From Catellatospora coxensis (GTDB taxonomy: Bacteria; Actinomycetota; Actinomycetes; Mycobacteriales; Micromonosporaceae), in assembly GCF_016862635.1 (NCBI RefSeq), contig NZ_BONI01000008.1, positions 1-64,000 of the forward strand: a stretch of DNA of 64,000 nt, given 5' to 3'. Numbering within the stretch: the first letter of the stretch is position 1; every line of letters begins with the position of its first letter. Positions 1-64,000 of the stretch are shown one piece after another. A program made the position numbers and the translations under genes. The notes beneath the pieces are model-generated. The model made no database searches. It worked only from the letters and a program-made list of their open reading frames with translations, and was not told where the DNA came from.

Positions 1-17
1 CCGGCGGCTAGACACAA

Positions 18-66
18 AGGAAGGGCACCTTCTACAACGCTCCGCGTTGTAGAAGGTGCCCTTCTT
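18..66. repeat. Family A palindrome, copy 1
   Basis: A perfect 20-bp stem (21-40 with 44-63) closes a 3-nt loop; its core is AAGGGCACCTTC. The same core recurs at 5168-5219 and 34563-34614, both between convergent genes. This copy lies just past the 3' end of the penicillin-binding protein gene, so a role as a bidirectional terminator is the simplest reading. Confidence 0.85.
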
Positions 67-91
67 AACTCTGCCGGTGAGTAGTGGCTGT

Positions 92-2443
92 TCAACGGCC
101 CTGCCCGGACGGCTGCGAGCCGCCCGACCAGCCGCCGCCGCGGCCGGGCCGGCCGTCGCCGCTGCCGGATCCGCTGTCGCCGGAGCCGGTGTCGCCGCCA
201 CCGTCGGAGCCGCTGTCCCCGCCGGAGCCGTTGTCGTTCCCGCTGTCGCCGTTGTTGCCGCCGTTGTCGTTGTTGTCGTCGCCGCGGCCCGGCCGGTCGT
301 CGCCGTTGTCGTGGGAGTTGTCGCCGTTGCCGTCGTGGGACTCGTCCCGCGGCTTCTCGGGCTCGGTGGGCTCCGGCTCGGGCGAGAACGCCGACTCGCG
401 CTGCGGGGCGGGGAAGTCCTTGACCTCCAGGCCCGCCGACCCGGTCGCCAGCGTCGAGGCGACGGCCCGGTACACCTTCGACAGCACCGCCGCGCCGACG
501 GCGTCGGTGGGGGTGTCCGGGTTCGCCGCGATGGCGGCCGCGGCCAGCTGCGGGGTGTACGCCACGAACGACTCGGTCATGTTGTCGGTCGAGCTGCCCG
601 TCTTGCCGGCCACGGCGCGCCCGCCGAGCAGGTCCGACACCGCCGTGGCGGTGCCGCCGTCGCAGCGGCCGAACGCGCCTTCCTGCCCGACCGGGCAGCG
701 GGCCGCGTCGGTGGCCGCCCGCGCGATCTCCGGGGTGATCGCCGGCCCGCACGAGGGGTTCGCCACGTCGAGCTGCCTGCCGGTGCCGTCGGTGACCGCG
801 GTGACGGGCAGCGGCGAGCAGTAGACGCCGTCGGCGGCCAGCGTCGCGTACGCGTTGGCCAGGTCCAGCGGAGTGGTCAGCGAGACGCCGAGCACGAACG
901 AGCCCCAGCCCGCCGCGTCGGTGGCCGCGTGCGAGGCGTTGTCCGGGTGCCGGAACCGGATGCCCAGCCGCTGCGCCATCTCGATCGTCTTGTCCGCGCC
1001 GACCTGCTGCTCCAGCCAGACGAAGTAGGTGTTCACCGACCGGCCGAAGCCGGTCCACATGTCGCGCTTGCCGTCCATCCAGGCCGGGTTGGCGTTGCGC
1101 GGGCACCAGTAGCCGTCGCAGCTGGCCGGGCCGGTCGCCTCGGGCCAGGCGGTGGTCAGCTTGGTGGGCGCGTCGAAGCGGGTGTCCAGGGTCTTGCCGG
1201 CTTCCAGCGCGGCCAGCATGGTGAACATCTTGAAGGTCGAGCCGGCCTGGTAGCCGTGGATGCCGGTGCCGCCCGCGACGAGCTGGTTCATGGTGTTGCC
1301 CGCGCCGGCCGCCGCGCTGTAGCGGCGGTTGACCGCGAGCGCCAGCACCTTGCCGGTGCCGGGTTCGACGACGGCCATCGGCAGGGCGCGCTTGTTCGTG
1401 TACCCGTACACCTTGGTCACCTGGGCCTGCGCCGCGTTCTGGAGCTTCGGGTCGAGCGTGGTGACGATGCGGTAGCCGCCCTGGCGCAGTGCCTGCTCGC
1501 GGTCCTCGGCGGTGTCGCCGAACGTGTCCTGGTCGCGCCACCAGCTGCGGAAGTAGTCGCAGAAGAAGCCCCAGCCCTGCCGGGAGGCGGTGCAGTCGTT
1601 GGGGTTCGCGCCGCGCTTGACCACCGGTGTGTCGGCCTTGGCCGTCTCGGCCTGCGCGGCGGTGATCGCGCCGGTCCCGGTCATCGCGGTCAGCACGTAG
1701 TCGCGGCGGGACAGGGCGCGCTCGATGCCCCCGTTGAGCGGGCTGTCCGCCTCGGGCGACTGGAGCAGCCCGGCCAGCAGCGACGCCTCGCTCAGGGTCA
1801 GCTGCGCGGGGTCCTTGGAGAAGTACGTGTGCGCCGCGGCGTAGATGCCGTACGCGCCGGAGCCGAAGTAGGCGATGTTCAGGTAGCGCTCGAGGATCTG
1901 CTCCTTGCTCAGCTCCTTCTCCACCGCCAGGGCGTACCGGGCCTCGCGGATCTTGCGGGCGGGGGTCTGCTCGGTGGCCTCGGCGCGCTGCTCGGTGGAC
2001 AGCGACGGGTCGCTCTTGAGCACGTTGCGCACGTACTGCATGGTCAGCGTCGACGCGCCCTGGGAGACGCCGCCGCTGGCCCCGTTGGCGACCACCGCGC
2101 GCAGCACGCCCTTGAGGTCCACCCCGTGGTGGGAGTAGAAGCGGGCGTCCTCGGCGGCGACCACGGCCTGCGGCACGACGGGGGCGACCTCGGCGAGCGT
2201 CACGTCGCGGCGGTTCTCGTCGTAGAAGGTGGTGACGACGGTCTTGCCGTCGTTGGCGTACAGGTAGCTGGCCTGTGCCGTGGTGGGGTGCTTGAGCACC
2301 TCGGGGAGCGTGTCGTAGGCGGGCGCGGACTGCTCCACCGCCCAGTTGGCCAGCGCGGCGGCGGGCATCGCACCGGCGGCGACCACGGCTCCCGCGACGA
2401 CGGCGAGCAGCGTGAGTCGGGTCATCCGGTTGAGCGGCGGCAT
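92..2443 (-). CDS. Bifunctional penicillin-binding protein (GT51 + transpeptidase)
   Basis: This is a class A penicillin-binding protein that polymerises lipid II glycan and cross-links peptidoglycan outside the membrane. One membrane segment lies at about residues 8-32. The GT51 part shows EDARFYSHHG near residue 98 and GASTLTMQ near 129. The transpeptidase part shows SxxK (STFK, near 400), SVN (near 469) and KTG (near 613). The ATG at 2443 was chosen because GAAGGT lies just upstream; an in-frame TTG at 2479 would add 12 residues. The last 90 or so residues form a low-complexity tail rich in Gly, Asp, Asn and Ser, preceded by a Glu/Pro segment. Such tails are common in actinobacterial PBPs, but this one is long and acidic. 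The gene stands alone and is divergent from the YceI gene. Confidence 0.93.
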   Translation of the reverse strand: MPPLNRMTRLTLLAVVAGAVVAAGAMPAAALANWAVEQSAPAYDTLPEVLKHPTTAQASYLYANDGKTVVTTFYDENRRDVTLAEVAPVVPQAVVAAEDARFYSHHGVDLKGVLRAVVANGASGGVSQGASTLTMQYVRNVLKSDPSLSTEQRAEATEQTPARKIREARYALAVEKELSKEQILERYLNIAYFGSGAYGIYAAAHTYFSKDPAQLTLSEASLLAGLLQSPEADSPLNGGIERALSRRDYVLTAMTGTGAITAAQAETAKADTPVVKRGANPNDCTASRQGWGFFCDYFRSWWRDQDTFGDTAEDREQALRQGGYRIVTTLDPKLQNAAQAQVTKVYGYTNKRALPMAVVEPGTGKVLALAVNRRYSAAAGAGNTMNQLVAGGTGIHGYQAGSTFKMFTMLAALEAGKTLDTRFDAPTKLTTAWPEATGPASCDGYWCPRNANPAWMDGKRDMWTGFGRSVNTYFVWLEQQVGADKTIEMAQRLGIRFRHPDNASHAATDAAGWGSFVLGVSLTTPLDLANAYATLAADGVYCSPLPVTAVTDGTGRQLDVANPSCGPAITPEIARAATDAARCPVGQEGAFGRCDGGTATAVSDLLGGRAVAGKTGSSTDNMTESFVAYTPQLAAAAIAANPDTPTDAVGAAVLSKVYRAVASTLATGSAGLEVKDFPAPQRESAFSPEPEPTEPEKPRDESHDGNGDNSHDNGDDRPGRGDDNNDNGGNNGDSGNDNGSGGDSGSDGGGDTGSGDSGSGSGDGRPGRGGGWSGGSQPSGQGR

Positions 2444-2689
2444 CGCAGCACCTTCGGGGGAGGGGGCGGGGATGCTCAAGACTGCCCGGAGATCTCCGAT
2501 GTGCCAGGATTTGTGGCGTGCATCTCATCTGAAATGGGCATATGTCGACCGGGTATGCGGTCTTCCTGTTCATGGGCAGGTGTGGTGACCCGGAAAACAG
2601 GGTGGCGCTACCCGAAATATCGTTGCGATGCGTATAGTTGAACCGTCACGTAAACAGCTTCGAGCTTCGTCAACCGGAGGGCAACCGAC

Positions 2690-3262
2690 ATGACCACGCT
2701 GAACACCCGCACCTGGAACGGCCTGACCATCCCCACGGCCGGCACCTACGCCATCGACGCCGCGCACACGCGCGTCGGCTTCGTGATCCGGCACATGGTG
2801 GTGAGCAAGGTCCGCGGCTCGTTCAAGGACGTCGCCGGTGAGATCGTCGTGGCGGAGGACCCGCTGGCCTCGTCGGTCACCGCCGTGATCCAGGCGGCCA
2901 GCATCGACACCGGCGTCGCCGACCGCGACAACCACCTGCGCACCGGCGACTTCCTGGAGATCGAGAAGTACCCGGAGCTGAGCTTCCGCAGCACCGGCCT
3001 GCGTGCCGTGTCCGGCGAGGAGTTCACCCTCGTCGGTGAGCTCACCATCAAGGACGTCACCAAGACGGTCGAGCTCGCGCTCGAGTTCGGCGGCGTGGCC
3101 AAGAACCCGTGGGGCCAGGAGGTCCTCGGCTTCACCGCCACCACCGAGATCGACCGCGAGGAGTTCAACGTGACCTGGAACCAGCCGCTGGAGACCGGTG
3201 GCGTCCTGCTCGGCAAGACCCTCAAGATCGAGATTGAGGGCGAGGCCACCCGCCAGGCCTGA
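2690..3262 (+). CDS. YceI family protein
   Basis: A 190-residue single-domain YceI-like protein. The family forms a lipocalin-like barrel that binds long-chain or polyisoprenoid lipids. The family features visible are an N-terminal region with YAIDAAHTRVGFVIRHMVVS, a central DTGVADRDNHLRTGDFLE segment and a C-terminal FNVTWNQPLETGG segment. There is no signal peptide, as is usual for actinobacterial members, so the protein is probably cytoplasmic. GGAGGG lies about 9 nt before the ATG and fixes the start. It is monocistronic, followed by two hairpins. The precise ligand cannot be read from the sequence. Confidence 0.9.
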   Translation: MTTLNTRTWNGLTIPTAGTYAIDAAHTRVGFVIRHMVVSKVRGSFKDVAGEIVVAEDPLASSVTAVIQAASIDTGVADRDNHLRTGDFLEIEKYPELSFRSTGLRAVSGEEFTLVGELTIKDVTKTVELALEFGGVAKNPWGQEVLGFTATTEIDREEFNVTWNQPLETGGVLLGKTLKIEIEGEATRQA

Positions 3263-3375
3263 GCCTGACGGGCTCCACGCGGCCGCGACCGGCGGTCCCG
3301 TCGACGCCCCACCCGGTGGTACTTGGGGGAGTGCCCCGGGGTGGGAGGCGTCCGGGCCGGTCGCGGCCGCGATGT

Positions 3376-3459
3376 GCCGGGCGTGCGCGTGGCCGCGCGG
3401 CACGCCCGGCCGATCGGGGAACCCGCCGCCTTCCGTCTCCTCGGGGCGGCGGGTTCCCC
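3376..3459. terminator. Two tandem strong hairpins after the YceI gene
   Basis: The first hairpin pairs GCCGGGCGTGC with its complement ending near 3410. The second has a perfect 15-bp stem (3416-3430 with 3445-3459). There is no clear T-tract. They sit between the YceI stop and the next leaderless start, where termination is expected. Confidence 0.6.
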
Positions 3460-3521
3460 GGCCACCGACGCCGGTGGCCGGACCGCTACGGCATCGCAGA
3501 TGCCAGGGGTAGATTCGCCAC

Positions 3522-3911
3522 ATGACCGCATTTCGGATCGGTGAAGCCGCGGAGCTGCTAGGCGTCAGCGCGGACACCGTGCGGCGGCTGGTCGACTCGG
3601 GCCGGCTGCGGGCGCACCGCGACGAGCACGACCACCGGATGGTGGCCGGGGCGGACCTCGCGGCGTACGCCCGCACCCAGGCCGACGACCCCGACGGCCG
3701 TGCCGACCGGTCCTCGGCCCGCAACCGGATGCGCGGCATCGTCACCGCCATCGTCAAGGACACCGTGATGGCCCAGGTCGACATCCAGGCCGGCCCCTAC
3801 CGGGTGGTGTCGCTGATGAGCCGTGAGGCGGTCGAGGAACTAGGCCTCGACGTGGGCAGCGTCGCCGTGGCCGTCATCAAGTCCACCAACGTGGTGGTCG
3901 AACGTGACTGA
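3522..3911 (+). CDS. HTH-TOBE molybdate-responsive type regulator
   Basis: A 129-residue protein with a MerR/excisionase-type helix-turn-helix at residues 1-50 (FRIGEAAELLGVSADTVRR) and a molybdate-binding TOBE/Mop domain at about 62-129 (NRMRGIVTAIVKDTVMAQVD). In actinobacteria this architecture usually precedes modABC and is thought to sense molybdate and control uptake. Here it is followed only by the ATPase. TAGATT at 3510-3515 lies 6 nt before the ATG, a typical leaderless arrangement, which fixes the start. The DNA-binding role is inferred from the family; the target is not visible. Confidence 0.85.
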   Translation: MTAFRIGEAAELLGVSADTVRRLVDSGRLRAHRDEHDHRMVAGADLAAYARTQADDPDGRADRSSARNRMRGIVTAIVKDTVMAQVDIQAGPYRVVSLMSREAVEELGLDVGSVAVAVIKSTNVVVERD

Positions 3912-3953
3912 CCCGCGGACCGCTCATCCCGTGGTCGTCCGCCGCACACGCCG

Positions 3954-4031
3954 CATGATCGGCAGACTTGCCGGGCAACCGGGCGAAAGGTCCGCCAAGA
4001 TACGCACACCTGCGCGGCAAGTCGACCGATC

Positions 4032-4034
<3 letters not shown>
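3954..4034. repeat. Family C palindrome, copy 1
   Basis: The left arm (3954-3978) and right arm (4013-4034) are near-complements around GACTTGCCGGGCAA. The loop holds AAGATACGCACA, which is also present in the second copy at 16877-16953. The right arm contains the ATG assigned to the following ATPase gene, so the element reaches the start of that gene. Confidence 0.8.
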
Positions 4035-5144
<1,110 letters not shown>

Positions 5145-5167
5145 CCTGCTGCGGCCGTCGGTCACCG

Positions 5168-5219
5168 TTAAGAAGGGCACCTTCCGCTACCTATGGCGAT
5201 GTGAAGGTGCCCTTCCTTT
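5168..5219. repeat. Family A palindrome, copy 2
   Basis: The 13-bp arms GAAGGGCACCTTC (5172-5184) and GAAGGTGCCCTTC (5203-5215) are flanked by TTAA on the left and CTTTG on the right. It fills the gap between the convergent ATPase and valS genes, as expected of a two-way terminator. Confidence 0.85.
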
Positions 5220-5221
5220 GT

Positions 5222-7756
5222 TCAGATTGTGGCGAGGTAGGCGGGGGACGGGTGGCGGGTGATGGAGTCGATCACGCCCGCGTCGCGGACGTCCTGCTCG
5301 ATGCGGGAGAAGGCGTCGTCCTCGGGGGCGGTCAGGGTACGCAGGGGCGTGCGCATGGAGACCTTGGCCTCGGACTTGGCGCGGCGCACCGCCTCGATCG
5401 CGGCCGTCGCGGCGGCCAGCGGCGCGGGGTCGCCGGCCAGGCCGTCCAGGTCGGACGGGGCGGGCCAGGCGGCGGCGTGGATCGAGCCGGGCTGCCACCA
5501 CGACCACGCCTCCTCGGTCACGAACGGCAGCACGGGCGCGAGCAGCCGCAGCAGCGCCGACAGCGCGGTGCGCAGCGCGAGCCGGGCCGAGTCCGCGCCC
5601 GCCGGGCCGTGCTGGCCGTACGCGCGCAGCTTCACCAGTTCCAGGTAGTCGTCGCAGAACAGCCAGAAGAAGCGCTCGGTGGCGTCCAGGGCCCGGCCGG
5701 CGTCGTAGCCGTCCAGCGCGGCCGTCGCCTCGGCGAGCACCGGCTGCAGTGCGGCCAGCAGGGCCCGGTCCAGCGGTTCGGTGACCGTGGCGGCCGGGTC
5801 GGGTTCGCCGAGGCCGAGCACGAAGCGCGTCGCGTTGAGGATCTTCATGGCGAGCCGCCGGCCCACCCGCATCTGGCCGGTGTCGAAGGCGGTGTCCGCG
5901 CCCGGCCGGGCCGCGGCGGCCCAGTAGCGCACCGCGTCCGAGCCGTGCTCGGCCAGCAGGCCCAGCGGCGTCACCACGTTGCCCACCGACTTCGACATCT
6001 TCTTGCGGTCCGGGTCGAGGATCCAGCCCGCGATGGCCGCGTTGCGCCAGGGCAGCGCGTCGTGCTCGATGTGCCCGCGCAGCACCGTGGCGAACAGCCA
6101 GGTACGGATGATCTCGTGGGACTGCGGGCGCAGGTCCATCGGGAACACCCGGGCGAACAGGTCGTCGTCGAAGCCCCAGCCGCCCGCGATCTGCGGCGTC
6201 AGCGACGACGTCGCCCAGGTGTCCATCACGTCGGGGTCGGCCGCGAAACCGCCGGGGCGGCCACGCTGGTCCTCGGTGTACCCGGGCGGGGTGTCCGAGC
6301 TGGGGTCCACCGGCAGCGCGTGCTCGGCGGGCGTGATCGGCCTGCCGTGCTCGGGCAGGCCGTCGGCGTCCAGCGGGTACCACACCGGGATCGGCACGCC
6401 GAAGAAGCGCTGGCGGCTGATCAGCCAGTCCCCGGCCAGCCCGGCCACCCAGTGCTCGTACCGGGTGCGCATGTGCGCGGGATGCCAGGTCAGCTCCCGG
6501 CCGCGGGCGTGCAGCCGGTCGCGCAGCGCCTCGTCGCGGCCGCCGTTGCGGATGTACCACTGCCGGGTGGACACGATCTCCAGCGGCTTGTCGCCGCGCT
6601 CGTAGAACTTCACCGGGTGCGTGATCGGCTCCGGCTCGCCGAGCAGCTCTCCGCTGCCGCGCAGCAGCGCGGTGAGGCGCTCCCGTCCGGTGTGCACCGT
6701 CGCCCCCGCCAGCCCGGCGTAGGCGGCCCTCCCGGCCTCGGACAGGCCGTCGGGGGCGTCGGGCAGGAACCGGCCGTCGAAGCCGAGCACGGGCCGCGTG
6801 GGCAGGTCCAGCTCGCGCCACCAGATCACGTCGGTGGTGTCGCCGAACGTGCACACCATCGCGATGCCGGTGCCCTTGGCCGGGTCGGCCAGCCGGTGCG
6901 CCAGCACCGGCACCCGCGCGCCGAACAGCGGCGAGCGCACCATGGTCCCGAACAGCGGGCGGTAGCGCTCGTCGTCCGGGTGCGCCACCAGCGCCACGCA
7001 GGCGGGCAGCAGCTCGGGGCGCGTGGTCGCCACGACCACCGGTCGGCTCGGTGCCGCCACCGTGATCGGCTCGGCCGCGGCGCCGTCGGGGTGGAAGACC
7101 AGCCGGTGGTACGCCCCCGGGCGGTCCCGGTCCTCCAGCTCCGCCTGCGCCACCGCGGTCCGGAACGTGGTGTCCCACAGCGTCGGGGCCTGCGCCGGAT
7201 AGGCGTCCCCCCGGTCCAGCGCGCGCAGGAAGGCCCGCTGCGACACGGCGCGGGCCCGCGTCCCGATCGTGGTGTACAGCAGCGACCAGTCCACCGACAG
7301 GCCCACCAGCCGCCACACCCGCTCGAACGCCTCCTCGTCCTGCGCCGTCAGCCGCTCGCACAGCTCGATGAAGTTGCGCCGCGACACCGGCGCCTGGTTC
7401 CTGCCCGGCTTCTCCGGCGGCGTGAACCCCGGGTCGTACGGCAGCGACGGGTCGCAGCGCACCCCGAAGAACTGCTGCACCCGGCGCTCGGTGGGCAGCC
7501 CGTTGTCGTCCCAGCCCATCGGGTAGAACACGGCCTTGCCGCGCATACGCTGGAAACGCGCGATGACGTCGGTCTGGGTGTACGAGAACACGTGCCCCAC
7601 GTGCAGCTCGCCGCTGGCGGTCGGGGGCGGGGTGTCGATGGAGAACACGCGCTCGCGCGGCGCGGCACGGTCGAAGCGGTACACGCGCTCGGATTCCCAG
7701 CGCTGCGACCACTTGTCTGGCAGACCGTCGATGGTCGGCTTGTCCGGAAGGTTCAT
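5222..7756 (-). CDS. valS: Valyl-tRNA synthetase
   Basis: An 844-residue class I synthetase that charges tRNA-Val in the cytoplasm. The HIGH-type motif appears as GELHVGHVFSYTQTD about 50 residues in, followed by the ValS-typical PMGWDDNGLPTERRVQ. KKMSKSVGN lies in the C-terminal half, preceded by the CP1 editing insert. The C-terminal anticodon-binding region is present; the usual ValS coiled-coil tail is short or absent. The ATG at 7756 was chosen over a GTG at 7810 because GAGGTGAGGTC lies immediately upstream. A valine-rich leader peptide precedes it, which suggests attenuation by charged tRNA-Val supply. The gene converges with the ModC-like gene. Confidence 0.95.
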   Translation of the reverse strand: MNLPDKPTIDGLPDKWSQRWESERVYRFDRAAPRERVFSIDTPPPTASGELHVGHVFSYTQTDVIARFQRMRGKAVFYPMGWDDNGLPTERRVQQFFGVRCDPSLPYDPGFTPPEKPGRNQAPVSRRNFIELCERLTAQDEEAFERVWRLVGLSVDWSLLYTTIGTRARAVSQRAFLRALDRGDAYPAQAPTLWDTTFRTAVAQAELEDRDRPGAYHRLVFHPDGAAAEPITVAAPSRPVVVATTRPELLPACVALVAHPDDERYRPLFGTMVRSPLFGARVPVLAHRLADPAKGTGIAMVCTFGDTTDVIWWRELDLPTRPVLGFDGRFLPDAPDGLSEAGRAAYAGLAGATVHTGRERLTALLRGSGELLGEPEPITHPVKFYERGDKPLEIVSTRQWYIRNGGRDEALRDRLHARGRELTWHPAHMRTRYEHWVAGLAGDWLISRQRFFGVPIPVWYPLDADGLPEHGRPITPAEHALPVDPSSDTPPGYTEDQRGRPGGFAADPDVMDTWATSSLTPQIAGGWGFDDDLFARVFPMDLRPQSHEIIRTWLFATVLRGHIEHDALPWRNAAIAGWILDPDRKKMSKSVGNVVTPLGLLAEHGSDAVRYWAAAARPGADTAFDTGQMRVGRRLAMKILNATRFVLGLGEPDPAATVTEPLDRALLAALQPVLAEATAALDGYDAGRALDATERFFWLFCDDYLELVKLRAYGQHGPAGADSARLALRTALSALLRLLAPVLPFVTEEAWSWWQPGSIHAAAWPAPSDLDGLAGDPAPLAAATAAIEAVRRAKSEAKVSMRTPLRTLTAPEDDAFSRIEQDVRDAGVIDSITRHPSPAYLATI

Positions 7757-7841
7757 GACCTCACCTCGGTGGGATGAGCGCCCCGAACGCGAGAGAGGTT
7801 GGGTGACCACCGCGCGCCCTGGGGCGCGGCGATCGAAGAGA
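7757..7841 (-). promoter_or_regulatory. Candidate attenuator region of valS
   Basis: This stretch lies between the stop of the leader peptide and the valS start codon. It contains a GC hairpin around CCGCGCCCC/GGGCGCGCGG, and an ACCTCTC stretch that can pair with the valS ribosome binding site GAGGTGAG. There is no U-run, so if it regulates, blocking of translation fits better than classical termination. This is inference from position and pairing only. Confidence 0.4.
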
Positions 7842-7901
7842 CTACGCGCGGCCCGAGTCGGCTACGCGTACGACGAACGACGTGAAGAGCACGTGGGTCA
7901 T
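7842..7901 (-). CDS. Valine-rich leader peptide upstream of valS
   Basis: A 19-residue reading frame, [19 protein letters not shown], ends in TAG 85 nt before valS. The Shine-Dalgarno AAGGAGGAG with a 2-nt gap to the ATG is among the strongest in the window. Four of 19 codons are valine (GTG, GTC, GTA, GTA), including an adjacent pair and two rare GTA codons, so ribosomes would stall when Val-tRNA is scarce. TACCAT at 7934-7939 on this strand could be its -10 box. Ribosome-mediated attenuation is well known for amino-acid operons. Whether it occurs at actinobacterial valS is not something I can confirm from memory. Confidence 0.6.
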
Positions 7902-8112
7902 GGCTCCTCCTTCGACGTCGCTCGTTTGTGCCGATGGTAACCGGTCGGCCCGTCGCGCGCTGCCCCGTTCACCCGTGACAGGCAGACCTGGCTGTGCAGA
8001 TGAGCGCGGCTCATCCGTTGTGGCGGTTGTCCACGGGTGGGGCGGTTGTTACGGTCCGTTCTCGCTGGTCGCGGCTCGGCGACCGGCCCACCCTGACAAG
8101 AAGGACACCTCT

Positions 8113-8337
8113 GTGACCACGACGACGACGACCGCCAGCAAGTCCTGGCTCGTCACGCTGCTGCTCTGCTTCTTCCTCGGCGCCCTGGGCGTGCACCGCT
8201 TCTACACCGGCAAGATCGGCACGGGCATCCTGATGCTGATCACCTTCGGTGGCCTGGGCCTGTGGGTGCTGATCGACTTCATCATGATCCTGATCGGCAA
8301 GTTCTCCGACAAGCAGGGCAACGCGCTCGCCAAGTGA
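8113..8337 (+). CDS. TM2 domain membrane protein
   Basis: A 74-residue protein made almost entirely of a TM2 domain: two membrane segments joined by a short loop, with the family signature [20 protein letters not shown]. The N-terminus is a run of threonines before a Lys-Ser pair. The GTG at 8113 was chosen because AAGAAGGA lies about 8 nt upstream and the upstream in-frame sequence is not protein-like. TM2 proteins have no agreed bacterial function. It stands alone, divergent from the valS leader, and ends before a strong terminator. Confidence 0.88.
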
Positions 8338-8370
8338 GCCAACCTGCGCCCGCGCGCTGACGCGGGCGAC

Positions 8371-8409
8371 CGGCGGCCCCTCGCGCCCGTTCGGCGCGGG
8401 GGGCCGCCG
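8371..8409 (+). terminator. Terminator after the TM2 gene
   Basis: A 17-bp stem with one wobble pair (8371-8387 with 8393-8409) and a 5-nt loop lies between the TM2 stop and the leaderless trmB start. Confidence 0.7.
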
Positions 8410-8427
8410 CTGTATCCTGATTCTCTT

Positions 8428-9156
8428 GTGACCACCTCTGACCTGGCCGGCGCCCTCGAAGGCACGCTTGACGACGGCCGCCACATGACGCGCATCACCA
8501 CGTTCTATCCCCGCCGCGGGCGGGTGAGCGGGCGGCACGAGGACGCGCTGACCAGGCTGTGGCCCGCCTACGGTGTCGACATCGCCGACCCGTACCCACC
8601 GCTGGACACCGCGGCCCTGTTCGGCCGCAGCGCCCCGCTGGTGCTGGAGATCGGCTCCGGGATGGGCGACGCCACCGTCGCGATGGCCGCCGCCGATCCG
8701 GGCCGCGACTACCTGGCCGTCGAGGTGTTCCCGCCCGGTCTGGGCAACCTGCTGGCCGTCGTCGAGGAGCGCGGGCTGGCCAACGTACGGGTCGCCCAGG
8801 GCGACGCGCTGTACCTGCTGCGGCACATGATCGCGCCGGGCAGCCTGGCCGCCGTGCACGTGTACTTCCCCGACCCGTGGCCCAAGGCGCGCCACCACAA
8901 GCGCCGGCTGATCCAGCCCGACAACGTGGCACTGCTGCGCTCGCGGCTGGCGGTCGGCGGGGTGCTGCACTGCGCCACCGACTGGGCCGACTACGCCGAG
9001 CAGATGGCCGAGGTCCTGGACGCCGCCGAGGGCCTGGCCAACCTGCACGACGGGTTCGCCCCGCGGCCCGCCCACCGCCCCGTCACCAAGTTCGAGCAGC
9101 GTGGCATGGCCGCCGGCCGCCAGATCTTCGACCTCCTGTACACCCGAACCCCCTGA
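8428..9156 (+). CDS. trmB: tRNA (guanine-N7-)-methyltransferase
   Basis: A 242-residue SAM-dependent enzyme that makes m7G46 in tRNA. The SAM-binding motif is LEIGSGMGDATV near residue 74, and the TrmB hallmark YFPDPWPKARHHKRRLI lies near 149. The C-terminal KFEQRGMAAGRQIFDL matches the family end. The GTG start at 8428 lies 9 nt after TATCCT (8413-8418) with no Shine-Dalgarno sequence, so the mRNA is probably leaderless. It is monocistronic, between the TM2 gene and the secreted amidase gene. Confidence 0.93.
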   Translation: MTTSDLAGALEGTLDDGRHMTRITTFYPRRGRVSGRHEDALTRLWPAYGVDIADPYPPLDTAALFGRSAPLVLEIGSGMGDATVAMAAADPGRDYLAVEVFPPGLGNLLAVVEERGLANVRVAQGDALYLLRHMIAPGSLAAVHVYFPDPWPKARHHKRRLIQPDNVALLRSRLAVGGVLHCATDWADYAEQMAEVLDAAEGLANLHDGFAPRPAHRPVTKFEQRGMAAGRQIFDLLYTRTP

Positions 9157-9188
9157 CCACGCCTGCCCTGCCGCGCCCGCTTGTCATT

Positions 9189-9247
9189 GACGTTGGCCTA
9201 TCTCATCGACTTCGATCTCGGCTGAGTCGATGAGATAGGCCAACGTC
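9189..9247. repeat. Family B palindrome, copy 1
   Basis: A perfect 22-bp stem (9189-9210 with 9226-9247) carries the core GACGTTGGCCTATC; the loop is 15 nt. The other copies lie at 40910-40974 and 50691-50755. This is the only copy of families A and B between two genes on the same strand. Confidence 0.85.
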
Positions 9248-9328
9248 GATTTAAAGGCGGGGTGTACGGGCGAGGGGTCGGCGTAAGCTGGAGTTTAGTT
9301 TCGTAGTTGTGTTGTTACCTGTAGGTTA

Positions 9329-9358
9329 TCGACAACATTGATATATCTTCATTAATGT
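9329..9358 (+). promoter_or_regulatory. Candidate promoter of the secreted amidase
   Basis: TCGACA (9329-9334) and TAATGT (9353-9358) are 18 bp apart inside an unusually AT-rich stretch. The gene starts 38 nt further on. The assignment is by consensus match only. Confidence 0.5.
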
Positions 9359-9395
9359 GTGGCCACCAGACTCCTCTTACCCCGGGAGGCCCTTC

Positions 9396-10406
9396 ATGGT
9401 GGCTACCGCCACACCCCTGCTGCGCCGTGCCGCGGCGTTCGCGGGCGGCGTCGCGCTGACCCTCGGCACGCTGCTGTCCGTGCCCACCGCCGCGCAGGCG
9501 AGCACCGACTACGGCCCGGCGGCCTGGGTGCCCGCGAGCACCAGCAACTACACCAACGCCAGCCGCGAGTCCGACTACAACATCAACTACGTGGTCATCC
9601 ACACGATCCAGGGTTCGTACACCAGCGCCATCAACTGGTTCCAGAACCCGTCCGCGCAGGTCAGCGCCCACTACGTGGTGTCCAAGGGCGGCGCGGTCAC
9701 CCAGATGGTGCGCGAGGCCGACGTCGCCTGGCACGCCGGCAACTGGACCTACAACACGCAGTCCATCGGCATCGAGCACGAGGGCTACGTCGAGCAGGAC
9801 GGCTGGTACACCGAGGCGATGTACCAGGCGTCGGCGGCCATCGTGCGCAGCGTGACCAGCAAGTACGGCATCCCGCGGGACCGGGCGCACATCATCGGCC
9901 ACAACGAGGTCCCGGGCGCGACCCACACCGACCCGGGTTCGCGCTGGAACTGGTCGTACTTCATGCAGCTGGTCAACGGCACGACGCCCCCGCCGTCGTG
10001 GACGTCGACCGTGGACAACACCACCGCGGGCCGGTTCACCGCCTCGGCCAACTGGGGCACCTCGACGTACTCGTCCCAGCGCTACGGCGCCGACTACCGG
10101 TTCGCCAACCCGGAGGCCGTCTCCGACGCCGCCTGGTACAAGTTCAACATCCCGGCGACGGCGAGCTACCGGGTCGAGGTCTGGTACCCGGCCAACACCG
10201 GCTACAACGCGACCACGCCGTACGTCGTCGCCACCACCGGCGGCAACGTGTCGGTGCACGTCAACCAGCAGGGCAGCGGCGGCGTCTGGGTGAACCTGGG
10301 CACCTTCAGCCTCGCCGCGGGCGACTACAACGCCGTCGGCGTGAGCCGCTGGAGCGGCGGAGCCGGGTACGTCATCGCCGACGCGGTGAAGCTCACCCGC
10401 GTCTGA
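9396..10406 (+). CDS. Secreted N-acetylmuramoyl-L-alanine amidase with golvesin-like C-terminal domain
   Basis: A 336-residue secreted protein with a signal peptide at residues 1-32 ending near AQA. The amidase_2/PGRP domain (about 40-200) is a zinc hydrolase that cuts between MurNAc and L-Ala. Visible ligand regions are YVVIHTIQG and GHNEVPGATHTDPG, with the conserved IGIEHEGY strand between them. A golvesin C-terminal-like beta domain (about 205-336, ending GYVIADAVKLTRV) probably binds glycans. The ATG at 9396 follows GGGAGG with a 6-nt gap; a GTG at 9357 is in frame but has no such site. It stands alone with its own promoter and terminator. Likely roles are cell-wall turnover or attack on other bacteria. 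Confidence 0.9.
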   Translation: MVATATPLLRRAAAFAGGVALTLGTLLSVPTAAQASTDYGPAAWVPASTSNYTNASRESDYNINYVVIHTIQGSYTSAINWFQNPSAQVSAHYVVSKGGAVTQMVREADVAWHAGNWTYNTQSIGIEHEGYVEQDGWYTEAMYQASAAIVRSVTSKYGIPRDRAHIIGHNEVPGATHTDPGSRWNWSYFMQLVNGTTPPPSWTSTVDNTTAGRFTASANWGTSTYSSQRYGADYRFANPEAVSDAAWYKFNIPATASYRVEVWYPANTGYNATTPYVVATTGGNVSVHVNQQGSGGVWVNLGTFSLAAGDYNAVGVSRWSGGAGYVIADAVKLTRV

Positions 10407-10414
10407 TCCACACC

Positions 10415-10456
10415 GCGGCCGCGCTCGTGCCGACCCGACGGCACGAGCGCGGCCGC
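10415..10456. terminator. Terminator after the amidase gene
   Basis: An 18-bp perfect stem (10415-10432 with 10439-10456) closes a 6-nt loop. There is no T-tract, as is usual for high-GC actinobacteria. Confidence 0.8.
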
Positions 10457-10673
10457 GGCGCGTCCACGCCCGTTGCGCGGATGCGGATCATCGTGCGGCC
10501 TGCTAGGCTCCTGCGCATGTACATCTGAGCGTGATCCCCACGCCCGCGCCGGTGAACCCGGCGCCGCGAGCGTGCCGCGCCGGCCCACGGGCCCGCGCCG
10601 TCTGATCCGTCTTTCCCCACGCCCCTGCCCGTTCCGGCAGCCGTCGGCGTGCCCGCATCCGTAGGAGACATTC

Positions 10674-10871
10674 ATGCGTGAAGATCACAGCTCGGAGAAC
10701 CCCGCCGCGGACGAGACCGCGGAAGAGGTCGAGCAGCAGCCCATGAACCGCGCCGAGCGGCGTGCCAAGGGCAAGAAGTCCCAGCAGCAGGCGTTCGGCA
10801 AGCAGGCGTTCACGCCCAAGGGGAGCCAGGGCCACGGCCCGCGGCTGTGGGCCAACCGCCGCGCCGGCTGA
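10674..10871 (+). CDS. Small basic hypothetical protein
   Basis: A 65-residue protein with an acidic first third (DETAEEVEQQ) and a strongly basic remainder (NRAERRAKGKKSQQQAFGKQ). No membrane segment or signal peptide is seen. GTAGGAGA lies 8 nt before the ATG, which makes this a convincing gene despite its size. The charge pattern would suit a nucleic-acid- or ribosome-associated protein, but I do not recognise the family. It has its own terminator directly downstream. Confidence 0.7.
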   Translation: MREDHSSENPAADETAEEVEQQPMNRAERRAKGKKSQQQAFGKQAFTPKGSQGHGPRLWANRRAG

Positions 10872-10884
10872 CCAGCAGCTCCAC

Positions 10885-10936
10885 GATCCGCCGAGCCCGG
10901 CCGCACCAGCGGACCGGGGTCGGCGGATCTTCTTTG
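10885..10936 (+). terminator. Terminator with T-rich tail
   Basis: GATCCGCCGA (10885-10894) pairs with TCGGCGGATC (10920-10929), and TTCTTTG follows. The stem plus T-rich tail is the clearest Rho-independent signal in this part of the window. Confidence 0.85.
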
Positions 10937-10964
10937 TCGGTGCCCCTGAATACACTCCCGCGGC

Positions 10965-11027
10965 ATGACGATGCAGACCATTGTGGACCGTGTCGCCGGG
11001 GCGGGTGGCGGATGTCCGGCCTGGTGA
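10965..11027 (+). CDS. Possible leaderless 20-residue upstream peptide
   Basis: A frame starting ATGACGATG follows TACACT (10951-10956) by 8 nt, as in leaderless genes of this window. It encodes 20 residues ending GGGCPAW. Its TGA overlaps an in-frame GTG (11024) of the next gene as GTGA, which would couple translation. Without comparative data it may be a chance frame. Confidence 0.35.
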   Translation: MTMQTIVDRVAGAGGGCPAW

Positions 11028-11500
11028 CGTACACCGAACTGCTCGACCGGGTGGACCGGCTGGCCGCCGGCGGCGAGTTCGAGGCGGCGGCGTCGGCGCT
11101 GGTGGCGCTGCGCCGTTCCGGCGGCGCGGCCGGCGTGGACGGGATGCGGCCGCTGCTGGACCTGGCCGGCGGGCTGCCCCCGGCGCGGCTCACCGCGGTG
11201 CTGCAGGCGCTGCTGCGCCACCGCCGCGCCGATCCCGGCTGGCACGTCGACAGCGTGATCGGGGCGCTGTGCCCGCTGCTGCCCGGCGAGCTGCCCCCGG
11301 ACCTGGTCGCCGACCTGCTGACCTTCGCCGAGGACAGCTCCTACGACATACCGGTGATGACGCTGGCCAAACTGGTCGCGCTGCACCTGCGGCACGCCCC
11401 GCTGCCACCGGCGGTGCTGGCGACCATGGAGCGCCGCAAGCGGGAGAGCCTGTGGCTGCGGGAGCTGGCCGCCACGGCGGCGGCCCGCTCGGCGCGGTGA
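11012..11500 (+). CDS. Hypothetical alpha-helical protein
   Basis: A protein of about 162 residues, rich in Leu and Ala, predicted by eye to be all helical (TYTELLDRVDRLAAGGEF, then repeated 30-40-residue Leu-rich segments with double prolines). There is no signal peptide, membrane segment or recognisable motif. The start is uncertain: the ATG at 11012 has only GGGTGGCGG before it, and the GTG at 11024 overlaps the stop of a short upstream frame. A HEAT-like or four-helix fold would fit, but no function is assigned. It ends 13 nt before the stop of the convergent TPR gene. Confidence 0.6.
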   Translation: MSGLVTYTELLDRVDRLAAGGEFEAAASALVALRRSGGAAGVDGMRPLLDLAGGLPPARLTAVLQALLRHRRADPGWHVDSVIGALCPLLPGELPPDLVADLLTFAEDSSYDIPVMTLAKLVALHLRHAPLPPAVLATMERRKRESLWLRELAATAAARSAR

Positions 11501-11513
11501 CCCGTCGTGGCGA

Positions 11514-13136
11514 TCAGGGGCGGGCCGCGGGGGACCGCCGCCGATCGGTGCACACCGGGGGCGCCATCACCGTCTGGTCGGCGCTGTACGCCAGCGTGAC
11601 CGTGACGCAGTAGTCCCGGCTCGCGTCGAAGCCGGGCAGGGTGACCGTCTCCGTCCCGGCGGGCAGCGACTGCAGCGCGCGCATCGGCTGCCCGGCGGGT
11701 GCGGCCGACAGCACCACCGCCGCGGTCGCGCCGTCGGGGTAGGACCAGGTGATGCGCAGCCGCGTGCCCAGGTCGGCGACGGCCAGCCCGGTCACCGGCG
11801 GCGGCGCGGACGGGGCCGGGCCGCTCGGGGTCGCGGCGGGCGACGGCGTGGCCTCGCCCGTGCCCCGGCCGCCGGCCAGGATGAACGTGCCCACCAGCGC
11901 CACGATCGCGACCACCGCCGCGACCACGGCCAGCGCCGCGGCCCCGCCACCGCGCCGCCGCCGTGGGGGCGGCCCGCTGCGCTGCGGCACCAGCAGTCCG
12001 GGCGGGGGCGTCGTCGCGATCGGGTACGCCGGATCGACGGGCACGTACGGCCTGCCGGGCGCGGCATACAGCGCGGGGACCCGCTGATCGGCGTCGGCGT
12101 CCGCCCGGGCCGGGGCCCGTCCGGACCGGCCCGGGGCACTGAAGGCGGCCGGGTCGGCCGTCTGCGCGGGGCTGCCGAAATCGAGCAGGTCGTCGAGGTC
12201 GGTGTGGTCCGTGCGGTGCGGTGGTGCGCCCGCCGGTCCGGAGCGGCGGATCCGGGCCTGCCGGGTCGGGTCGTCGAACCGTTCGAAGATCTCGTCGTCG
12301 GGCCACTCGTCCGGCTCGGCCGACCGTGGCGCGGGCTGGTGCGGGCCCGGGATCAGGTCCTCGGCCTGCGGGATCAGCACCGGCAGCACGCCCGGCCCCG
12401 GATCGTGGGCGCGTCCGGCCTCGTCCTCGGACGGGGCGGTGCCGCAGCGGTGGTCGGTCTGCGCGCGGGCGTGCAGCGCGGCCTGCAGCAGGCGGTGCAC
12501 GTCGTCGTCGGCGGGGAACGCGGCAGCTTGCGCCCGTACCCCGGCCAGCAGGTCGTGGGCCTGGTCGAAATCGCCGCAGTCGCGCCACATGCCCGCCAGC
12601 CGGATGGTCATGCGCAGGTTGACGGGGTGCCCGGGGCCGTGCCGGGACACGTGCGCGGCGAGCACCTCGGCGAGCTGCCGCCGGCCGTCGGCGCAGCTGC
12701 CACGGGCGTGCTCCACGACGGCCGCGTCGGCCCGCGCGGACAGGGTGCGGTCGGCGTCGGGCCCGTCGGCGGTCGACAGGTCGCGGATCAGATCCTGGTA
12801 GACGTCCGCGGCCCGGTCCAGGGCCCCGGTGCGGTGCAGGCACACGGCCAGCACGCCGAGCGCGTGCAGGGTGCGCCGGTCCAGGTCGCCGTGCAGGGCC
12901 TGCGCGGCGGCGTGGGCGTACGCCGCCCAGCTGCGCGCCGCGTGCGGCTCGCCCAGGTGCAGCAGCACCCCCGCGTACAGCGCGGCGGTGTCCGCCTCGG
13001 CCGCGTCGGCGTGCCGCGGATCCTGGTGGGCGAGCGCGAGCTGGTCGCGCAGCAGTTGCTGGGCAGCCGGGAAGTCGAGCCGGCTCACCAGCTCGCGGGC
13101 ACGCGCCAGCCGTCCCCCCTCAGGCATGGGACTCAT
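11514..13136 (-). CDS. TPR protein with membrane anchor and Fn3-like domain
   Basis: A 540-residue protein. Residues 1 to about 235 form helical pairs typical of tetratricopeptide repeats (for example LLRDQLALAHQDPRHADAAE and GALDRAADVYQDLIRDL). A disordered Pro/Asp/Arg-rich region follows, then one membrane helix near 398-420 (ALAVVAAVVAIVALVGTFIL) flanked by a run of arginines. Outside is a short Pro/Ser/Thr linker and a fibronectin type III-like domain (about 445-530; VTGLAVADLGTRLRITWSY). The topology suggests cytoplasmic TPRs scaffolding partners and an external beta domain. Two ATGs (13136, 13127) compete for the start. The partner is unknown; the gene is divergent from the SDR gene. 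Confidence 0.75.
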   Translation of the reverse strand: MSPMPEGGRLARARELVSRLDFPAAQQLLRDQLALAHQDPRHADAAEADTAALYAGVLLHLGEPHAARSWAAYAHAAAQALHGDLDRRTLHALGVLAVCLHRTGALDRAADVYQDLIRDLSTADGPDADRTLSARADAAVVEHARGSCADGRRQLAEVLAAHVSRHGPGHPVNLRMTIRLAGMWRDCGDFDQAHDLLAGVRAQAAAFPADDDVHRLLQAALHARAQTDHRCGTAPSEDEAGRAHDPGPGVLPVLIPQAEDLIPGPHQPAPRSAEPDEWPDDEIFERFDDPTRQARIRRSGPAGAPPHRTDHTDLDDLLDFGSPAQTADPAAFSAPGRSGRAPARADADADQRVPALYAAPGRPYVPVDPAYPIATTPPPGLLVPQRSGPPPRRRRGGGAAALAVVAAVVAIVALVGTFILAGGRGTGEATPSPAATPSGPAPSAPPPVTGLAVADLGTRLRITWSYPDGATAAVVLSAAPAGQPMRALQSLPAGTETVTLPGFDASRDYCVTVTLAYSADQTVMAPPVCTDRRRSPAARP

Positions 13137-13262
13137 CGTGCCCGCTTCCGCACGATCTGTGAAGCCCCGAAGGTCAACACTCCACCCCGGACGGTCACCG
13201 CCGGCCGCCGCGCGGAGTTAGGGTGTGCCACCGCGTTGCGGGCGGTCGAAGGGATGTGCGGG

Positions 13263-14096
13263 ATGGGGCGGGACGTCGCGGGGCTGACGGTGGCGGTGAC
13301 CGGGGCGGCCCGGGGGATCGGCGCGGCGATCGCCGCCCGGCTGGCCGGGGCGGGCGCGCACGTCGTGCTCGGCGACCGTGACCTGCCCGCGCTGACGCGG
13401 ACCGCCGCGGCGCTGCCCGGCACGCTGGCGGTCGAGCTGGACGTCACCGACCAGGCGAGCGTGCACGCGTTCCTCAACCGGGCCGAGGAGGCGTTCGGGC
13501 CGGTGGACGTGCTGGTGAACAACGCGGGCGTGATGTGGGTCGGGCCGTTCGCCGACGAGCCGGAGCAGGCGGCGCGGCGGCAGTTCGAGGTGAACGTGCA
13601 CGGCGTGCGGCACGGGTTCCTGGCCGCCGCGCCGCGCATGCGGGCCCGCGGCCGGGGGCAGATCGTCACCATCGCCTCGGCGGCGAGCCGCATCAGCCCG
13701 CCCGGCGAGGCCACCTACGCCGCGACCAAACACGCGGTGTACGGCTACGCGGCCGCCGTCCGCCACGAGCTGCGCGGCACGGGTGTGCGGGTCAGCCTGG
13801 TCATGCCGGCGGTCGTGGAGACCGACCTGGCCGCCGGGACCAGCCACGGCGGCGTGCCGCGGCTGCGCCCGGAGACCGTCGCCGCGGCCGTGGAGCGGGT
13901 GATCCGCCGCCCTCGGTTCGAGGTGTTCGTGCCGGGCCGGCTGGACCCGCTGACCCGGCTGCTGGCGCTGCTGCCGCAGTCCGGCCGGGACCTGGCCTAC
14001 CGGCTGCTGGTGCCGGACCAGGTGGCGCTCGGGGACGGCGCGGCGCGGGCGGCGTACCAGCGGGACGCGGGACTGTCCGAAGCGGACGGCCAATAG
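13263..14096 (+). CDS. Short-chain dehydrogenase/reductase
   Basis: A 277-residue classical SDR, an NAD(P)-dependent oxidoreductase. The cofactor motif TGAARGIG lies at about residues 13-20, NNAG near 88, and the catalytic Ser with YAATK near 155. The C-terminal 60 residues (RLDPLTRLLALLPQSGRDL) resemble actinobacterial SDRs that act on hydrophobic substrates. The ATG at 13263 was chosen because GAAGGG lies 9 nt before it; the ATG at 13254 is too close to that site. The substrate cannot be inferred from its neighbours, which are unrelated. Confidence 0.88.
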   Translation: MGRDVAGLTVAVTGAARGIGAAIAARLAGAGAHVVLGDRDLPALTRTAAALPGTLAVELDVTDQASVHAFLNRAEEAFGPVDVLVNNAGVMWVGPFADEPEQAARRQFEVNVHGVRHGFLAAAPRMRARGRGQIVTIASAASRISPPGEATYAATKHAVYGYAAAVRHELRGTGVRVSLVMPAVVETDLAAGTSHGGVPRLRPETVAAAVERVIRRPRFEVFVPGRLDPLTRLLALLPQSGRDLAYRLLVPDQVALGDGAARAAYQRDAGLSEADGQ

Positions 14097-14108
14097 GGAA
14101 TCCAGGTC

Positions 14109-14138
14109 TTGTGACCTAGGACACACGGACATTACCCT
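14109..14138 (+). promoter_or_regulatory. Candidate promoter of the SGNH hydrolase
   Basis: TTGTGA (14109-14114) and TACCCT (14133-14138) are 18 bp apart. The -10 box overlaps a small palindrome TTACCcttcGGTAA, and the -35 box sits in AGGTCttgtGACCT, so both elements could be repressor sites. Confidence 0.5.
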
Positions 14139-14213
14139 TCGGTAACCGCGTGCCCGCGCGGTGGTTCGTACCCCCATATCCGCGTTTTCCGTACCCCCGG
14201 AAGGCAGGCTCCC

Positions 14214-15041
14214 ATGCGTCTCGCGCGTCCGTCCCTCGCGCTCGCCGCCGCCCTGGCCGCGGTGCTCCTGTCGGCGAACCCGGCAGCCGCCGCGACCGGC
14301 CCCATCCCCAACTCGATGGCCAGCATGGGTGACTCGATCACCCGAGGCTTCAACGCCTGCGGCTGGTACGTCGACTGCACCGACCGCTCGTTCAGCACCG
14401 GCGGCTACAGCTCGGTCAACAGCCAGTACCGGCGCATCCTGGCCAAGAACTCCGCGATCAGCGGCCGCAACTACAACCAGGCCAAGAGCGGGGCCAAGGC
14501 GGCCGACATGCCCGGCCAGGCGACGGCGGTGGTAGGCCGCAACGTCGACTACGTGACCATCCTGATCGGCGCGAACGACGCCTGCACGAGCTCCGAGTCG
14601 GGCATGACCTCGGTGGCCTCGTTCCGTGCGTCGATCGACGGCGCGCTGGCCACGCTCAAGAACGGCCTGCCCAACGCGCGGGTCGAACTGATCTCGATCC
14701 CGGACGTCAAGCGGCTGTGGGAGGTCGGCAAGGGCTCGTCGTCGGCCCGCAGCGCCTGGTCGCTGTTCGGCATCTGCCAGTCCCTGCTGGCCAACCCGAC
14801 CTCGACGGCGCAGGCCGACGTGGACCGCCGCGACCGGGTGCGCCAGCGTGTGATCGACTTCAACGCCCAGCTCGCGCAGGCCTGCGCGGCGTACGGGGCC
14901 AACTGCGACTTCGACGACAACGCGGTGTTCAGCTACCCGTTCGCGCTGTCGCAGGTGAGCACGTGGGACTACTTCCACCCGAACACGGCCGGGCAGACGG
15001 TGCTGGCCCAGATCTCGTACGCCGCCGGCCACAACTGGTGA
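14214..15041 (+). CDS. Secreted SGNH/GDSL hydrolase
   Basis: A 275-residue secreted esterase or lipase. The signal peptide covers residues 1-27 (ending AAAA). SGNH block I is MGDSITRGF (catalytic Ser near 40), block III is GANDACTS (near 121), and block V is WDYFHPN near the end, giving the Asp-His pair. Six or more cysteines in the mature part suggest disulphides, as in Streptomyces-type secreted SGNH lipases. GGAAGG lies before the ATG. It is followed by a small hairpin and then the chitinase. Natural substrates could be acyl esters of plant polymers or lipids. Confidence 0.9.
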   Translation: MRLARPSLALAAALAAVLLSANPAAAATGPIPNSMASMGDSITRGFNACGWYVDCTDRSFSTGGYSSVNSQYRRILAKNSAISGRNYNQAKSGAKAADMPGQATAVVGRNVDYVTILIGANDACTSSESGMTSVASFRASIDGALATLKNGLPNARVELISIPDVKRLWEVGKGSSSARSAWSLFGICQSLLANPTSTAQADVDRRDRVRQRVIDFNAQLAQACAAYGANCDFDDNAVFSYPFALSQVSTWDYFHPNTAGQTVLAQISYAAGHNW

Positions 15042-15054
15042 GCCGTTCCTAGCC

Positions 15055-15083
15055 GGGGGCGTCCCGCGGGGTGGGGCGCCCCT
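15055..15083 (+). terminator. Terminator after the SGNH gene
   Basis: GGGGCG-type arms flank TCCCGCGGGGTG and are followed by CTTCT. The stem is short but the position is right. Confidence 0.45.
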
Positions 15084-15110
15084 TCTCGCGTGCCAGAATC
15101 GACAACACTC

Positions 15111-15139
15111 TTTACTGTTAACCGTCTTTAAATTAGTGT
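15111..15139 (+). promoter_or_regulatory. Candidate chitinase promoter
   Basis: TTTACT (15111-15116) and TAGTGT (15134-15139) are 17 bp apart in an AT-rich patch. The patch begins with ATCGACAACA, also found in the amidase promoter, and both end in TGTGGC. A common regulator is possible but unproven. Confidence 0.45.
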
Positions 15140-15245
15140 GGCATTCAAGCTCATGAGCGTATGACCGTCCCACAGCTCGCCGTCGGGCGACGTGCTCCCC
15201 GCAGCCGTCGCCCGCCGCGCGCTACCTCGAAAGGACTCCCCGCTC

Positions 15246-16823
15246 ATGAGAAGGTCCTTGCGCGCCGGCCTCGCCACGCTGGGCGTGGCACTGCTGGCCG
15301 GCGCGATCTCCCTCGTCGCGATGCCCGCGGCCCACGCCGCGACCGCGACGTTCACCAAGGTGTCCAGCTGGGGCACCGGCTACGAGGGCAAGTTCACCGT
15401 CACGAACAACACCTCGGCCACCATCACCAGCTGGAACGTCCAGTTCGACCTGCCTTCCGGCACCACCATGGGCGTGTTCTGGGACGCCGCGGTGACCACG
15501 TCGGGCCAGCACGTCACCGCCAACAACGTGGGCTGGAACGGCACCCTCGGTCCCGGCGCGTCGACCAGCTTCGGCTTCAACGCCAACGGCTCCGGCAACC
15601 CCACCAACTGCACCGTCAACGGCGCGAGCTGCGGCGGCGGCACCCCGCCGACCTCCTCCCCGCCGCCCGCGGGCGTGCCGGGCAAGCCGGGCAACCCGTC
15701 GGTCACCACGGCCACCAACAGCGCGATCTCGCTGAGCTGGGGCGCCTCGACCGGCACCGTCACCGGCTACCGGGTCTACGAGGGCAGCACCGTGCGCGCC
15801 ACCGTCACCGGCACCTCCGCCACGCACAGCGGCCTGGGCGCCTGCACGTCGCACACGTACACGGTCAAGGCGTACAACAACAGCGGCGAGTCGGTGGCCA
15901 GCAACGCCGTCACCGGCACCACGACCGGCTGCCCGACCTCGAACTTCAAGGGCGCCGCGCCGTACTACTACGTCGGCTGGGGCAACCCGCCCGCGCCCGC
16001 CACGGTCATGAGCGCCACCGGCATCAAGTGGTTCACCATGGCGTTCATCCTGTCCGGCGGCGGCTGCACGCCGGCCTGGGACGGCAGCCGCCCGCTGACC
16101 GGCGGGGCCGACCAGTCCACCATCAACGCGATCCGCGCCGCGGGCGGCGAGATCGTGCCGTCGATCGGCGGCTGGAGCGGCAACAAGCTCGGCCCGAACT
16201 GCTCCTCGGCGTCCGCGCTGGCCGCCGCGTACCAGCAGGTCATCAACGCGTACAACCTCAAGGCGATCGACGTCGACATCGAGAACACCGACGAGTTCGA
16301 GAGCGAGGTCGTGCAGGACCGCATCCTCGGCGCGCTGAAGATCGTCAAGCAGAACAACCCCGGCATCAAGACGATCATCACGTTCGGCACCTCGACGACC
16401 GGTCCCAGCTACTGGGGCACCCGCCTGATCAACCAGGCGGCGGCGCTCGGCGCGAACATCGACATCTTCACGATCATGCCGTTCGACTTCGGCGGCGGCG
16501 CGAACATGTACCAGAACACCGTCAACGCCGCGGTCGGCCTGCGCAACGCGCTGAAGACGGCGTTCGGCTGGAACGACGCCACGGCCAACGCCCACCTGGG
16601 CATCTCCGGCATGAACGGCCTGTCCGACCAGCAGGAGCTGACCAGCACCGCGACCTGGACCCAGATCCGGGACTGGGCCAACGCCAACGCGATCGCCCGC
16701 CTGTCGTTCTGGTCGGTCAACCGCGACCGCGGCTGCGCCGGCGGCGGCGTCCAGTCCGCCTGCAGCGGCATCGCCCAGCCCGACTGGGAGTTCACCCGCA
16801 TCACCGCGGGCTTCACCCGCTGA
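15246..16823 (+). CDS. Secreted chitinase (CBM2 + Fn3 + GH18)
   Basis: A 525-residue secreted chitinase that hydrolyses beta-1,4-GlcNAc chains. Residues 1-33 are a signal peptide ending AHA. A CBM2 domain (about 34-130) shows the paired tryptophans typical of crystalline-polysaccharide binding (SWGTGYEGKFTVTN, GWNGTL). After a Pro/Ser linker, an Fn3 domain (about 140-225) leads to the GH18 barrel (about 240-525). The catalytic strand is IDVDIE with the acid Glu near 346; the outermost Asp of the DxxDxDxE consensus is Lys here. GAAAGGA precedes the ATG at 15246. It is a single gene with its own promoter and terminator. Confidence 0.93.
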   Translation: MRRSLRAGLATLGVALLAGAISLVAMPAAHAATATFTKVSSWGTGYEGKFTVTNNTSATITSWNVQFDLPSGTTMGVFWDAAVTTSGQHVTANNVGWNGTLGPGASTSFGFNANGSGNPTNCTVNGASCGGGTPPTSSPPPAGVPGKPGNPSVTTATNSAISLSWGASTGTVTGYRVYEGSTVRATVTGTSATHSGLGACTSHTYTVKAYNNSGESVASNAVTGTTTGCPTSNFKGAAPYYYVGWGNPPAPATVMSATGIKWFTMAFILSGGGCTPAWDGSRPLTGGADQSTINAIRAAGGEIVPSIGGWSGNKLGPNCSSASALAAAYQQVINAYNLKAIDVDIENTDEFESEVVQDRILGALKIVKQNNPGIKTIITFGTSTTGPSYWGTRLINQAAALGANIDIFTIMPFDFGGGANMYQNTVNAAVGLRNALKTAFGWNDATANAHLGISGMNGLSDQQELTSTATWTQIRDWANANAIARLSFWSVNRDRGCAGGGVQSACSGIAQPDWEFTRITAGFTR

Positions 16824-16831
16824 TCCGAACC

Positions 16832-16868
16832 CCCGGCCCGCGGCCATCCCCCCGATGCGCGGGCCGGG
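16832..16868. terminator. Terminator after the chitinase gene
   Basis: The 11-bp arms CCCGGCCCGCG and CGCGGGCCGGG are separated by 15 nt. Confidence 0.7.
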
Positions 16869-16876
16869 TCCTCCCG

Positions 16877-19048
<2,172 letters not shown>

Positions 19049-19201
19049 GCAACCACCACGAGCGATCTTGGATCGCCGGCCGCACGCCGCCGCGGGGCGG
19101 GGTCCGGTGGGCGTGAAAACGGTGTGGCCGGAGTGTGAACCGCGTCCGATCCTCGGGATGATCATCGCCAACCGGCGGGATCGCATGTCACGCTGACGAC
19201 C

Positions 19202-19654
19202 ATGGACACGACCGGGCTGCTCGTCGGAGGAGTCGCGCTGCTCGCGGCCACCGGCTACGGCCTGGTGCACCGCCGCCGGGCGGGTAGGGTTCGCGCCGTG
19301 CCCGTCTCCGCAGACCCCGTGAATCCGGTGCCGGCCGAACTCGGCGTGCGGCCGGGCAAGGTCACCCTGCTGCAGTTCTCGTCGGCGTTCTGCGCCCCGT
19401 GCCGAGCCACCCGCGTGGTCTGCGCCGAGGTCGCCCGCTCCACGCCCGGCGTGGCCCACGTCGAGGTCGACGCGGAGCAGCGCCTCGACGCGGTACGCGC
19501 CCTCGACATCTGGAAGACCCCCACCGTGCTGATCGTCGACGCCGACGGCCGGATCGCGGGGCGGGCCCAGGGCGTGCCCACCCGCGCCCAGGTGCTGGCC
19601 GCCGTCGCGCCGCTGCTGCCCGCCGTGGCCGAGCTGACCGAGGAGAAGGCATGA
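19202..19654 (+). CDS. Membrane-anchored thioredoxin-like protein
   Basis: A 150-residue protein with one N-terminal membrane helix (about 4-22) followed by a thioredoxin fold carrying CAPC near residues 64-67 and the cis-proline in WKTPTVLIV. The positive residues after the helix (HRRRAGR) predict a cytoplasmic thioredoxin domain, the reverse of TlpA-type proteins. The stop overlaps the next start (ATGA), so it is co-translated with the DUF4395 gene. The pair is common in actinobacteria and is thought to handle disulphide or sulphur redox chemistry; the substrate is not known. Confidence 0.85.
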   Translation: MDTTGLLVGGVALLAATGYGLVHRRRAGRVRAVPVSADPVNPVPAELGVRPGKVTLLQFSSAFCAPCRATRVVCAEVARSTPGVAHVEVDAEQRLDAVRALDIWKTPTVLIVDADGRIAGRAQGVPTRAQVLAAVAPLLPAVAELTEEKA

Positions 19655-20082
19655 CCGACCCCCGTGGCCCCCGGTTCGCGGCGGCCGTGACCGCCGTGGT
19701 GATGATCGCCGTGCTGCTCACCGGCTCCGGCTGGCTCGCCCTGGCGCAGGCGCTCGTGTTCGCGCTGACGGCGGCGCAGCCCCGCCTGGGCCCGTACGGC
19801 CTGATCCACCGCACCCTGCTCGCCCCGCGCCTCAGCCCGCCCGCCGAGCTGGAGCCACTGGCCCCGGTGCGCTTCGCGCAGGCCGTCGGTTTCGTCTTCG
19901 CCGCCGTCGCGACGCTGGGTTACCTGCTCGGCTCGCCGCTGACCGGGGCGATCGCGGCCTCGTTCGCGCTGGCCGCCGCCTTCCTCAACGCGGCCTTCGG
20001 CCTGTGCCTGGGCTGCGAGCTGTTCCTGGCGTACCGCCGCCTGGTCGGCCGCCCCCTGGCCGCGCGCGTCCCCGCCTCCTGA
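19651..20082 (+). CDS. DUF4395 membrane protein
   Basis: A 143-residue integral membrane protein with about four membrane segments. DUF4395 is recognisable from the N-terminal DPRGPRFAA, the central GLIHRTLLAPRL and the C-terminal NAAFGLCLGCELFL with its paired cysteines. Its ATG at 19651 overlaps the thioredoxin stop (ATGA), and GAGGAGAAGG lies directly upstream. The CLGC pair facing the membrane surface makes it a plausible redox partner of the thioredoxin gene before it. No biochemical role is established to my knowledge. Confidence 0.85.
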   Translation: MTDPRGPRFAAAVTAVVMIAVLLTGSGWLALAQALVFALTAAQPRLGPYGLIHRTLLAPRLSPPAELEPLAPVRFAQAVGFVFAAVATLGYLLGSPLTGAIAASFALAAAFLNAAFGLCLGCELFLAYRRLVGRPLAARVPAS

Positions 20083-20156
20083 CCCGGACGGCCCCTTCCC
20101 GTCGGACCCGTCTGTTAGAACGGCGGGATTGACCCGGCATGACGAAGGAGTGGCTG

Positions 20157-20606
20157 ATGGCGACACGGATACAGGTGACGATCGACTGCGCGGACCCCGG
20201 CCGGCTGGTGGCGTTCTGGGCGCTCGCGCTGCACTATCAGCCCCAGCAGCCACCGGAGGGGCACCCCACCTGGCGCTCGTACTGGCTGTCCAAGGGCATC
20301 CCGGACGAGGAGCTGGAGGGCGCCGACGAGATCGACTCGATCGAGGATCCGGACGGGGTCGGCCCGCGCTTCTGGTTCCAGCAGGTCCCGGAGTCGAAGG
20401 CGGGCAAGAACCGCCTGCACCTCGATCTCGCGGTCAGCGGCGGCCGCAGCGTCCCGGTGGAGGTCCGCCGCGAGCGGGTCGCCGCCGAGGCCGAGCGCTT
20501 GATCGCCGCCGGTGCGACCCGCCTGCGGGTGCTCTACACCGAGGGCGTCGACCACTACGGCGAGGTCATGCAGGACCCCGAGGGCAACGAGTTCTGCCTC
20601 CACTAA
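20157..20606 (+). CDS. VOC (glyoxalase/bleomycin-resistance fold) protein
   Basis: A 149-residue single-domain VOC protein with beta-alpha-beta-beta-beta repeats at about 1-60 and 80-149 (IQVTIDCADPGRLVAFWALA; VMQDPEGNEFCLH). Only one clear metal-type Glu/His pattern remains, so enzyme activity is uncertain. GAAGGAG lies 7 nt before the ATG at 20157; an ATG at 20139 is in frame but precedes that site. This subgroup is abundant in actinobacteria and mostly uncharacterised. It is unrelated to the VapBC pair downstream. Confidence 0.8.
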   Translation: MATRIQVTIDCADPGRLVAFWALALHYQPQQPPEGHPTWRSYWLSKGIPDEELEGADEIDSIEDPDGVGPRFWFQQVPESKAGKNRLHLDLAVSGGRSVPVEVRRERVAAEAERLIAAGATRLRVLYTEGVDHYGEVMQDPEGNEFCLH

Positions 20607-20640
20607 TGAATCGTATTTGCTTGATGTGTCTTGGGTCGGC

Positions 20641-20650
20641 ATACTGTATA
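20641..20650. promoter_or_regulatory. vapBC promoter/operator
   Basis: The palindrome ATACtGTAT overlaps a -10-like TACTGT (20642-20647) only 4 nt before the antitoxin ATG. VapB-type antitoxins repress their own promoters at such sites, so autoregulation is likely. Confidence 0.5.
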
Positions 20651-20651
20651 C

Positions 20652-20876
20652 ATGTCGCGAACGATGATCGACCTTGACGACGAGCTGCTGGCCGAGGCGG
20701 CTCGGCTGTTGGGTACGGAAACCAAGAAGGACACGGTGAACGCCGCGCTGCGTGAGGTCGCCGCGCGGCTCCGGCGGATAGACGCCCTGCGTGAACTGCA
20801 GGCGATGACCGCTCGTGGAGAGATCGACGCCGACGCGTGGGAGGCCCGCCACCTGGCCGACAAGCAGGCGCGGTGA
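20652..20876 (+). CDS. vapB: VapB-family antitoxin
   Basis: A 74-residue antitoxin. The N-terminus RTMIDLDDELLAEAARLLG is a ribbon-helix-helix DNA-binding domain of the kind found with PIN toxins in actinobacteria. KKDTVNAALREVAARLRRID continues the helix, and the acidic C-terminal tail (GEIDADAWEARHLADK) would wrap the toxin. Its stop overlaps the toxin start as GTGA. The ATG at 20652 was chosen because it follows the operator directly. It should neutralise the PIN RNase and repress the operon. Confidence 0.85.
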   Translation: MSRTMIDLDDELLAEAARLLGTETKKDTVNAALREVAARLRRIDALRELQAMTARGEIDADAWEARHLADKQAR

Positions 20877-21277
20877 GCGCGCGGTTCCTGGCGGACACGA
20901 GCGCGGTGATCAGGGTCCTGACCGGCAAAGCCGATCAGATCTGGATCGACGCCGTGACCGCGGGCACCGTGGCGATCTGCGACCCGGTGGAACTGGAACT
21001 ACTCCGGGACACGGCCACCAACACGCGCCGACCGCAGATCCAACGAATGATCCGCCTCTTGTACGGCTGGTGCCCGGTTCCGGATGACTGCTGGGACCGG
21101 GCGCTGCGGCTGCAGGACGAGTTGGCCGTCACGGGGCAGCACAGCGGGGCTTCCGCGGTCGATCTGCTGGTCGCGGTGACGGCGATGAAGAACCGCCTGG
21201 TGGTGCTGCATGATGATCGCGACTACGAGGTGATCGCCCGCACGTCGGGTGTGCAGATTCAGCGCGTGGTCACCTGA
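20873..21277 (+). CDS. vapC: VapC-family PIN ribonuclease toxin
   Basis: A 134-residue PIN-domain RNase, the toxin of the pair. The conserved acidic residues are all visible: Asp in RFLADTSAVIR, Glu in CDPVELELL, Asp in GASAVDLLVAVTA and Asp in HDDRDYEVIA. The GTG at 20873 overlaps the antitoxin stop, so it is translated by coupling. Known VapC toxins cut tRNA or the sarcin-ricin loop; the target here cannot be inferred. A strong terminator follows at once. Confidence 0.88.
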   Translation: MSARFLADTSAVIRVLTGKADQIWIDAVTAGTVAICDPVELELLRDTATNTRRPQIQRMIRLLYGWCPVPDDCWDRALRLQDELAVTGQHSGASAVDLLVAVTAMKNRLVVLHDDRDYEVIARTSGVQIQRVVT

Positions 21278-21292
21278 CCGCCGCAGTAGCGG

Positions 21293-21332
21293 ACAGAGCC
21301 CCGTCCCCACCTGAGCGGGGACGGGGCTCTGT
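21293..21332. terminator. Bidirectional terminator between vapC and the FHA-ABC gene
   Basis: A perfect 16-bp stem (21293-21308 with 21317-21332) closes an 8-nt loop in the 67-bp gap between convergent genes. Confidence 0.88.
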
Positions 21333-21344
21333 GGTCCGAGCCGG

Positions 21345-23609
21345 TCAGGAGCGGCCGGGCTCGTGGCGGCGCAGCGCCAGGCGGGTCAGGCCGATCATGA
21401 CCACCATCTGCACGCCCAGGTAGACCATGTACTTGATCCAGTTGCCTGCCTCGTGCGCCCACAGCGGGTCCTGGTAGCTCTTCGGCAGCATGGCGCCCAT
21501 GTCCACGGTGGCGGCGCCGGCGGCGAAGCCCCACCGGGTCGGGAAGAACCAGGAGATGATCTCCATCGCGGTCTGCCCGGCCAGCAGGAACAGGCCGCCG
21601 GAGAAGACGAGCTGCGCCATGACCACGACCACCATGGCGGGCGTGGTCTGCTCGGTGGTGCGGGCCAGTGAGCTGATCAGCAGGCCGAGCACGGTGGAGA
21701 CCAGGGCGATGCCCACCATCGCGACGATGATCTCGGCGGTCTGGCTCGGGATCACCAGCGACTCCGTCGGTGGACCCTGGAACAGCGCCAGGTACACGAA
21801 CAGCGCCACCTGTGCCGTGTTGATCAGGAAGAACACGGTGATCTTCGAGCTCAGGTACGCCGCCGCCGACAGGCCCACCGCCCGCTCCCGGGCGTAGATC
21901 GGCGCTTCGGCCACGATCTCGCGCACCGCCGCCGCGGTGCCCATGAAGGCGGCGCCGGTGACCAGCACGACGAGCAGCTGCTGCGCGGTCAGGTGCACCG
22001 GCCCGAGGTTGGCCAGGCCCGAGTCGCCGGGCACGGTGTAGGACAGCACCGCCAGGATGAGCGGCATCGCCAAGAGGAACCCGGTGAACCCGCGATCGGA
22101 GAAGATCACGTTGAGCATGCGCATGCAGAGCGTGAAGTACTGCCGGATGGGCGCGCTGGGGTTGCGGGCGAACAGCCCCCACGTCTTGCGGTCGATGTTG
22201 GCCCGGCCGGGTTTGGCGGACGCCACGTTGGGCCGTGCCCGCGACAGCGCGTCGTCGACGCTGACGGAGGCGGGCTCGGCGTCGTCGACCGGCGCGCCGG
22301 GCACCGGCAGCACTGCGACGGGCTCGGTGAGGTCGGGCTCGTCGGTGCGCTGCGTCGGCACCAGCGGCTGCTGGGTCGTCGTCGGGTCGATCACCACGTC
22401 GGACGGCGCGGGCGGCACCGGCAGCACGGCGGGCTCGGTGCGGTTGGTCGGGGTGACCGCGCTGACGTAGCGGGCGTACAGCGGGGAGTTGCGGAACGCC
22501 CGGGTCCACCGCTCCGGCTCTTCGGTGATCTTCGTGAAGACGTCGGCGTAGTCCTCGGCGCCGAAGAAGCCGAGCAGCTGGTCCGGCGGGCCGAAGTAGC
22601 CCATCGTGCCGCCCAGGCACATCACCAGCACCCGGTCACAGGTGTCGAGGTGCAGCACGCTGTGGGTGACCACGACGACGGTCTTGCCCTTGTCGGCCAG
22701 CTCCCGCAGCTCGCCCATCACCTCCTTGTCCAGCGCCGGGTCCAGGCCCGAGGTGGGCTCGTCCAGGCACAGCAGCGACGGCTCGGTGAGCAGCTCCATG
22801 GCCACCGAGGCGCGCTTGCGCTGGCCGCCGGAGAGCACGTCGATGCGGGCCTTGGCGCGCTGGGTGAGCCGCATGGTCTCCATGACCTCGTCGACCTTGG
22901 CCCAGCGCACCTTGCGCGGCACGTCGTCGGCGAAGCGCAGCGCGGCCGCGAAGCGCAGCGCGGTGCGCACCTTGAGCTGCTTGTGCAGCACGTCGTCCTG
23001 GGGCACCATGCCGATGCGGTAACGCAGCTGGGCGTAGTCGGCGTACAGGTCGCGCCCGCCGTACCAGAGCCGGCCCTGGGTCGCCGGGCGCAGCCCGGTC
23101 AGTGCCTTGAGCAGCGTGGACTTGCCGCAGCCGCTGGGGCCGATCAGGGCGAGCAGGCTGCCCTCGGGCAGCGCGAAGCTGACGTCGTCGATGAGCACCT
23201 TGTTGCCCAGGCGCACCGTCAGGTCGTCGGCGATGATCGAGGCGGGGCCGGTGTCGACGTGGTCGTGCAGCTGCCCGCCGTCGAAGAGCAGCTCGTGCCG
23301 CCCGATCGAGACGATGTCGCCGGCGTGCATCAGGGTGGCCTTCTGCACCTGGCGTCCGTTGAGGAAGGTGCCGTTGCGGCTGCCCAGGTCGACGATGTTG
23401 AACGCGTCGCCGAGGCGGCGCATCTCGGCGTGGTGGCGTGAGGCCTGCAGGTCGGCCAGCACGATGTCGTTGTCGGCGTCGCGCCCGATCCGGGTGCGGA
23501 TCGAGCCGTCGGTGGCTGCCGTCTGTCCGGAGGCGACCGCGGGGTCGGCCGGCGCGGCGGCGCTCTTGCGGCGTCGAGGCGTGCGGGAGGTGGAGGGGTC
23601 TGTTGACAC
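21345..23609 (-). CDS. FHA domain-ABC ATPase-ABC2 permease fusion
   Basis: A 754-residue single-chain ABC half-transporter with an N-terminal phosphothreonine-binding FHA domain (about 38-110; IGRDADNDIVLADLQASRHH, LGSRNGTFLNG). The ATPase follows: Walker A GPSGCGKST, signature LSGGQRKR, Walker B LLCLDEPTSGLD. After a Pro-rich linker comes a permease with six or seven membrane segments. The layout resembles actinobacterial ABCG-like transporters such as mycobacterial Rv1747, which are controlled by Ser/Thr kinases through FHA. The GTG at 23609 was chosen because AAGGA lies 8 nt upstream and the longer frame lacks domain-like sequence. A kinase gene lies 6 kb away, but linkage to it is not shown. 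Exported substrate unknown. Confidence 0.9.
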   Translation of the reverse strand: MSTDPSTSRTPRRRKSAAAPADPAVASGQTAATDGSIRTRIGRDADNDIVLADLQASRHHAEMRRLGDAFNIVDLGSRNGTFLNGRQVQKATLMHAGDIVSIGRHELLFDGGQLHDHVDTGPASIIADDLTVRLGNKVLIDDVSFALPEGSLLALIGPSGCGKSTLLKALTGLRPATQGRLWYGGRDLYADYAQLRYRIGMVPQDDVLHKQLKVRTALRFAAALRFADDVPRKVRWAKVDEVMETMRLTQRAKARIDVLSGGQRKRASVAMELLTEPSLLCLDEPTSGLDPALDKEVMGELRELADKGKTVVVVTHSVLHLDTCDRVLVMCLGGTMGYFGPPDQLLGFFGAEDYADVFTKITEEPERWTRAFRNSPLYARYVSAVTPTNRTEPAVLPVPPAPSDVVIDPTTTQQPLVPTQRTDEPDLTEPVAVLPVPGAPVDDAEPASVSVDDALSRARPNVASAKPGRANIDRKTWGLFARNPSAPIRQYFTLCMRMLNVIFSDRGFTGFLLAMPLILAVLSYTVPGDSGLANLGPVHLTAQQLLVVLVTGAAFMGTAAAVREIVAEAPIYARERAVGLSAAAYLSSKITVFFLINTAQVALFVYLALFQGPPTESLVIPSQTAEIIVAMVGIALVSTVLGLLISSLARTTEQTTPAMVVVVMAQLVFSGGLFLLAGQTAMEIISWFFPTRWGFAAGAATVDMGAMLPKSYQDPLWAHEAGNWIKYMVYLGVQMVVMIGLTRLALRRHEPGRS

Positions 23610-23790
23610 TCGCACATCCTTGCGGCAAGACCAGTGCAGATCAAGCGCCATCCGGTCGGATCCGCCCGCCGTCGGGAACCCGATCGAGCCGCGTACGGCC
23701 CGCGCGTCCGGGTGATATTCCCGCGGCTCCGTGAAGATCGTCACGGCGATGATGTTCGGCGCGCACGGATTTCGGAGCTAAGGTGGTCGA

Positions 23791-23964
23791 GGTCGGTGCG
23801 TGGACAGTGTCCCCGGGCCTCAACTACAAAAGCCTTCACGGAATACCGTTCGGCTGGAGCCGTGTCGCGCCACTCGCCGCGAGGCGACCGCACGCACCGA
23901 CCATAGCTTCCGATAGTCCGCCCGCTCCGGTGCCCGATCATCACCGGAGCGGGCGGTGCTTTGG
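23791..23964 (+). ncRNA. Candidate structured non-coding RNA
   Basis: TAAGGT at 23779-23784 would start transcription at about 23791, exactly at GGTCGGTGCGTG. These 12 nt pair perfectly with CACGCACCGACC at 23891-23902. Inside the closing stem are GGACaguGUCC, CACGG...CCGTG and GTCGC...GCGAC helices and an unpaired A-rich CAACTACAAAAGCC. A separate perfect 15-bp hairpin (23918-23932 with 23942-23956) followed by TGCTTTGG is a good terminator on the + strand. No protein frame of any quality covers it. It lies between divergent genes, 127 nt before the antiporter gene, so it could be a free RNA or a leader. I do not recognise the family. Confidence 0.6.
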
Positions 23965-24091
23965 TGTCCGCGGCGGTGTGTCGCCAGCGTTACTTCGGCG
24001 AGACTACCAACAAACTCCGGCGAAATCCATCACCGTCGCTTGATCGTGTCGTACCGCGGACAACGCCAGGTCATGACGTGCAATGGGCGGT

Positions 24092-25618
24092 ATGGACCAA
24101 CGCACCGTCATCCTCGTGCTGCTGGTGCTCGGTCTGCTCGGCGTGCCCGTCGGCGCCCGGCTGCGGTTGCCGGCGCCCGTGGTGGCCACGGTGTTCGGCG
24201 CGGCCCTGGGCCTGCTGCCCGGCAGCTCGCTGTCCCTGCACCCCGAGGTCATCCTGCCCGTGCTGCTGCCGCCGCTGCTCTACGCCGCGGTGCAGCGCAG
24301 CTCCTGGCGGCGGTTCGCGCGCGGCTGGAAGGCCATCCTGCTGCTGGCCGTGGCGCTGGTGTTCGTGACCACCGCCGCGGTCGCCGCCGTCGCCGCGAGC
24401 ATCCACCCGGCCCTGCCGCTGGGCGCGGCCGTCGTGCTCGGCGCGATCACCTCCCCGCCCGACCCCGCCGCCGTCTCGGCGATGGCCGGCCGGCTGGGCC
24501 TGCCCCGGCGCACGATCACCCTGCTCGAAGGCGAGGGGCTGTTCAACGACGTCACCGCGCTCACCATCTACCAGGTCGCCGTCGCCGGGGTGCTGACCGG
24601 AACGCTGTCGGTGTGGAGCGCGGTCGCGTCGTTCGGATACACGGCAGCGGCCGGCGCGGGCATCGGCCTGGCGGCCGGGATGCTGTTCGGCTGGCTGTTC
24701 GACCGGCTGCCCACCGCCGAGCTGCGCGCCGGGCTGAGCCTGCTCACGCCGTACACCGCCTATCTCGCCGCCGACTCCGCGCACGCCAGCGGGGTGCTGG
24801 CGGTGCTCGCCGCCGGGTTCTGGCTGGGCGCGACCCGGGCCGATCCCGACGACGTCGCCGGGCGGCTGTCCGGGCGCAACTTCTGGGACGTGGTGGAGGA
24901 GCTGGTCACCGGCTTCACCTTCGGGCTGATCGGGCTGGAGTTCATCGAGGCGCTCGACGACCTCGACGCGGGCGTGTGGCCGTACACCCGCTTCGCGATC
25001 TTGATCTGCCTGACCCTGGTGGCGGTGCGGTTCGCGTGGATGTTCGGCGTCGGCGGGCTGGCCCGGCGGATGCGCGCGCGCGAGCCCGCCGACGTGCCGG
25101 TCGGCTGGGGCGAGACCCTGGTCGTGGCGTGGGCGGGCATGCGCGGCGTGGTCACCATCGCGACCGCGCTGGCGCTGCCACGGGACTTCCCGGCCCGCTC
25201 GCAGATCGTGTTCGTGGCGGCAGTGGTCGCCGTGGTCACCCTGCTGCTGCCCGGCGTGACGCTGCCGTGGCTGGTCGGCCGCCTCGGCCTGAGCACCGGC
25301 GCGCAGCGCCGCCGCCAGGCCGAGCGGGAGGTCATCGCGGTCGCCCAGGACGCCGGCCTGGCCCGGCTGGAGCAGCTGCGGGCCGACGGCACGGTCAGCG
25401 CGGAGACGGCGCACCGGCTGGGGGAGTGGCAGCGCGCCATCCTGCTCGACGAGGAGGCCGAGGACGACGACTGGGTACAGCAGCGCCGGCGCCTCGGCGA
25501 CGTGCGCGCGCAGCTGCTGGCGGCCGCGCGGGCCGCGGTGCTCGAACACCGGGCGCGCGAGCCCGAGGCGGTCGACGACGTGCTGCGCCGGCTGGACCTG
25601 CACAGCGCCGTCTACTAA
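24092..25618 (+). CDS. Na+/H+ antiporter (CPA1, NhaP-like)
   Basis: A 508-residue membrane antiporter exchanging Na+ (or K+) for H+. About twelve membrane segments span residues 5-400. The ion-binding signature of CPA1 is visible as ITSPPDPAAV and GEGLFNDVTAL (Asn-Asp pair). The C-terminal 110 residues are charged and cytoplasmic (AEREVIAVAQDAGLARLEQL), as in bacterial NhaP/YjcE-like proteins. Two starts are possible, 24083 and 24092; the latter has GGGCGGT before it. The structured RNA ahead of it might influence expression, but a separate promoter cannot be excluded. Roles in salt and pH homeostasis are expected. Confidence 0.9.
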   Translation: MDQRTVILVLLVLGLLGVPVGARLRLPAPVVATVFGAALGLLPGSSLSLHPEVILPVLLPPLLYAAVQRSSWRRFARGWKAILLLAVALVFVTTAAVAAVAASIHPALPLGAAVVLGAITSPPDPAAVSAMAGRLGLPRRTITLLEGEGLFNDVTALTIYQVAVAGVLTGTLSVWSAVASFGYTAAAGAGIGLAAGMLFGWLFDRLPTAELRAGLSLLTPYTAYLAADSAHASGVLAVLAAGFWLGATRADPDDVAGRLSGRNFWDVVEELVTGFTFGLIGLEFIEALDDLDAGVWPYTRFAILICLTLVAVRFAWMFGVGGLARRMRAREPADVPVGWGETLVVAWAGMRGVVTIATALALPRDFPARSQIVFVAAVVAVVTLLLPGVTLPWLVGRLGLSTGAQRRRQAEREVIAVAQDAGLARLEQLRADGTVSAETAHRLGEWQRAILLDEEAEDDDWVQQRRRLGDVRAQLLAAARAAVLEHRAREPEAVDDVLRRLDLHSAVY

Positions 25619-25767
25619 GCGCACCGCCGCCGAGCCTGAGCCGGGCGGCCGCGGTGCGCCGGTGTTCGTCGGCGTGTCCCACCGGGCCGCCGGGCCGTCC
25701 GAAGCGATGCTGTTCTAGCCGCGTGACCTGCGGTTATGTATTCGATTCGAGAGCAAAGGCGGTCTCG

Positions 25768-26382
25768 ATGAGACCATGGCGAATGTTCGCCGCCCTGGCC
25801 GGCGTCGCGCTGGCGGCGGCCCTGTCCGGTGGCGCGCAGGCGGCCCCACCGCCCGGCCACGACTGCATCTCGCCCTCGGGCGAGAACCTCAACCAGCTCT
25901 ACGGCATCAAGGAGCGCATCGTCGGCCCGCCCTCCTGCCGGAGCGTGCGCGTGGGCAAACCCTTCGTGCTGGTGACGCCGTCGTGGACCACGGCGGCCGG
26001 CCCGGACGGAGCCGTCTACCCGCCCGGGTACGTGCCCGAACTGCCCGCCCCGATCGACGACTTCAACGCCAAGTTCACCAGCGCGACGTACACGATCGAC
26101 GGCGGCACCGACCGCGAGCGGGTCGTCACGGTCGGCCCCGAGGTGCTGCGGACCATGGTGGACGCGGCCGGACTGCCGTTCTCGGGCTTCCCGTCACCGC
26201 TCCTCAAGCCGCTGCGGGCGGGCACGCACACGTTCGCGGTGTCCATCGTGCTGTCCGCGCAGCACTGCGACGGCCTGGGCACGGTCGTCGCGCTGAACTG
26301 CCTGCCCGCGGGAGAGTCCGAGTGGTTCCCGCAGACGCCGTTCGAGGCGGTCGAGAAGTACGGGACGCCAGGACGGCCCTGA
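25768..26382 (+). CDS. Secreted hypothetical protein
   Basis: A 204-residue protein with a clear signal peptide (residues 1-26, ending AQA). The mature part has four cysteines (DCISPSG, PSCRS, QHCDG, NCLPAG) and alternating hydrophobic strands (SVRVGKPFVLVTPSW, THTFAVSIVL), so it is probably a disulphide-bonded beta-sandwich. No catalytic motif is seen and I do not recognise the family. The ATG at 25768 has only a weak upstream AAAGGCGG. It is convergent with the LPMO gene across a strong terminator. Confidence 0.7.
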   Translation: MRPWRMFAALAGVALAAALSGGAQAAPPPGHDCISPSGENLNQLYGIKERIVGPPSCRSVRVGKPFVLVTPSWTTAAGPDGAVYPPGYVPELPAPIDDFNAKFTSATYTIDGGTDRERVVTVGPEVLRTMVDAAGLPFSGFPSPLLKPLRAGTHTFAVSIVLSAQHCDGLGTVVALNCLPAGESEWFPQTPFEAVEKYGTPGRP

Positions 26383-26395
26383 GCCGTGCCCGGTG

Positions 26396-26426
26396 GGTGG
26401 CGCCCCCGCGGACGGGGGGCGCCACC
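26396..26426. terminator. Bidirectional terminator
   Basis: GGTGGCGCCCCC (26396-26407) pairs perfectly with GGGGGCGCCACC (26415-26426) between the convergent secreted-protein and LPMO genes. Confidence 0.85.
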
Positions 26427-26439
26427 GGTCATCGGGGTG

Positions 26440-27567
26440 TCACGGACTCGTGCAGGACAGCGTCGGCGGGTTGTTGGTCCCGCTGTGGTTGCCCAGGAAT
26501 CCGAACGTGGTGCTGCCACCCGAACCGAGGCTGCCGTTCCAGGACACGTTCTTGAACGTGGTGGAGCCGGTGGCGTTGGTGTAGGTGCTGCTCCAACTCT
26601 GGTTCACGGACTGGCCGTTGGCCCAGGTGGCCTTCACCGTCCAGCCGTTGATCGAGGTGCCGCCCGCGGTCACCTTGACCTCACCCTGGAAGCCGTTGTT
26701 CCAGCTGCCGATCTGGGTGTACGTCGCCGAGCACGCGCCCGGCGGGATGGACGGCGCCGGGGACGACGGCGCCGGGCTGCTCGGCCGCGGTGAGGCGGCA
26801 CTCGGCGACGCCGACGCCGGCCGCGACGGCGACGGCGACACGGGGTTGGTCGGGGCCGGTGACGGCGGGTTGTTGATGCCGGTCACCTGGCCGTTGCCGC
26901 CGTCGAAGATGACGTCCGAGCAGCCGTAGAAGGTCTCCTGGCTGTCCGAGCGCTTCCACACGGAGTAGATGACGTGCCGGCCGGACTTGCCCGAGGGCAG
27001 GTTGCCGTTCCAGTAGTAGTAGCCGTCCGGGGCCGGGCCCGACATCGGCGGGTGGTCGATGCTCAGGAACGGCTGCTCCTCCATGTCCGCCCAGGTGAGA
27101 GCCTGGTTGGGGTTGTAGCCGTCCTTGGTGATGTACAGGTAGAACCAGCCCGGGTGGGCGGCCCAGTTGCTGTAGCGCCAGCTGTGGTTGGCGCCGGAGG
27201 TGAGGTGGGTCAGCGGCCAGTCGCTGCGCGGCGCGTCGAAGCCCGCGTACTTGGTGAAGCCGCCGCTGCACAGCGCGCCGTCGGGGATGAAGCCGCGGGT
27301 GCGGCCCTGCCCGTCGGAGCGCAGCACGCCGAACCAGTCGTAGAACGGCTGGGTGCCGCCCACGGCCGCCGCGTTCTGGCAGGCCCCGTTGGTCGGCTTG
27401 ACCTCACCGGTGCTGGACTTGCCGTCCAGATAGCACAGGTACGTGCGGCTGCCCGGGGTGAGCAGCGCGCCGTGCGCCGCCGCCGTACCCGGGTTGATCA
27501 TCGTGATGGCGAGGCCGGCGGCCAGTGTGGCGGCCGCCGCCAGAGCGGCGGCCTTGAGCTTGTTCAT
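26440..27567 (-). CDS. Lytic polysaccharide monooxygenase (AA10) with CBM2
   Basis: A 375-residue secreted copper enzyme that oxidatively cleaves crystalline cellulose or chitin. The signal peptide ends at AAA so that the mature protein begins with His32 (AAHGALLTPGSRTY), the first half of the histidine brace; the second His is in GANHSWRYSNWA. The AA10 domain runs to about residue 230. It is followed by a Pro/Ser linker of about 45 residues and a CBM2 (about 275-375; GSWNNGFQGEVKVTAGG, NVSWNGSLGSGGSTTFGFLG). CBM2 and the overall layout resemble cellulose-active Streptomyces enzymes, though chitin activity is possible. GAAAGGA precedes the ATG. It probably acts together with the chitinase and beta-glucosidase of this window. 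Confidence 0.95.
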   Translation of the reverse strand: MNKLKAAALAAAATLAAGLAITMINPGTAAAHGALLTPGSRTYLCYLDGKSSTGEVKPTNGACQNAAAVGGTQPFYDWFGVLRSDGQGRTRGFIPDGALCSGGFTKYAGFDAPRSDWPLTHLTSGANHSWRYSNWAAHPGWFYLYITKDGYNPNQALTWADMEEQPFLSIDHPPMSGPAPDGYYYWNGNLPSGKSGRHVIYSVWKRSDSQETFYGCSDVIFDGGNGQVTGINNPPSPAPTNPVSPSPSRPASASPSAASPRPSSPAPSSPAPSIPPGACSATYTQIGSWNNGFQGEVKVTAGGTSINGWTVKATWANGQSVNQSWSSTYTNATGSTTFKNVSWNGSLGSGGSTTFGFLGNHSGTNNPPTLSCTSP

Positions 27568-27869
27568 GTGCTGTCCTTTCCAGCACGGGCACGCGTCGCC
27601 GCTCCGGAGGAGGAACCCGCGGGCTGCGGGGGAGTACGGGGCGGGCGGAACGAGCCGTGCTGCGGATGCGGGATCACCCCTGCCGCGGCCACGGTGGGCC
27701 GGGGACAGGGGTCGAGGACGGTCCGTCGCGTCGGCGCGGCTCACGCACTGGCCGGGGTGCGCTCACGGCTGCCCTCGCAGCACCACGGCATCGATATTCC
27801 ACCATGTGATCAACCGCGTCGGCAATGGTTGCGTCGTGCCATCGCGGGTGCGAGCATGTGCCCGTGTCG
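27568..27869. other. Intergenic stretch between divergent LPMO and hypothetical genes
   Basis: Of these 302 bp, the half next to the LPMO gene is very GC-rich. The last 100 bp are less so and include ATCGATATTCC and GTGATCAACC, the likeliest promoter zone for both genes. I see no convincing -35/-10 pair, no operator resembling the CebR boxes and no coding frame. Confidence 0.4.
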
Positions 27870-28391
27870 ATGACCGCGGTGCGCCGCAACGCCTGGTGGC
27901 TGCTGCCGGAGCTGCTGGCGCTGGCGCTGGTGGCCGGGCTGTTCGCGGTGGCCGGGCCGGTGGACCTGAAGGACACCATGGCCGAGCGCGTCGCGGCGAT
28001 CCTGGCCGCGTCGTCCCCGGCCGAGCACCACCAGCACGGCCACGACGTCGCCGCCGCGGACACGGTGCTGTGCACCGCGGAGACCATGGGCCTGGAGCCC
28101 GCCGACGCCCGGCGGGCGCAGGACGTGCGGGTGGTGTACGCGTACTTCTTCTGCGCGGCCGGCGAACCCGGGCAGCCGTGGGACTTCGCGGCCCGCATCT
28201 CCGGCCCGGCGGTCGTCGAGCTGACCGACCCGCCGAAGGTGCGCATCGCCGAGGCGGGGCTCGGCTATCCCGACCGGGTCAAGGCGATGCTGCCCGACCA
28301 GTACGAAGCCTGGGCCTTCGGCGGATTCCACGACCCGAGCCTGCCCACGGCCCTGCAGCAGCGGTACCTGGACGAGGTCGCCAAGGGCTGA
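27870..28391 (+). CDS. Hypothetical membrane-anchored protein
   Basis: A protein of about 173 residues with one N-terminal membrane helix (WWLLPELLALALVAGLFAVAG) and an outside domain. A His-rich stretch (EHHQHGHD) follows the helix, and two cysteines (TVLCTAET, YFFCAAGE) could pair. I do not recognise the family. The start is uncertain among GTG 27858, GTG 27864 and ATG 27870; none has a Shine-Dalgarno sequence. It ends 52 nt before the leaderless oxidoreductase gene. Confidence 0.6.
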   Translation: MTAVRRNAWWLLPELLALALVAGLFAVAGPVDLKDTMAERVAAILAASSPAEHHQHGHDVAAADTVLCTAETMGLEPADARRAQDVRVVYAYFFCAAGEPGQPWDFAARISGPAVVELTDPPKVRIAEAGLGYPDRVKAMLPDQYEAWAFGGFHDPSLPTALQQRYLDEVAKG

Positions 28392-28443
28392 GGCCCGGCG
28401 ACCGGCGGCGGGGCCGCCGCCGCGGGCGACTAGGCTGATCATC

Positions 28444-29352
28444 ATGCGATTCGGATTGTTCGGCACGGGCTACTGGGCGGAGCAGACCCAGGGCGCGGCG
28501 CTGGTGGCCCACCCCGAGGCCGAGCTCGTCGGCGTGTGGGGGCGTGACCCGGCCAAGGCCGCCGCGCTCGCGTCCCGGCTGGGCGCCCGGCCCTACGACG
28601 ACGTCGACGCGCTGATCGCCGACGTGGACGCGATCGCGGTCGCGCTGCCGCCCGACGTGCAGGCGCCGATCGCGGAGCGGGCCGCCCGCGCTGGCCGCCA
28701 CCTGCTGCTGGACAAGCCGCTGGCGCTGACCACCGCCGACGCCGACCGGGTCGTCGACGCCGTTGCGGACACCGGCGTGGCCAGCGTCGTCTTCTTCACC
28801 TCGCGCTTCGACCCGGACGTCACCGCGGCGCTGGAGCAGGCATCGGCCGCGGGCGGGTGGAGCTCGGCCCGGGTCACCATGTACGCCTCGATCTTCGCGC
28901 AGGGCGGTCCGTACAGCGGCTCGGCCTGGCGGAAGGTGCACGGCGGGCTGTGGGACATCGGCCCGCACGCGCTGTCGCGGCTGCTGCCCGTGCTCGGCCC
29001 GGTGACCGAGGTGACCTCGCTGGCCGGCGCGCACGCCACCAGCCATGTGCTGGCCCGGCACGACAGCGGTGCGATCAGCGTGCTGATGCTGACGCTGGAC
29101 GCCCCGCCGACGGCGCTGCTGTTCGAGTACCAGCTGCACGGCGAGGCCGGTGTGCTGGACCTGCCCGGCGGCTCCGGCGACCCGGTGGCCAACTTCGGCC
29201 GCGCGATCGACGAGCTGCTCGCCGAGGCCCGGCACACCCGCGAGGGCGGCCCGGCGCACCCGTGCGACGTGCGCTTCGCCCGTGAGGTGGTCGCGGTGCT
29301 GGAGGCGGCGCAGCTGTCCCAACAGGAGGGACGTACGGTCGCCCTGCGGTGA
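28444..29352 (+). CDS. Gfo/Idh/MocA family oxidoreductase
   Basis: A 302-residue NAD(P)-dependent sugar or polyol dehydrogenase. The Rossmann start is RFGLFGTGYWAEQTQGAAL, and the signature (D)KPLA occurs as LLLDKPLALTTADADR near residue 82. The second domain has the typical GGLWDIGPHALS with the His thought to be catalytic near 178. TAGGCT (28431-28436) lies 7 nt before the ATG, so the mRNA is probably leaderless. The substrate is not clear; the neighbours (hypothetical protein, kinase) do not help. Confidence 0.88.
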   Translation: MRFGLFGTGYWAEQTQGAALVAHPEAELVGVWGRDPAKAAALASRLGARPYDDVDALIADVDAIAVALPPDVQAPIAERAARAGRHLLLDKPLALTTADADRVVDAVADTGVASVVFFTSRFDPDVTAALEQASAAGGWSSARVTMYASIFAQGGPYSGSAWRKVHGGLWDIGPHALSRLLPVLGPVTEVTSLAGAHATSHVLARHDSGAISVLMLTLDAPPTALLFEYQLHGEAGVLDLPGGSGDPVANFGRAIDELLAEARHTREGGPAHPCDVRFAREVVAVLEAAQLSQQEGRTVALR

Positions 29353-29462
29353 CCGGGTCCGGCAGGTCCCGGACCAGGTGGGCACTGGATCGTTCAAGCG
29401 ATCTGGAATCGTGTCCGGGCAACCGTTGACACCGCAGCGGATCATGCAGCAACGTGCCGTTC

Positions 29463-30851
29463 ATGACCGAGTACGCCTATCCGCTGCGCGCCGGCGACCT
29501 GATGGTCGAGCGGTACCGACTGATCGACCGGATCGGCGTCGGCGGCATGGCGGTCATCTGGCGGGCCCGGGACGAGACGCTCGACCGCCTGGTGGCGCTG
29601 AAGGTGCTCGACCCGCGCCTGTCCGGTGACGAGCGGCTGCGCGAGCTGGCCCGGCGGGAGGCGTGGGCGGTGGCCCGCCTCAACCATCCGGACGTGGCCG
29701 GGGTGCACGACTTCGTGCGCACCAGCACCCCGGACGGCCAGGAGATCGCGCTCATCGTGCTCCAGCTCGTGGCGGGCGAGCCGCTGGCGGACCGGATCGC
29801 GCTCGGTGCGCTGCCCTGGCGGGAGGCGGTGCGCGTCGGCGCGCGCATCGCCGCGGTGCTGGAGGTGGCGCACCGGCGGGGCGTGGTGCACCGCGACATC
29901 ACCCCGGACAACGTGATGGTGCACGGCGAGCAGGTCACCGTCCTCGACTTCGGCATCGCGGCCCGCATCGGCGAGCCCGACGACGACAGCACCGGCGCCA
30001 GCTTCGGCACCCCGGCGTACGTCGCCCCGGAGCGGCTGGACGGCATGCCCGCCGAATCCGCCACGGACGTGTACGCGCTGGGGGTGGTGCTGTACGAGAT
30101 GCTGACCGGTCGCCCGCCGTTCCGGGTGCGCGGCTGGGACGACGTCGCCGCCGACCACGGCCCCGTGGTGCCGCCGGATGTCGCCGAGCTGCCCCGCTCC
30201 GTGGTGGCGCTGGTGACGGCGGCGCTGAGCCGCGAGCCGGCGGCGCGTCCGACGGCCGCCGAGTCGGCCCGGGTGCTGCGGGCGGCGCTGGTGCGCGCGC
30301 CGCGGCGGCTGCTGCCGGTGGCGGCGGTCGCGGCCGGCGTCGCGGTGCTCGGGGTGCTGGCCTGGACGCTGCCCATGCGCGACTCCCCGGACGACCCGGG
30401 CCAGGCGGTCGGCACGACGCCCGCGAGCACCCCCGGGTTCGGCACACAGCCCGCGTCGGGCAGTCCGTCCGCCGGGCCCGCCACGCCGCCCGCAGCGTCC
30501 CCGGCCGCGACCGGGACCAGGCCGACGCCGGGCCCGTCCACCCCGGACGGGCCGACGGCCGGCCCGTCGGCAGCCCCAGTCCTCAGCGTCAAGCAGGCGC
30601 AGGACGCCGCGCTGAAGACGGTCGACGACGCCTTCGCCGACGGCAAGGTGCGCGTCGACGTCGCGACCGACCTGCGCAACACCGTGAACAACCTGGTCCA
30701 GGCCAGGCCGAAGGGCACGACGCTGGCCGAGCAGGTGCAGGCGGCCCACCTGAAGATCGACCAGCGGGTCGGCGAGGGCACGCTCGCGTACGAGGTCGGC
30801 GAGCGGTTGCACGACGACATCGCGGCGCTGGGGCGGGCCCTGGCGGCCTGA
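29463..30851 (+). CDS. Membrane Ser/Thr protein kinase
   Basis: A 462-residue Hanks-type kinase. Residues 1-270 form the kinase domain with GVGGMAVIWRA (P-loop), VALKVLD (Lys near 46), HRDITPDNV (near 143), LDFGIAAR (near 162) and VAPERL. The catalytic-loop Lys usual after HRDI is Thr, which is seen in some bacterial kinases. A membrane helix (about 284-304) leads to a Pro/Ser/Thr-rich outer linker and a C-terminal helical domain (SVKQAQDAALKTVDDAFADG) without PASTA repeats. The ATG at 29463 was preferred to the GTG at 29454. A terminator follows. The FHA-ABC protein at 21-23 kb is a conceivable substrate, but nothing in the sequence shows it. Confidence 0.9.
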   Translation: MTEYAYPLRAGDLMVERYRLIDRIGVGGMAVIWRARDETLDRLVALKVLDPRLSGDERLRELARREAWAVARLNHPDVAGVHDFVRTSTPDGQEIALIVLQLVAGEPLADRIALGALPWREAVRVGARIAAVLEVAHRRGVVHRDITPDNVMVHGEQVTVLDFGIAARIGEPDDDSTGASFGTPAYVAPERLDGMPAESATDVYALGVVLYEMLTGRPPFRVRGWDDVAADHGPVVPPDVAELPRSVVALVTAALSREPAARPTAAESARVLRAALVRAPRRLLPVAAVAAGVAVLGVLAWTLPMRDSPDDPGQAVGTTPASTPGFGTQPASGSPSAGPATPPAASPAATGTRPTPGPSTPDGPTAGPSAAPVLSVKQAQDAALKTVDDAFADGKVRVDVATDLRNTVNNLVQARPKGTTLAEQVQAAHLKIDQRVGEGTLAYEVGERLHDDIAALGRALAA

Positions 30852-30871
30852 TCGGGGCCGGAAAAAGCTAC

Positions 30872-30903
30872 GGGCCGGGCGACCTGGAAAGGTCGCCCGG
30901 CCC
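30872..30903. terminator. Bidirectional terminator
   Basis: A 13-bp perfect stem, GGGCCGGGCGACC with its complement, and a 6-nt loop lie between the convergent kinase and GH1 genes. Confidence 0.85.
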
Positions 30904-30951
30904 AGTCACCCGGCGGCGTGGACGCGTGGGTCACCCACCGCCGGGGAGGCT

Positions 30952-32301
30952 CTACAGGCCGTTGGCGCGGATCACGTCGCGGTACCAGTGCGCGCTGGCC
31001 TTGGGCGTGCGCTGCTGGGAGGCGTAGTCGACGTAGACCAGGCCCCACCGCTCGTCGTAGCCTTCCTGCCACTCGAAGTTGTCCATCAGCGACCACACGT
31101 GGTAGCTCTCCAGGTTCACCCCGTCGGTGATGGCCCGGTGCGCGGCGGCGAAGTGGTCACGCAGGAAGACCATCCGGCCGGTGTCCTGCACGGTCCCGTC
31201 CGCACCCAGCACGTCCGGGCACGGCAGCCCGTTCTCGGTGATGGTCAGCGCGATGTCGCCGTAGTCCTTCTTGACGCGGGTCAGGATGTCGTACATGCCC
31301 TCGGGGTAGATCTGCTGCCAGAACGCCTCGCTGGTGGGGTGCTTGCGCACCGTCTCACCGGCGCCGGTGACGTAGATGGGGCAGTAGTACTGCACGGCCA
31401 GCAGCTCCACCGGCGACGAGATGACCTCGAGGTCGCCGTCCTTGATGTGCTGCTGCATCGGCGAGAAGCGGGCCACGTCGTCGAGCACGTCCTGCGGGTA
31501 GTGGCCCTTCAGGATCGGGTCGAGGTACAGGCGGTTCTCGTAGCCGTCGTACAGCACGGTGGCCTGCTGGGCCTCGGGGGTGTCGTCGGCGGGGTAGCAC
31601 GGGTGCAGGTTCAGCGCGGGGCCGATCCGGGTCTGCGGGCTCAGGTGCGGGCGCATCGCCTGCACCGCGAGGCCGTGTCCCAGCAGCTGGTGGTGGGCCA
31701 CCACGTACGCGGCGGCCTCGTCGCGCTTGCCGGGGGCGTGCGACCCGTACAGGTAGCCGTTCTGCACGATGGTCTTGGGCTCGTTGAGGGTGAGCCAGTT
31801 GGGCACGGCGTCGCCGAGGGCCTCGGCCAGCACGGCGGCGTACTCGGCGAAGCGGTAGGCGGTGTCGCGGTTCTCCCAGCCGCCGATGTCCTGCAGCTCC
31901 TGCGGGGTGTCCCAGTGGTACAGGGTGACCATCGGGGTGACGCCGCGCGCGTGCAGGCCGTCCACCAGCCGGCGGTAGAAGTCCAGGCCCTTGCGGTTGA
32001 CGGGGCCGCTGCCACCGGGGACGACGCGGGGCCAGGAGATGGAGAAGCGGTACGACCGCAGGCCCAGCTCCTTGATGAGGTCGAGGTCGGTGGACCAGCG
32101 GTGGTAGTGGTCGGCGGCGACGTCGCCGTGCTCACCGTTGCGCACGCGCCCCGGAGTCTTGGCGAACGTGTCCCATACCGACGGTCCGCGGCCGTCGATG
32201 GCGGCGGCACCCTCGATCTGGTAGGCCGACGTCGCGGCGCCCCAGATGAAGCCCTCGGGGAACTGCAGCCCCATCGAGGTGGGCGACGGATGACCTGGCA
32301 T
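30952..32301 (-). CDS. GH1 beta-glucosidase
   Basis: A 449-residue cytoplasmic beta-glycosidase. The acid/base Glu lies in WLTLNEPKT and the nucleophile Glu in ALTITENGLP; the GH1 N-terminal signature is FPEGFIWGAATSAYQIEGA. No signal peptide is present, so it would hydrolyse imported cellobiose or similar disaccharides. GAGGAG lies 6 nt before the ATG. A CebR-like box (32341-32356) sits about 40 nt upstream. In Streptomyces such a box controls the cellobiose importer and bglC together, so induction by cellodextrin is likely. The sugar ABC operon 2 kb away is a plausible partner. Confidence 0.94.
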   Translation of the reverse strand: MPGHPSPTSMGLQFPEGFIWGAATSAYQIEGAAAIDGRGPSVWDTFAKTPGRVRNGEHGDVAADHYHRWSTDLDLIKELGLRSYRFSISWPRVVPGGSGPVNRKGLDFYRRLVDGLHARGVTPMVTLYHWDTPQELQDIGGWENRDTAYRFAEYAAVLAEALGDAVPNWLTLNEPKTIVQNGYLYGSHAPGKRDEAAAYVVAHHQLLGHGLAVQAMRPHLSPQTRIGPALNLHPCYPADDTPEAQQATVLYDGYENRLYLDPILKGHYPQDVLDDVARFSPMQQHIKDGDLEVISSPVELLAVQYYCPIYVTGAGETVRKHPTSEAFWQQIYPEGMYDILTRVKKDYGDIALTITENGLPCPDVLGADGTVQDTGRMVFLRDHFAAAHRAITDGVNLESYHVWSLMDNFEWQEGYDERWGLVYVDYASQQRTPKASAHWYRDVIRANGL

Positions 32302-32340
32302 GCGGTGCTCCTCAAATACTGGGAAAAGGACTGATCATGG

Positions 32341-32356
32341 ATGGGAACGCTCCCAT
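32341..32356. promoter_or_regulatory. CebR-like operator upstream of the beta-glucosidase
   Basis: ATGGGAACGCTCCCAT differs by one base from the palindrome ATGGGAGCGCTCCCAT. TGGGAGCGCTCCCA is the established CebR (LacI family) site in Streptomyces. It lies 40-55 nt before the GH1 start, in the promoter zone. Confidence 0.75.
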
Positions 32357-32406
32357 GATCAGGTACAGTTGTCCTCATCCCGGTGACGGGTGGAGATGTG
32401 GTGGTA

Positions 32407-32658
32407 AGACTTTCGCATATGTGGCGCAAGTCTGGTGCTGATGGGCGCTGAGGCGGAGAATGCCGATTGGTATGGGGACGGGGAAGGGCAGTCCCCGCCC
32501 CCATCGGGTGCTCACGCCCTGTGTCTGCCGAGCGGCAGGGTCACGAGGCAGCGTGACGCGCGGGAGCCGTTGGCACGCGACGTAGTCGCGAGCTTCACCT
32601 CCTCTCCGGCACCCGGAGGGAGGTCGGTCGCCGGTCGTAGGGAGATCGGCGACCGACC
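32407..32658. other. Hairpin-dense non-coding segment, possible structured RNA
   Basis: Seven consecutive stem-loops occur in 250 bp: GACTT...AAGTC (32408-32432); a compound stem CCGAT/TGGGG/CGGGGA with its complements (32463-32507); CTGCC/GGCAG (32525-32538); GTCAC/GTGAC (32540-32556); GCGAC/GTCGC (32577-32589); CTCCGG/CCGGAG (about 32603-32617); and a 12-bp stem GGTCGGTCGCCG with its complement (32622-32658). No credible protein frame covers it. Strand and boundaries are unknown, and some short hairpins are expected by chance at this GC content. Confidence 0.35.
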
Positions 32659-32732
32659 GCCTCTGGGAGCGGCCGGCGATGGCGTCCGGGCGGGCCATCG
32701 ACGGGACGAATTCTTACATTGATGAACATCCG

Positions 32733-32746
32733 TGGAAGCGTTCCCA
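32733..32746. promoter_or_regulatory. CebR-like box without an adjacent target gene
   Basis: TGGAAGCGTTCCCA is a LacI-family palindrome similar to the box at 32341. Rightwards it is followed by GGAGGGG at about 32780 and no ATG/GTG frame of useful length. Confidence 0.55.
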
Positions 32747-32865
32747 TGGACGTTTGTTGGAACGATAGCGACATCTGAGCCGGAGGGGAAGACCCTTCAT
32801 CGCCCCAGAATCTCTAGGCAACCACCAGGAAATCCTTGGCTGGTAACCGAATCGGCCCCGACCTG

Positions 32866-32879
32866 CGGAAGCGCTCCCA
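32866..32879. promoter_or_regulatory. Third CebR-like box
   Basis: CGGAAGCGCTCCCA keeps the AGCGCT centre and one perfect half-site. It lies 130 bp right of the second box and also lacks an adjacent start codon with a ribosome binding site. Confidence 0.5.
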
Positions 32880-33011
32880 CGGGCCGGGCGTCGATGTGTC
32901 GGGCGTGTTTCCACATTGACACGAACGAGCGCCGCGGACGGCCTCGGGCGGGCGTCGTGGCCCGGTTCGGCCGCCGCTGCGCCCGCCCCGGCGGCACCGC
33001 TCGGGGTGAAG

Positions 33012-33617
33012 CTACCGTGCGGCGGGATCCCGCCACAGCGTCCACTGTGGCGGGCCGGAACGCATCGGCGGCTGCCCGGTCACGGTGAAGCCGTGGCGGC
33101 GGTAGAAGCTCAGATTGCGCTCGTTGGACGACTCCAGGTAGACCGGCAGGCCGGCGGCGTCGAAGCGGGCCAGCCCGTCGGCCAGCAGCGCCGAACCCCG
33201 GCCGGTGCCGCGCGCGGCGACGGTGGTGCCGATGAATTCCAGGTACCAGTGCTCGGCCGGCTGCCGCTCGTGCAGGCGGTCGATCTCGCCCATCCGGCCC
33301 AGCAGCCGGGGCAGCCGGGTGCCGGTGGCGCGGAGCAGCGGCAGGGCCGCCCGGACGACGGCGGGAGTGGGCAGCTTCCACTCGTGCGGCGGGGCCCACA
33401 TGGTGACAGCCTGCCGGTCCGCGGTGGTGAAGACATGGCCGCGCGGGATCGCGTACCGCAGCAGGGCCGCGAAGATGCGCTCCAGGCGGCCGTGGCGGCC
33501 ACTGGGGGGAACCATCCAGCACCACACCGGGTCGTCGCCGAAGGCCTCGGCCAGGGTGGTGGACAGGACCGGCAGATCGGCCGGTACGGCGACGCGAATG
33601 TCATTCACATCCGGCAT
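33012..33617 (-). CDS. GNAT family acetyltransferase
   Basis: A 201-residue N-acetyltransferase. The acetyl-CoA loop is seen as AARGTGRGSALLADGL near residue 132, followed by the C-terminal strand LESSNERNLSFYRRHGF typical of GNATs. The N-terminal half (WCWMVPPSGRHGRLERIFAAL, HVFTTADRQAVTMWAPP) matches a common actinobacterial subgroup. The ATG at 33617 begins a frame directly at conserved sequence; the longer frame upstream overlaps the divergent SDR promoter and is not protein-like. Substrate unknown. Confidence 0.85.
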   Translation of the reverse strand: MPDVNDIRVAVPADLPVLSTTLAEAFGDDPVWCWMVPPSGRHGRLERIFAALLRYAIPRGHVFTTADRQAVTMWAPPHEWKLPTPAVVRAALPLLRATGTRLPRLLGRMGEIDRLHERQPAEHWYLEFIGTTVAARGTGRGSALLADGLARFDAAGLPVYLESSNERNLSFYRRHGFTVTGQPPMRSGPPQWTLWRDPAAR

Positions 33618-33753
33618 CCTGCCCCACTTCCCGCCCCCGCACGACCCCCGCCCGGCATCGCGTCCTGCAGTTTCGGGGAAAGCGGCTGAACCCGGATCGT
33701 GATCCGTGCGATCTCCCGGGGTGCGGCGGCGTTCCTGCCGATAGGGTCGCCGC

Positions 33754-34509
33754 ATGACCGATCATGGGCAGGACAGGCCGCTGGCGGTGGTCAGCGGCGC
33801 GGGCACGGGCATCGGGTCGGCCACCGCGCTGGCGCTGGCCGAACGGGGACACGACGTCGTCGCGATCGGACGGCGGGCGGACGTGCTGGAACGCGCCGCC
33901 GAGGGCATCCGCGCGGCGACCGGGGCGGCGGTGACGGTGATCGCCGCCGACCTCAGCGAGCCCGACGGAGCCGGACGCGTCGCCGAGGCGCTGGCCGGGC
34001 GGGCGGTGGACGTGCTGGTGAACAACGCGGGCGGGTACGTCGGCCGCGACAGCGACGGGCTGACCGCGGTGGCCGACCAGTGGCGGGCCACCTTCGAGAC
34101 CAACGTGCTCACCGCCGTGCTGCTCACCGAGGCACTGCTGCCGCTGCTGCGCCGCCCCGGCGGCCGGGTGGTGCTGCTGAGCTCCATCGCCGCCCAGCGC
34201 GGCGGCGGCGGGCCGTACTCGGCTGCCAAGGCCGCGCTGCACGGCTGGGTGCTGGACCTGGCGGCACAGCTCGGGCCGGACGGCGCCACGGCCAACGTCG
34301 TCTCACCCGGCTACGTCGCCGAGACGGAGTTCTTCGCCGGCCGGATGACGCCCCAGGGCCACGCCGCACGGGTGGCGCAGACCCTGGTCGGACGAGCCGG
34401 ACGGCCGCGGGACATCGCGGACGCGGTGTGCTGGCTGGCGGGTGAGTCGGGGGGCTACGTGACCGGCCAGATCATCAACGTGAACGGCGGCTCGGTCCTC
34501 GGCCGCTGA
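33754..34509 (+). CDS. Short-chain dehydrogenase/reductase
   Basis: A 251-residue classical SDR. SGAGTGIGSATAL (about 14-26) binds NAD(P), NNAGGY lies near 90, Ser in LLSSIAAQRG and YSAAKAALHG form the active site, and the C-terminal GQIINVNGGS is the usual ending of FabG-like members. TAGGGT at 33742-33747 lies 6 nt before the ATG with no ribosome binding site, so it is leaderless. The role could be 3-oxoacyl-ACP reduction or oxidation of a small alcohol. It converges with the sugar ABC operon across a palindrome. Confidence 0.88.
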   Translation: MTDHGQDRPLAVVSGAGTGIGSATALALAERGHDVVAIGRRADVLERAAEGIRAATGAAVTVIAADLSEPDGAGRVAEALAGRAVDVLVNNAGGYVGRDSDGLTAVADQWRATFETNVLTAVLLTEALLPLLRRPGGRVVLLSSIAAQRGGGGPYSAAKAALHGWVLDLAAQLGPDGATANVVSPGYVAETEFFAGRMTPQGHAARVAQTLVGRAGRPRDIADAVCWLAGESGGYVTGQIINVNGGSVLGR

Positions 34510-34562
34510 CCGCGCCCACGTACCTGTTCGCCGGCATCCCGCCTGGTCAAGCCCGGCGGATG

Positions 34563-34614
34563 TTAAGAAGGGCACCTTCTACAACCCGGAGCGTTGTGAA
34601 GGTGCCCTTCCTTT
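34563..34614. repeat. Family A palindrome, copy 3
   Basis: GAAGGGCACCTTC (34567-34579) and GAAGGTGCCCTTC (34598-34610) form the outer stem, and ACAAC/GTTGT extends it inside. TTAA precedes and CTTTGG follows. It fills the gap between convergent SDR and ABC permease genes. Confidence 0.85.
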
Positions 34615-34618
34615 GGTT

Positions 34619-35578
34619 TCAGCCCTTGACGCTGCCGGCGAGCAGGCCGCGGACGAAGTAGCGCTGCAGGGAGAGGAAGACCGTCAGCGGGACGATGATC
34701 GAGACGAAGGCGGCGGCGGTGAGCCGCTGCCACTCGTTGCCGCGGTTGCCGGCCAGCTCGGCCAGGCGCACGGTGAGCGGGGCGTTCTTCGGGCCGCCCG
34801 CGAAGATCAGGGCCACCAGCAGGTCGTTCCAGACCCAGAGGAACTGGAAGATGGCGAACGAGGCCAGGGCGGGCACGATCAGCGGCAGGATGATCGAACG
34901 GAAGATCTTCGCGTGGGTCGCGCCGTCCACCCGGGCCGCCTCGACGAGGTCGCCGGGCAGCTCCGCCATGAAGTTGTGCAGCAGGAAGATGCCCAGCGGC
35001 AGGGCGAAGCAGGTGTGCGCGAACCAGACCGTGATGAACTTGGCCGGGCCGTCCAGGTCCCACGCGGGCAGCAGCTGGAACCCGCCCAGCGAGACGCCGT
35101 AGTTGAAGAAGGACAGCAGCGGGATCAGCGCCATCTGCAGCGGCACGATCTGCAGGGCGAAGATGCCGATGTAGATCCAGTCGCGGCCGCGGAACCGCGT
35201 CCAGGCCAGGGCGTACGCGGCCAGCGCGCAGAACGCCAGCGGGAACAGCACCGACGGGATCGTGATGACCAGCGAGTTGACGAAGTATCCGGCCAGCCCG
35301 CCCGAAGCCGAGCGGGAGCCGAACAGCACCTGCTCGTAGTTCTCCAGGGTGAACTGGGGATTGCTGAAGAAGTTCCACCAGCCGTTGGACTTGATCTCGT
35401 TCTCGGGGCGGATCGAGGAGATCAACACGCCGAGCGTGGGCACGGTCCACAGCAGCGCGATCACCAGCGAGATCGCGCTCGCGGTGCGGCTGGTCAGCTT
35501 CTTGCGCACCCGCCCCGCCACGGTGGGCGGAACCTCGGCGTCCGGCGCTGCCAGAACGGTCTCCGTACCGGTGCTCAT
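34619..35578 (-). CDS. Sugar ABC transporter permease (MalG type)
   Basis: A 319-residue inner-membrane permease of a carbohydrate importer (CUT1 family). Six membrane segments are visible, and the ATPase-docking EAA loop is ELPGDLVEAARVDGATHAKI. The ATG at 35578 has GAGGAGGAACG directly before it, supplied by the small cassette upstream whose stop overlaps this start (ATGA). It is the third protein of the operon after the binding protein and MalF-type permease. No ATPase gene is present; actinobacteria usually share one MsiK-type ATPase among such importers. Confidence 0.93.
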   Translation of the reverse strand: MSTGTETVLAAPDAEVPPTVAGRVRKKLTSRTASAISLVIALLWTVPTLGVLISSIRPENEIKSNGWWNFFSNPQFTLENYEQVLFGSRSASGGLAGYFVNSLVITIPSVLFPLAFCALAAYALAWTRFRGRDWIYIGIFALQIVPLQMALIPLLSFFNYGVSLGGFQLLPAWDLDGPAKFITVWFAHTCFALPLGIFLLHNFMAELPGDLVEAARVDGATHAKIFRSIILPLIVPALASFAIFQFLWVWNDLLVALIFAGGPKNAPLTVRLAELAGNRGNEWQRLTAAAFVSIIVPLTVFLSLQRYFVRGLLAGSVKG

Positions 35579-35652
35579 CGTTCCTCCTCGCTGCGCTCGT
35601 CGTCGCGATGGGCTGCCCTGAACTGCTCGATCCGCTCGCAAAGCTCGCTCAT
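35575..35652 (-). CDS. 25-residue coupled micro-ORF, copy 2
   Basis: It starts MSELCERI and ends DDERSEEER. Its ATG overlaps the stop of copy 1 and its TGA overlaps the ATG of the MalG-type permease, both as ATGA. Its last codons (GAG GAG GAA) double as the Shine-Dalgarno sequence of the permease. It differs from copy 1 at three of 74 positions, one of them silent at an Arg codon. Whether the peptide itself has a function is unknown; the coupling role is inferred from the overlaps. Confidence 0.5.
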   Translation of the reverse strand: MSELCERIEQFRAAHRDDERSEEER

Positions 35653-35726
35653 CGTTCCTCCTCGCTGCGCTCGTCGTCGCGATGAGCTGCCCTGAACTGC
35701 ACGATTCGCTCGCAAAGCTCGCTCAT
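35579..35726. repeat. Tandem 74-bp repeat (two units)
   Basis: Two units with three mismatches lie head to tail between the two permease genes. The period of 74 is not a multiple of three, so successive units are read in different frames, yet each stays open because stop and start overlap. The end of the unit (GACGACGAGCG-AGCGAGGAGGAA) recurs after thrS at about 47897. Confidence 0.9.
35649..35726 (-). CDS. 25-residue coupled micro-ORF, copy 1
   Basis: It encodes a peptide starting MSELCERI and ending DDERSEEER. The ATG overlaps the MalF-type permease stop (TGATG), and its TGA overlaps the start of copy 2 (ATGA). It therefore keeps ribosomes moving from malF to malG across an inserted segment. 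The composition is strongly charged, with one Cys. Confidence 0.5.
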   Translation of the reverse strand: MSELCERIVQFRAAHRDDERSEEER

Positions 35727-36745
35727 CAGCGGGCCCCCTCCAGCCGGCGGCGGCGCATCAGGCGCACCTGGTAGATCACGATGGGGATGACGAACAGGAA
35801 CAGCAGCACCGCCAGGGCGGCGCCCTTGCCCCTCTCGTCGGCCCGGAACGAGTACGTGTACATCTCGTTGGCCACCACGCTGGTGCCGAACTGGCCGCCG
35901 GTCATGGTGCGCACGATGTCGAAGACCTTCAGGGTGCCGATGGAGATGGTGACCAGCACGACGACCAGGGCCGGGCGGATGCTCGGGATGGTGACGCGCC
36001 AGAACATCTGCCCCGCGGTCACGCCGTCGATGCGGGCGGCCTCGACGATGTCGGCGGGGATCGCCTTGATCGCCGCGGAGAGCACCACCATGGCGAAGCC
36101 CGCCTGGATCCAGACCAGCACCACGATCAGGAACAGGGTGTTCCAGGGCCCGTCCAGCAGCCACTGCTGCGGCGTGCCGCCCATCGCGACCACGAGCTGG
36201 TTGAGCAGGCCGATCTGGTCGGCGCCCTCCTGGCGGTACTCGTAGACGAACTTCCAGATGATGCCCGCGCCGACGAACGAGATGGCCATCGGCATGAAGA
36301 CCAGCGACTTGGCGAACGACTCGAACCGGGAGCGGTCCACCATCACCGCGTAGACCAGGCCGACCGCGGTGGAGACGGTGGGCACCAGCAGCACCCAGAG
36401 CAGCGTGCTCAGCAGTACGCCGTACTGCACGGGGGTGGCGCCGAAGTCGGGCAGCATGCCGGAGTTCTTGTCGGTGAAGATCCAGAGGAAGTTCTCCAGG
36501 CCCACGAACTCGGTGGAGTCGGCGTTCATGAACGCCAGGATCATGGTGCGGATGGCCGGCACGACGAGGCCGACCAGCAACAGCAGGCCGGCGGGCGCGA
36601 GCAGCCCCAGCGCGATCCACCGGTCCTTGCGTGCCGGCAGCACGTCCAGCACCAGCAGCAACAGGCCCACCACAGCGGCGAAGGCGATGACGCCGTACAG
36701 CAGCATCATCAACTTCGGGGCTTCGGCGGTGAAGTCGAAGTTCAC
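35726..36745 (-). CDS. Sugar ABC transporter permease (MalF type)
   Basis: A 339-residue permease with a long first periplasmic loop and about seven or eight membrane segments. The EAA loop reads IPADIVEAARIDGVTAGQMF. It is the partner of the MalG-type permease in a CUT1 importer. The GTG at 36745 is preceded by GAGGAGA. Its stop touches the start of the first micro-ORF. The binding-protein gene lies 91 bp upstream, close enough for one transcript. Confidence 0.92.
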   Translation of the reverse strand: MNFDFTAEAPKLMMLLYGVIAFAAVVGLLLLVLDVLPARKDRWIALGLLAPAGLLLLVGLVVPAIRTMILAFMNADSTEFVGLENFLWIFTDKNSGMLPDFGATPVQYGVLLSTLLWVLLVPTVSTAVGLVYAVMVDRSRFESFAKSLVFMPMAISFVGAGIIWKFVYEYRQEGADQIGLLNQLVVAMGGTPQQWLLDGPWNTLFLIVVLVWIQAGFAMVVLSAAIKAIPADIVEAARIDGVTAGQMFWRVTIPSIRPALVVVLVTISIGTLKVFDIVRTMTGGQFGTSVVANEMYTYSFRADERGKGAALAVLLFLFVIPIVIYQVRLMRRRRLEGAR

Positions 36746-36836
36746 GCGTGTCTCCTCGGGGACCGGTCGGGAGGAAGACTACGCCGTGTGAGCCCCGGAC
36801 CGGGACCCACACGGCGTAGAAAGATCGACTACCGGC

Positions 36837-38183
36837 TCACTTGGGCCAGGTGCCCTCGATGAAGTCGAGGGTGGCCTTGGTGTCGGTGCCGTTGATCCAG
36901 TTGGTCATGCCCTTCCAGAAGGAGTTCGCGCCGACGGCGGCGGGCATCAGGTCGGAGCCGTCGAAGCGGAAGACCGCCCCGCTGTCCTGCAGGATGCCGA
37001 CCGCCACCTTGTCGATCGGGTTGGACACGTTCGCGACGTCCAGGCCCTTGTTGGCGGAGATCCAGTTGTTCAGCTTGGCGCGGCTGTTGGCGAAGTCGGC
37101 GCTGGCCAGGTAGGTCTGCACCGCCTGGGTGGCCGGGCTGTCGGTGAACGCGCCGACGAACTCGCCGCCGCCCAGCACCGGCTTGCCCTTGGCCGGGTCG
37201 ATCGCCGGCAGGTAGAAGGCGAACGCGTCGCCGTCCTCGGCGACCTTGGTGCCCTTCGGCCACTGGTTGGCGTAGAAGGACGCCTGGCGGTGCATGCCGC
37301 ACTTCTTCTGGACGACCGGCAGGCCGCCGTCCTGGAAGGTGGTGGTGGCGATGGACTTCACGCCGCCGATGCCGCCGTTGACGTACTTCTCGTTCTTCAG
37401 GATCGAGCCCACCCGGTCGGTCGCCGAGACGATCCGCGGGTCGTTGAACGGGATGGCGTGGGTGACCCACTGGTCGTACACGTCCGGGCCCTGCTCGCGC
37501 AGCAGCACGTCCTCGATCCAGTCGGTGGCCGGCCAGCCGGTCGCGTCCTGCGAGCCGATGCCCGCGCACCACGGCTTGATGCCGGCGGTGACCATCTTCT
37601 CGCTGAGCGCGATCATCTCGTCCCAGGTGCCCGGGACGGTCCAGCCCTTCTCCTTGAACAGCGAGGGGGAGTACCACACGAACGACTTCACGTTGGCGCC
37701 CAGCGGGGCGCCGTACAGCGTGCCGTTGACGGTGCCGTATTTGAGCCAGTCGGGCGAGAAGTTCTGGGTGGCCATGGCCTTGGTCTTCTCGCCGGCGGCC
37801 TTGAGCTTGCCGCCCTTGGCGAAGAACTCCAGCAGACCCGGCTGCGGGATGAAGGCCAGGTCGGGAGCGTCGCCGCCCTCGACGCGGACCTTCAGCTGCG
37901 CCTCGAACTCGCCGCTGCCCTCGTACTCGATCTTCACGCCGGTGCAGTCGGCGAACGCCTTCCAGGCGTCCTCCAGCAGGCCCGCCTCGGCGTCACGGAT
38001 GGGGGAGTAGATGGTGACGGTCTCGCCGGCGATGCCGGTGTAGTCCTTGTAGGCGGCGCACTCGGGGGTGTCGAGCTTGCCCTCGGCGGTGGGTTCGGAC
38101 GTGCCGCCGCATGCCGCGACGGTGAGAGCCAGAACGACCGCACCGGAGAAGGCGAGCAGACGCCGCTGTCTGTGGGATGCCAT
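36837..38183 (-). CDS. Sugar ABC transporter substrate-binding lipoprotein
   Basis: A 448-residue extracellular solute-binding protein (family 1). The lipobox is LTVAAC with Cys25, so it is anchored to the outer face of the membrane. The mature part shows the family's periplasmic-binding fold (ETVTIYSPIRDAEAG at the first strand; FIPQPGLLEFFAKGGKL). GAGGAGGAAACTCC precedes the ATG. It is first in the operon with the two permeases, under a LacI-family-like box. The ligand is likely an oligosaccharide such as an alpha- or beta-glucoside; the sequence does not settle which. Confidence 0.92.
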   Translation of the reverse strand: MASHRQRRLLAFSGAVVLALTVAACGGTSEPTAEGKLDTPECAAYKDYTGIAGETVTIYSPIRDAEAGLLEDAWKAFADCTGVKIEYEGSGEFEAQLKVRVEGGDAPDLAFIPQPGLLEFFAKGGKLKAAGEKTKAMATQNFSPDWLKYGTVNGTLYGAPLGANVKSFVWYSPSLFKEKGWTVPGTWDEMIALSEKMVTAGIKPWCAGIGSQDATGWPATDWIEDVLLREQGPDVYDQWVTHAIPFNDPRIVSATDRVGSILKNEKYVNGGIGGVKSIATTTFQDGGLPVVQKKCGMHRQASFYANQWPKGTKVAEDGDAFAFYLPAIDPAKGKPVLGGGEFVGAFTDSPATQAVQTYLASADFANSRAKLNNWISANKGLDVANVSNPIDKVAVGILQDSGAVFRFDGSDLMPAAVGANSFWKGMTNWINGTDTKATLDFIEGTWPK

Positions 38184-38251
38184 GGAGTTTCCTCCTCGTG
38201 AGCTTGTCGGAGCGCAGCCCCAGGAACCGGACTACCGCAAGGTGACGCAAG

Positions 38252-38270
38252 CCATGCAAGCGCTTTCGGT
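38252..38270. promoter_or_regulatory. LacI-family-like operator of the sugar ABC operon
   Basis: The centre AAGCGCTT (38258-38265) within TGCAAGCGCTTTCG is the core favoured by LacI-family sugar regulators. It lies about 75 nt before the binding-protein start. It is not a good match to the CebR boxes at 32.3-32.9 kb, so a different regulator may act here. Confidence 0.55.
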
Positions 38271-38377
38271 CTCGAACTGTCCAGCGCTGACAACAGTAAG
38301 GTTCGTAACGATTCGGAAACCACCCCCGAACCTGTAATGACGATCATCCGGGTTCCCCACGGCTTGGTGTTGTGGGC

Positions 38378-38383
38378 TACACT
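38378..38383 (+). promoter_or_regulatory. Candidate -10 box of the cold-shock gene; long 5' leader follows
   Basis: TACACT is a good -10 box. If used, it gives a leader of about 130 nt before the cold-shock start, with a hairpin CCGCAC...GTGCGG near 38466-38484. Long structured leaders are typical of cold-shock genes. The rest of the 337-bp gap (38184-38520) holds the sugar operon promoter and nothing else I can identify. Confidence 0.45.
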
Positions 38384-38520
38384 GGCCCCTGGTTTTTGTG
38401 TACGTGGTCTGCTCGCGTTGCCCTCCCTGAGAAGTGAGGACCGCCGGTTGCCGCTACTCAGTGGCCAGCCCCCGCACGAGGTGTGCGGCGCGGTTCAGTT
38501 TGTGCAAGGAAATGGTGAAA

Positions 38521-38724
38521 ATGGCTCAGGGAACCGTTAAGTGGTTCAACGCCGACAAGGGCTTCGGCTTCATCTCCGTCGACGGTGGTGGCGCTGACGT
38601 CTTCGTGCACTTCTCCGCGATCCAGGCCAGCGGCTTCCGCAGCCTCGAGGAGAACCAGCGCGTCGAGTTCGAGATCGTCCAGGGCGCCAAGGGCCCGCAG
38701 GCCGACGCGGTTCGCCCGCTCTGA
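38521..38724 (+). CDS. cspA: Cold-shock protein (CspA family)
   Basis: A 67-residue single cold-shock domain that binds single-stranded RNA and DNA. RNP1 is KGFGFISV and RNP2 is DVFVHFSAI, both intact, with the start [10 protein letters not shown] typical of actinobacterial paralogues. AAGGAAA lies 9 nt before the ATG. A hairpin terminator follows. Actinobacterial Csp proteins of this type are often expressed at normal temperature too. Confidence 0.95.
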
Positions 38725-38780
38725 TCTTCCCAAGGTGACGCCACCGGAGCCATGTGCTCCGGCGGCGCTCGTCTGACCCT

Positions 38781-38809
38781 GAACGGGCCGGTGTCCTACC
38801 GGCCCGTTC
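38781..38809. terminator. Terminator after the cold-shock gene
   Basis: GAACGGGCCGGT and ACCGGCCCGTTC form a perfect 12-bp stem with a 5-nt loop, followed by GTCATT. Confidence 0.85.
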
Positions 38810-38846
38810 GTCATTCCGTCGCGCGGCGCGAGCCCGGCGGAAAGCC

Positions 38847-38886
38847 CATCGAGCCCCGCATCATGCCCTGTATGCGGGGCTCGATG
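38847..38886. repeat. Perfect 15-bp palindrome
   Basis: CATCGAGCCCCGCAT (38847-38861) and its complement (38872-38886) flank a 10-nt loop. It lies 37 bp beyond the cold-shock terminator and may act as a second terminator; it has no partner elsewhere in the window. Confidence 0.7.
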
Positions 38887-38973
38887 CTGTCCTGGGCCGG
38901 GTTGCGGGATCTCCGCGGAGCGCGCTACCGTCAAAGCAAGACGTACGTACGGTTTGTGAGCTGGAGGCCCGTC

Positions 38974-39765
38974 ATGTGGAACCCCGAGACCTACCTGCGC
39001 TTCGCCGACGACCGTGGCCGGCCCTTCCACGACCTGGTGGCCAGGGTGGCGGCCGACCGGCCCAGGCAGGTCGTCGACCTGGGCTGCGGGCCCGGCAACC
39101 TCACCGCCACGCTGACCACGCGCTGGCCGGACGCGCAGGTCAGCGGCATCGACTCGTCGCCGGAGATGATCGAGAAGGCGCTGGCAGACCAGGGCGGACC
39201 CGGGCCGGTGGCGTACCGGGTCGGTGACGTGCGCGACTACCTGCCGGGGGCCGAGGTCGACGTGATCGTCACCAACGCGGTCCTGCAGTGGGTGCCCGGC
39301 CAGGAGGAACTGGTCGGCCGCTGGGCGCGGGCGCTGCGTCCGGGCGGCTGGCTGGCGCTGCAGGTCCCCGGCAACCACGACTCCGCGGCCCACCAGGCGC
39401 TGCGCGGGCTGTGCGCATCATCACGCTGGTCGGCGCTGCTCGGGGAGATCGCCGAGCAGCCGCGCTCGGCGCCCGGCCCGCAGGAGTACGCCGCCCTGCT
39501 GCGCGCCGCCGGCTGTGCCGCCGACACGTGGGAGACCACGTACGTGCACCAGCTGCCCGTCACCGGTGGCCCGCATCCGGTGCTCATCTGGCTCACCGGC
39601 ACCGCGCTGCGTCCCGTGCGGGCCGCCTTGGCCGGCGAGCCCGGCGCGTGGGAGCGGTACTGCGCCGAGCTGGAGCCGATCCTCGCCGCGGCCCACCCCG
39701 CGGACGGCGGCGTGGTCGACTTCCCGTTCCGCCGCGTCTTCGCGGTCGGCCACCGGGTCTCCTGA
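38974..39765 (+). CDS. tam: Trans-aconitate 2-methyltransferase-like SAM methyltransferase
   Basis: A 263-residue class I methyltransferase. The start MWNPETYLRFADDRGRPFHD and the SAM motif VDLGCGPGNLTATL (about 34-47), then NAVLQWVPG and WLALQVPGN, match Tam of E. coli and mycobacteria. Tam methylates trans-aconitate, an inhibitor of aconitase. TGGAGG lies before the ATG. The C-terminal GTALRPVRAAL also fits. It stands alone between the cold-shock and deaminase genes. Confidence 0.85.
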   Translation: MWNPETYLRFADDRGRPFHDLVARVAADRPRQVVDLGCGPGNLTATLTTRWPDAQVSGIDSSPEMIEKALADQGGPGPVAYRVGDVRDYLPGAEVDVIVTNAVLQWVPGQEELVGRWARALRPGGWLALQVPGNHDSAAHQALRGLCASSRWSALLGEIAEQPRSAPGPQEYAALLRAAGCAADTWETTYVHQLPVTGGPHPVLIWLTGTALRPVRAALAGEPGAWERYCAELEPILAAAHPADGGVVDFPFRRVFAVGHRVS

Positions 39766-39867
39766 GTCACCGGCCGGGTCCGCCCGATCCTCCGGGCCGT
39801 GCCGCCGCGGCCGCGTGCCGCCGCGACCGGAACCGGCTGAGCGGCATCGGAAAGGTAAGGTTCCGGC

Positions 39868-40893
39868 ATGGCTAAGGACGATCTTGCGAGTTTCGTGGCG
39901 GGGCTGCCCAAGGCCGAGCTGCACGTGCACCACGTGGGTTCGGCCTCCCCGCGCATCGTGGCCGAGCTGGCCGCCCGGCACGAGGGCCGCAGCCCGGTCC
40001 CGGCCGACCCCGCGCTGCTCGCCGAGTACTTCACCTTCACCGACTTCGCGCACTTCATCGAGGTCTACCTGAGTGTCGTGGACCTGATCCGCGACGCCGA
40101 GGACGTGCGCACGCTGACCTACGGCGTCGCCCAGGACCTGGCCGCGCAGCAGGTGCGGTACGCCGAGCTGACCGTCACGCCGTACTCCAGCGTCAACCGG
40201 GGCATCCCGGCCGAGGCGTTCTGCGAGGCCATCGAGGACGCGCGGATCGCGGCCGAGAAGGAACTCGGCCTGGTGCTGCGATGGTGCTTCGACATCCCCG
40301 GCGAGGCCGGCCTGGCCTCGGCCGAGCAGACCCTGCGCATCGCGCTTGACCAGCGCCCGGACGGCCTGATCAGCTTCGGCCTCGGCGGTCCCGAGATCGG
40401 CGTGCCCCGGCCGCAGTTCAAGCCGTACTTCGACCAGGCCCGCGCGGCCGGGCTGCGCAGCGTCCCGCACGCGGGCGAGACCACCGGCGCGCAGACCGTC
40501 TGGGACGCGATCCGCGAGCTCGGCGCGGAGCGCATCGGCCACGGCATCCACGCCGCGCAGGACCCCGAGCTGCTGGCGTACCTGGGCGAGCACGGCATCC
40601 CGCTGGAGGTGTGCCCGACCTCGAACCTGCGTACCCGGGCGGTGGCGGACCTGGCCGAGCACCCGCTCGCCGCGATCGTGGCCGCGGGCGTGCCGGTCAG
40701 CGTCAACTCCGACGACCCGCCGATGTTCGGCACCACGCTGAACAACGAGTACGTCGTCGCCGCCCGGCTGCTCGACCTCGACGCGGCGGGCGTGGCCGAA
40801 CTGGCCCGCCAGGGCGTCCGCCACTCCTTCGCGAGCGAGCAGGTCAAATCCACCCTGCTCGCCGAGATCGACTCCTACGCCGCCATCGCCTGA
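39868..40893 (+). CDS. Adenosine deaminase family protein
   Basis: A 341-residue metal-dependent deaminase. Ligand and catalytic motifs are HVHHVG near residue 19, HAGETTG near 207, GHGIH near 231 and NSDDPPMF near 287. The HVHHVGSAS form of the first motif marks an actinobacterial subgroup. Some members have been linked to adenosine and others to aminodeoxyfutalosine (menaquinone route), so I do not assign a substrate. TAAGGT (39856-39861) lies 6 nt before the ATG, a leaderless layout. It is followed by a long palindrome and a convergent gene. Confidence 0.87.
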   Translation: MAKDDLASFVAGLPKAELHVHHVGSASPRIVAELAARHEGRSPVPADPALLAEYFTFTDFAHFIEVYLSVVDLIRDAEDVRTLTYGVAQDLAAQQVRYAELTVTPYSSVNRGIPAEAFCEAIEDARIAAEKELGLVLRWCFDIPGEAGLASAEQTLRIALDQRPDGLISFGLGGPEIGVPRPQFKPYFDQARAAGLRSVPHAGETTGAQTVWDAIRELGAERIGHGIHAAQDPELLAYLGEHGIPLEVCPTSNLRTRAVADLAEHPLAAIVAAGVPVSVNSDDPPMFGTTLNNEYVVAARLLDLDAAGVAELARQGVRHSFASEQVKSTLLAEIDSYAAIA

Positions 40894-40909
40894 CCCCGCC
40901 CCCCAGCTG

Positions 40910-40974
40910 ATAGACGTTGGCCTATCACATCGACTGACACGAGATCGAAGTCGATGTGATAGGCCAACGTCTAT
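40910..40974. repeat. Family B palindrome, copy 2
   Basis: A 26-bp perfect stem (40910-40935 with 40949-40974) encloses a 13-nt loop; it shares GACGTTGGCCTATC with copies at 9189 and 50691. It lies between convergent deaminase and PemK-like genes. Confidence 0.88.
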
Positions 40975-40988
40975 GAAAAGGCCGCGGG

Positions 40989-41483
40989 TCAGACCTGGTG
41001 CAGCGCCTTGACCTTGCGCCAGGTGGGGGTGTCCAGGGCGCCGGCGCGATTGGCGAACGCGGCCGTGGTGATGGTGATCGGGTCGCTGAGGTCCAGGAAG
41101 CTGTTGTGGTCGGCGTCGGCGTCCCACGACTTCGTGGCGATCTCGATGTGGTCGCGCCGGTGGCTCTGGTCCTGGCTGGTGATCTTCAGGATCTCGTACG
41201 AGCCGCCGCTTACCCGCAGCACCACGCACGGGCGTACCTTCGAGCCGGGGCCGTCCTCGTACGGAACGTCCGCCCACCAGATCTCCCCGGGCTGCGGCCC
41301 GCCGGCCGGGGCCGGCTGCTTCTTGGCGCCGGTCGGCCGGCCCGGCGGGCGCTTGCCGGCGGGGGGCTTGGGCACGGGGCGCCTGCCGGCCGTGCCGGGT
41401 GCCTGGCGCGACGTCTTGCGCCACCGCCACCAGATCGCGAGCGCCAGCACGGTGACCGAGAACAGGGTCAGGAACAGCCACAT
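40989..41483 (-). CDS. Membrane-anchored PemK/MazF-like protein
   Basis: A 164-residue protein. An N-terminal membrane helix (LFLTLFSVTVLALAIWW) is followed by a basic Pro/Lys/Arg linker and a PemK/MazF fold (about 65-164; PGEIWWADVPYEDG, KVRPCVVLRV). MazF-type toxins are sequence-specific RNases, but no antitoxin gene is adjacent on either side. Anchored, antitoxin-less versions are known in actinobacteria and may be inactive or have another role. The gene ends just beyond the palindrome and follows the sensor gene on the same strand by 10 bp. Confidence 0.8.
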   Translation of the reverse strand: MWLFLTLFSVTVLALAIWWRWRKTSRQAPGTAGRRPVPKPPAGKRPPGRPTGAKKQPAPAGGPQPGEIWWADVPYEDGPGSKVRPCVVLRVSGGSYEILKITSQDQSHRRDHIEIATKSWDADADHNSFLDLSDPITITTAAFANRAGALDTPTWRKVKALHQV

Positions 41484-41493
41484 GATCGGCAGT

Positions 41494-44469
41494 CTAGGCG
41501 GGCTCGCCGAGCAGGGTGCAGGCCACGTCGGCGGGCACCGGCCGGGAGAACAGGAAGCCCTGGCCGTACCCGCAGCCCAGCCGGATCAGGAAGTCGCGCT
41601 GCTCGGGCGTCTCGATGCCCTCGGCGATGAGGTCGAGCGACAGGTTGCGTCCCATCAGGACGATGGTGCGCACCAGCTCGCCGCTGCGCCGGTCGGTGTC
41701 GATCTGCCAGACGAACGACCGGTCGATCTTCAGCGCGTCGATGGGCAGCCGGTGCAGCGCCTCCAATGAGGAGTACCCGGTGCCGAAGTCGTCGATGTGC
41801 AGCTGGCAGCCCAGGTCGTGCAGGGTGTGCAGGATGTCGCGGGCCGGGGCGACGTTCTCCATCACCACCCCCTCGGTGATCTCCACGGCGAGGCTGCCCG
41901 GCGGCGGCTGGTGCCGGTCCAGCGCCCCGGTGATGTCGTCGATGACGTTGCCGCTCCAGAACTGGCGGTTGGACACGTTGACCGCGACGGTCAGGCCCGG
42001 GGTGGCGATCCCGGCGGCGTACCAGGCGGCCAGCTGGCGGCAGCACTCGTCGACGACCCAGCTGCCGATGGGGATGACCAGGCCGGTCTCCTCGGCCACG
42101 GGCATGAACGCGGCCGGCGACAGCAGCCCGCGCAGCGGGTGCCGCCAGCGGATCAGCGCCTCGAAGCCCTTGGTCCGGCCCGAGCGCAGCGCCACGATCG
42201 GCTGGTAGTGCACCTCGAACTCGCCGTTGTCCAGCGCCTGGCGCAGCTCGGTCTCGATCTGCAGCCGGGTCACCGCCCTGGCGTGCATGGCCACGTCGAA
42301 GACGGCGTGGCGGCCCTTGTGCCGGGACTTGGCCGAGTACATCGCGATGTCGGCGTCGCGCAGCAGGTCCTCGGCGTTGCTGTAGCGGCGGCTGCTCATC
42401 GTGATGCCGATGCTGGCGGTCACCACCACGTCCTGGCCGTGCAGCTGGAACGGCTGCGCGAGCACCCCGTGCAGGCGCTCGGCGACCTGGGCGGGGGTGT
42501 GCGGCGCGGTCACGTCGTCGAGCAGCACCAGGAACTCGTCGCCACCGAAGCGGGCCACCGTGTCCGACTCGCGCAGCGTCGACTTGATGCGTTTGGCGAC
42601 CTGTTTGAGCAGCCGGTCCCCGGCGGAGTGGCCGAGGCTGTCGTTGACCACCTTGAACCCGTCCAGGTCCAGGAACAGCACGCCGAACGGACGCCCGGTG
42701 CGCCGCCGCGACTGGCGGATCGCCTGGCGCAGCCGGTCCAGGAACAGCGAGCGGTTGGGCAGGCCGGTGAGTTCGTCGTACAGGGCCGCGATGCGCAGCT
42801 GCTCCTTCTGCCGCAGCGACTCCTTCAGCAGCGCCTGCCGGTCCAGCGCCACCGCCAGCAGCGCGGCCCACTGGTTGAACGGCTCCCGCCCGGTCGCGCC
42901 GCCGGTGGACACCGAGTCCACGACGGCCAGGAAGCCCCAGTCGCTGGCCCCGCCCTTGACCGGCACCACGAAGACGATGAGGTTGGCCGCCGGGTCGGCC
43001 AGTTCCCGCAGCCGCAGCGGGGGGAACGCGCTGACCGGCACCGACGGCTCGGCCGACGGCGGCTCGCCGGGCAGGAACCGGCCCGTGATCTCCAGCGCGG
43101 CGTCGGCCAGCGAGGGCGGCAGGCCGCCGGCCCACAGCCCGAGGCAGCCGCCCCGGACCCAGGTGCGGCGCATCCACTCCAGCCTGGCCGGCTCCCGGTG
43201 CCCGCGCAGCAGCTCCATGCCGACCTCGTACTGCGCGGTCAGCGTCTCGCGCAGCAGGGAGCTGTCCCGGAACAGCGTCCGCCCGCGCATCTCCATGAGC
43301 AGCAGCAGCACCCCGTTGGCGGGCCGGCCGTAGTCGCGGATCAGCTGCGCGATCTCGTACAGCGCCTCCGGGCGCCCGCCGGACAGCCGCAGCAGCAGCT
43401 CCAGCGCCAGCCGCACCTCCTCGCAGGCCGGCCGCCGCACGGGCGTGTCGGCCGGTGCGGGCTCGACTGCACGCGCCACCGTCGCGGCGGCGTGGACCAG
43501 ATCGGCGGCGTCGGCCGGCGACAGCGAGCCGTGCACCGGCGCGACGGTCGTGGCGATCAGGTCGGCCAGGCGGCGGTGCGGCGCGGGCGGGTCGCCGTCG
43601 GAGTGGAACGCCAGGTCGCCGGTGCACCCGCAGGACTCGCGCACGATGAGCGAGGTGGGCACGAGGATGCGCGCCGGGGGTGCGGGGTCGCCGCGGATCA
43701 GGCCGAGCAGCGTGGTGACGGCCGCCCGGCCGATCATCTCCGTCGGCTGGCGCACGGTCGTCAGCCGGGGGATGAGGTACGCGCTGGAGCGCAGGTCGTC
43801 GAAGCCGATCACCGCCTGGTCGGCGGGCAGCCGGAGCCCCGCCCCGGCCAGGGTGTGCATGATGCCGGTCGCGTTCTCGTCGGTGCCCGCGATCACCGCG
43901 GTCGAGGGCATCCCGGCGGCGAGCATGCGCCCGGCGGCGTGCTCGCCGCCGTCGAACTGGTTGGTGGGCGCGGCGAACAGCAGCGCCGGGTCGGCTTCGA
44001 TGCCGTGCACGGCCAGGGCCTCGCGGTAGGCCTCGTAGCGCTCGCGGATGTCGTCGGTCTCCAGCCGCCCGGCGAAGGCGATCCGGCGGTGCCCGTGGGC
44101 GACCAGGTGGTCGACGGCCTCGGTGACGCCGGTGCGGTTGTCCGGCATCACCAGCGGGTGGGCCAGGCCGGGCAGCTCGTGGCTCACCGACACGAACGGC
44201 CGCCCGCTCTGCTCGATCGAGTCGAGGTAGCGGGCCGAGACCGCCCGCAGCACCATCACGAATCCGGACACGTGCTGCCAGGCGACCGGGTACGACAGCT
44301 CCGGCGGCTCGGTGACCTCGATGTGCTCGGTGCCCGCGTCGAGGGTCTGGATCGCGATGACCCCCACGCCCGCCTCCGCCGCGGCGCGCGCGATCCCGGC
44401 CAGTACGCCGCCGTAGTACCAGCCCCCGAGGAACGGCGACAGGACCCCGAGCGTGAGGTCTGGTGTCAC
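41494..44469 (-). CDS. Sensor protein: LacI-type ligand domain + GGDEF + EAL
   Basis: A 991-residue cytoplasmic protein for cyclic di-GMP turnover. Residues 1-290 form a LacI/PurR-type ligand-binding domain (LGVLSPFLGGWYYGG, VIGFDDLRSSAYLIPRLTTV) but lack its DNA-binding helix-turn-helix. A central domain of about 250 residues is not recognised. GGDEF is intact (FGGDEF, near 641), as is EAL (FEALIRWRHP, near 771; DDFGTGYSSLEAL). Both synthesis and hydrolysis are therefore possible. There is no signal peptide, so the ligand is intracellular, perhaps a sugar. The GTG at 44469 follows TACCGT by 6 nt, a leaderless layout. It is divergent from nothing; the CFA-like gene lies upstream on the same strand. 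Confidence 0.9.
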   Translation of the reverse strand: MTPDLTLGVLSPFLGGWYYGGVLAGIARAAAEAGVGVIAIQTLDAGTEHIEVTEPPELSYPVAWQHVSGFVMVLRAVSARYLDSIEQSGRPFVSVSHELPGLAHPLVMPDNRTGVTEAVDHLVAHGHRRIAFAGRLETDDIRERYEAYREALAVHGIEADPALLFAAPTNQFDGGEHAAGRMLAAGMPSTAVIAGTDENATGIMHTLAGAGLRLPADQAVIGFDDLRSSAYLIPRLTTVRQPTEMIGRAAVTTLLGLIRGDPAPPARILVPTSLIVRESCGCTGDLAFHSDGDPPAPHRRLADLIATTVAPVHGSLSPADAADLVHAAATVARAVEPAPADTPVRRPACEEVRLALELLLRLSGGRPEALYEIAQLIRDYGRPANGVLLLLMEMRGRTLFRDSSLLRETLTAQYEVGMELLRGHREPARLEWMRRTWVRGGCLGLWAGGLPPSLADAALEITGRFLPGEPPSAEPSVPVSAFPPLRLRELADPAANLIVFVVPVKGGASDWGFLAVVDSVSTGGATGREPFNQWAALLAVALDRQALLKESLRQKEQLRIAALYDELTGLPNRSLFLDRLRQAIRQSRRRTGRPFGVLFLDLDGFKVVNDSLGHSAGDRLLKQVAKRIKSTLRESDTVARFGGDEFLVLLDDVTAPHTPAQVAERLHGVLAQPFQLHGQDVVVTASIGITMSSRRYSNAEDLLRDADIAMYSAKSRHKGRHAVFDVAMHARAVTRLQIETELRQALDNGEFEVHYQPIVALRSGRTKGFEALIRWRHPLRGLLSPAAFMPVAEETGLVIPIGSWVVDECCRQLAAWYAAGIATPGLTVAVNVSNRQFWSGNVIDDITGALDRHQPPPGSLAVEITEGVVMENVAPARDILHTLHDLGCQLHIDDFGTGYSSLEALHRLPIDALKIDRSFVWQIDTDRRSGELVRTIVLMGRNLSLDLIAEGIETPEQRDFLIRLGCGYGQGFLFSRPVPADVACTLLGEPA

Positions 44470-44528
44470 CTACAGACGGTACCGCGCAGACCGGTCCGCA
44501 CCGGGCGAAACGGTCGTGCAGGGGCCGC

Positions 44529-45674
44529 TCAGGGCAGCCGCAGCACCCAGCGGTACGCCTGGACCAGCCCGGTGTCGAAGCTGGCCGCCGAACCCCACAG
44601 GAACAGCCGGAACCGGCGGTACAGCGGGTCGCCCCAGCGGCGGACCACGTCCTCACGGGCCGCGTCGAGCCGCCGTGCCCATTCCGCGCAGGTCAGGTGG
44701 TAGTTGTGCCGGTCGTCGTCGACGCTGACCAGCTCGAACGGCGAGCGGGCCACCTGGCGCAGGTACGAGTGCAGCACCAGCGGCGAGGACTTGCCCGGGT
44801 AGATGTAGCGGCTCATGAACGTCGACACCCGGTGCTTGGCCCGCATCGCCAGCGCGTCCAGGTAGACGTGCCCGCCCGGCTTGACCAGCTCGGCGTACTT
44901 GCGCAGGGTCGCGGCGTAGTTGGGCAGGTGCTCGGTCACGCCCATGTTCACGATCGCGTCGTAGCGGCGCGGCGCCTCGTAGCGCAGCAGGTGCCGGCGC
45001 ACCACGGTGGCGGGCAGCTGCTCGCGGGCGAACAGGTCCGACAGGTAGCGCTCGGACTCCTGGGCCAGGGTCAGCGTGGTGACGTGCACCCCGCGCCGGG
45101 CGGCGAACTCGGCGAACGCGCCCCAGCCGCCGCCGACCTCCAGGATGTGGTCGCCGGGGGAGACCTTCAGGGCGTCGAGGGCCAGCTCCATCTTGCGGGT
45201 CATCGCGTCTTCCAGCGGCTCGTCGTCGCGGGCGAACACGCCCTGGGTGTAGCAGCGGTGCCGGGAGTCCATGAAGGTCAGGAAGAACTCGGACTCGTTG
45301 TCGTAGTGCGACGAGATCGCCCGGCGGTCGTGCTCGGCCCCGCCCATCCGCAGCGCGGGGGCGAACCGGGCCAGCCACGCGATCGGGTGCCGGTCGTGGA
45401 ACATGCCGCGCACCTTGAGCGCGGCCATCAGGTCGCCCTCGATGTCGAGCCAGCCGCGCAGGTACGCCACGCCGATCTGGAACTGGTCGAGCCCGGCGAG
45501 GGCCTTCGCGCCGCGCGGGTCGCTGATCACGACGGTGAAGGCGGGGTCGCCGGAGCCCAGGACGCTGGGCGGCGTGCCGTCGCCGCTGCGGACCGCGAAC
45601 GGCACCGCGGCGCGGTCGGCGAAGTAGGTCTGATAGCGACGATCGAGGGTCCTTGCCAGGTCAGCGCTCGCCAT
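44529..45674 (-). CDS. Cyclopropane-fatty-acyl-phospholipid synthase family methyltransferase
   Basis: A 381-residue SAM-dependent enzyme of the CFA/mycolic-acid cyclopropane synthase family. SAM motif I is ILEVGGGWGAFAEFA near residue 165. The family signature YDNESEFFLTFMDSRHRCY lies before it, and GVTEHLPNYA after it. The first 110 residues are the usual N-terminal domain. Members add a methylene or methyl to unsaturated acyl chains of membrane lipids. The exact product is not known. The gene is divergent from thrS. Confidence 0.88.
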   Translation of the reverse strand: MASADLARTLDRRYQTYFADRAAVPFAVRSGDGTPPSVLGSGDPAFTVVISDPRGAKALAGLDQFQIGVAYLRGWLDIEGDLMAALKVRGMFHDRHPIAWLARFAPALRMGGAEHDRRAISSHYDNESEFFLTFMDSRHRCYTQGVFARDDEPLEDAMTRKMELALDALKVSPGDHILEVGGGWGAFAEFAARRGVHVTTLTLAQESERYLSDLFAREQLPATVVRRHLLRYEAPRRYDAIVNMGVTEHLPNYAATLRKYAELVKPGGHVYLDALAMRAKHRVSTFMSRYIYPGKSSPLVLHSYLRQVARSPFELVSVDDDRHNYHLTCAEWARRLDAAREDVVRRWGDPLYRRFRLFLWGSAASFDTGLVQAYRWVLRLP

Positions 45675-45714
45675 GGCGCCAATCTAACGCCGTCGAAGCC
45701 TCGGTGAAAGGAGC

Positions 45715-45825
45715 ATGCGGATGAACCGCAGGCGGCCGGAACCGGTAACCGGCATGATCGGCGCGCCCGATAGCATGGCCGGAGCCGGACAAACCGCAGC
45801 AGAGGACTTGAGGAGATCACCGTGA
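45715..45825 (+). CDS. Possible 36-residue coupled upstream ORF of thrS
   Basis: A frame with AAAGGAG directly before ATGCGGATG ends in TGA overlapping the thrS GTG (GTGA). It has only two Thr codons, so it does not look like a threonine leader peptide. A -10-like TAGCAT for thrS lies inside it, which argues against. It could still be a genuine coupled frame, as similar overlaps are frequent in this window. Confidence 0.35.
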
Positions 45826-47858
45826 GCGTTTCGATCAGCCCGCCGCAGGCCGACCCCGTCGTCGTCCGGGCCGGGACGACGGGCGCGGAGGCGATCGCCG
45901 AGGCCGGCCTGCCGGTGCACGGCCCCAAGGCGATCGTGGTGGTCCGCGACCCCGAGGGCCGCCTGCGCGACCTGGACTGGTCTCCCGCGGTCGACACCGC
46001 GGTCGAGCCGGTCGGCATCGACAGCAAGGACGGCCTCGACGTGCTGCGCCACTCCACGGCGCACGTGCTCGCCCAGGCGGTGCAGGACATCTTCCCCGAG
46101 GCGAAGCTGGGCATCGGCCCGCCGATCGACAACGGCTTCTACTACGACTTCTCGGTGGCCAAGCCGTTCCACCCGGACGACCTGGACAAGATCGAGAAGC
46201 GGATGCAGGAGATCGTCAAGTCGGGGCAGCGCTTCCAGCGCCGCCGCTTCGAGACGCTCGACGAGGCCAAGGCCGAGCTGAAGGACGAGCCGTTCAAGCT
46301 CGAACTGGTCGACATCAAGGGCGACGCGGGCGACGACGTCATGGAGGTGGGCGGCGGCGAGCTGACCATCTACGACAACCTCGACGCCAAGACCGGCGAG
46401 CGCTGCTGGGGCGACCTGTGCCGGGGCCCGCACCTGCCGTCCACCCGGCTGATCGGCGCGTTCAAGCTGATGCGCTCCGCGGCGGCGTACTGGCGCGGCT
46501 CGGAGAAGAACCCCCAGCTGCAGCGGGTGTACGGCACCGCGTGGCCGACCCGCGACCAGCTCAAGGACTACCTGAAGCTGCTGGAGGAGGCGGCCCGCCG
46601 CGACCACCGCAAGCTGGGCACCGACCTCGACCTGTTCAGCTTCCCCGACGAGATCGGCTCCGGCCTGGCCGTCTTCCACCCCAAGGGCGGTGTGATCAAG
46701 CGCGAGATGGAGGACTACGTCCGCCTGCGCCACATCGAGGAGGGCTTCCAGTACGTCGGGACGCCGCACATCACCAAGGAAGGCCTCTTCCACACCTCGG
46801 GTCACCTGCCTTACTACAAGGAGACCATGTTCCCGCCGATGGACATGGAGGGCAGCGACTACTACCTCAAGGCCATGAACTGCCCGATGCACAACCTGAT
46901 CTACCGGTCGCGCGGGCGTTCCTACCGTGAGCTGCCGATCCGGCTGTTCGAGTTCGGCTCGGTGTACCGGTTCGAGAAGTCGGGCGTGATCCACGGCCTG
47001 ACCCGGGTGCGCGGCTTCACCCAGGACGACTCGCACTCCTACGTCACCAAGGAGCAGGCGGCCGCCGAGATCAAGCACCTGCTGGACTTCGTGCTCGGCC
47101 TGCTCAAGGACTTCGGCATCACGGACTTCTACCTGGAGCTGTCGACCCGTGACGACAGCAAGCCGGAGAAGTTCGTCGGCTCGGAGGAGGACTGGGTCAC
47201 GGCGACCGCGGTGCTGGAGCAGTGCGCCCTGGAGACCGGGCTGACCCTGGTGCCGGATCCGGGCGGCGCGGCCTTCTACGGCCCGAAGATCTCCGTGCAG
47301 GCCAAGGACGCCATCGGCCGGACCTGGCAGATGTCGACGATCCAGTACGACTTCAACCAGCCGAAGGGCTTCGAGCTGGAGTACCAGGCCGCGGACGGCA
47401 CGCGCCAGCAGCCGGTCATGATCCACTGTGCCAAGTTCGGCTCGATCGAGCGCTTCATCGGCGTGCTCACCGAGCACTACGCGGGCGCGTTCCCGGCCTG
47501 GCTGGCCCCGATCCAGGTGGTCGGCATCCCGATCCGCAGCGACGACGAGGCCGGGCACACCGCCTACCTGTACGACTTCGTGGCGAAGCTGCGCAAGGCG
47601 GGCATCCGGGCCGAGGTCGACAGCTCCGACGAGCGCATGCAGAAGAAGATCCGCACCGCGCAGCAGCAGAAGATCCCGTTCATGGCCATCGTCGGTGACC
47701 AGGACCTGGCCGACGGCACGGTGTCCTTCCGCTACCGCGACGGCTCGCAGCGCAACGGCGTCAGCCTCGACGAGGCCGTCGCCCACGTGACCGAGATCGT
47801 GCGCTCCCGCGTCAACACCGGCCCGTCCGCCGCCGTGGCGGAGAACGCCGAGGCATGA
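45822..47858 (+). CDS. thrS: Threonyl-tRNA synthetase
   Basis: A 678-residue class II synthetase that charges tRNA-Thr. An N-terminal TGS domain (1-75) is followed by the second additional domain with [10 protein letters not shown], the core with [12 protein letters not shown] (zinc Cys and His ligands) and [13 protein letters not shown], and a C-terminal anticodon-binding domain (about 580-670). GAGGAGATCACC precedes the GTG. The stop overlaps a 23-residue micro-ORF, which links thrS to the GNAT and HIT genes. The order thrS-HIT-pgsA-acyltransferase-pimA is conserved across actinobacteria. Confidence 0.96.
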
Positions 47859-47926
47859 GCGAGCGCAGCGAGCGAGCCGTGTCGGACTCCCGCGCTGACG
47901 ACGAGCGTAGCGAGGAGGAAGCGTGA
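47855..47926 (+). CDS. 23-residue coupled micro-ORF between thrS and the GNAT gene
   Basis: It begins MSERSERA and ends DDERSEEEA. It opens on ATGA overlapping the thrS stop and closes on GTGA overlapping the next start. Its last 20 or so nucleotides are nearly the same as the end of the 74-bp cassettes at 35.6 kb and include the GAGGAGGAA that serves as ribosome binding site for the GNAT gene. Confidence 0.5.
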
Positions 47927-48399
47927 GCACTCGTACCAACGCGGCCGGGTTCGTGCTCGACACGGACCCGGCCCGGCTCGACCTCGACACCGTCGAGCGC
48001 TGGCTGGCCACCGAGAGCTACTGGGCCAACGGGCGCGAGCGCGCGGTCATCGAGCGCTCACTGGCCGGCTCCACCGTCTACGGGATCTACGCCCCGGACG
48101 GTACGCAGGTCGGCCTGCTGCGGGTGGTCACCGACGGGGCCACCTTCGCGTGGCTGTGCGACGTGTTCATCGAGGCCGCGTACCGGGGACAGGGCCTGGC
48201 CCGGTGGGCGGTGGCGGCGGTCCGCGACGACGTGCTGGCGCTCGGCGTGTACCGGATCATCCTGGCGACCGCCGACGCGCACGGCGTCTACGCCGAGGCC
48301 GGGTTCACCCCGCTGGCCGAGCCGGACCGCTGGATGCAGCTGACCACCCGGGTCATCGGCCGCCCCGACGTGCCCTTCACCGCGGCGGCGCCGGCATGA
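47923..48399 (+). CDS. GNAT family acetyltransferase
   Basis: A 158-residue single-domain acetyltransferase. The acetyl-CoA binding loop is AAYRGQGLARWAVAAV near residue 86, and the C-terminal strand YAEAGFTPLAEPDRWMQL is typical of a widespread subgroup with the WM motif. It starts with GTG overlapping the micro-ORF stop and its own stop overlaps the HIT start (ATGA), so it sits firmly in the thrS operon. The substrate is unknown; in mycobacteria this position is empty. Confidence 0.87.
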   Translation: MSTRTNAAGFVLDTDPARLDLDTVERWLATESYWANGRERAVIERSLAGSTVYGIYAPDGTQVGLLRVVTDGATFAWLCDVFIEAAYRGQGLARWAVAAVRDDVLALGVYRIILATADAHGVYAEAGFTPLAEPDRWMQLTTRVIGRPDVPFTAAAPA

Positions 48400-48896
48400 G
48401 TTCCCCGGACCCGGACGGCCTCGAACGGCTCTGGACCCCGTGGCGCATGGCGTACGTCAGCGGCGGCCCGAAGTCCACCGACTGCCCGTTCTGCGTCGCC
48501 CCGGTCGCCGACCCCGACGGGCTGGTGGTCGCGCGCGGTGAGGCCGTGTACGCGGTGCTCAACCGGTTCCCGTACAACCCGGGGCACCTGCTGATCTGCC
48601 CGTACCGGCACATCGACGACTACCCGGAGCTCGACGACGCCGAGACCGCGGAGCTGGCCGAGTTCACCAAGACGGCGATGCGGGTGGTCCGCAAGGTCTC
48701 CAACGCGCACGGGTTCAACATCGGGCTCAACCAGGGCCACGCGGCGGGCGCCGGCATCGCCGCGCACCTGCACCAGCACGTGGTGCCGCGCTGGGGCGGG
48801 GACAACAACTTCCTGCCCGTGGTCGCCCGCACCAAGGCCCTGCCGCAGCTGCTCACCGACACCCGCGACCTGCTCCGCGAGGCCTGGCCGGCCTGA
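48396..48896 (+). CDS. HIT family protein (AP4A phosphorylase-like)
   Basis: A 166-residue HIT-domain hydrolase or phosphorylase. The histidine triad is HLHQHVVPRW near residue 125, and LNRFPYNPGHLLICPYRH marks the AP4A-phosphorylase group found in this position in actinobacteria (Rv2613c in M. tuberculosis). CPFC at the N-terminus may bind metal. It is co-translated with the GNAT gene. It probably degrades diadenosine tetraphosphate formed as a by-product of aminoacyl-tRNA synthetases, which would suit its place after thrS. Confidence 0.9.
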   Translation: MSSPDPDGLERLWTPWRMAYVSGGPKSTDCPFCVAPVADPDGLVVARGEAVYAVLNRFPYNPGHLLICPYRHIDDYPELDDAETAELAEFTKTAMRVVRKVSNAHGFNIGLNQGHAAGAGIAAHLHQHVVPRWGGDNNFLPVVARTKALPQLLTDTRDLLREAWPA

Positions 48897-48962
48897 TCCC
48901 GGCACGGCGGCGCGCCGCGCGGGTGACCGGTGGTGTCGGACCCCCGCGGAAGGATGGTTGCC

Positions 48963-49670
48963 ATGATTGGCACCCTGCGCACCGTCGTGCTCGACACGCC
49001 CGACATCAAGGGCCTGGCCGCTTTCTACAGCGAGCTGGCCGGCCTGGACGAGCACTACGCCGACGACGAATGGATCACGCTCAAGGCCGCCGACGGCACC
49101 CGGCTCGGCTTCCAGCACGCGCCTGACCACGTGCCGCCGCGCTGGCCCGACCCGGCATACCCGCAGCAGATGCACCTCGACCTGCGCGTGCCGGACATGG
49201 CCGCGGCCGTCGAGCACGCCGTGAAACTCGGCGCGACCCGGCTGCCCGGCGGCGGCGAGACCTTCACCGTGCTCGCCGACCCGGCCGGGCACCCGTTCTG
49301 CCTCTGCCAGGGCGAGGTGGACGGCACCGCGCTCGCCGACGTGGCGATCGACTGCACGTCCGCCGGGCCGCTCGCCCGCTTCTACAGCGAACTGCTCGGC
49401 CTGCCGGTCACCTGGGAGGGCGAGGGCGGCGCGATGATCTCCACCGAGGGGCGGCTGCCGGTGATCTTCCAGGAGATCGCCGACCACCGGGCCCCGCGGT
49501 GGCCCGACCCGGCCCACCCGCAGCAGTACCACCTGGACATCGAGGTGGCCGAGATCGCCGACGCCGAGCCGAAGGTGCTCGCCCTCGGCGCGACCCGGCT
49601 GCCCGGTCAGGGCGAGAACTGGCGGGTGTACGCCGACCCTGCCGGGCACCCGTTCTGCCTGGTCTGGTGA
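48963..49670 (+). CDS. Two-domain VOC (glyoxalase fold) protein
   Basis: A 235-residue protein with two VOC domains in tandem (about 1-115 and 120-235), each with the signature ...DPAGHPFCL at its end and RFYSEL/AFYSEL near its start. The duplication is clear from sequence similarity between the halves. The ATG at 48963 was chosen because GGAAGG lies 9 nt upstream; in-frame ATG 48954 and GTG 48930 are alternatives. No reaction can be assigned. A strong terminator follows. Confidence 0.82.
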   Translation: MIGTLRTVVLDTPDIKGLAAFYSELAGLDEHYADDEWITLKAADGTRLGFQHAPDHVPPRWPDPAYPQQMHLDLRVPDMAAAVEHAVKLGATRLPGGGETFTVLADPAGHPFCLCQGEVDGTALADVAIDCTSAGPLARFYSELLGLPVTWEGEGGAMISTEGRLPVIFQEIADHRAPRWPDPAHPQQYHLDIEVAEIADAEPKVLALGATRLPGQGENWRVYADPAGHPFCLVW

Positions 49671-49676
49671 CCTGCC

Positions 49677-49709
49677 GGCGAGCCCGCGCACGCCGGGCGC
49701 GGGCTCGCC
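49677..49709. terminator. Terminator after the two-domain VOC gene
   Basis: GGCGAGCCCGCGC (49677-49689) pairs perfectly with GCGCGGGCTCGCC (49697-49709). Confidence 0.85.
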
Positions 49710-49843
49710 GCACCGTCACGCACTGTGACGTGATCGTGCAAAGGGAACCGCGGAGGGGCCTTCGCACGTCACCATCGGCGTAGACGGCCCGTCTGCACCG
49801 CCCGGCCCCTCGGCGCGGTGGGACGGGGGACGGGGGTCCCATC

Positions 49844-50635
49844 ATGGTTTCTCGGCGCGAGTTGGTGCGCCTGCTCGCCGCGGGCGGGGTCGGCGCGGCC
49901 GCCGCGGTCGCGGCACCGAAGGTGCGTGCCCTGTTCGGCCCGGACCGGCTGCCCCTCGACGGCGGGTACGCCCCGGCCGGCAACGAGCTGGGCTGGCACA
50001 GGGGCGCGGTGCGGGTGCTCTGGCACGTCACCACCGACAAGCCGCTGATCGCGCTGACCTTCGACGACGGCCCCGAGCCCGACTGGACGCCGCGGGTGCT
50101 CGACGCCCTCGACGCCCTCGACGCCAAGGCGACCTTCTTCGTCGTCGGCGAGCGGCTGGAACGCAACGCGGCCCTGGTCCGCGGCCGCTACGCCCGCCAC
50201 GAGGTCGGCAACCACACCTGGGCGCACAAGGACCTGGCCCAGCGCGACGAGAAGCGGGTGCGCGACCAGTTGCGCCGCTGCCACGACGCCATCGCCGAGC
50301 ATGTCGGCCGGCCGCCGACGCTGCTGCGCCCGCCGTGGGGCCACCTGGGCGGCAGCACGCTGACCGTCGCCGAGGAGTTCGGCTACGACGTGGTCATGTG
50401 GTCGCAGCGGATGCGCGAGAACCTGTTCGTGAAGGATCCCGGCGGCATCGTCGCCGACACGGCCGAGCAGGCCCGCCCCGGCGCGGTGATCCTCGCCCAC
50501 GACGTCGGCCCCGAGGACCGGCTGGTGTGCATCGCCAACCTCAAGGGCATCGTGACCGGGCTGCGCGATCGCGGCTTCGAGCTGGTCACCGTCTCCGAGC
50601 TGCTCGCCGCCGGCCAACCCGCCACCACCGCCTGA
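49844..50635 (+). CDS. Polysaccharide deacetylase (NodB type)
   Basis: A 263-residue carbohydrate esterase family 4 enzyme that removes N- or O-acetyl groups from polysaccharide or peptidoglycan. The catalytic motifs are LTFDDGPE (about 73-80) and the zinc motif HEVGNHTWAH, then RPPWGH and VILAHD. The N-terminus SRRELVRLLAAGGVG looks like a twin-arginine signal, so the protein may be exported folded or anchored. No ribosome binding site is obvious beyond GGACGGGGG. It is convergent with the EF-G-like gene across a palindrome. Confidence 0.88.
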   Translation: MVSRRELVRLLAAGGVGAAAAVAAPKVRALFGPDRLPLDGGYAPAGNELGWHRGAVRVLWHVTTDKPLIALTFDDGPEPDWTPRVLDALDALDAKATFFVVGERLERNAALVRGRYARHEVGNHTWAHKDLAQRDEKRVRDQLRRCHDAIAEHVGRPPTLLRPPWGHLGGSTLTVAEEFGYDVVMWSQRMRENLFVKDPGGIVADTAEQARPGAVILAHDVGPEDRLVCIANLKGIVTGLRDRGFELVTVSELLAAGQPATTA

Positions 50636-50690
50636 CGCCCCGCGACCACCACTCGCGAGCCGCGCCCACCCGTCCGGCGACCCGATTTTG

Positions 50691-50755
50691 ATCGACGTTG
50701 GCCTATCTCGGCGAAAATCCGCGCCGCGGATTCGATGTGATAGGCCAACGTCGAT
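50691..50755. repeat. Family B palindrome, copy 3
   Basis: The outer 17-bp stem (50691-50707 with 50739-50755) keeps the GACGTTGGCCTATC core; the inner part has diverged from the other copies. It lies between convergent genes. Confidence 0.82.
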
Positions 50756-50766
50756 GGCAAGGCGGG

Positions 50767-52929
50767 TCAGCGGGTGGGGGTGTGCTCCTTGCGGGCCTGG
50801 TCGGCTAGGTGGCCGGGCATGGGCTCGTAGCGGGCGAACTCGCGGGTGAAGGTGCCTGCGCCCGCCGTCATGGAGCGCAGGTCCACCAGGTAGCGCAGCA
50901 GCTCCACGGCGGGCACCTCGGCGCGGACCTGGGTGCGCTCGCCGCCGCCCGGGTCGGACTCCGAGCCCAGCACCCGGCCGCGGCGGCCGGACAGGTCGCT
51001 CATCACCGCGCCGACCGCGGAGTCGGGCACCGTGATGACGACCTCGTCGACCGGCTCCAGCAGCGTGATCTGCGCCTTCTCGGCGGCGTCCTTGAGGGCC
51101 ATGCTGCCCGCGGTCTGGAACGCCGCGTCGGAGGAGTCGACGCTGTGCGCCTTGCCGTCCACCAGGGTCACCCGGAAGTCGACCACGGGGTAGCCGGCCA
51201 CGATGCCCTTCTCGGCCTGGGCGCGTACCCCCTTCTCGACGCTGGGGATGTAGTTGTGCGGGATGGCCCCGCCGACGATCTTGTCGACGAACTCGATGCC
51301 GGTGCCGCGGGGCAGCGGCTCCAGCTGGATCGCGCAGACGGCGTACTGGCCGTGCCCGCCGGACTGCTTGACGTGGCGGCCCTGCCCGGCGGCCGGGGCC
51401 GCGAACGCCTCCCGCAGCGCCACCTTCGCCGGCTCGGTGGACAGCTCGACGCCGCCCGCGCGCAGCCGGTCGAGCACCACGTCGGCGTGCGCCTCGCCCA
51501 TGCACCACAGCACCAGCTGGTGGGTCTCCGGGTTGCGCTCCAGGCGCAGCGTCGGGTCGCCCGCGACCAGCTTGGCCAGGTTCTTGGCCAGCGCGTCCTC
51601 GTCGGAGCGGGTCTTGGGCACCACGGCGACCGGCAGCAGCGGCTCGGGCATCTGCCACGGGGCCATCAGCAGCGGCCTGTCCTTGCCGGAGATGGTGTCG
51701 CCGGTCTCGGCGGCGGTCGACTTGGTGACCGCGCAGATGTCGCCGGCCACGCACTTGGCGACCTCGCGCAGGTTCGCGCCGAGCGGGGAGTAGATGTGGG
51801 TGACCCGCTCGTCGGCGTCGTGGTCGGGGTGGCCGCGCTCGGCCAGGCCGTGGCCGCTGATGTGCACGGGGGTGTCCGGGCGCAGCGTGCCGGAGAAGAC
51901 GCGGACCAGGCTGACCCGGCCCACGTACGGGTCGATGGTGGTCTTGACGACCTCGGCCACCAGCGGGCCGTTCGGGTCGCAGTCCAGCGCGTCGCGCGGC
52001 GAGCCGTCGACGCCGGTGACCGCGGGCAGCGGGTGCTCCAGCGGGGTCGGGAAGGCCCGGGTGAGCAGCTCCAGCAGCGCGTCCAGGCCGACGCCGGTGT
52101 CCGCGCACACCGGCACGGCCGGGTGGAAGTGGCCGCGCGCGACGGCCTTCTCCAGATCGTCGATGAGCACCTGGGAGTCGATTACCTCGCCGGCGAGGTA
52201 CCGGTCCATCAGGGTCTCGTCCTCGCTCTCGGCGATGATGCCCTCGATCAGCTCGCCGCGGGACTCCTCGATCGCGGGCAGGTGCTCCGGGTCGGGCTGG
52301 CGCACCTGGGGCGGGTAGCCGCCGGAGTAGTCGTAGACCTGCTGCGAGATGAGTCCGATCAGGCCCTCGACGGAGTGGCCGTCGTCGCCGTGCATCGGCA
52401 GGTACAGCGGCTGCACCTCCTCGCCGAAGACCCGCTGGCACAGCGCGAGGGCCTCGTCGAAGTCGGCCCTCGGGTGGTCCAGCCGGGTGATCGCCACGGC
52501 GCGCGGCATGCCGACCGCGGCGCACTCCTCCCAGAGGGTCGCCGTCGCCGCGTCCATGCCGTCCCAGGCGCTGACCACGAACAGGGCCGCGTCGGCGGCG
52601 CGCAGGCCGGCCCGCAGCTCGCCCACGAAGTCGGCGTAGCCGGGGGTGTCCAGCAGGTTGACCTTCACGCCCTGGTAGGACAGCGGCGCGCAGGCCAGGG
52701 CGACGGAGCGCTGCTGCTTGACCGCGGCCGGGTCGTGGTCGGTGACCGTGGTGCCCTCGGTGACCGAGCCCGCCCGGCCGATCGTCCCCGTGGCGGCGAG
52801 CAGCGCCTCGACCAGCGTCGTCTTGCCGCTGCCGGCGTGCCCGACCACCACCACGTTGCGCACGTCTGACGGCTGCTCGGCGACCTGCGCCGGAGCCTGT
52901 GAGACCTTCTCCTTGTCGCCGCGCGCCAT
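50767..52929 (-). CDS. fusA2: Elongation factor G-like protein EF-G2
   Basis: A 720-residue translational GTPase. G1 is GHAGSGKTT near residue 30, G3 is DTPGYADF, and G4 is TRLD in place of the usual NKxD. Domains II to V follow in EF-G order, with domain IV near 480-600 (GRHVKQSGGHGQYAVC). The family, called EF-G2 or FusA2 in mycobacteria, is not the main translocase; its role is unclear. AGGAGG precedes the ATG. It is transcribed against the PIM gene order and separates the HIT gene from pgsA. Confidence 0.88.
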   Translation of the reverse strand: MARGDKEKVSQAPAQVAEQPSDVRNVVVVGHAGSGKTTLVEALLAATGTIGRAGSVTEGTTVTDHDPAAVKQQRSVALACAPLSYQGVKVNLLDTPGYADFVGELRAGLRAADAALFVVSAWDGMDAATATLWEECAAVGMPRAVAITRLDHPRADFDEALALCQRVFGEEVQPLYLPMHGDDGHSVEGLIGLISQQVYDYSGGYPPQVRQPDPEHLPAIEESRGELIEGIIAESEDETLMDRYLAGEVIDSQVLIDDLEKAVARGHFHPAVPVCADTGVGLDALLELLTRAFPTPLEHPLPAVTGVDGSPRDALDCDPNGPLVAEVVKTTIDPYVGRVSLVRVFSGTLRPDTPVHISGHGLAERGHPDHDADERVTHIYSPLGANLREVAKCVAGDICAVTKSTAAETGDTISGKDRPLLMAPWQMPEPLLPVAVVPKTRSDEDALAKNLAKLVAGDPTLRLERNPETHQLVLWCMGEAHADVVLDRLRAGGVELSTEPAKVALREAFAAPAAGQGRHVKQSGGHGQYAVCAIQLEPLPRGTGIEFVDKIVGGAIPHNYIPSVEKGVRAQAEKGIVAGYPVVDFRVTLVDGKAHSVDSSDAAFQTAGSMALKDAAEKAQITLLEPVDEVVITVPDSAVGAVMSDLSGRRGRVLGSESDPGGGERTQVRAEVPAVELLRYLVDLRSMTAGAGTFTREFARYEPMPGHLADQARKEHTPTR

Positions 52930-53064
52930 GTCCGCCTCCTGTAGCCGTGTCGGTTACTGCATTGTTTCCGATCCCACACCCATCGGGCGTACGGATACAA
53001 CCCCGGCGTCCGCGTGTCGCCGCTGTCGAGCGTGCCAACCCGCACCGCTATCGTTAGCGCCATC

Positions 53065-53685
53065 ATGGCGAAGATCCTCAGCGTGGTGGGCAAGGCCGGC
53101 ACGGCCCGCCTGCTCGATCCCCTCAGCCGGGCCCTGCTGCGCGCGGGCGTGAGCCCGAACGCGGTGACCGTGGTCGGCACCCTGGGCGTGCTGGTGGGCG
53201 CGTTCGGCTTCGCAGCACGCGGCCACTGGATCGCCGCCGTGGTGATCATCTTAGTGTGCGGCCTCACCGACGTCATGGACGGGGCGATGGCCCGCGCGCG
53301 CGGCAGCGCCAACCGCTACGGCGCGCTGCTGGACTCGACCATGGACCGCATCGCCGACGGCGCCATCTTCGCGGCCATCGCCTGGTGGTACGCGGGCACC
53401 GGCGACCGCTGGTCGCTGGCCGCCGCCCTGATCTGCCTGGTCACCGGGCAGGTCGTCTCCTACGTCAAGGCGCGAGCCGAGGGCCTGGGCATGTCCTGCC
53501 ACGTCGGCCTGGTCGAGCGCGCCGAACGCCTGATCATCGTCGGTGTCGGCGCGCTGCTGACCGGCTTCGGCCTGGCCTGGGGCCTGCCCGCCTCGCTGTG
53601 GCTGCTCGCCGCCGGTTCGGTGTTCACCGTCTGGCAGCGCATGTGGCACGTGCACAAGCTCGAGTCGGCCGGGGAGTCGGTATGA
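53065..53685 (+). CDS. pgsA: Phosphatidylinositol phosphate synthase (CDP-alcohol phosphatidyltransferase)
   Basis: A 206-residue membrane enzyme that joins CDP-diacylglycerol to inositol phosphate, the first step to phosphatidylinositol. The CDP-alcohol motif is complete: DVMDGAMARARGS followed by GALLDSTMDR near residue 72. About six membrane segments are visible. TATCGT (53049-53054) lies 10 nt before the ATG with no ribosome binding site. The stop overlaps a tiny frame leading to the acyltransferase. With the next two genes it forms the conserved PIM-synthesis set. Confidence 0.92.
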   Translation: MAKILSVVGKAGTARLLDPLSRALLRAGVSPNAVTVVGTLGVLVGAFGFAARGHWIAAVVIILVCGLTDVMDGAMARARGSANRYGALLDSTMDRIADGAIFAAIAWWYAGTGDRWSLAAALICLVTGQVVSYVKARAEGLGMSCHVGLVERAERLIIVGVGALLTGFGLAWGLPASLWLLAAGSVFTVWQRMWHVHKLESAGESV

Positions 53686-53702
53686 GCGAGGAGGCGGCGT
53701 GA
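53682..53702 (+). CDS. Six-residue bridging micro-ORF (MSEEAA)
   Basis: ATGA overlaps the pgsA stop and GTGA overlaps the acyltransferase start, with GAGGAGG inside as the ribosome binding site. It looks like a minimal form of the micro-ORFs at 35.6 and 47.9 kb. It may simply be an accident of gene packing. Confidence 0.35.
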   Translation: MSEEAA

Positions 53703-54646
53703 GCGGTCGCGAGCGGCTCGTGGAGTTCGGCTACGCGGCCGGGTGGCGGCTGGTGCGGGCGCTGCCCGAGTCCGCGGCGTCGGCGCTGTTCCGGGCCGGG
53801 GCGGACCGGGCCGCCGCGAAGCGGGGACCGAGCGTGCAGCGGCTGGCCCGCAACCTGCGCAACGTGCTCGGCCACGACCCGTCCGACGAGCTGGTCCGCG
53901 ATGCGATGCGCTCGTACGCGCGCTACTGGCTGGAGGCGTTCCGGCTGCCGTCGAAGTCGAAGGCGCAGCTGCGTGCCGGCTTCCGGCTGCACGGCGTCGA
54001 GAAGCTGATCGGGGCGCACGAGGCGGGCACCGGCGCGATCGTGGCGCTGCCGCATGCGGGCAACTGGGACGCGGCCGGCGCGCTGGTCACCGCGCACGGG
54101 GTGCCGCTGACGACGGTCGCCGAGCGGCTCAAGCCGGAGGGGCTGTACCGGCGGTTCCTGGAGTACCGCGAGAACCTGGGCATGACCATCATCCCGACCG
54201 TCGGCGGGCAGGGCTCGCCGATCGACGCGCTGGTCAAGGCGCTCGGGCAGGCGCACGTCGTGCCGCTGCTGGCCGACCGCGACCTGTCCGCGCGGGGTGT
54301 CGAGGTGGAGTTCTTCGGCGGGCGCACCCGCATGCCGGCCGGTCCGGCGATGCTGGCGCTGCGCACCGGCGCGCCGCTGTTCGTGGTGGACATGTGGTAC
54401 GAGCCGGACCTGGCCTGCGGCCGGGTGATCGGCCCGCTGCCGGTGCCCGACGCGTCCGCCGGACCGCTGGACGTGCGGGTCCGGCTGCTCACCCAGCAGG
54501 TCGCCGACGGCCTGGCCCGGGGCATCGCCGCGCACCCGGCCGACTGGCACATGCTGCAGAAGCTGTGGCTGACCGAGCCGCCCGCGGGCGACGCGGCGGC
54601 CGCCCGCGCCACGTCGGCCGCGGGCGTCCCCGACCCCGAGGAGTGA
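53699..54646 (+). CDS. Phosphatidylinositol mannoside acyltransferase
   Basis: A 315-residue peripheral membrane enzyme of the LpxL/HtrB-like lauroyl/myristoyl acyltransferase family. The catalytic HxxxxD is HAGNWD, near residues 119-124. Gene order (pgsA, this gene, pimA) identifies it with mycobacterial Rv2611c (PatA), which acylates the mannose of PIM1/PIM2. The GTG at 53699 is preceded by GAGGAGG. It is followed after one base by pimA. The last 25 residues are Ala/Pro-rich and unconserved. Confidence 0.9.
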   Translation: MSGRERLVEFGYAAGWRLVRALPESAASALFRAGADRAAAKRGPSVQRLARNLRNVLGHDPSDELVRDAMRSYARYWLEAFRLPSKSKAQLRAGFRLHGVEKLIGAHEAGTGAIVALPHAGNWDAAGALVTAHGVPLTTVAERLKPEGLYRRFLEYRENLGMTIIPTVGGQGSPIDALVKALGQAHVVPLLADRDLSARGVEVEFFGGRTRMPAGPAMLALRTGAPLFVVDMWYEPDLACGRVIGPLPVPDASAGPLDVRVRLLTQQVADGLARGIAAHPADWHMLQKLWLTEPPAGDAAAARATSAAGVPDPEE

Positions 54647-54647
54647 C

Positions 54648-55802
54648 GTGCGGATCGGAATCGTCTGCCCGTACTCGCTGGACGTGCCGGGCGGGGTGCA
54701 GTTCCACGTACGCGACCTCGCCGAGACGCTGATCGCGATGGGGCACGAGGTCAGCGTCCTCGCGCCCGCCGACGACGACCAGCCCCTGCCGCCGTACGTG
54801 GTGGCCGCCGGGCGGGCCGTGCCGGTGCCGTACAACGGCTCGGTGGCCCGGCTCAACTTCGGCCCGATCTCGGCCGCGCGCACCCGGCGCTGGCTGCACC
54901 AGGGCGACTTCGACGTGCTGCACGTGCACGAGCCGCTGACGCCGAGCCTGTCGCTGCTCGCGGTGATGTCGGCGCGCGGCCCGGTGGTGGCCACGTTCCA
55001 CACCGCGATCACCCGGTCGCGGGCGCTGGCGGCGGGCGCGCCGGTGGCCCGGGTGGTCCTGGAGCGCATCACCGGCCGCATCGCGGTCAGCGAGCTGGCT
55101 CGCCGGGTGCAGGTCGAGCACCTGGACGGCGGCGCGGTGGAGATCCCGAACGGGGTGTCGGTGGCGCACTTCGCCGACGCCGAGCCGCTGCCCGGCTGGC
55201 CGGGGGAGTGCCGGCCCGGGTACGGCGGCACGGTCGGTTTCCTGGGCCGCTTCACCGAGCCCCGCAAGGGCTTCGACATCCTCGCCCGCGCGCTGGCCGA
55301 GGTGATGCCGCAGCGGCCCGGCATGCGGCTGCTGCTGGCCGGGCCCGGCGACCTCGACGAGGTGGACCTGCCGCCGGTGGTCGCCGAGCGCACCACGTTC
55401 CTGGGCAAGGTGTCCGAGGAGGACAAGGCGCGCATGCTGCGCAGCGTCGACCTGTACATCGCGCCGAACACCGGCGGGGAGTCCTTCGGCATGATCCTCA
55501 CCGAGGCGATGGCGGCGGGCGCGCCGGTGGTCGCCACCGACCTGGACGCGTTCCGCCGCGTGCTGGACGGCGGCCGGGCGGGCGCGCTGTTCCCCAACGG
55601 CGACGCCGCGGCCCTGGGCGAGGCCGTCAGTACCCTGCTCGACGACGGCGAGCGCCGCCGTGAGCTGGCCGAACACGCCGAACGGGTGGTCGCCGCGTAC
55701 GACTGGCCGGTGGTCGCGGCGCGGGTGCTGGAGGTCTACAACAGCGCCATCGAGGCGCTCGGCGAGACGGTCAGCGGGGACGAGACCCCCGCTCAGTGGT
55801 GA
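54648..55802 (+). CDS. pimA: Phosphatidyl-myo-inositol mannosyltransferase
   Basis: A 384-residue GT4 (GT-B fold) enzyme that transfers the first mannose from GDP-mannose to phosphatidylinositol at the inner leaflet. The N-terminus IGIVCPYSLDVPGGVQFHVRD and the nucleotide-sugar site GGESFGMILTEAMAAGAPVV near residue 280 match PimA. GTG 54648 starts one base after the acyltransferase stop; GAGGAG lies in the end of that gene. It completes the local PIM set. Confidence 0.95.
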   Translation: MRIGIVCPYSLDVPGGVQFHVRDLAETLIAMGHEVSVLAPADDDQPLPPYVVAAGRAVPVPYNGSVARLNFGPISAARTRRWLHQGDFDVLHVHEPLTPSLSLLAVMSARGPVVATFHTAITRSRALAAGAPVARVVLERITGRIAVSELARRVQVEHLDGGAVEIPNGVSVAHFADAEPLPGWPGECRPGYGGTVGFLGRFTEPRKGFDILARALAEVMPQRPGMRLLLAGPGDLDEVDLPPVVAERTTFLGKVSEEDKARMLRSVDLYIAPNTGGESFGMILTEAMAAGAPVVATDLDAFRRVLDGGRAGALFPNGDAAALGEAVSTLLDDGERRRELAEHAERVVAAYDWPVVAARVLEVYNSAIEALGETVSGDETPAQW

Positions 55803-55834
55803 GGCCGTAACAGCGCACCACTACGATGCCCGGC

Positions 55835-56326
55835 ATGGGTTGGGTGATCGGCGTGGTGGCCTTGGTGGTCGTGATCGCGTCGTACGTCACCTGGACCGCC
55901 GGGCGGGTGGACCGCCTGCACCTGCGGGCCGCCTCGGCGGGCCGGGCGCTGGACTCGCAGCTGGTGCGCCGCGCGGCGGCCGCCGCGGTGCTGGCCGAGC
56001 ACGAGCTGGCCGGCGATCCCGCGGGCGCGGACCTGTACGCGGCCGCGCGGGCCGCGCTGGACGCCCGCGAGGACGACCGGGAGGCGTCGGAGAACGACCT
56101 CACCCGGATGCTGCGCAAGCAGGCCCTCGACCCGCAGGAGCCGGACGGGGCGGCCGTGATCGCGGCCAGCCGCCGGGTGGCGCTGGCCCGGCAGATGCAC
56201 ACCGACCTGGTCCGCGCCGCGCTGGCGTCCCGCGAGCGGCCGCTGGTGCGCCTGCTGCGGCTCAACCGCAAGCACGCCCGCCCGTCGTACTTCGACATCG
56301 ACGACCCGACCTTGAGCGCGGTCTGA
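55835..56326 (+). CDS. Hypothetical membrane-anchored protein downstream of pimA
   Basis: A 163-residue protein with one N-terminal membrane helix (MGWVIGVVALVVVIASYVTW) and a cytoplasmic helical, Arg/Ala-rich domain resembling the LemA fold in general build (VDRLHLRAASAGRALDSQLV). TACGAT (55822-55827) lies 7 nt before the ATG at 55835, so it is probably leaderless and not strictly part of the pimA message. The position after pimA is common in this family of bacteria. The function is unknown. Confidence 0.72.
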   Translation: MGWVIGVVALVVVIASYVTWTAGRVDRLHLRAASAGRALDSQLVRRAAAAAVLAEHELAGDPAGADLYAAARAALDAREDDREASENDLTRMLRKQALDPQEPDGAAVIAASRRVALARQMHTDLVRAALASRERPLVRLLRLNRKHARPSYFDIDDPTLSAV

Positions 56327-56363
56327 GACCTCGGGTACATTTGCGGCTTCCGCTGAGTTGTCG

Positions 56364-56390
56364 CAGGTCACACCTGTGACTCAGGTCACA
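56364..56390. promoter_or_regulatory. Candidate operator upstream of pdxS
   Basis: CAGGTCACA occurs twice in direct orientation (56364-56372 and 56382-56390). The first copy is also part of the palindrome GTCACAccTGTGAC. A -10-like TAGAAT follows at 56443-56448. PdxR-type (MocR) regulators bind direct repeats at pdx promoters, but no regulator gene is in the window, so this is a suggestion only. Confidence 0.4.
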
Positions 56391-56548
56391 GGCCGGGCCA
56401 CAGGGTGCTGATTGGCCGTCGGGTGGCCTGCTCGCCCCCGCGTAGAATTCACCCCAGCGGAGCCTGCCGCCCGCCTGCGGTGATCGTATGACGCCGGGCG
56501 GCCTCCTCCGCGGTCCTCGATCCCGTGTGTCAGGAGAAGCGCGACATC

Positions 56549-57457
56549 ATGTCTGCAACCGAGTCTGTGAACGTACCGGTGACCGGCACCGCCCGCGTGA
56601 AGCGCGGCATGGCCGAGATGCTCAAGGGCGGCGTGATCATGGACGTCGTCAACGCGGAGCAGGCGAAGATCGCCGAGGACGCCGGCGCCGTCGCGGTCAT
56701 GGCGCTGGAGCGTGTGCCCGCCGACATCCGGGCCCAGGGCGGCGTGTCCCGCATGAGCGACCCGGACATGATCGACGGCATCATCAGCGCCGTCTCCATC
56801 CCGGTCATGGCCAAGGCCCGCATCGGCCACTTCGTCGAGGCCCAGGTGCTGCAGTCGCTCGGCGTCGACTACGTCGACGAGTCCGAGGTGCTGACCCCGG
56901 CCGACTTCGCCAACCACATCGACAAGTGGCAGTTCACCGTGCCCTTCGTCTGCGGCGCGACCAACCTGGGCGAGGCGCTGCGCCGGATCACCGAGGGCGC
57001 GGCCATGATCCGCTCCAAGGGTGAGGCCGGCACCGGTGACGTGTCCAACGCCACCACCCACATGCGCAAGATCCGCGCCGAGATCAAGAAGCTGACCTCG
57101 CTGCCCGCCGACGAGCTGTACGTCGCGGCCAAGGAGCTGCAGGCGCCGTACGAGCTGGTCAAGGAGATCGCCGAGACCGGCAAGCTGCCGGTCGTGCTGT
57201 TCACCGCGGGCGGCATCGCCACCCCGGCCGACGCCGCGATGATGATGCAGCTCGGCGCCGAGGGCGTCTTCGTCGGCTCGGGCATCTTCAAGTCGGGCAA
57301 CCCCGCGCAGCGCGCCGAGGCGATCGTGAAGGCCACCACCTTCTACGACGACCCGGACGTGATCGCGAAGGTCTCCCGCGGCCTGGGCGAGGCCATGGTC
57401 GGCATCAACGTCGACGAGATCCCGCAGCCGCACCGCCTGGCCGAGCGCGGCTGGTGA
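56549..57457 (+). CDS. pdxS: Pyridoxal 5'-phosphate synthase subunit PdxS
   Basis: A 302-residue (beta/alpha)8 synthase that makes PLP from ribose 5-phosphate, glyceraldehyde 3-phosphate and ammonia. Signatures are [34 protein letters not shown] (imine-forming Lys), and [20 protein letters not shown] with the phosphate site [11 protein letters not shown]. The ATG at 56549 gives the conserved N-terminus; AGGAGAAG lies 12 nt upstream. The glutaminase partner gene pdxT, usually close by, is not downstream: the next gene is on the other strand. Confidence 0.95.
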
Positions 57458-57520
57458 ACCCGCCGGTCCCGGCGACGGGACCAGCCCGGTGAACGCATCA
57501 CCTCGCGACCCGTCCGCTGC

Positions 57521-57991
57521 TCAGCGGGCGGGTCGCTCGCTTTTCTCGCAGGCCTCGCCGTCGTGGTCGGTGTCCAGGCGGTGCCGGTCCGTGCCGCGTA
57601 CGAGCAGGCGCGGGGCCGTGCCGTCCGAGGCCGGGTCGAAGTAGGCGTGCCCGCGCAGCCAGTCGCAGCGCGCGCGCACCCCGGGCGGGAACCGCCACGG
57701 CACGCACAGGCCCGGCCGCTGCGGCATGTGGTAGCCGTGGTCGCAGCCGTCGATCCCCACGGGCACCTCGGGCGGCCGCTTCGGCTTCGGCAGCGCGCGC
57801 TGCGGCCTGGCCTGCGGCTTGCGGGCGAACGACTGCACGAACGGCCGCACCTCGGCCGGCCGCGACGGGTGGAACGCGACCCAGGCCGCCGGCCCGGCGG
57901 TGGCGGTGGACGGCCCGAGGCCGGTGGCGACGGTCAGCAGGACGGCGGCGGCCGCGAGCAGGCGCAGCGCGGTACGCGTGGACGTGTTCAC
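57521..57991 (-). CDS. Secreted protein with excalibur-like calcium-binding end
   Basis: A 156-residue protein with a signal peptide (about 1-31, NTSTRTALRLLAAAAVLLTV, ending TATA). A basic Pro/Arg/Lys segment follows, and the C-terminus carries DTDHDGEACE, the Asp-rich loop and Cys of the excalibur calcium-binding domain. Four further cysteines (GCDHGY, GLCVPW, ARCDWL, ACE) suggest disulphides. The GTG at 57991 overlaps the stop of the GlxA-like gene (GTGA), so it is co-translated with it and may act on the same surface glycan. Confidence 0.75.
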   Translation of the reverse strand: MNTSTRTALRLLAAAAVLLTVATGLGPSTATAGPAAWVAFHPSRPAEVRPFVQSFARKPQARPQRALPKPKRPPEVPVGIDGCDHGYHMPQRPGLCVPWRFPPGVRARCDWLRGHAYFDPASDGTAPRLLVRGTDRHRLDTDHDGEACEKSERPAR

Positions 57992-60069
57992 GAGACGTGC
58001 ACCCACTTGGCGACGGACGGCACCCCGTTGGCGCCGACGACGAAGAGCATGTACCAGCCGGGCGGCGCGATGTTCGGGTTGCTGGTGAGGTTCAGGCCGA
58101 TGGAGGCGCCGTCCACCGTCATCGGCAGGTCGACGTAGCGCTGGTTGGGATCGGACGAGTGGGTCACCGCGGCCGGGCGGATCAGGGCCGCCTTGAGCAC
58201 CGGCCCGTCCACGGTGATCTGCTGCGTCGAGCCGTACGCCCACTGCGTGCTCGCCACCGACCGGATCTGCGGCCGCGCTCCGCGGAACAGGTACGGCGGG
58301 GAGTAGATCGAGAGGTGGGTGGCGAACGAGCCGTCGCCCGGGTTGTCGCCGAACGCCATCACCCGCCCGTCGGGCAGCAGGAACGCCGACGAGTGGTACG
58401 TGCGCGGCATCGGGTCGGTCGCCATGCCCGCCGTGAACGTGTTCGTGGCCGGGTCGAACATCGACGCCTCGTAGACCGGGTCGGCCCGGTTGTGCAGGCC
58501 ACCGCCGGTCTCGAAGACCAGACCGTCGGGCAGCAGCACCGCCGAGACGTACATCTTGCCCTGGGTCGCGGTCTGCGGCACGCCGCCGGTGAGCGTCCCG
58601 GTCGGGATCGGCGGGCCGGGGGTGTAGCGCGGATCGGCGGCCTTCAGGTCGATCACGTCGGTGAGGCGGTTGGCGTCGGGGTTGGCGACGTTGTTGCCGC
58701 CGCCGAGGGTGAGCACCCGCTGGTCCTGCGCGGGCGGCAGCAGCACGCTCATCGACTGGTCACGTTCGTCCTTGCGCTGCAGGCCGGGCACGTCGACGAC
58801 GGTGCCCGCGGCGTAGTCGTAGATGGACGCGCCGGTGCCGGGCAGGTTGTCCCCGAAGACGTGGCTGCCGGTGTAGAACAGCCGGCCGTCCTGCATCAGG
58901 ATCATCGACGGGTACAGGCCCCAGAAGCGCCAGGTCTGGTTCGTCTCGTTCATCCCCAGCCAGCGGCCCTGCGCCGCGGACCAGTACTCGGTGACCACCG
59001 TGCCCCCGGAGTCCTCGCCGAGGCCGCCCAGCGAGATCACGTCACCGTTGCCCAGCAACGTCGCCGACGGATACCAGTGCCCGGCGCTGAGGTCGTTGAG
59101 CCGGGTGTACGCGCTGGTCGCGGGATCGAAGACGTAGGACTCCTTCAATCCCCGGTAGCCCGTCGCGCCGTCCGCGCTCGGGTAGTCCTTGTTGCCGCCC
59201 ATGATCAGGACCCGGCCGTCGGAGAGCTGCACGTGCCCGGAGCAGAACAGGTCCGCCGGGGTCGGCACGCTCGTGAACGTCCCGGAGTACGGCTGATACA
59301 GCGCGGTCGCGAAGCTGCCCGCCGCGAACGCGTCCGCGTCGTTGCCGGAGCCGGCCACCAGCAGCACGTTCCCGTTGTGCAGCACCACCGCGTGCATGGC
59401 GCGGGCCGGGGCGGTGAACGGCATGACCTGCCACGCGCCCTTCGTGCAGGCCTCGCCCGCGCTGCACGCCTGCCCCGGCGCCGGCTGGGTGGCGTCGACC
59501 ATCCGGTAGTCGTCGGTGACCAGCGTGCCGGTGTCGTAGACGGTCACGCCCCAGGTGATCTGGTCGGTGTGCGGCGGGATCGGCGGGGTGCGCACCGTCT
59601 TCTCGGTGAACTCCGCCGTCACCGGCAGCGACGCCAGGTCCGTCCAGTACTGCCAGCCCGCGGCCGTGTCGTGCCGGAACATCGTCATCACCGTGCTGGT
59701 GGTGGTCGTCTTGTACCAGACCGACAGGTCGTACTGGTGGCCCGGCGTGACGTTCGGGGCGCACGACGCGTCCTCCACCATCATCGCCTTGCGGTCGCCT
59801 GAGCCCCGGTCGGCGAGCGTGATCGCCATCGCGGACGCGCCGCTGTGCGCGTCCCCGGTGACCGCGAACGTGTACGAGTTGTCACCCCAGCCCGCGGCGT
59901 TCCAGCAGAGCGGGAAGCCGCCCCCGTCCAGCGCCTCCAGACCCGGATTGGCGACCAGGTTCGCATCGGCGTACGCGGCCTGCGCCGTGAGCCCCGCCGC
60001 GGCCAGCAGTGCGGTGAGCAGCAGCGCCGGCCGCCGCCGGCGTGCCCGTAGCCACGGGATCATCTTCAC
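57988..60069 (-). CDS. glxA: GlxA-like copper radical oxidase (galactose oxidase family)
   Basis: A 693-residue secreted copper oxidase. The signal peptide ends at AYA near residue 35. An N-terminal carbohydrate-binding-like domain (about 36-195) leads to kelch repeats and the C-terminal DUF1929 domain (about 590-693). Residues equivalent to the galactose-oxidase site are all present: Cys in DLFCSGHVQL, the cross-linked Tyr in KESYVFDP, Tyr-His in PRTYHSSAFLLPDG, and His in AAVTHSSDPNQRY. In Streptomyces GlxA works with CslA to make a glycan at hyphal tips. Here a CslA-like synthase lies two genes upstream on the same strand. GGAGCG-type sequence precedes the ATG. Confidence 0.88.
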   Translation of the reverse strand: MKMIPWLRARRRRPALLLTALLAAAGLTAQAAYADANLVANPGLEALDGGGFPLCWNAAGWGDNSYTFAVTGDAHSGASAMAITLADRGSGDRKAMMVEDASCAPNVTPGHQYDLSVWYKTTTTSTVMTMFRHDTAAGWQYWTDLASLPVTAEFTEKTVRTPPIPPHTDQITWGVTVYDTGTLVTDDYRMVDATQPAPGQACSAGEACTKGAWQVMPFTAPARAMHAVVLHNGNVLLVAGSGNDADAFAAGSFATALYQPYSGTFTSVPTPADLFCSGHVQLSDGRVLIMGGNKDYPSADGATGYRGLKESYVFDPATSAYTRLNDLSAGHWYPSATLLGNGDVISLGGLGEDSGGTVVTEYWSAAQGRWLGMNETNQTWRFWGLYPSMILMQDGRLFYTGSHVFGDNLPGTGASIYDYAAGTVVDVPGLQRKDERDQSMSVLLPPAQDQRVLTLGGGNNVANPDANRLTDVIDLKAADPRYTPGPPIPTGTLTGGVPQTATQGKMYVSAVLLPDGLVFETGGGLHNRADPVYEASMFDPATNTFTAGMATDPMPRTYHSSAFLLPDGRVMAFGDNPGDGSFATHLSIYSPPYLFRGARPQIRSVASTQWAYGSTQQITVDGPVLKAALIRPAAVTHSSDPNQRYVDLPMTVDGASIGLNLTSNPNIAPPGWYMLFVVGANGVPSVAKWVHVS

Positions 60070-60099
60070 GTCGCTCCCCGGGATCGGTGTGTCATGCGG

Positions 60100-61989
60100 T
60101 CAGCGCCGGTCGCCGGCGGAGTCGGGCACCCGGCGGATCTCGATCCGATCAGGCCCCGCGCCGAAGGTCGCCACCACGCGGGTGTGCTCCAGCAGCGCGT
60201 CAACGGTCGGCAGCGGGGCCCGGTCGCCGCGCATCGCCGGGGTGGAGACCACGTAGTCGACGTCGCGCCAGCCCCGGGGCAGCCCGGCGGCGACCTTGGC
60301 GTCCAGGTCGACCTTGTAGAACCACAGCACGTTGTCGCGCGGGAAGCCGTCGCGGACCAGGTCGAGCCAGAGCACGTCGTCGACCACCACCCGGGTCCCG
60401 GCCCGGTCGGGCAGCTCGTCGCGCAGCCACGCCGCGGCCGCCTCGTACGGCGTGTTGTCCTGGGCGGTCAGCGCCCGCTGGGTGCCCCCGGCCCAGCGGA
60501 TCCCGACCACGGCGACCGCGAGCACGGCCAGCCCGAGCAGCACCGTCCGCCGCCAGCCCGGCGCCGGCTCGCCCGGCGGGCCGGTGAGGGCGTGCCGGAC
60601 CGCCAGCGCCAGCACCCCGGCCAGGCACAGCGCGAGGAAGGGCAGCGCCTGGATCACGTACATCGTCGGCAGGTAACCGCCCGGACGCAGCGCCACCACC
60701 GCCAGCAGCGCCACCGCGACCGCGGGCACCCGCAGGCGCCGGACCGCCAGCCCCACCGCCGCGGCCAGCACGCCGCCGGCCAGCAGCACCGCGTCGTAGT
60801 ACAGCCACGAGCCCACCACCGTGTTGGCCGCGCTGCCCGCGCTGAACACGCTGCCCGAGCCGGTGCGGTGGTGCAGCTGGAACTGCCACGCCCCGAGCAG
60901 CGACACGTGGCCCGGCCCCGGCAGCAGCTCGCCGTTGAGCATCGCGAACAGCGGGTAGAAGCCGCCTACCAGCAGCAGCCCGCTGCCGAACCCGGCGAAG
61001 GAGAAGGCCCGCACCCCGTTGCGGGCGGTGCCCTGCCACAGCGCCAGCACCACCGCGGGCAGCGCCACGATCATGGTCTCCTTGCACAGCGCGGCCACCG
61101 CCGCCGCCGCGCCCGCCGCGACGTGGTGCCACAGGTGCCGCCGGGGCGACAGCGCCAGCACGAGCGCGCCGAGCAGCCACGCCACCGCGAAGCTGTCCAG
61201 GTAGATCTGCCGCTGGGTGGTCACCGCCAGCGGCGAGAGCCCGTAGCAGAGCACGGCGACCGCCGCCGCCCAGCGGGGCAGCCCGAGGCGGCGGCCGAGC
61301 AGGTAGGTGAGCAGCAGGATGGCGGCGGTGACGGCGAGCATCGCGTACCGCCCGGTGGGCACCGCGAGCCCGTCGGACAGCGCCGCGGGCAGCCAGGACA
61401 GGGCGGCGAGCTGGATCCAGGCCAGCGGCGGATGGTCGTACCAGTAGGTGTAGTGGCCCAGCCCCAGCCCCTGCTGCACCGCCCAGGCCTGGGCGAGGTA
61501 GGTCCCCTCGTCGTCACTGGCGGCCGGGAACCCGGTGATGTTCCAGGCGTGCACGAACAGCACGATCGCGGTCACGCCGGTGACGAGCAGGCTGCCGGGC
61601 GACCGCAGCCGCCGCAGCAGCCGGCCGAGCACCGGCTCAGGCCGCACTGCCTGCTCGACCTCGACCTCGACCGCCTCCACCGCGACCTCGACCTGCTCGT
61701 CGGTCTCGGCGTCGACTTCGTTCCCGGCCTCGGTCTCAGCCTCGGCCTCGGTTTCAGCGTCGGCCTCGACCGCGTCCGCCTGCTCGACCGGCGCCTCGGC
61801 CGCAGCGGCGTCGGGCTCGGCGGCCGGTGCCGTCTCGTCGGCCGCGGTCGCGTCGGGGATCGGCTCGTCCGTGGAGGTGGTGGGCTCGGGCGGGGCGGCC
61901 GTGCGGAAGTCGATGGTGATGTCCCGGGGCGGGTCGGCCGGTTTCGGGACGGAGCGGGAGCGGGAGCGGCGGCGTGACGAGGTGGTCAT
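60100..61989 (-). CDS. GT39/ArnT-like membrane glycosyltransferase
   Basis: A 629-residue protein. The first 120 residues are acidic and disordered with Glu/Ala/Val repeats (EADAETEAEAETEAG). Then 10-12 membrane segments follow, beginning SLLVTGVTAIVLFVHAW. The loop after the first segment has ASDDEGTYLAQAWAV with the Asp-Asp/Glu typical of lipid-phosphate-sugar transferases of the PMT/ArnT type, followed by YWYDHPPLAWIQLA. Such enzymes move a sugar from a polyprenyl-phosphate donor outside the membrane. The ATG overlaps the stop of the GT2 gene (ATGA). The acceptor is unknown; co-transcription suggests it belongs to the same glycan. Confidence 0.85.
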   Translation of the reverse strand: MTTSSRRRSRSRSVPKPADPPRDITIDFRTAAPPEPTTSTDEPIPDATAADETAPAAEPDAAAAEAPVEQADAVEADAETEAEAETEAGNEVDAETDEQVEVAVEAVEVEVEQAVRPEPVLGRLLRRLRSPGSLLVTGVTAIVLFVHAWNITGFPAASDDEGTYLAQAWAVQQGLGLGHYTYWYDHPPLAWIQLAALSWLPAALSDGLAVPTGRYAMLAVTAAILLLTYLLGRRLGLPRWAAAVAVLCYGLSPLAVTTQRQIYLDSFAVAWLLGALVLALSPRRHLWHHVAAGAAAAVAALCKETMIVALPAVVLALWQGTARNGVRAFSFAGFGSGLLLVGGFYPLFAMLNGELLPGPGHVSLLGAWQFQLHHRTGSGSVFSAGSAANTVVGSWLYYDAVLLAGGVLAAAVGLAVRRLRVPAVAVALLAVVALRPGGYLPTMYVIQALPFLALCLAGVLALAVRHALTGPPGEPAPGWRRTVLLGLAVLAVAVVGIRWAGGTQRALTAQDNTPYEAAAAWLRDELPDRAGTRVVVDDVLWLDLVRDGFPRDNVLWFYKVDLDAKVAAGLPRGWRDVDYVVSTPAMRGDRAPLPTVDALLEHTRVVATFGAGPDRIEIRRVPDSAGDRR

Positions 61990-63251
61990 GAGGCGCCCCC
62001 GTCCGTGGCCGGGGTGTCGGTCAGGTGCGCGCCGACGTGCCGGGTCAGCTCCCAGTTGGTGCGCCCGGTCCACTCCCGCCAGATGGCGCGGACCGCGGCC
62101 ACCGACAGGATCAGCATGTACGGGAAGGTGCCCAGCACCAGCTGCGCGTAGTGCACCGGGCGCACCCGCAACCCGAACTGCAGGCCGAAGTCGCGCAGCC
62201 CGGCCACCTGGAAGGCCAGGGTCGCCACCGTCGGCAGCGCGGGCAGGAAGGTGAGCATCGCGACCGCGACCGGCACCTGCGCGAACAGCGCCACGTAGAG
62301 GCCGATCGGCACCGCGATCGCCGAGAACGCCTGCACGAACGGGCCGGTCAGGGTGTACCGGGCGAGCATGCGCGACCAGAACGTCGGCAGCCCGCGCCAG
62401 TCGCCCTTGCGCAGCACCTGCAGGAAGCCCTGGTTCCACCGGGTGCGCTGCTTGAGCAGACCGGACACGGAATCCGGGGTCTCCTCGCGGGTGACGATCG
62501 CCGAGTCGTACGCGACCACGACCCGCTCGCCGCTGCTGGACAGCCGTACGCCCAGGTCGCAGTCCTCGGCGAGGCAGGCGCCGTCCCAGCCGCCGGCGCG
62601 GCGCAGCACGTCGGTCCGGACGAAGACGGTGTTGCCGCCGAGCGGGATGAATCCCCGGCGGGCGTGCAGGTGCAGGCGGCTGCGGAACCAGAAGAAGTAC
62701 TCCAGGCAGTTGTGCAGGCTGTACCAGCTGGAATGGAAGTTGATCAGCTGGACGCCGCCCTGCACCACGGTCGCGCCGCTGCGCCGGAAGGCGTGGTCGA
62801 CGTGGGTGAGCAGGGCCGGGTGGACCTGGTCCTCGGCGTCGAACACCCCGACGACGTCGCCGCGGCAGTGCGGGAGCGCGCTGTTGAGCGCCTTGGGCTT
62901 GCTCTTCACCTCGTTGGTGTCGACGACCACGCGCACGCGGTCCGGGGTCTGGTCGGCGAGCTGCCGGGCGACCGCGGTGGTGCCCTCGTCGTCGTGGCCG
63001 GTCACGAGGATCACCTCGTAGTGCGGGTGGCTCGATTCGAGCAGCCGGCGCACGGTGTGCGCGAGCACCTCCTCCTCGTGGCGGGCCGGGACGAGCAGCG
63101 AGAAGGAGAGGGTGTGCGCGCCGTCGGGCGCGGCGAACCTGGTGGCGGCGAGGGTCTCCGGGGTGCGCCAGGCGTGCATGGTCCACCAGAGCGTGACCAC
63201 GGCGAAGGCGAACAGGGCGAGGGAGACGGCGGTCATCGTGACGGCAGCCAT
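61986..63251 (-). CDS. Membrane glycosyltransferase 2 (BcsA/CslA-like)
   Basis: A 421-residue processive-type GT2. A membrane helix (about 5-25) precedes the catalytic domain with LLVPARHEEE, the DDE motif in VTGHDDEG, FDAED (DxD type), LAEDCDLG and QRTRWNQGF (QxxRW), the full set for cellulose/hyaluronan-type synthases. Three or four C-terminal membrane segments complete it. There is no PilZ domain. It is shorter than BcsA and close to Streptomyces CslA in plan. ATG 63251 was chosen; GGGCGGG lies upstream. It is followed by GT39 and GlxA genes, a likely operon for a surface beta-glycan. Confidence 0.87.
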   Translation of the reverse strand: MAAVTMTAVSLALFAFAVVTLWWTMHAWRTPETLAATRFAAPDGAHTLSFSLLVPARHEEEVLAHTVRRLLESSHPHYEVILVTGHDDEGTTAVARQLADQTPDRVRVVVDTNEVKSKPKALNSALPHCRGDVVGVFDAEDQVHPALLTHVDHAFRRSGATVVQGGVQLINFHSSWYSLHNCLEYFFWFRSRLHLHARRGFIPLGGNTVFVRTDVLRRAGGWDGACLAEDCDLGVRLSSSGERVVVAYDSAIVTREETPDSVSGLLKQRTRWNQGFLQVLRKGDWRGLPTFWSRMLARYTLTGPFVQAFSAIAVPIGLYVALFAQVPVAVAMLTFLPALPTVATLAFQVAGLRDFGLQFGLRVRPVHYAQLVLGTFPYMLILSVAAVRAIWREWTGRTNWELTRHVGAHLTDTPATDGGAS

Positions 63252-63507
63252 GACCCGCCCGTCCGGCTGTTGAGCAACAGGGGCATACGTTCCCTTATCT
63301 GTATAAAACGGACATGAGAGGCACGTGGATGCCACGTGAGGATTCCGTGTCCGCCGGTCGTATGCCTTGGGTAACCGGTGCCGCGAGCGAATGGCTACGC
63401 GGAAAAAACCTGGTGAGAGCACGCTGTCGGACGTGCCGTGTCAACGGCCGTCGCGGCGTGACACGGCTGTACTCCTCCGGTTGTCGGCCGCCCCGTGGAG
63501 CACCTCG

Positions 63508-63978
63508 TCACAAGGGGCTGATGTCCCACTTCCGGATGTGGCTGAAGATCAGTTGGGTCTCCAGGTGGGCCACCTCGCGGCGGGAGGTGAAGCCGTCCAG
63601 CAGCAGCCGCTGCAGGTGGGCGGCGTCGCGTACGGCGACGTGCACCAGGAAGTCGTCCGCGCCCGCGATGTGGCTCAGTGCCAGCGTCTCGGGCAGGTCC
63701 AGCACGAAGCGGATGAACGGCTCGACCACGTCACGGTTGTGCGGGCGGACCCGTACCGCGATGTAGGCCTGCAGCGGGCGGCCCAGCGCGGCCGGATCGG
63801 CGTCGGCGTGGAAGCCGGCCAGCACCCCGCGGCGTTGCAGCGCGCGTACCCGCTCCAGGCAGGTCGAGGCGGCGACATTGACGCGCGCCGCCAGATCCTT
63901 GTTCGAGATCCGCGCATCGTTCTGCAACTCGCGCAGGATCGCCGCGTCGATCGCATCAAGCACGGTGTTTCCGGTCAT
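63508..63978 (-). CDS. Lrp/AsnC family transcriptional regulator
   Basis: A 156-residue regulator with an N-terminal winged helix-turn-helix (about 8-60; LDAIDAAILRELQNDARISN, STCLERVRALQRRGVL) and a C-terminal RAM ligand-binding domain (LGRPLQAYIAVRVRPHNRD, HIAGADDFLVHVAVRDAAHL). Members form octamers and respond to amino acids. TACTCT lies 7 nt before the ATG on this strand, so it is leaderless. The gene is upstream of the glycan operon, on the same strand, with a 256-bp gap; a regulatory link is not shown. Confidence 0.93.
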   Translation of the reverse strand: MTGNTVLDAIDAAILRELQNDARISNKDLAARVNVAASTCLERVRALQRRGVLAGFHADADPAALGRPLQAYIAVRVRPHNRDVVEPFIRFVLDLPETLALSHIAGADDFLVHVAVRDAAHLQRLLLDGFTSRREVAHLETQLIFSHIRKWDISPL

Positions 63979-64000
63979 ACCCCGAAGAGTATTCGGACCC

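Follow-up and report, generated by a model that had tools for sequence, protein, structure and literature searches.

The two 74-nt repeats that lie between the malF- and malG-type genes of Catellatospora coxensis are probably copies of a dispersed, self-contained translational-coupling cassette. The units that were read appear to be small cistrons of about 19-27 codons, each of which would start in the stop/start overlap of the upstream gene and create a further RTGA overlap where it ends and the downstream gene begins. The window is the whole stretch of DNA that was analysed, 64,000 nucleotides of contig NZ_BONI01000008.1, and its relevant features are as follows.

36837-38183, minus strand: solute-binding protein gene, next upstream of malF and probably in the same operon as malF and malG (SBP_bac_1, 4.2e-24)
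35726-36745, minus strand: malF-type ABC permease gene, the upstream partner (BPD_transp_1, 5.8e-18)
35653-35726, minus strand: cassette unit 1, 74 nt, a mini-ORF whose start overlaps the malF stop (TGATG)
35579-35652, minus strand: cassette unit 2, 74 nt, a mini-ORF whose start overlaps the unit 1 stop (ATGA) and whose stop overlaps the malG start (ATGA)
34619-35578, minus strand: malG-type ABC permease gene, the downstream partner (BPD_transp_1, 1.5e-17)
35704-35726, minus strand: hairpin A of unit 1, predicted from sequence and family covariation; ATGAGCGAGC (35726-35717) pairs with GCGAGCGAAT (35713-35704) across the loop TTT and contains the unit 1 start codon
35630-35652, minus strand: hairpin A of unit 2, predicted in the same way; ATGAGCGAGC (35652-35643) pairs with GCGAGCGGAT (35639-35630)
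35650-35684, minus strand: hairpin B of unit 1, predicted in the same way; CATCG (35684-35680) pairs with CGATG (35654-35650) around CGAGCGCAGCGAG and GAGGAG, and contains the unit 2 start codon
35576-35610, minus strand: hairpin B of unit 2, predicted in the same way; CATCG (35610-35606) pairs with CGATG (35580-35576) and contains the malG start codon
35658-35675, minus strand: conserved core of unit 1, GACGAGCGCAGCGAGGAG, including the Shine-Dalgarno-like GAGGAG
35584-35601, minus strand: conserved core of unit 2, with a Shine-Dalgarno-like GAGGAG for malG
47855-47922, plus strand: second cassette of the window, a single unit of 68 nt between a thrS-type gene (45822-47858) and a GNAT gene (47923-48399)

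The two units between malF and malG were identical at 71 of 74 positions (96%, three differences), and TRF gave a period of 74 with a score of 289. The chain of cistrons runs from malF through TGATG into unit 1, through ATGA into unit 2 and through a further ATGA into malG, with the malF stop at 35728-35726 and the malG ATG at 35578, and each unit encodes a peptide of 25 amino acids that begins with MSELCERI followed by V or E. An earlier note on this DNA had described tandem 74-bp units with three differences, 25-residue peptides and TGATG and ATGA overlaps, all of which the sequence, the alignment and TRF confirmed. It was also right that the period of 74 breaks the reading frame and that the overlaps reset it, but not that each unit shifts the frame by one, since 74 is 3 x 24 + 2 and the shift is two bases per unit (equivalently minus one). 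Its proposal that the unit supplies the ribosome binding site of the next gene agrees with the GAGGAG that the core carries ahead of malG, and the units in general would provide this Shine-Dalgarno-like element to the gene downstream. No match to the cassette was found in plasmid and phage collections at E 0.01. Beyond the malG end of the operon, an inverted repeat at 34565-34613 (AAGAAGGGCACCTTC ... GAAGGTGCCCTTCCTT), probably a two-way terminator judging from its sequence, lies between the convergent ends of malG and a plus-strand ORF that ends at 34509.

When the malF-malG unit pair was used as a query, 45 matches were obtained in the C. coxensis genome (E up to 10, the query itself included). 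The 18-nt core GACGAGCGNAGCGAGGAG matched this genome 84 times with at most one mismatch, 42 times on each strand, whereas the reversed pattern matched three times, and a 26-mer core was absent from all 100 shuffled versions of the window; these two results exclude chance. Near-identical units, with 2 to 5 differences in 72 positions, were located at different sites of the genome, and units at the non-orthologous loci L005 and L007 differed at 2 of 72. Assembly breaks were observed inside cassette arrays at the end of contig C7 and the start of C83, at the starts of C129 and C163 and at the end of C102 (L013, L012, L010, L071 and L069), with a unit of the same kind on either side of the C7/C83 and C129/C163 breaks, and the real arrays may therefore exceed their assembled length.

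The search of related genomes proposed in the earlier note showed that the unit is dispersed well beyond this locus. The exact core was found in 11 of 41 genomes (C. coxensis and 40 relatives), and in the genus, whose eleven genomes are numbered G000 (C. coxensis) to G010, it occurred 66, 14, 0, 60, 77, 2, 38, 10, 0, 0 and 85 times, a range of 0 to 85 among the ten congeners. These exact-core counts are underestimates, because a covariance model detected at least 11 units in G002 and at least nine in G009, both of which have no exact core. The flanks of the same sites in different loci showed mostly 90-96% aligned identity. Among the named loci listed with the core and RTGA, 77 of 95 belonged to Catellatospora. 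Across Micromonosporaceae, the exact core followed by RTGA was present in 52 of 300 genomes and 7 of 44 genera; with the covariance model, 71 of the 101 genomes searched, from 31 of the 44 genera, had units and 30 had none, up to 48 candidates being scored per genome so that the unit counts are lower bounds. Across the order, the same model found units in 36 of 81 genomes, other families included, and none in 45. The phenomenon is thus larger than the earlier note described, which lacked both the two covarying hairpins and the occurrence outside Micromonosporaceae.

Several related sequences were observed alongside the family. In genome G019 (genus g10), a distinct repeat with a tandem period of 58 or 60 (L217-L219) shares the core, which is followed by a CCCCGCAGGG-type sequence in place of RTGA, and the G019 matches, which lack RTGA, were set aside as belonging to another repeat. 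L215 and L216 of genus g60 contain a cassette that is related to the family but distinct from it, with a period of 89 (3n+2) and the 5' hairpin ATGACCGGTCCGGAGCGCAGCGGAGGGGCCGGTCAT; a GTG copy in L216 has the partner CAC, and the L215 sequence is that of the Dactylosporangium locus L124. In several species of Micromonospora, the core and RTGA occur before particular genes at what appear to be two single sites that are conserved (L105, L108 and L137; L089, L131 and L170), and these copies are perhaps old fixed remnants.

To describe the unit, we gathered 85 distinct copies with at most two mismatches in the core from loci of the C. coxensis genome, reading frame not being a criterion of selection; after the core scan, 20 of the 22 core sites that lacked a locus were added, and C83:26663 and C98:23880 were left out. 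A typical copy reads RTGAGCGAGC-NNN-GCGAGCGAAT..., followed by a variable centre and by CATGCC...GACGAGCGNAGCGAGGAG..GGCATGA. An RTGA whose TGA is in the frame of the core followed the core in 83 of the 85 copies, 5 nt downstream in 81 and 8 nt downstream in two, and the copies that break this rule are L018 and L074. Almost all of the clusters (63 of 65) open directly into an ORF that either has 100 codons or more or leaves the locus, with a median GC3 of 0.95. The TGA of the upstream gene lies inside the opening RTGA of the unit in 32 of the 47 clusters with an identifiable start and upstream frame, while 18 of the 65 clusters have no start that fits the search pattern and two have a start out of frame. 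These counts show the stop/start overlap that characterizes translationally coupled pairs. For the consensus of 53-54 units, an in-frame start was a selection criterion when the unit was single, so the fact that 54 of 54 units were in frame is not independent evidence. One array of two units (L002, C8:80970-81078) is located directly before a RuvB gene, and the congeneric L153 has one unit.

The frame rule extends to the length of the units. Tandem units of the C. coxensis genome are spaced by 68 (12 cases), 71 (5), 74 (2) or 67 (1), that is, 3n+2 in 19 of 20, and the same held for 23 of 27 spacings in other loci, the rule-breaking spacings being 67, 72 and 75. Among the covariance-model matches listed, the length was 3n+2 in 103 of 107 outside C. 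coxensis but within Micromonosporaceae and in 88 of 90 from the order-wide search (62 of 64 of those outside the family); the model was trained on 3n+2 units, but its indel costs have no three-base period. Lengths of 77 and 80 were far more frequent than 69, 70, 73 or 76. Unit lengths ranged from 47 to 83 nt, and since nearly all of them are 3n+2, indels must mostly have been multiples of three. Twelve further loci, ten from other genera and two from G002, each contained units that have RTGA at both ends and are 3n+2 long, as did 17 of 20 more loci, 15 of the 20 being outside the family; the exceptions were a TTG start in L316, a stop five bases early in L317 and a start out of register in L318. 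A length of 3n+2 means that insertion, deletion or tandem copying leaves both stop/start overlaps intact, which upholds the earlier expectation that extra units preserve them. The counts of length and of covariation were drawn from related sequences and hence do not represent independent events.

The hairpin A loop offers a second view of this constraint. It has 2, 3 or 4 bases, and a change of one base shifts the frame of the peptide. Nevertheless, an RTGA overlap at a distance of 40-90 nt provided the first in-frame stop in 113 of 119 instances with a loop of 3, in all 10 with a loop of 4 and in 3 of 5 with a loop of 2.

Comparisons among the eleven genomes of the genus revealed both filled and empty sites. 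The malF-malG site was empty in five genomes (G001, G002, G005, G006 and G008), where a bare ATGA overlap, ...CGATGAGC..., joins the genes; three genomes (G004, G007 and G010) have one unit with exactly 74 nt extra each, C. coxensis has two, and two have other inserts, namely a 51-nt remnant in G003, which goes against the 3n+2 rule, and a divergent 80-nt insert in G009. Three sites besides malF-malG have both filled and empty alleles. The site at 47855-47922, between the thrS-type and GNAT genes, is filled in four of the eleven genomes, and empty in five (the empty call in G001 relying on a weak right anchor), and in two it could be aligned on one side only. At L024, units are present in four of the eleven genomes and absent from seven. 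At L061, two genomes have full units, G010 has a full unit and a 24-nt piece in the same frame, one genome has a 35-nt remnant and G004 is empty, the others being too divergent for comparison at the base level; the 24-nt piece breaks the rule, and the 35-nt remnant is still 3n+2.

Unit number differed in 32 of 57 orthologous site pairs. The arithmetic of array length across orthologs fitted 40 of the 57 pairs and 22 of the 32 in which the copy number changes; several exceptions look like core miscounts at the flank edge, though all of them stay counted. These results support the view of the earlier note that the unit can be inserted or duplicated within an operon, and the opposite outcome that it had named, a unit unique to this locus and constant in relatives, was not observed. 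Filled sites have RTGA(GC) at either end and empty sites have a single copy of it, but the repeat may be supplied by the element's own ends. A longer target-site duplication was dropped, because the dinucleotides that precede the left and the right start codon agreed in 27 of 45 cases, only slightly above the 23.9 of shuffled data. In a tree of the flanks (7008 columns, midpoint root), the copy-rich genomes cluster, apart from G005, G008 and G009 (2, 0 and 0 exact cores) and from G002 and G007 (0 and 10), and the copy-poor G001 is nested within the copy-rich group. This suggests that unit number grew in one clade, with some precise losses; the unit that G007 has at malF-malG resembles that of G004 and may be older. 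Precise loss could have arisen when the RTGAGC repeats on either side of a unit recombined.

Covariation across the family places the start codons in two predicted hairpins. Stem B pairs bases upstream of the core with the next start codon and the bases that immediately precede it. At 65 sites of the C. coxensis genome, 185 of the 195 cells of its three variable pairs were paired, against 156.1 (sd 2.8) in shuffles and a maximum of 171 in 20,000 of them, and slid registers gave only 17/130 to 79/195 paired cells. The pair that involves the start base was T-A in 46, C-G in 9, T-G in 1 and unpaired in 9, a GTG start usually having C as its partner in place of T. When all 12 pairs of both hairpins were scored in 53 units, 94.0% of the cells were paired, compared with 88.6 (sd 0.4) after shuffling; 25 cells were changed on both sides, compared with 3.3 expected, and all four pairs of helix 3 change on both sides. 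Helix 2, where stem B includes the TG of the start codon, was paired in 80.2% of cells, and the inner core pairs say little because they hardly vary.

Stem A has the form AT-GA-GC-GA-GC-NNN-GC-GA-GC-GA-AT, in which Watson-Crick dinucleotides alternate with tandem G.A steps and the 5' arm contains the start codon of the unit. With position 23 left free, the rest of hairpin A mostly required, the whole unit not required and differing orthologs counted, the first base and position 23 were A-T in 106, G-C in 24, A-C in 4 and G-T in 4 of 138 distinct instances, while shuffles reached at most 108 Watson-Crick pairs in 10,000. The same pair was A-T 32, G-C 6, A-C 2 and G-T 1 in the C. coxensis loci and A-T 24, G-C 11, A-C 0 and G-T 0 in L205-224 and L289-320, which are nearly all from other genera. 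A looser definition of the unit gave A-T 48, G-C 13, A-C 11, G-T 5 and A-G 1, with 12 of 78 unpaired and 5 wobble, so that the covariation at the stem A start codon, as far as sequences tell, is real but not absolute. The inner stem (9-10 with 14-15), taken alone, gave a mixed signal: of 47 distinct instances, 31 had the common form and 3 a compensated one, 4 had a wobble and 9 were unpaired. In other genera, the outer G.A step is replaced by Watson-Crick pairs (ATGACC..GGTCAT, GTGACC..GGTCAC, ATGAGC..GCTCAT and GTGAGC..GCTCAC), and two mismatched copies, ATGACC..GGTCAC, were also found there. Folding energies predicted for six units as DNA and RNA were not better than those of shuffles (z -2.0 to +1.4), and stem B was absent from the predicted minimum-energy fold of the window's own two units. 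These predictions are evidence against a very stable fold of the unit in isolation, and the case for the hairpins therefore relies on covariation.

Among the alternatives, the one that survives best, although we consider it unlikely, is that the unit is purely selfish hairpin DNA, spread by a single-strand transposase acting in trans with RTGA as the target tetranucleotide, so that the mini-ORF is a by-product and only operon-sparing insertions survive. IS200/IS605 and REP elements have a fixed target tetranucleotide, and IS200/IS605 elements insert beside it and have hairpins near both ends. The RTGA and hairpins at both ends of the cassette recall such single-strand transposition, by analogy, but an identical placement would result from selection for coupling. 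The inner core CGAGCGNAGCGAG, nearly invariant except at its N, fits what we take to be a GNA-loop DNA minihairpin, with the variable N as the free middle base of the loop; such minihairpins are unusually stable. A search of the open-licence literature for the GNA minihairpin motif found nothing. The spread of exact-core number between congeners would also suit a selfish element. Y1 transposase (Y1_Tnp) domains, however, were found in 6 of the 11 genomes of the genus and not in G006, which has 38 cores, and GAGCGNAGCGAG was in none of the nine Y1 loci inspected, about 1.5 kb to each side. A Y1 transposase was thus rejected as the driver, since its presence does not track core number and no core lies near the nine Y1 genes inspected; past mobilisation by a since-lost enzyme would be compatible with these results. 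Nor does selfishness alone explain why loop indels are compensated in such a way that an RTGA still ends the unit.

It is improbable that the unit is a regulatory leader, an attenuator or stalling peptide through which a signal sets the output of the downstream gene while hairpins A and B compete to form the switch. The start codon at a tandem junction could pair upstream, in B, or downstream, in A, and the two folds would therefore be mutually exclusive in arrays. Against this reading stands the diversity of the downstream genes, which by Pfam include RuvB, T2SSE, ABC permeases, ROK, response regulator, AA kinase, aldehyde dehydrogenase and GNAT. Pfam was run on 28 of 61 downstream genes, plus malG and the GNAT gene of the window, and 11 of the 28 checked were of ABC- or MFS-type families, a share for which the genome baseline was not part of the comparison. 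Rfam gave no match at 35400-35900 up to E = 1.

More improbable still is a function of the short peptide itself, even though its ends, MSERSERI...DERSEE, recur. Differences between close units (115 pairs) were as many at codon position 1 as at position 3 (413, 259 and 422 at positions 1, 2 and 3), and this lack of a third-position excess led us to reject a functional peptide. Loop indels that shift the frame in mid-peptide are tolerated, and the peptide centres vary freely among malF-malG orthologs. The relay, that is, the frame up to RTGA, appears from the sequences to be preserved and the peptide not. A local tandem duplication of no wider meaning, which would account for the two near-identical units at malF-malG, has a negligible chance and was ruled out by the dispersed copies in the genome and by the filled and empty sites.

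The translational-coupling cassette was also compared with known systems. Coupling at ATGA and TGATG overlaps, in which the ribosome from upstream opens structure over the downstream start, is described in the accessible text of two papers (PMC6728339, PMC12548453); the overlaps, the Shine-Dalgarno sequence and the structured downstream start are alike, but those overlaps join an operon's own genes, whereas the cassette is dispersed and adds a cistron, a second overlap and two hairpins. In the attI1 site of class 1 integrons, as far as the available text goes, the short ORF-11 and ORF-17 raise translation of the adjoining mobile gene by coupling, and the amino acids of ORF-11 matter little (PMC8876359). 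The cassette would resemble ORF-11 in acting as a coupled, leader-like short ORF; the integron ORFs, however, lie in a recombination site, with the ORF-11 stop coming from the inserted cassette, and are not presented there as many-copy elements at RTGA overlaps. Rickettsia palindromic elements are described, in the part available, as short peptide-encoding repeats inserted in frame within ORFs to give translational fusions (PMC10969869). In contrast, the actinobacterial cassette is a separate cistron that keeps both neighbours, and the stop of its own in 83 of the 85 copies is at odds with in-frame fusion into a host protein.

REP/RAYT, MITE and BOX elements share with the cassette that they are short, dispersed and have secondary structure (PMC3733652, PMC3049150). 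In the accessible portions of these sources, GTAG REPs often supply a stop codon (PMC3733652), and large pneumococcal BOX elements form ORFs (PMC3049150). Unlike REP/RAYT and MITE elements, the cassette shows neither a GTAG tag nor terminal inverted repeats, no transposase was linked to it in the Y1 loci inspected, and its 3n+2 length and start/stop placement are strict: in the consensus of 53 units, neither GTAG nor CGTC was found at the ends, which carry RTGA, and the ends RTGAGCGAG and GGCRTGA share one orientation, with no terminal inverted repeats. Because it misses testable defining features of the REP, MITE and Rickettsia palindromic families, we file the cassette as a new kind, judged against the open-licence literature. 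No description of this element was found in the open-licence literature of PubMed Central; a 2015 genome announcement for Micromonospora carbonacea counts 27 interspersed and 4,100 tandem repeats, which its available text does not describe (PMC4392142).

We propose that the cassette works as a relay. Hairpin A would cover the start codon of the unit itself and hairpin B the next start codon, which would probably reduce de novo initiation. A ribosome that comes from the upstream gene would read through, terminate at TGA and restart on the overlapping RTG, one cistron after another; at malF-malG, a ribosome from malF would reinitiate on unit 1, on unit 2 and then on malG. The cassette has spread to many operons, where relay-preserving insertions would be tolerated, and unit number could tune the malF:malG ratio. 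A broader reading, which we put forward tentatively and with less than even confidence, is that the cassettes form a class of mobile translational couplers that extends across the order. They would be single-strand hairpin elements with the RTGA overlap itself as their target and with a throw-away cistron that serves only to pass the ribosome on. Gain, loss and multiplication of units would tune the stoichiometry of neighbouring operon genes, and the exclusive hairpins A and B would reserve the start codons at array junctions for arriving ribosomes.

Dispersed repeats are usually regarded as tolerated between genes and harmful within operons. Here a repeat appears to be built to enter the four-base stop/start overlap, the tightest spot in an operon, with both genes still readable. 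The malF-malG site with zero, one or two units in sister species, and the array before ruvB with two units against one, would provide natural alleles for studying how ribosomes pass between cistrons. The cassettes would also add to the small ORFs of actinobacteria and offer a ready coupler part for synthetic operons.
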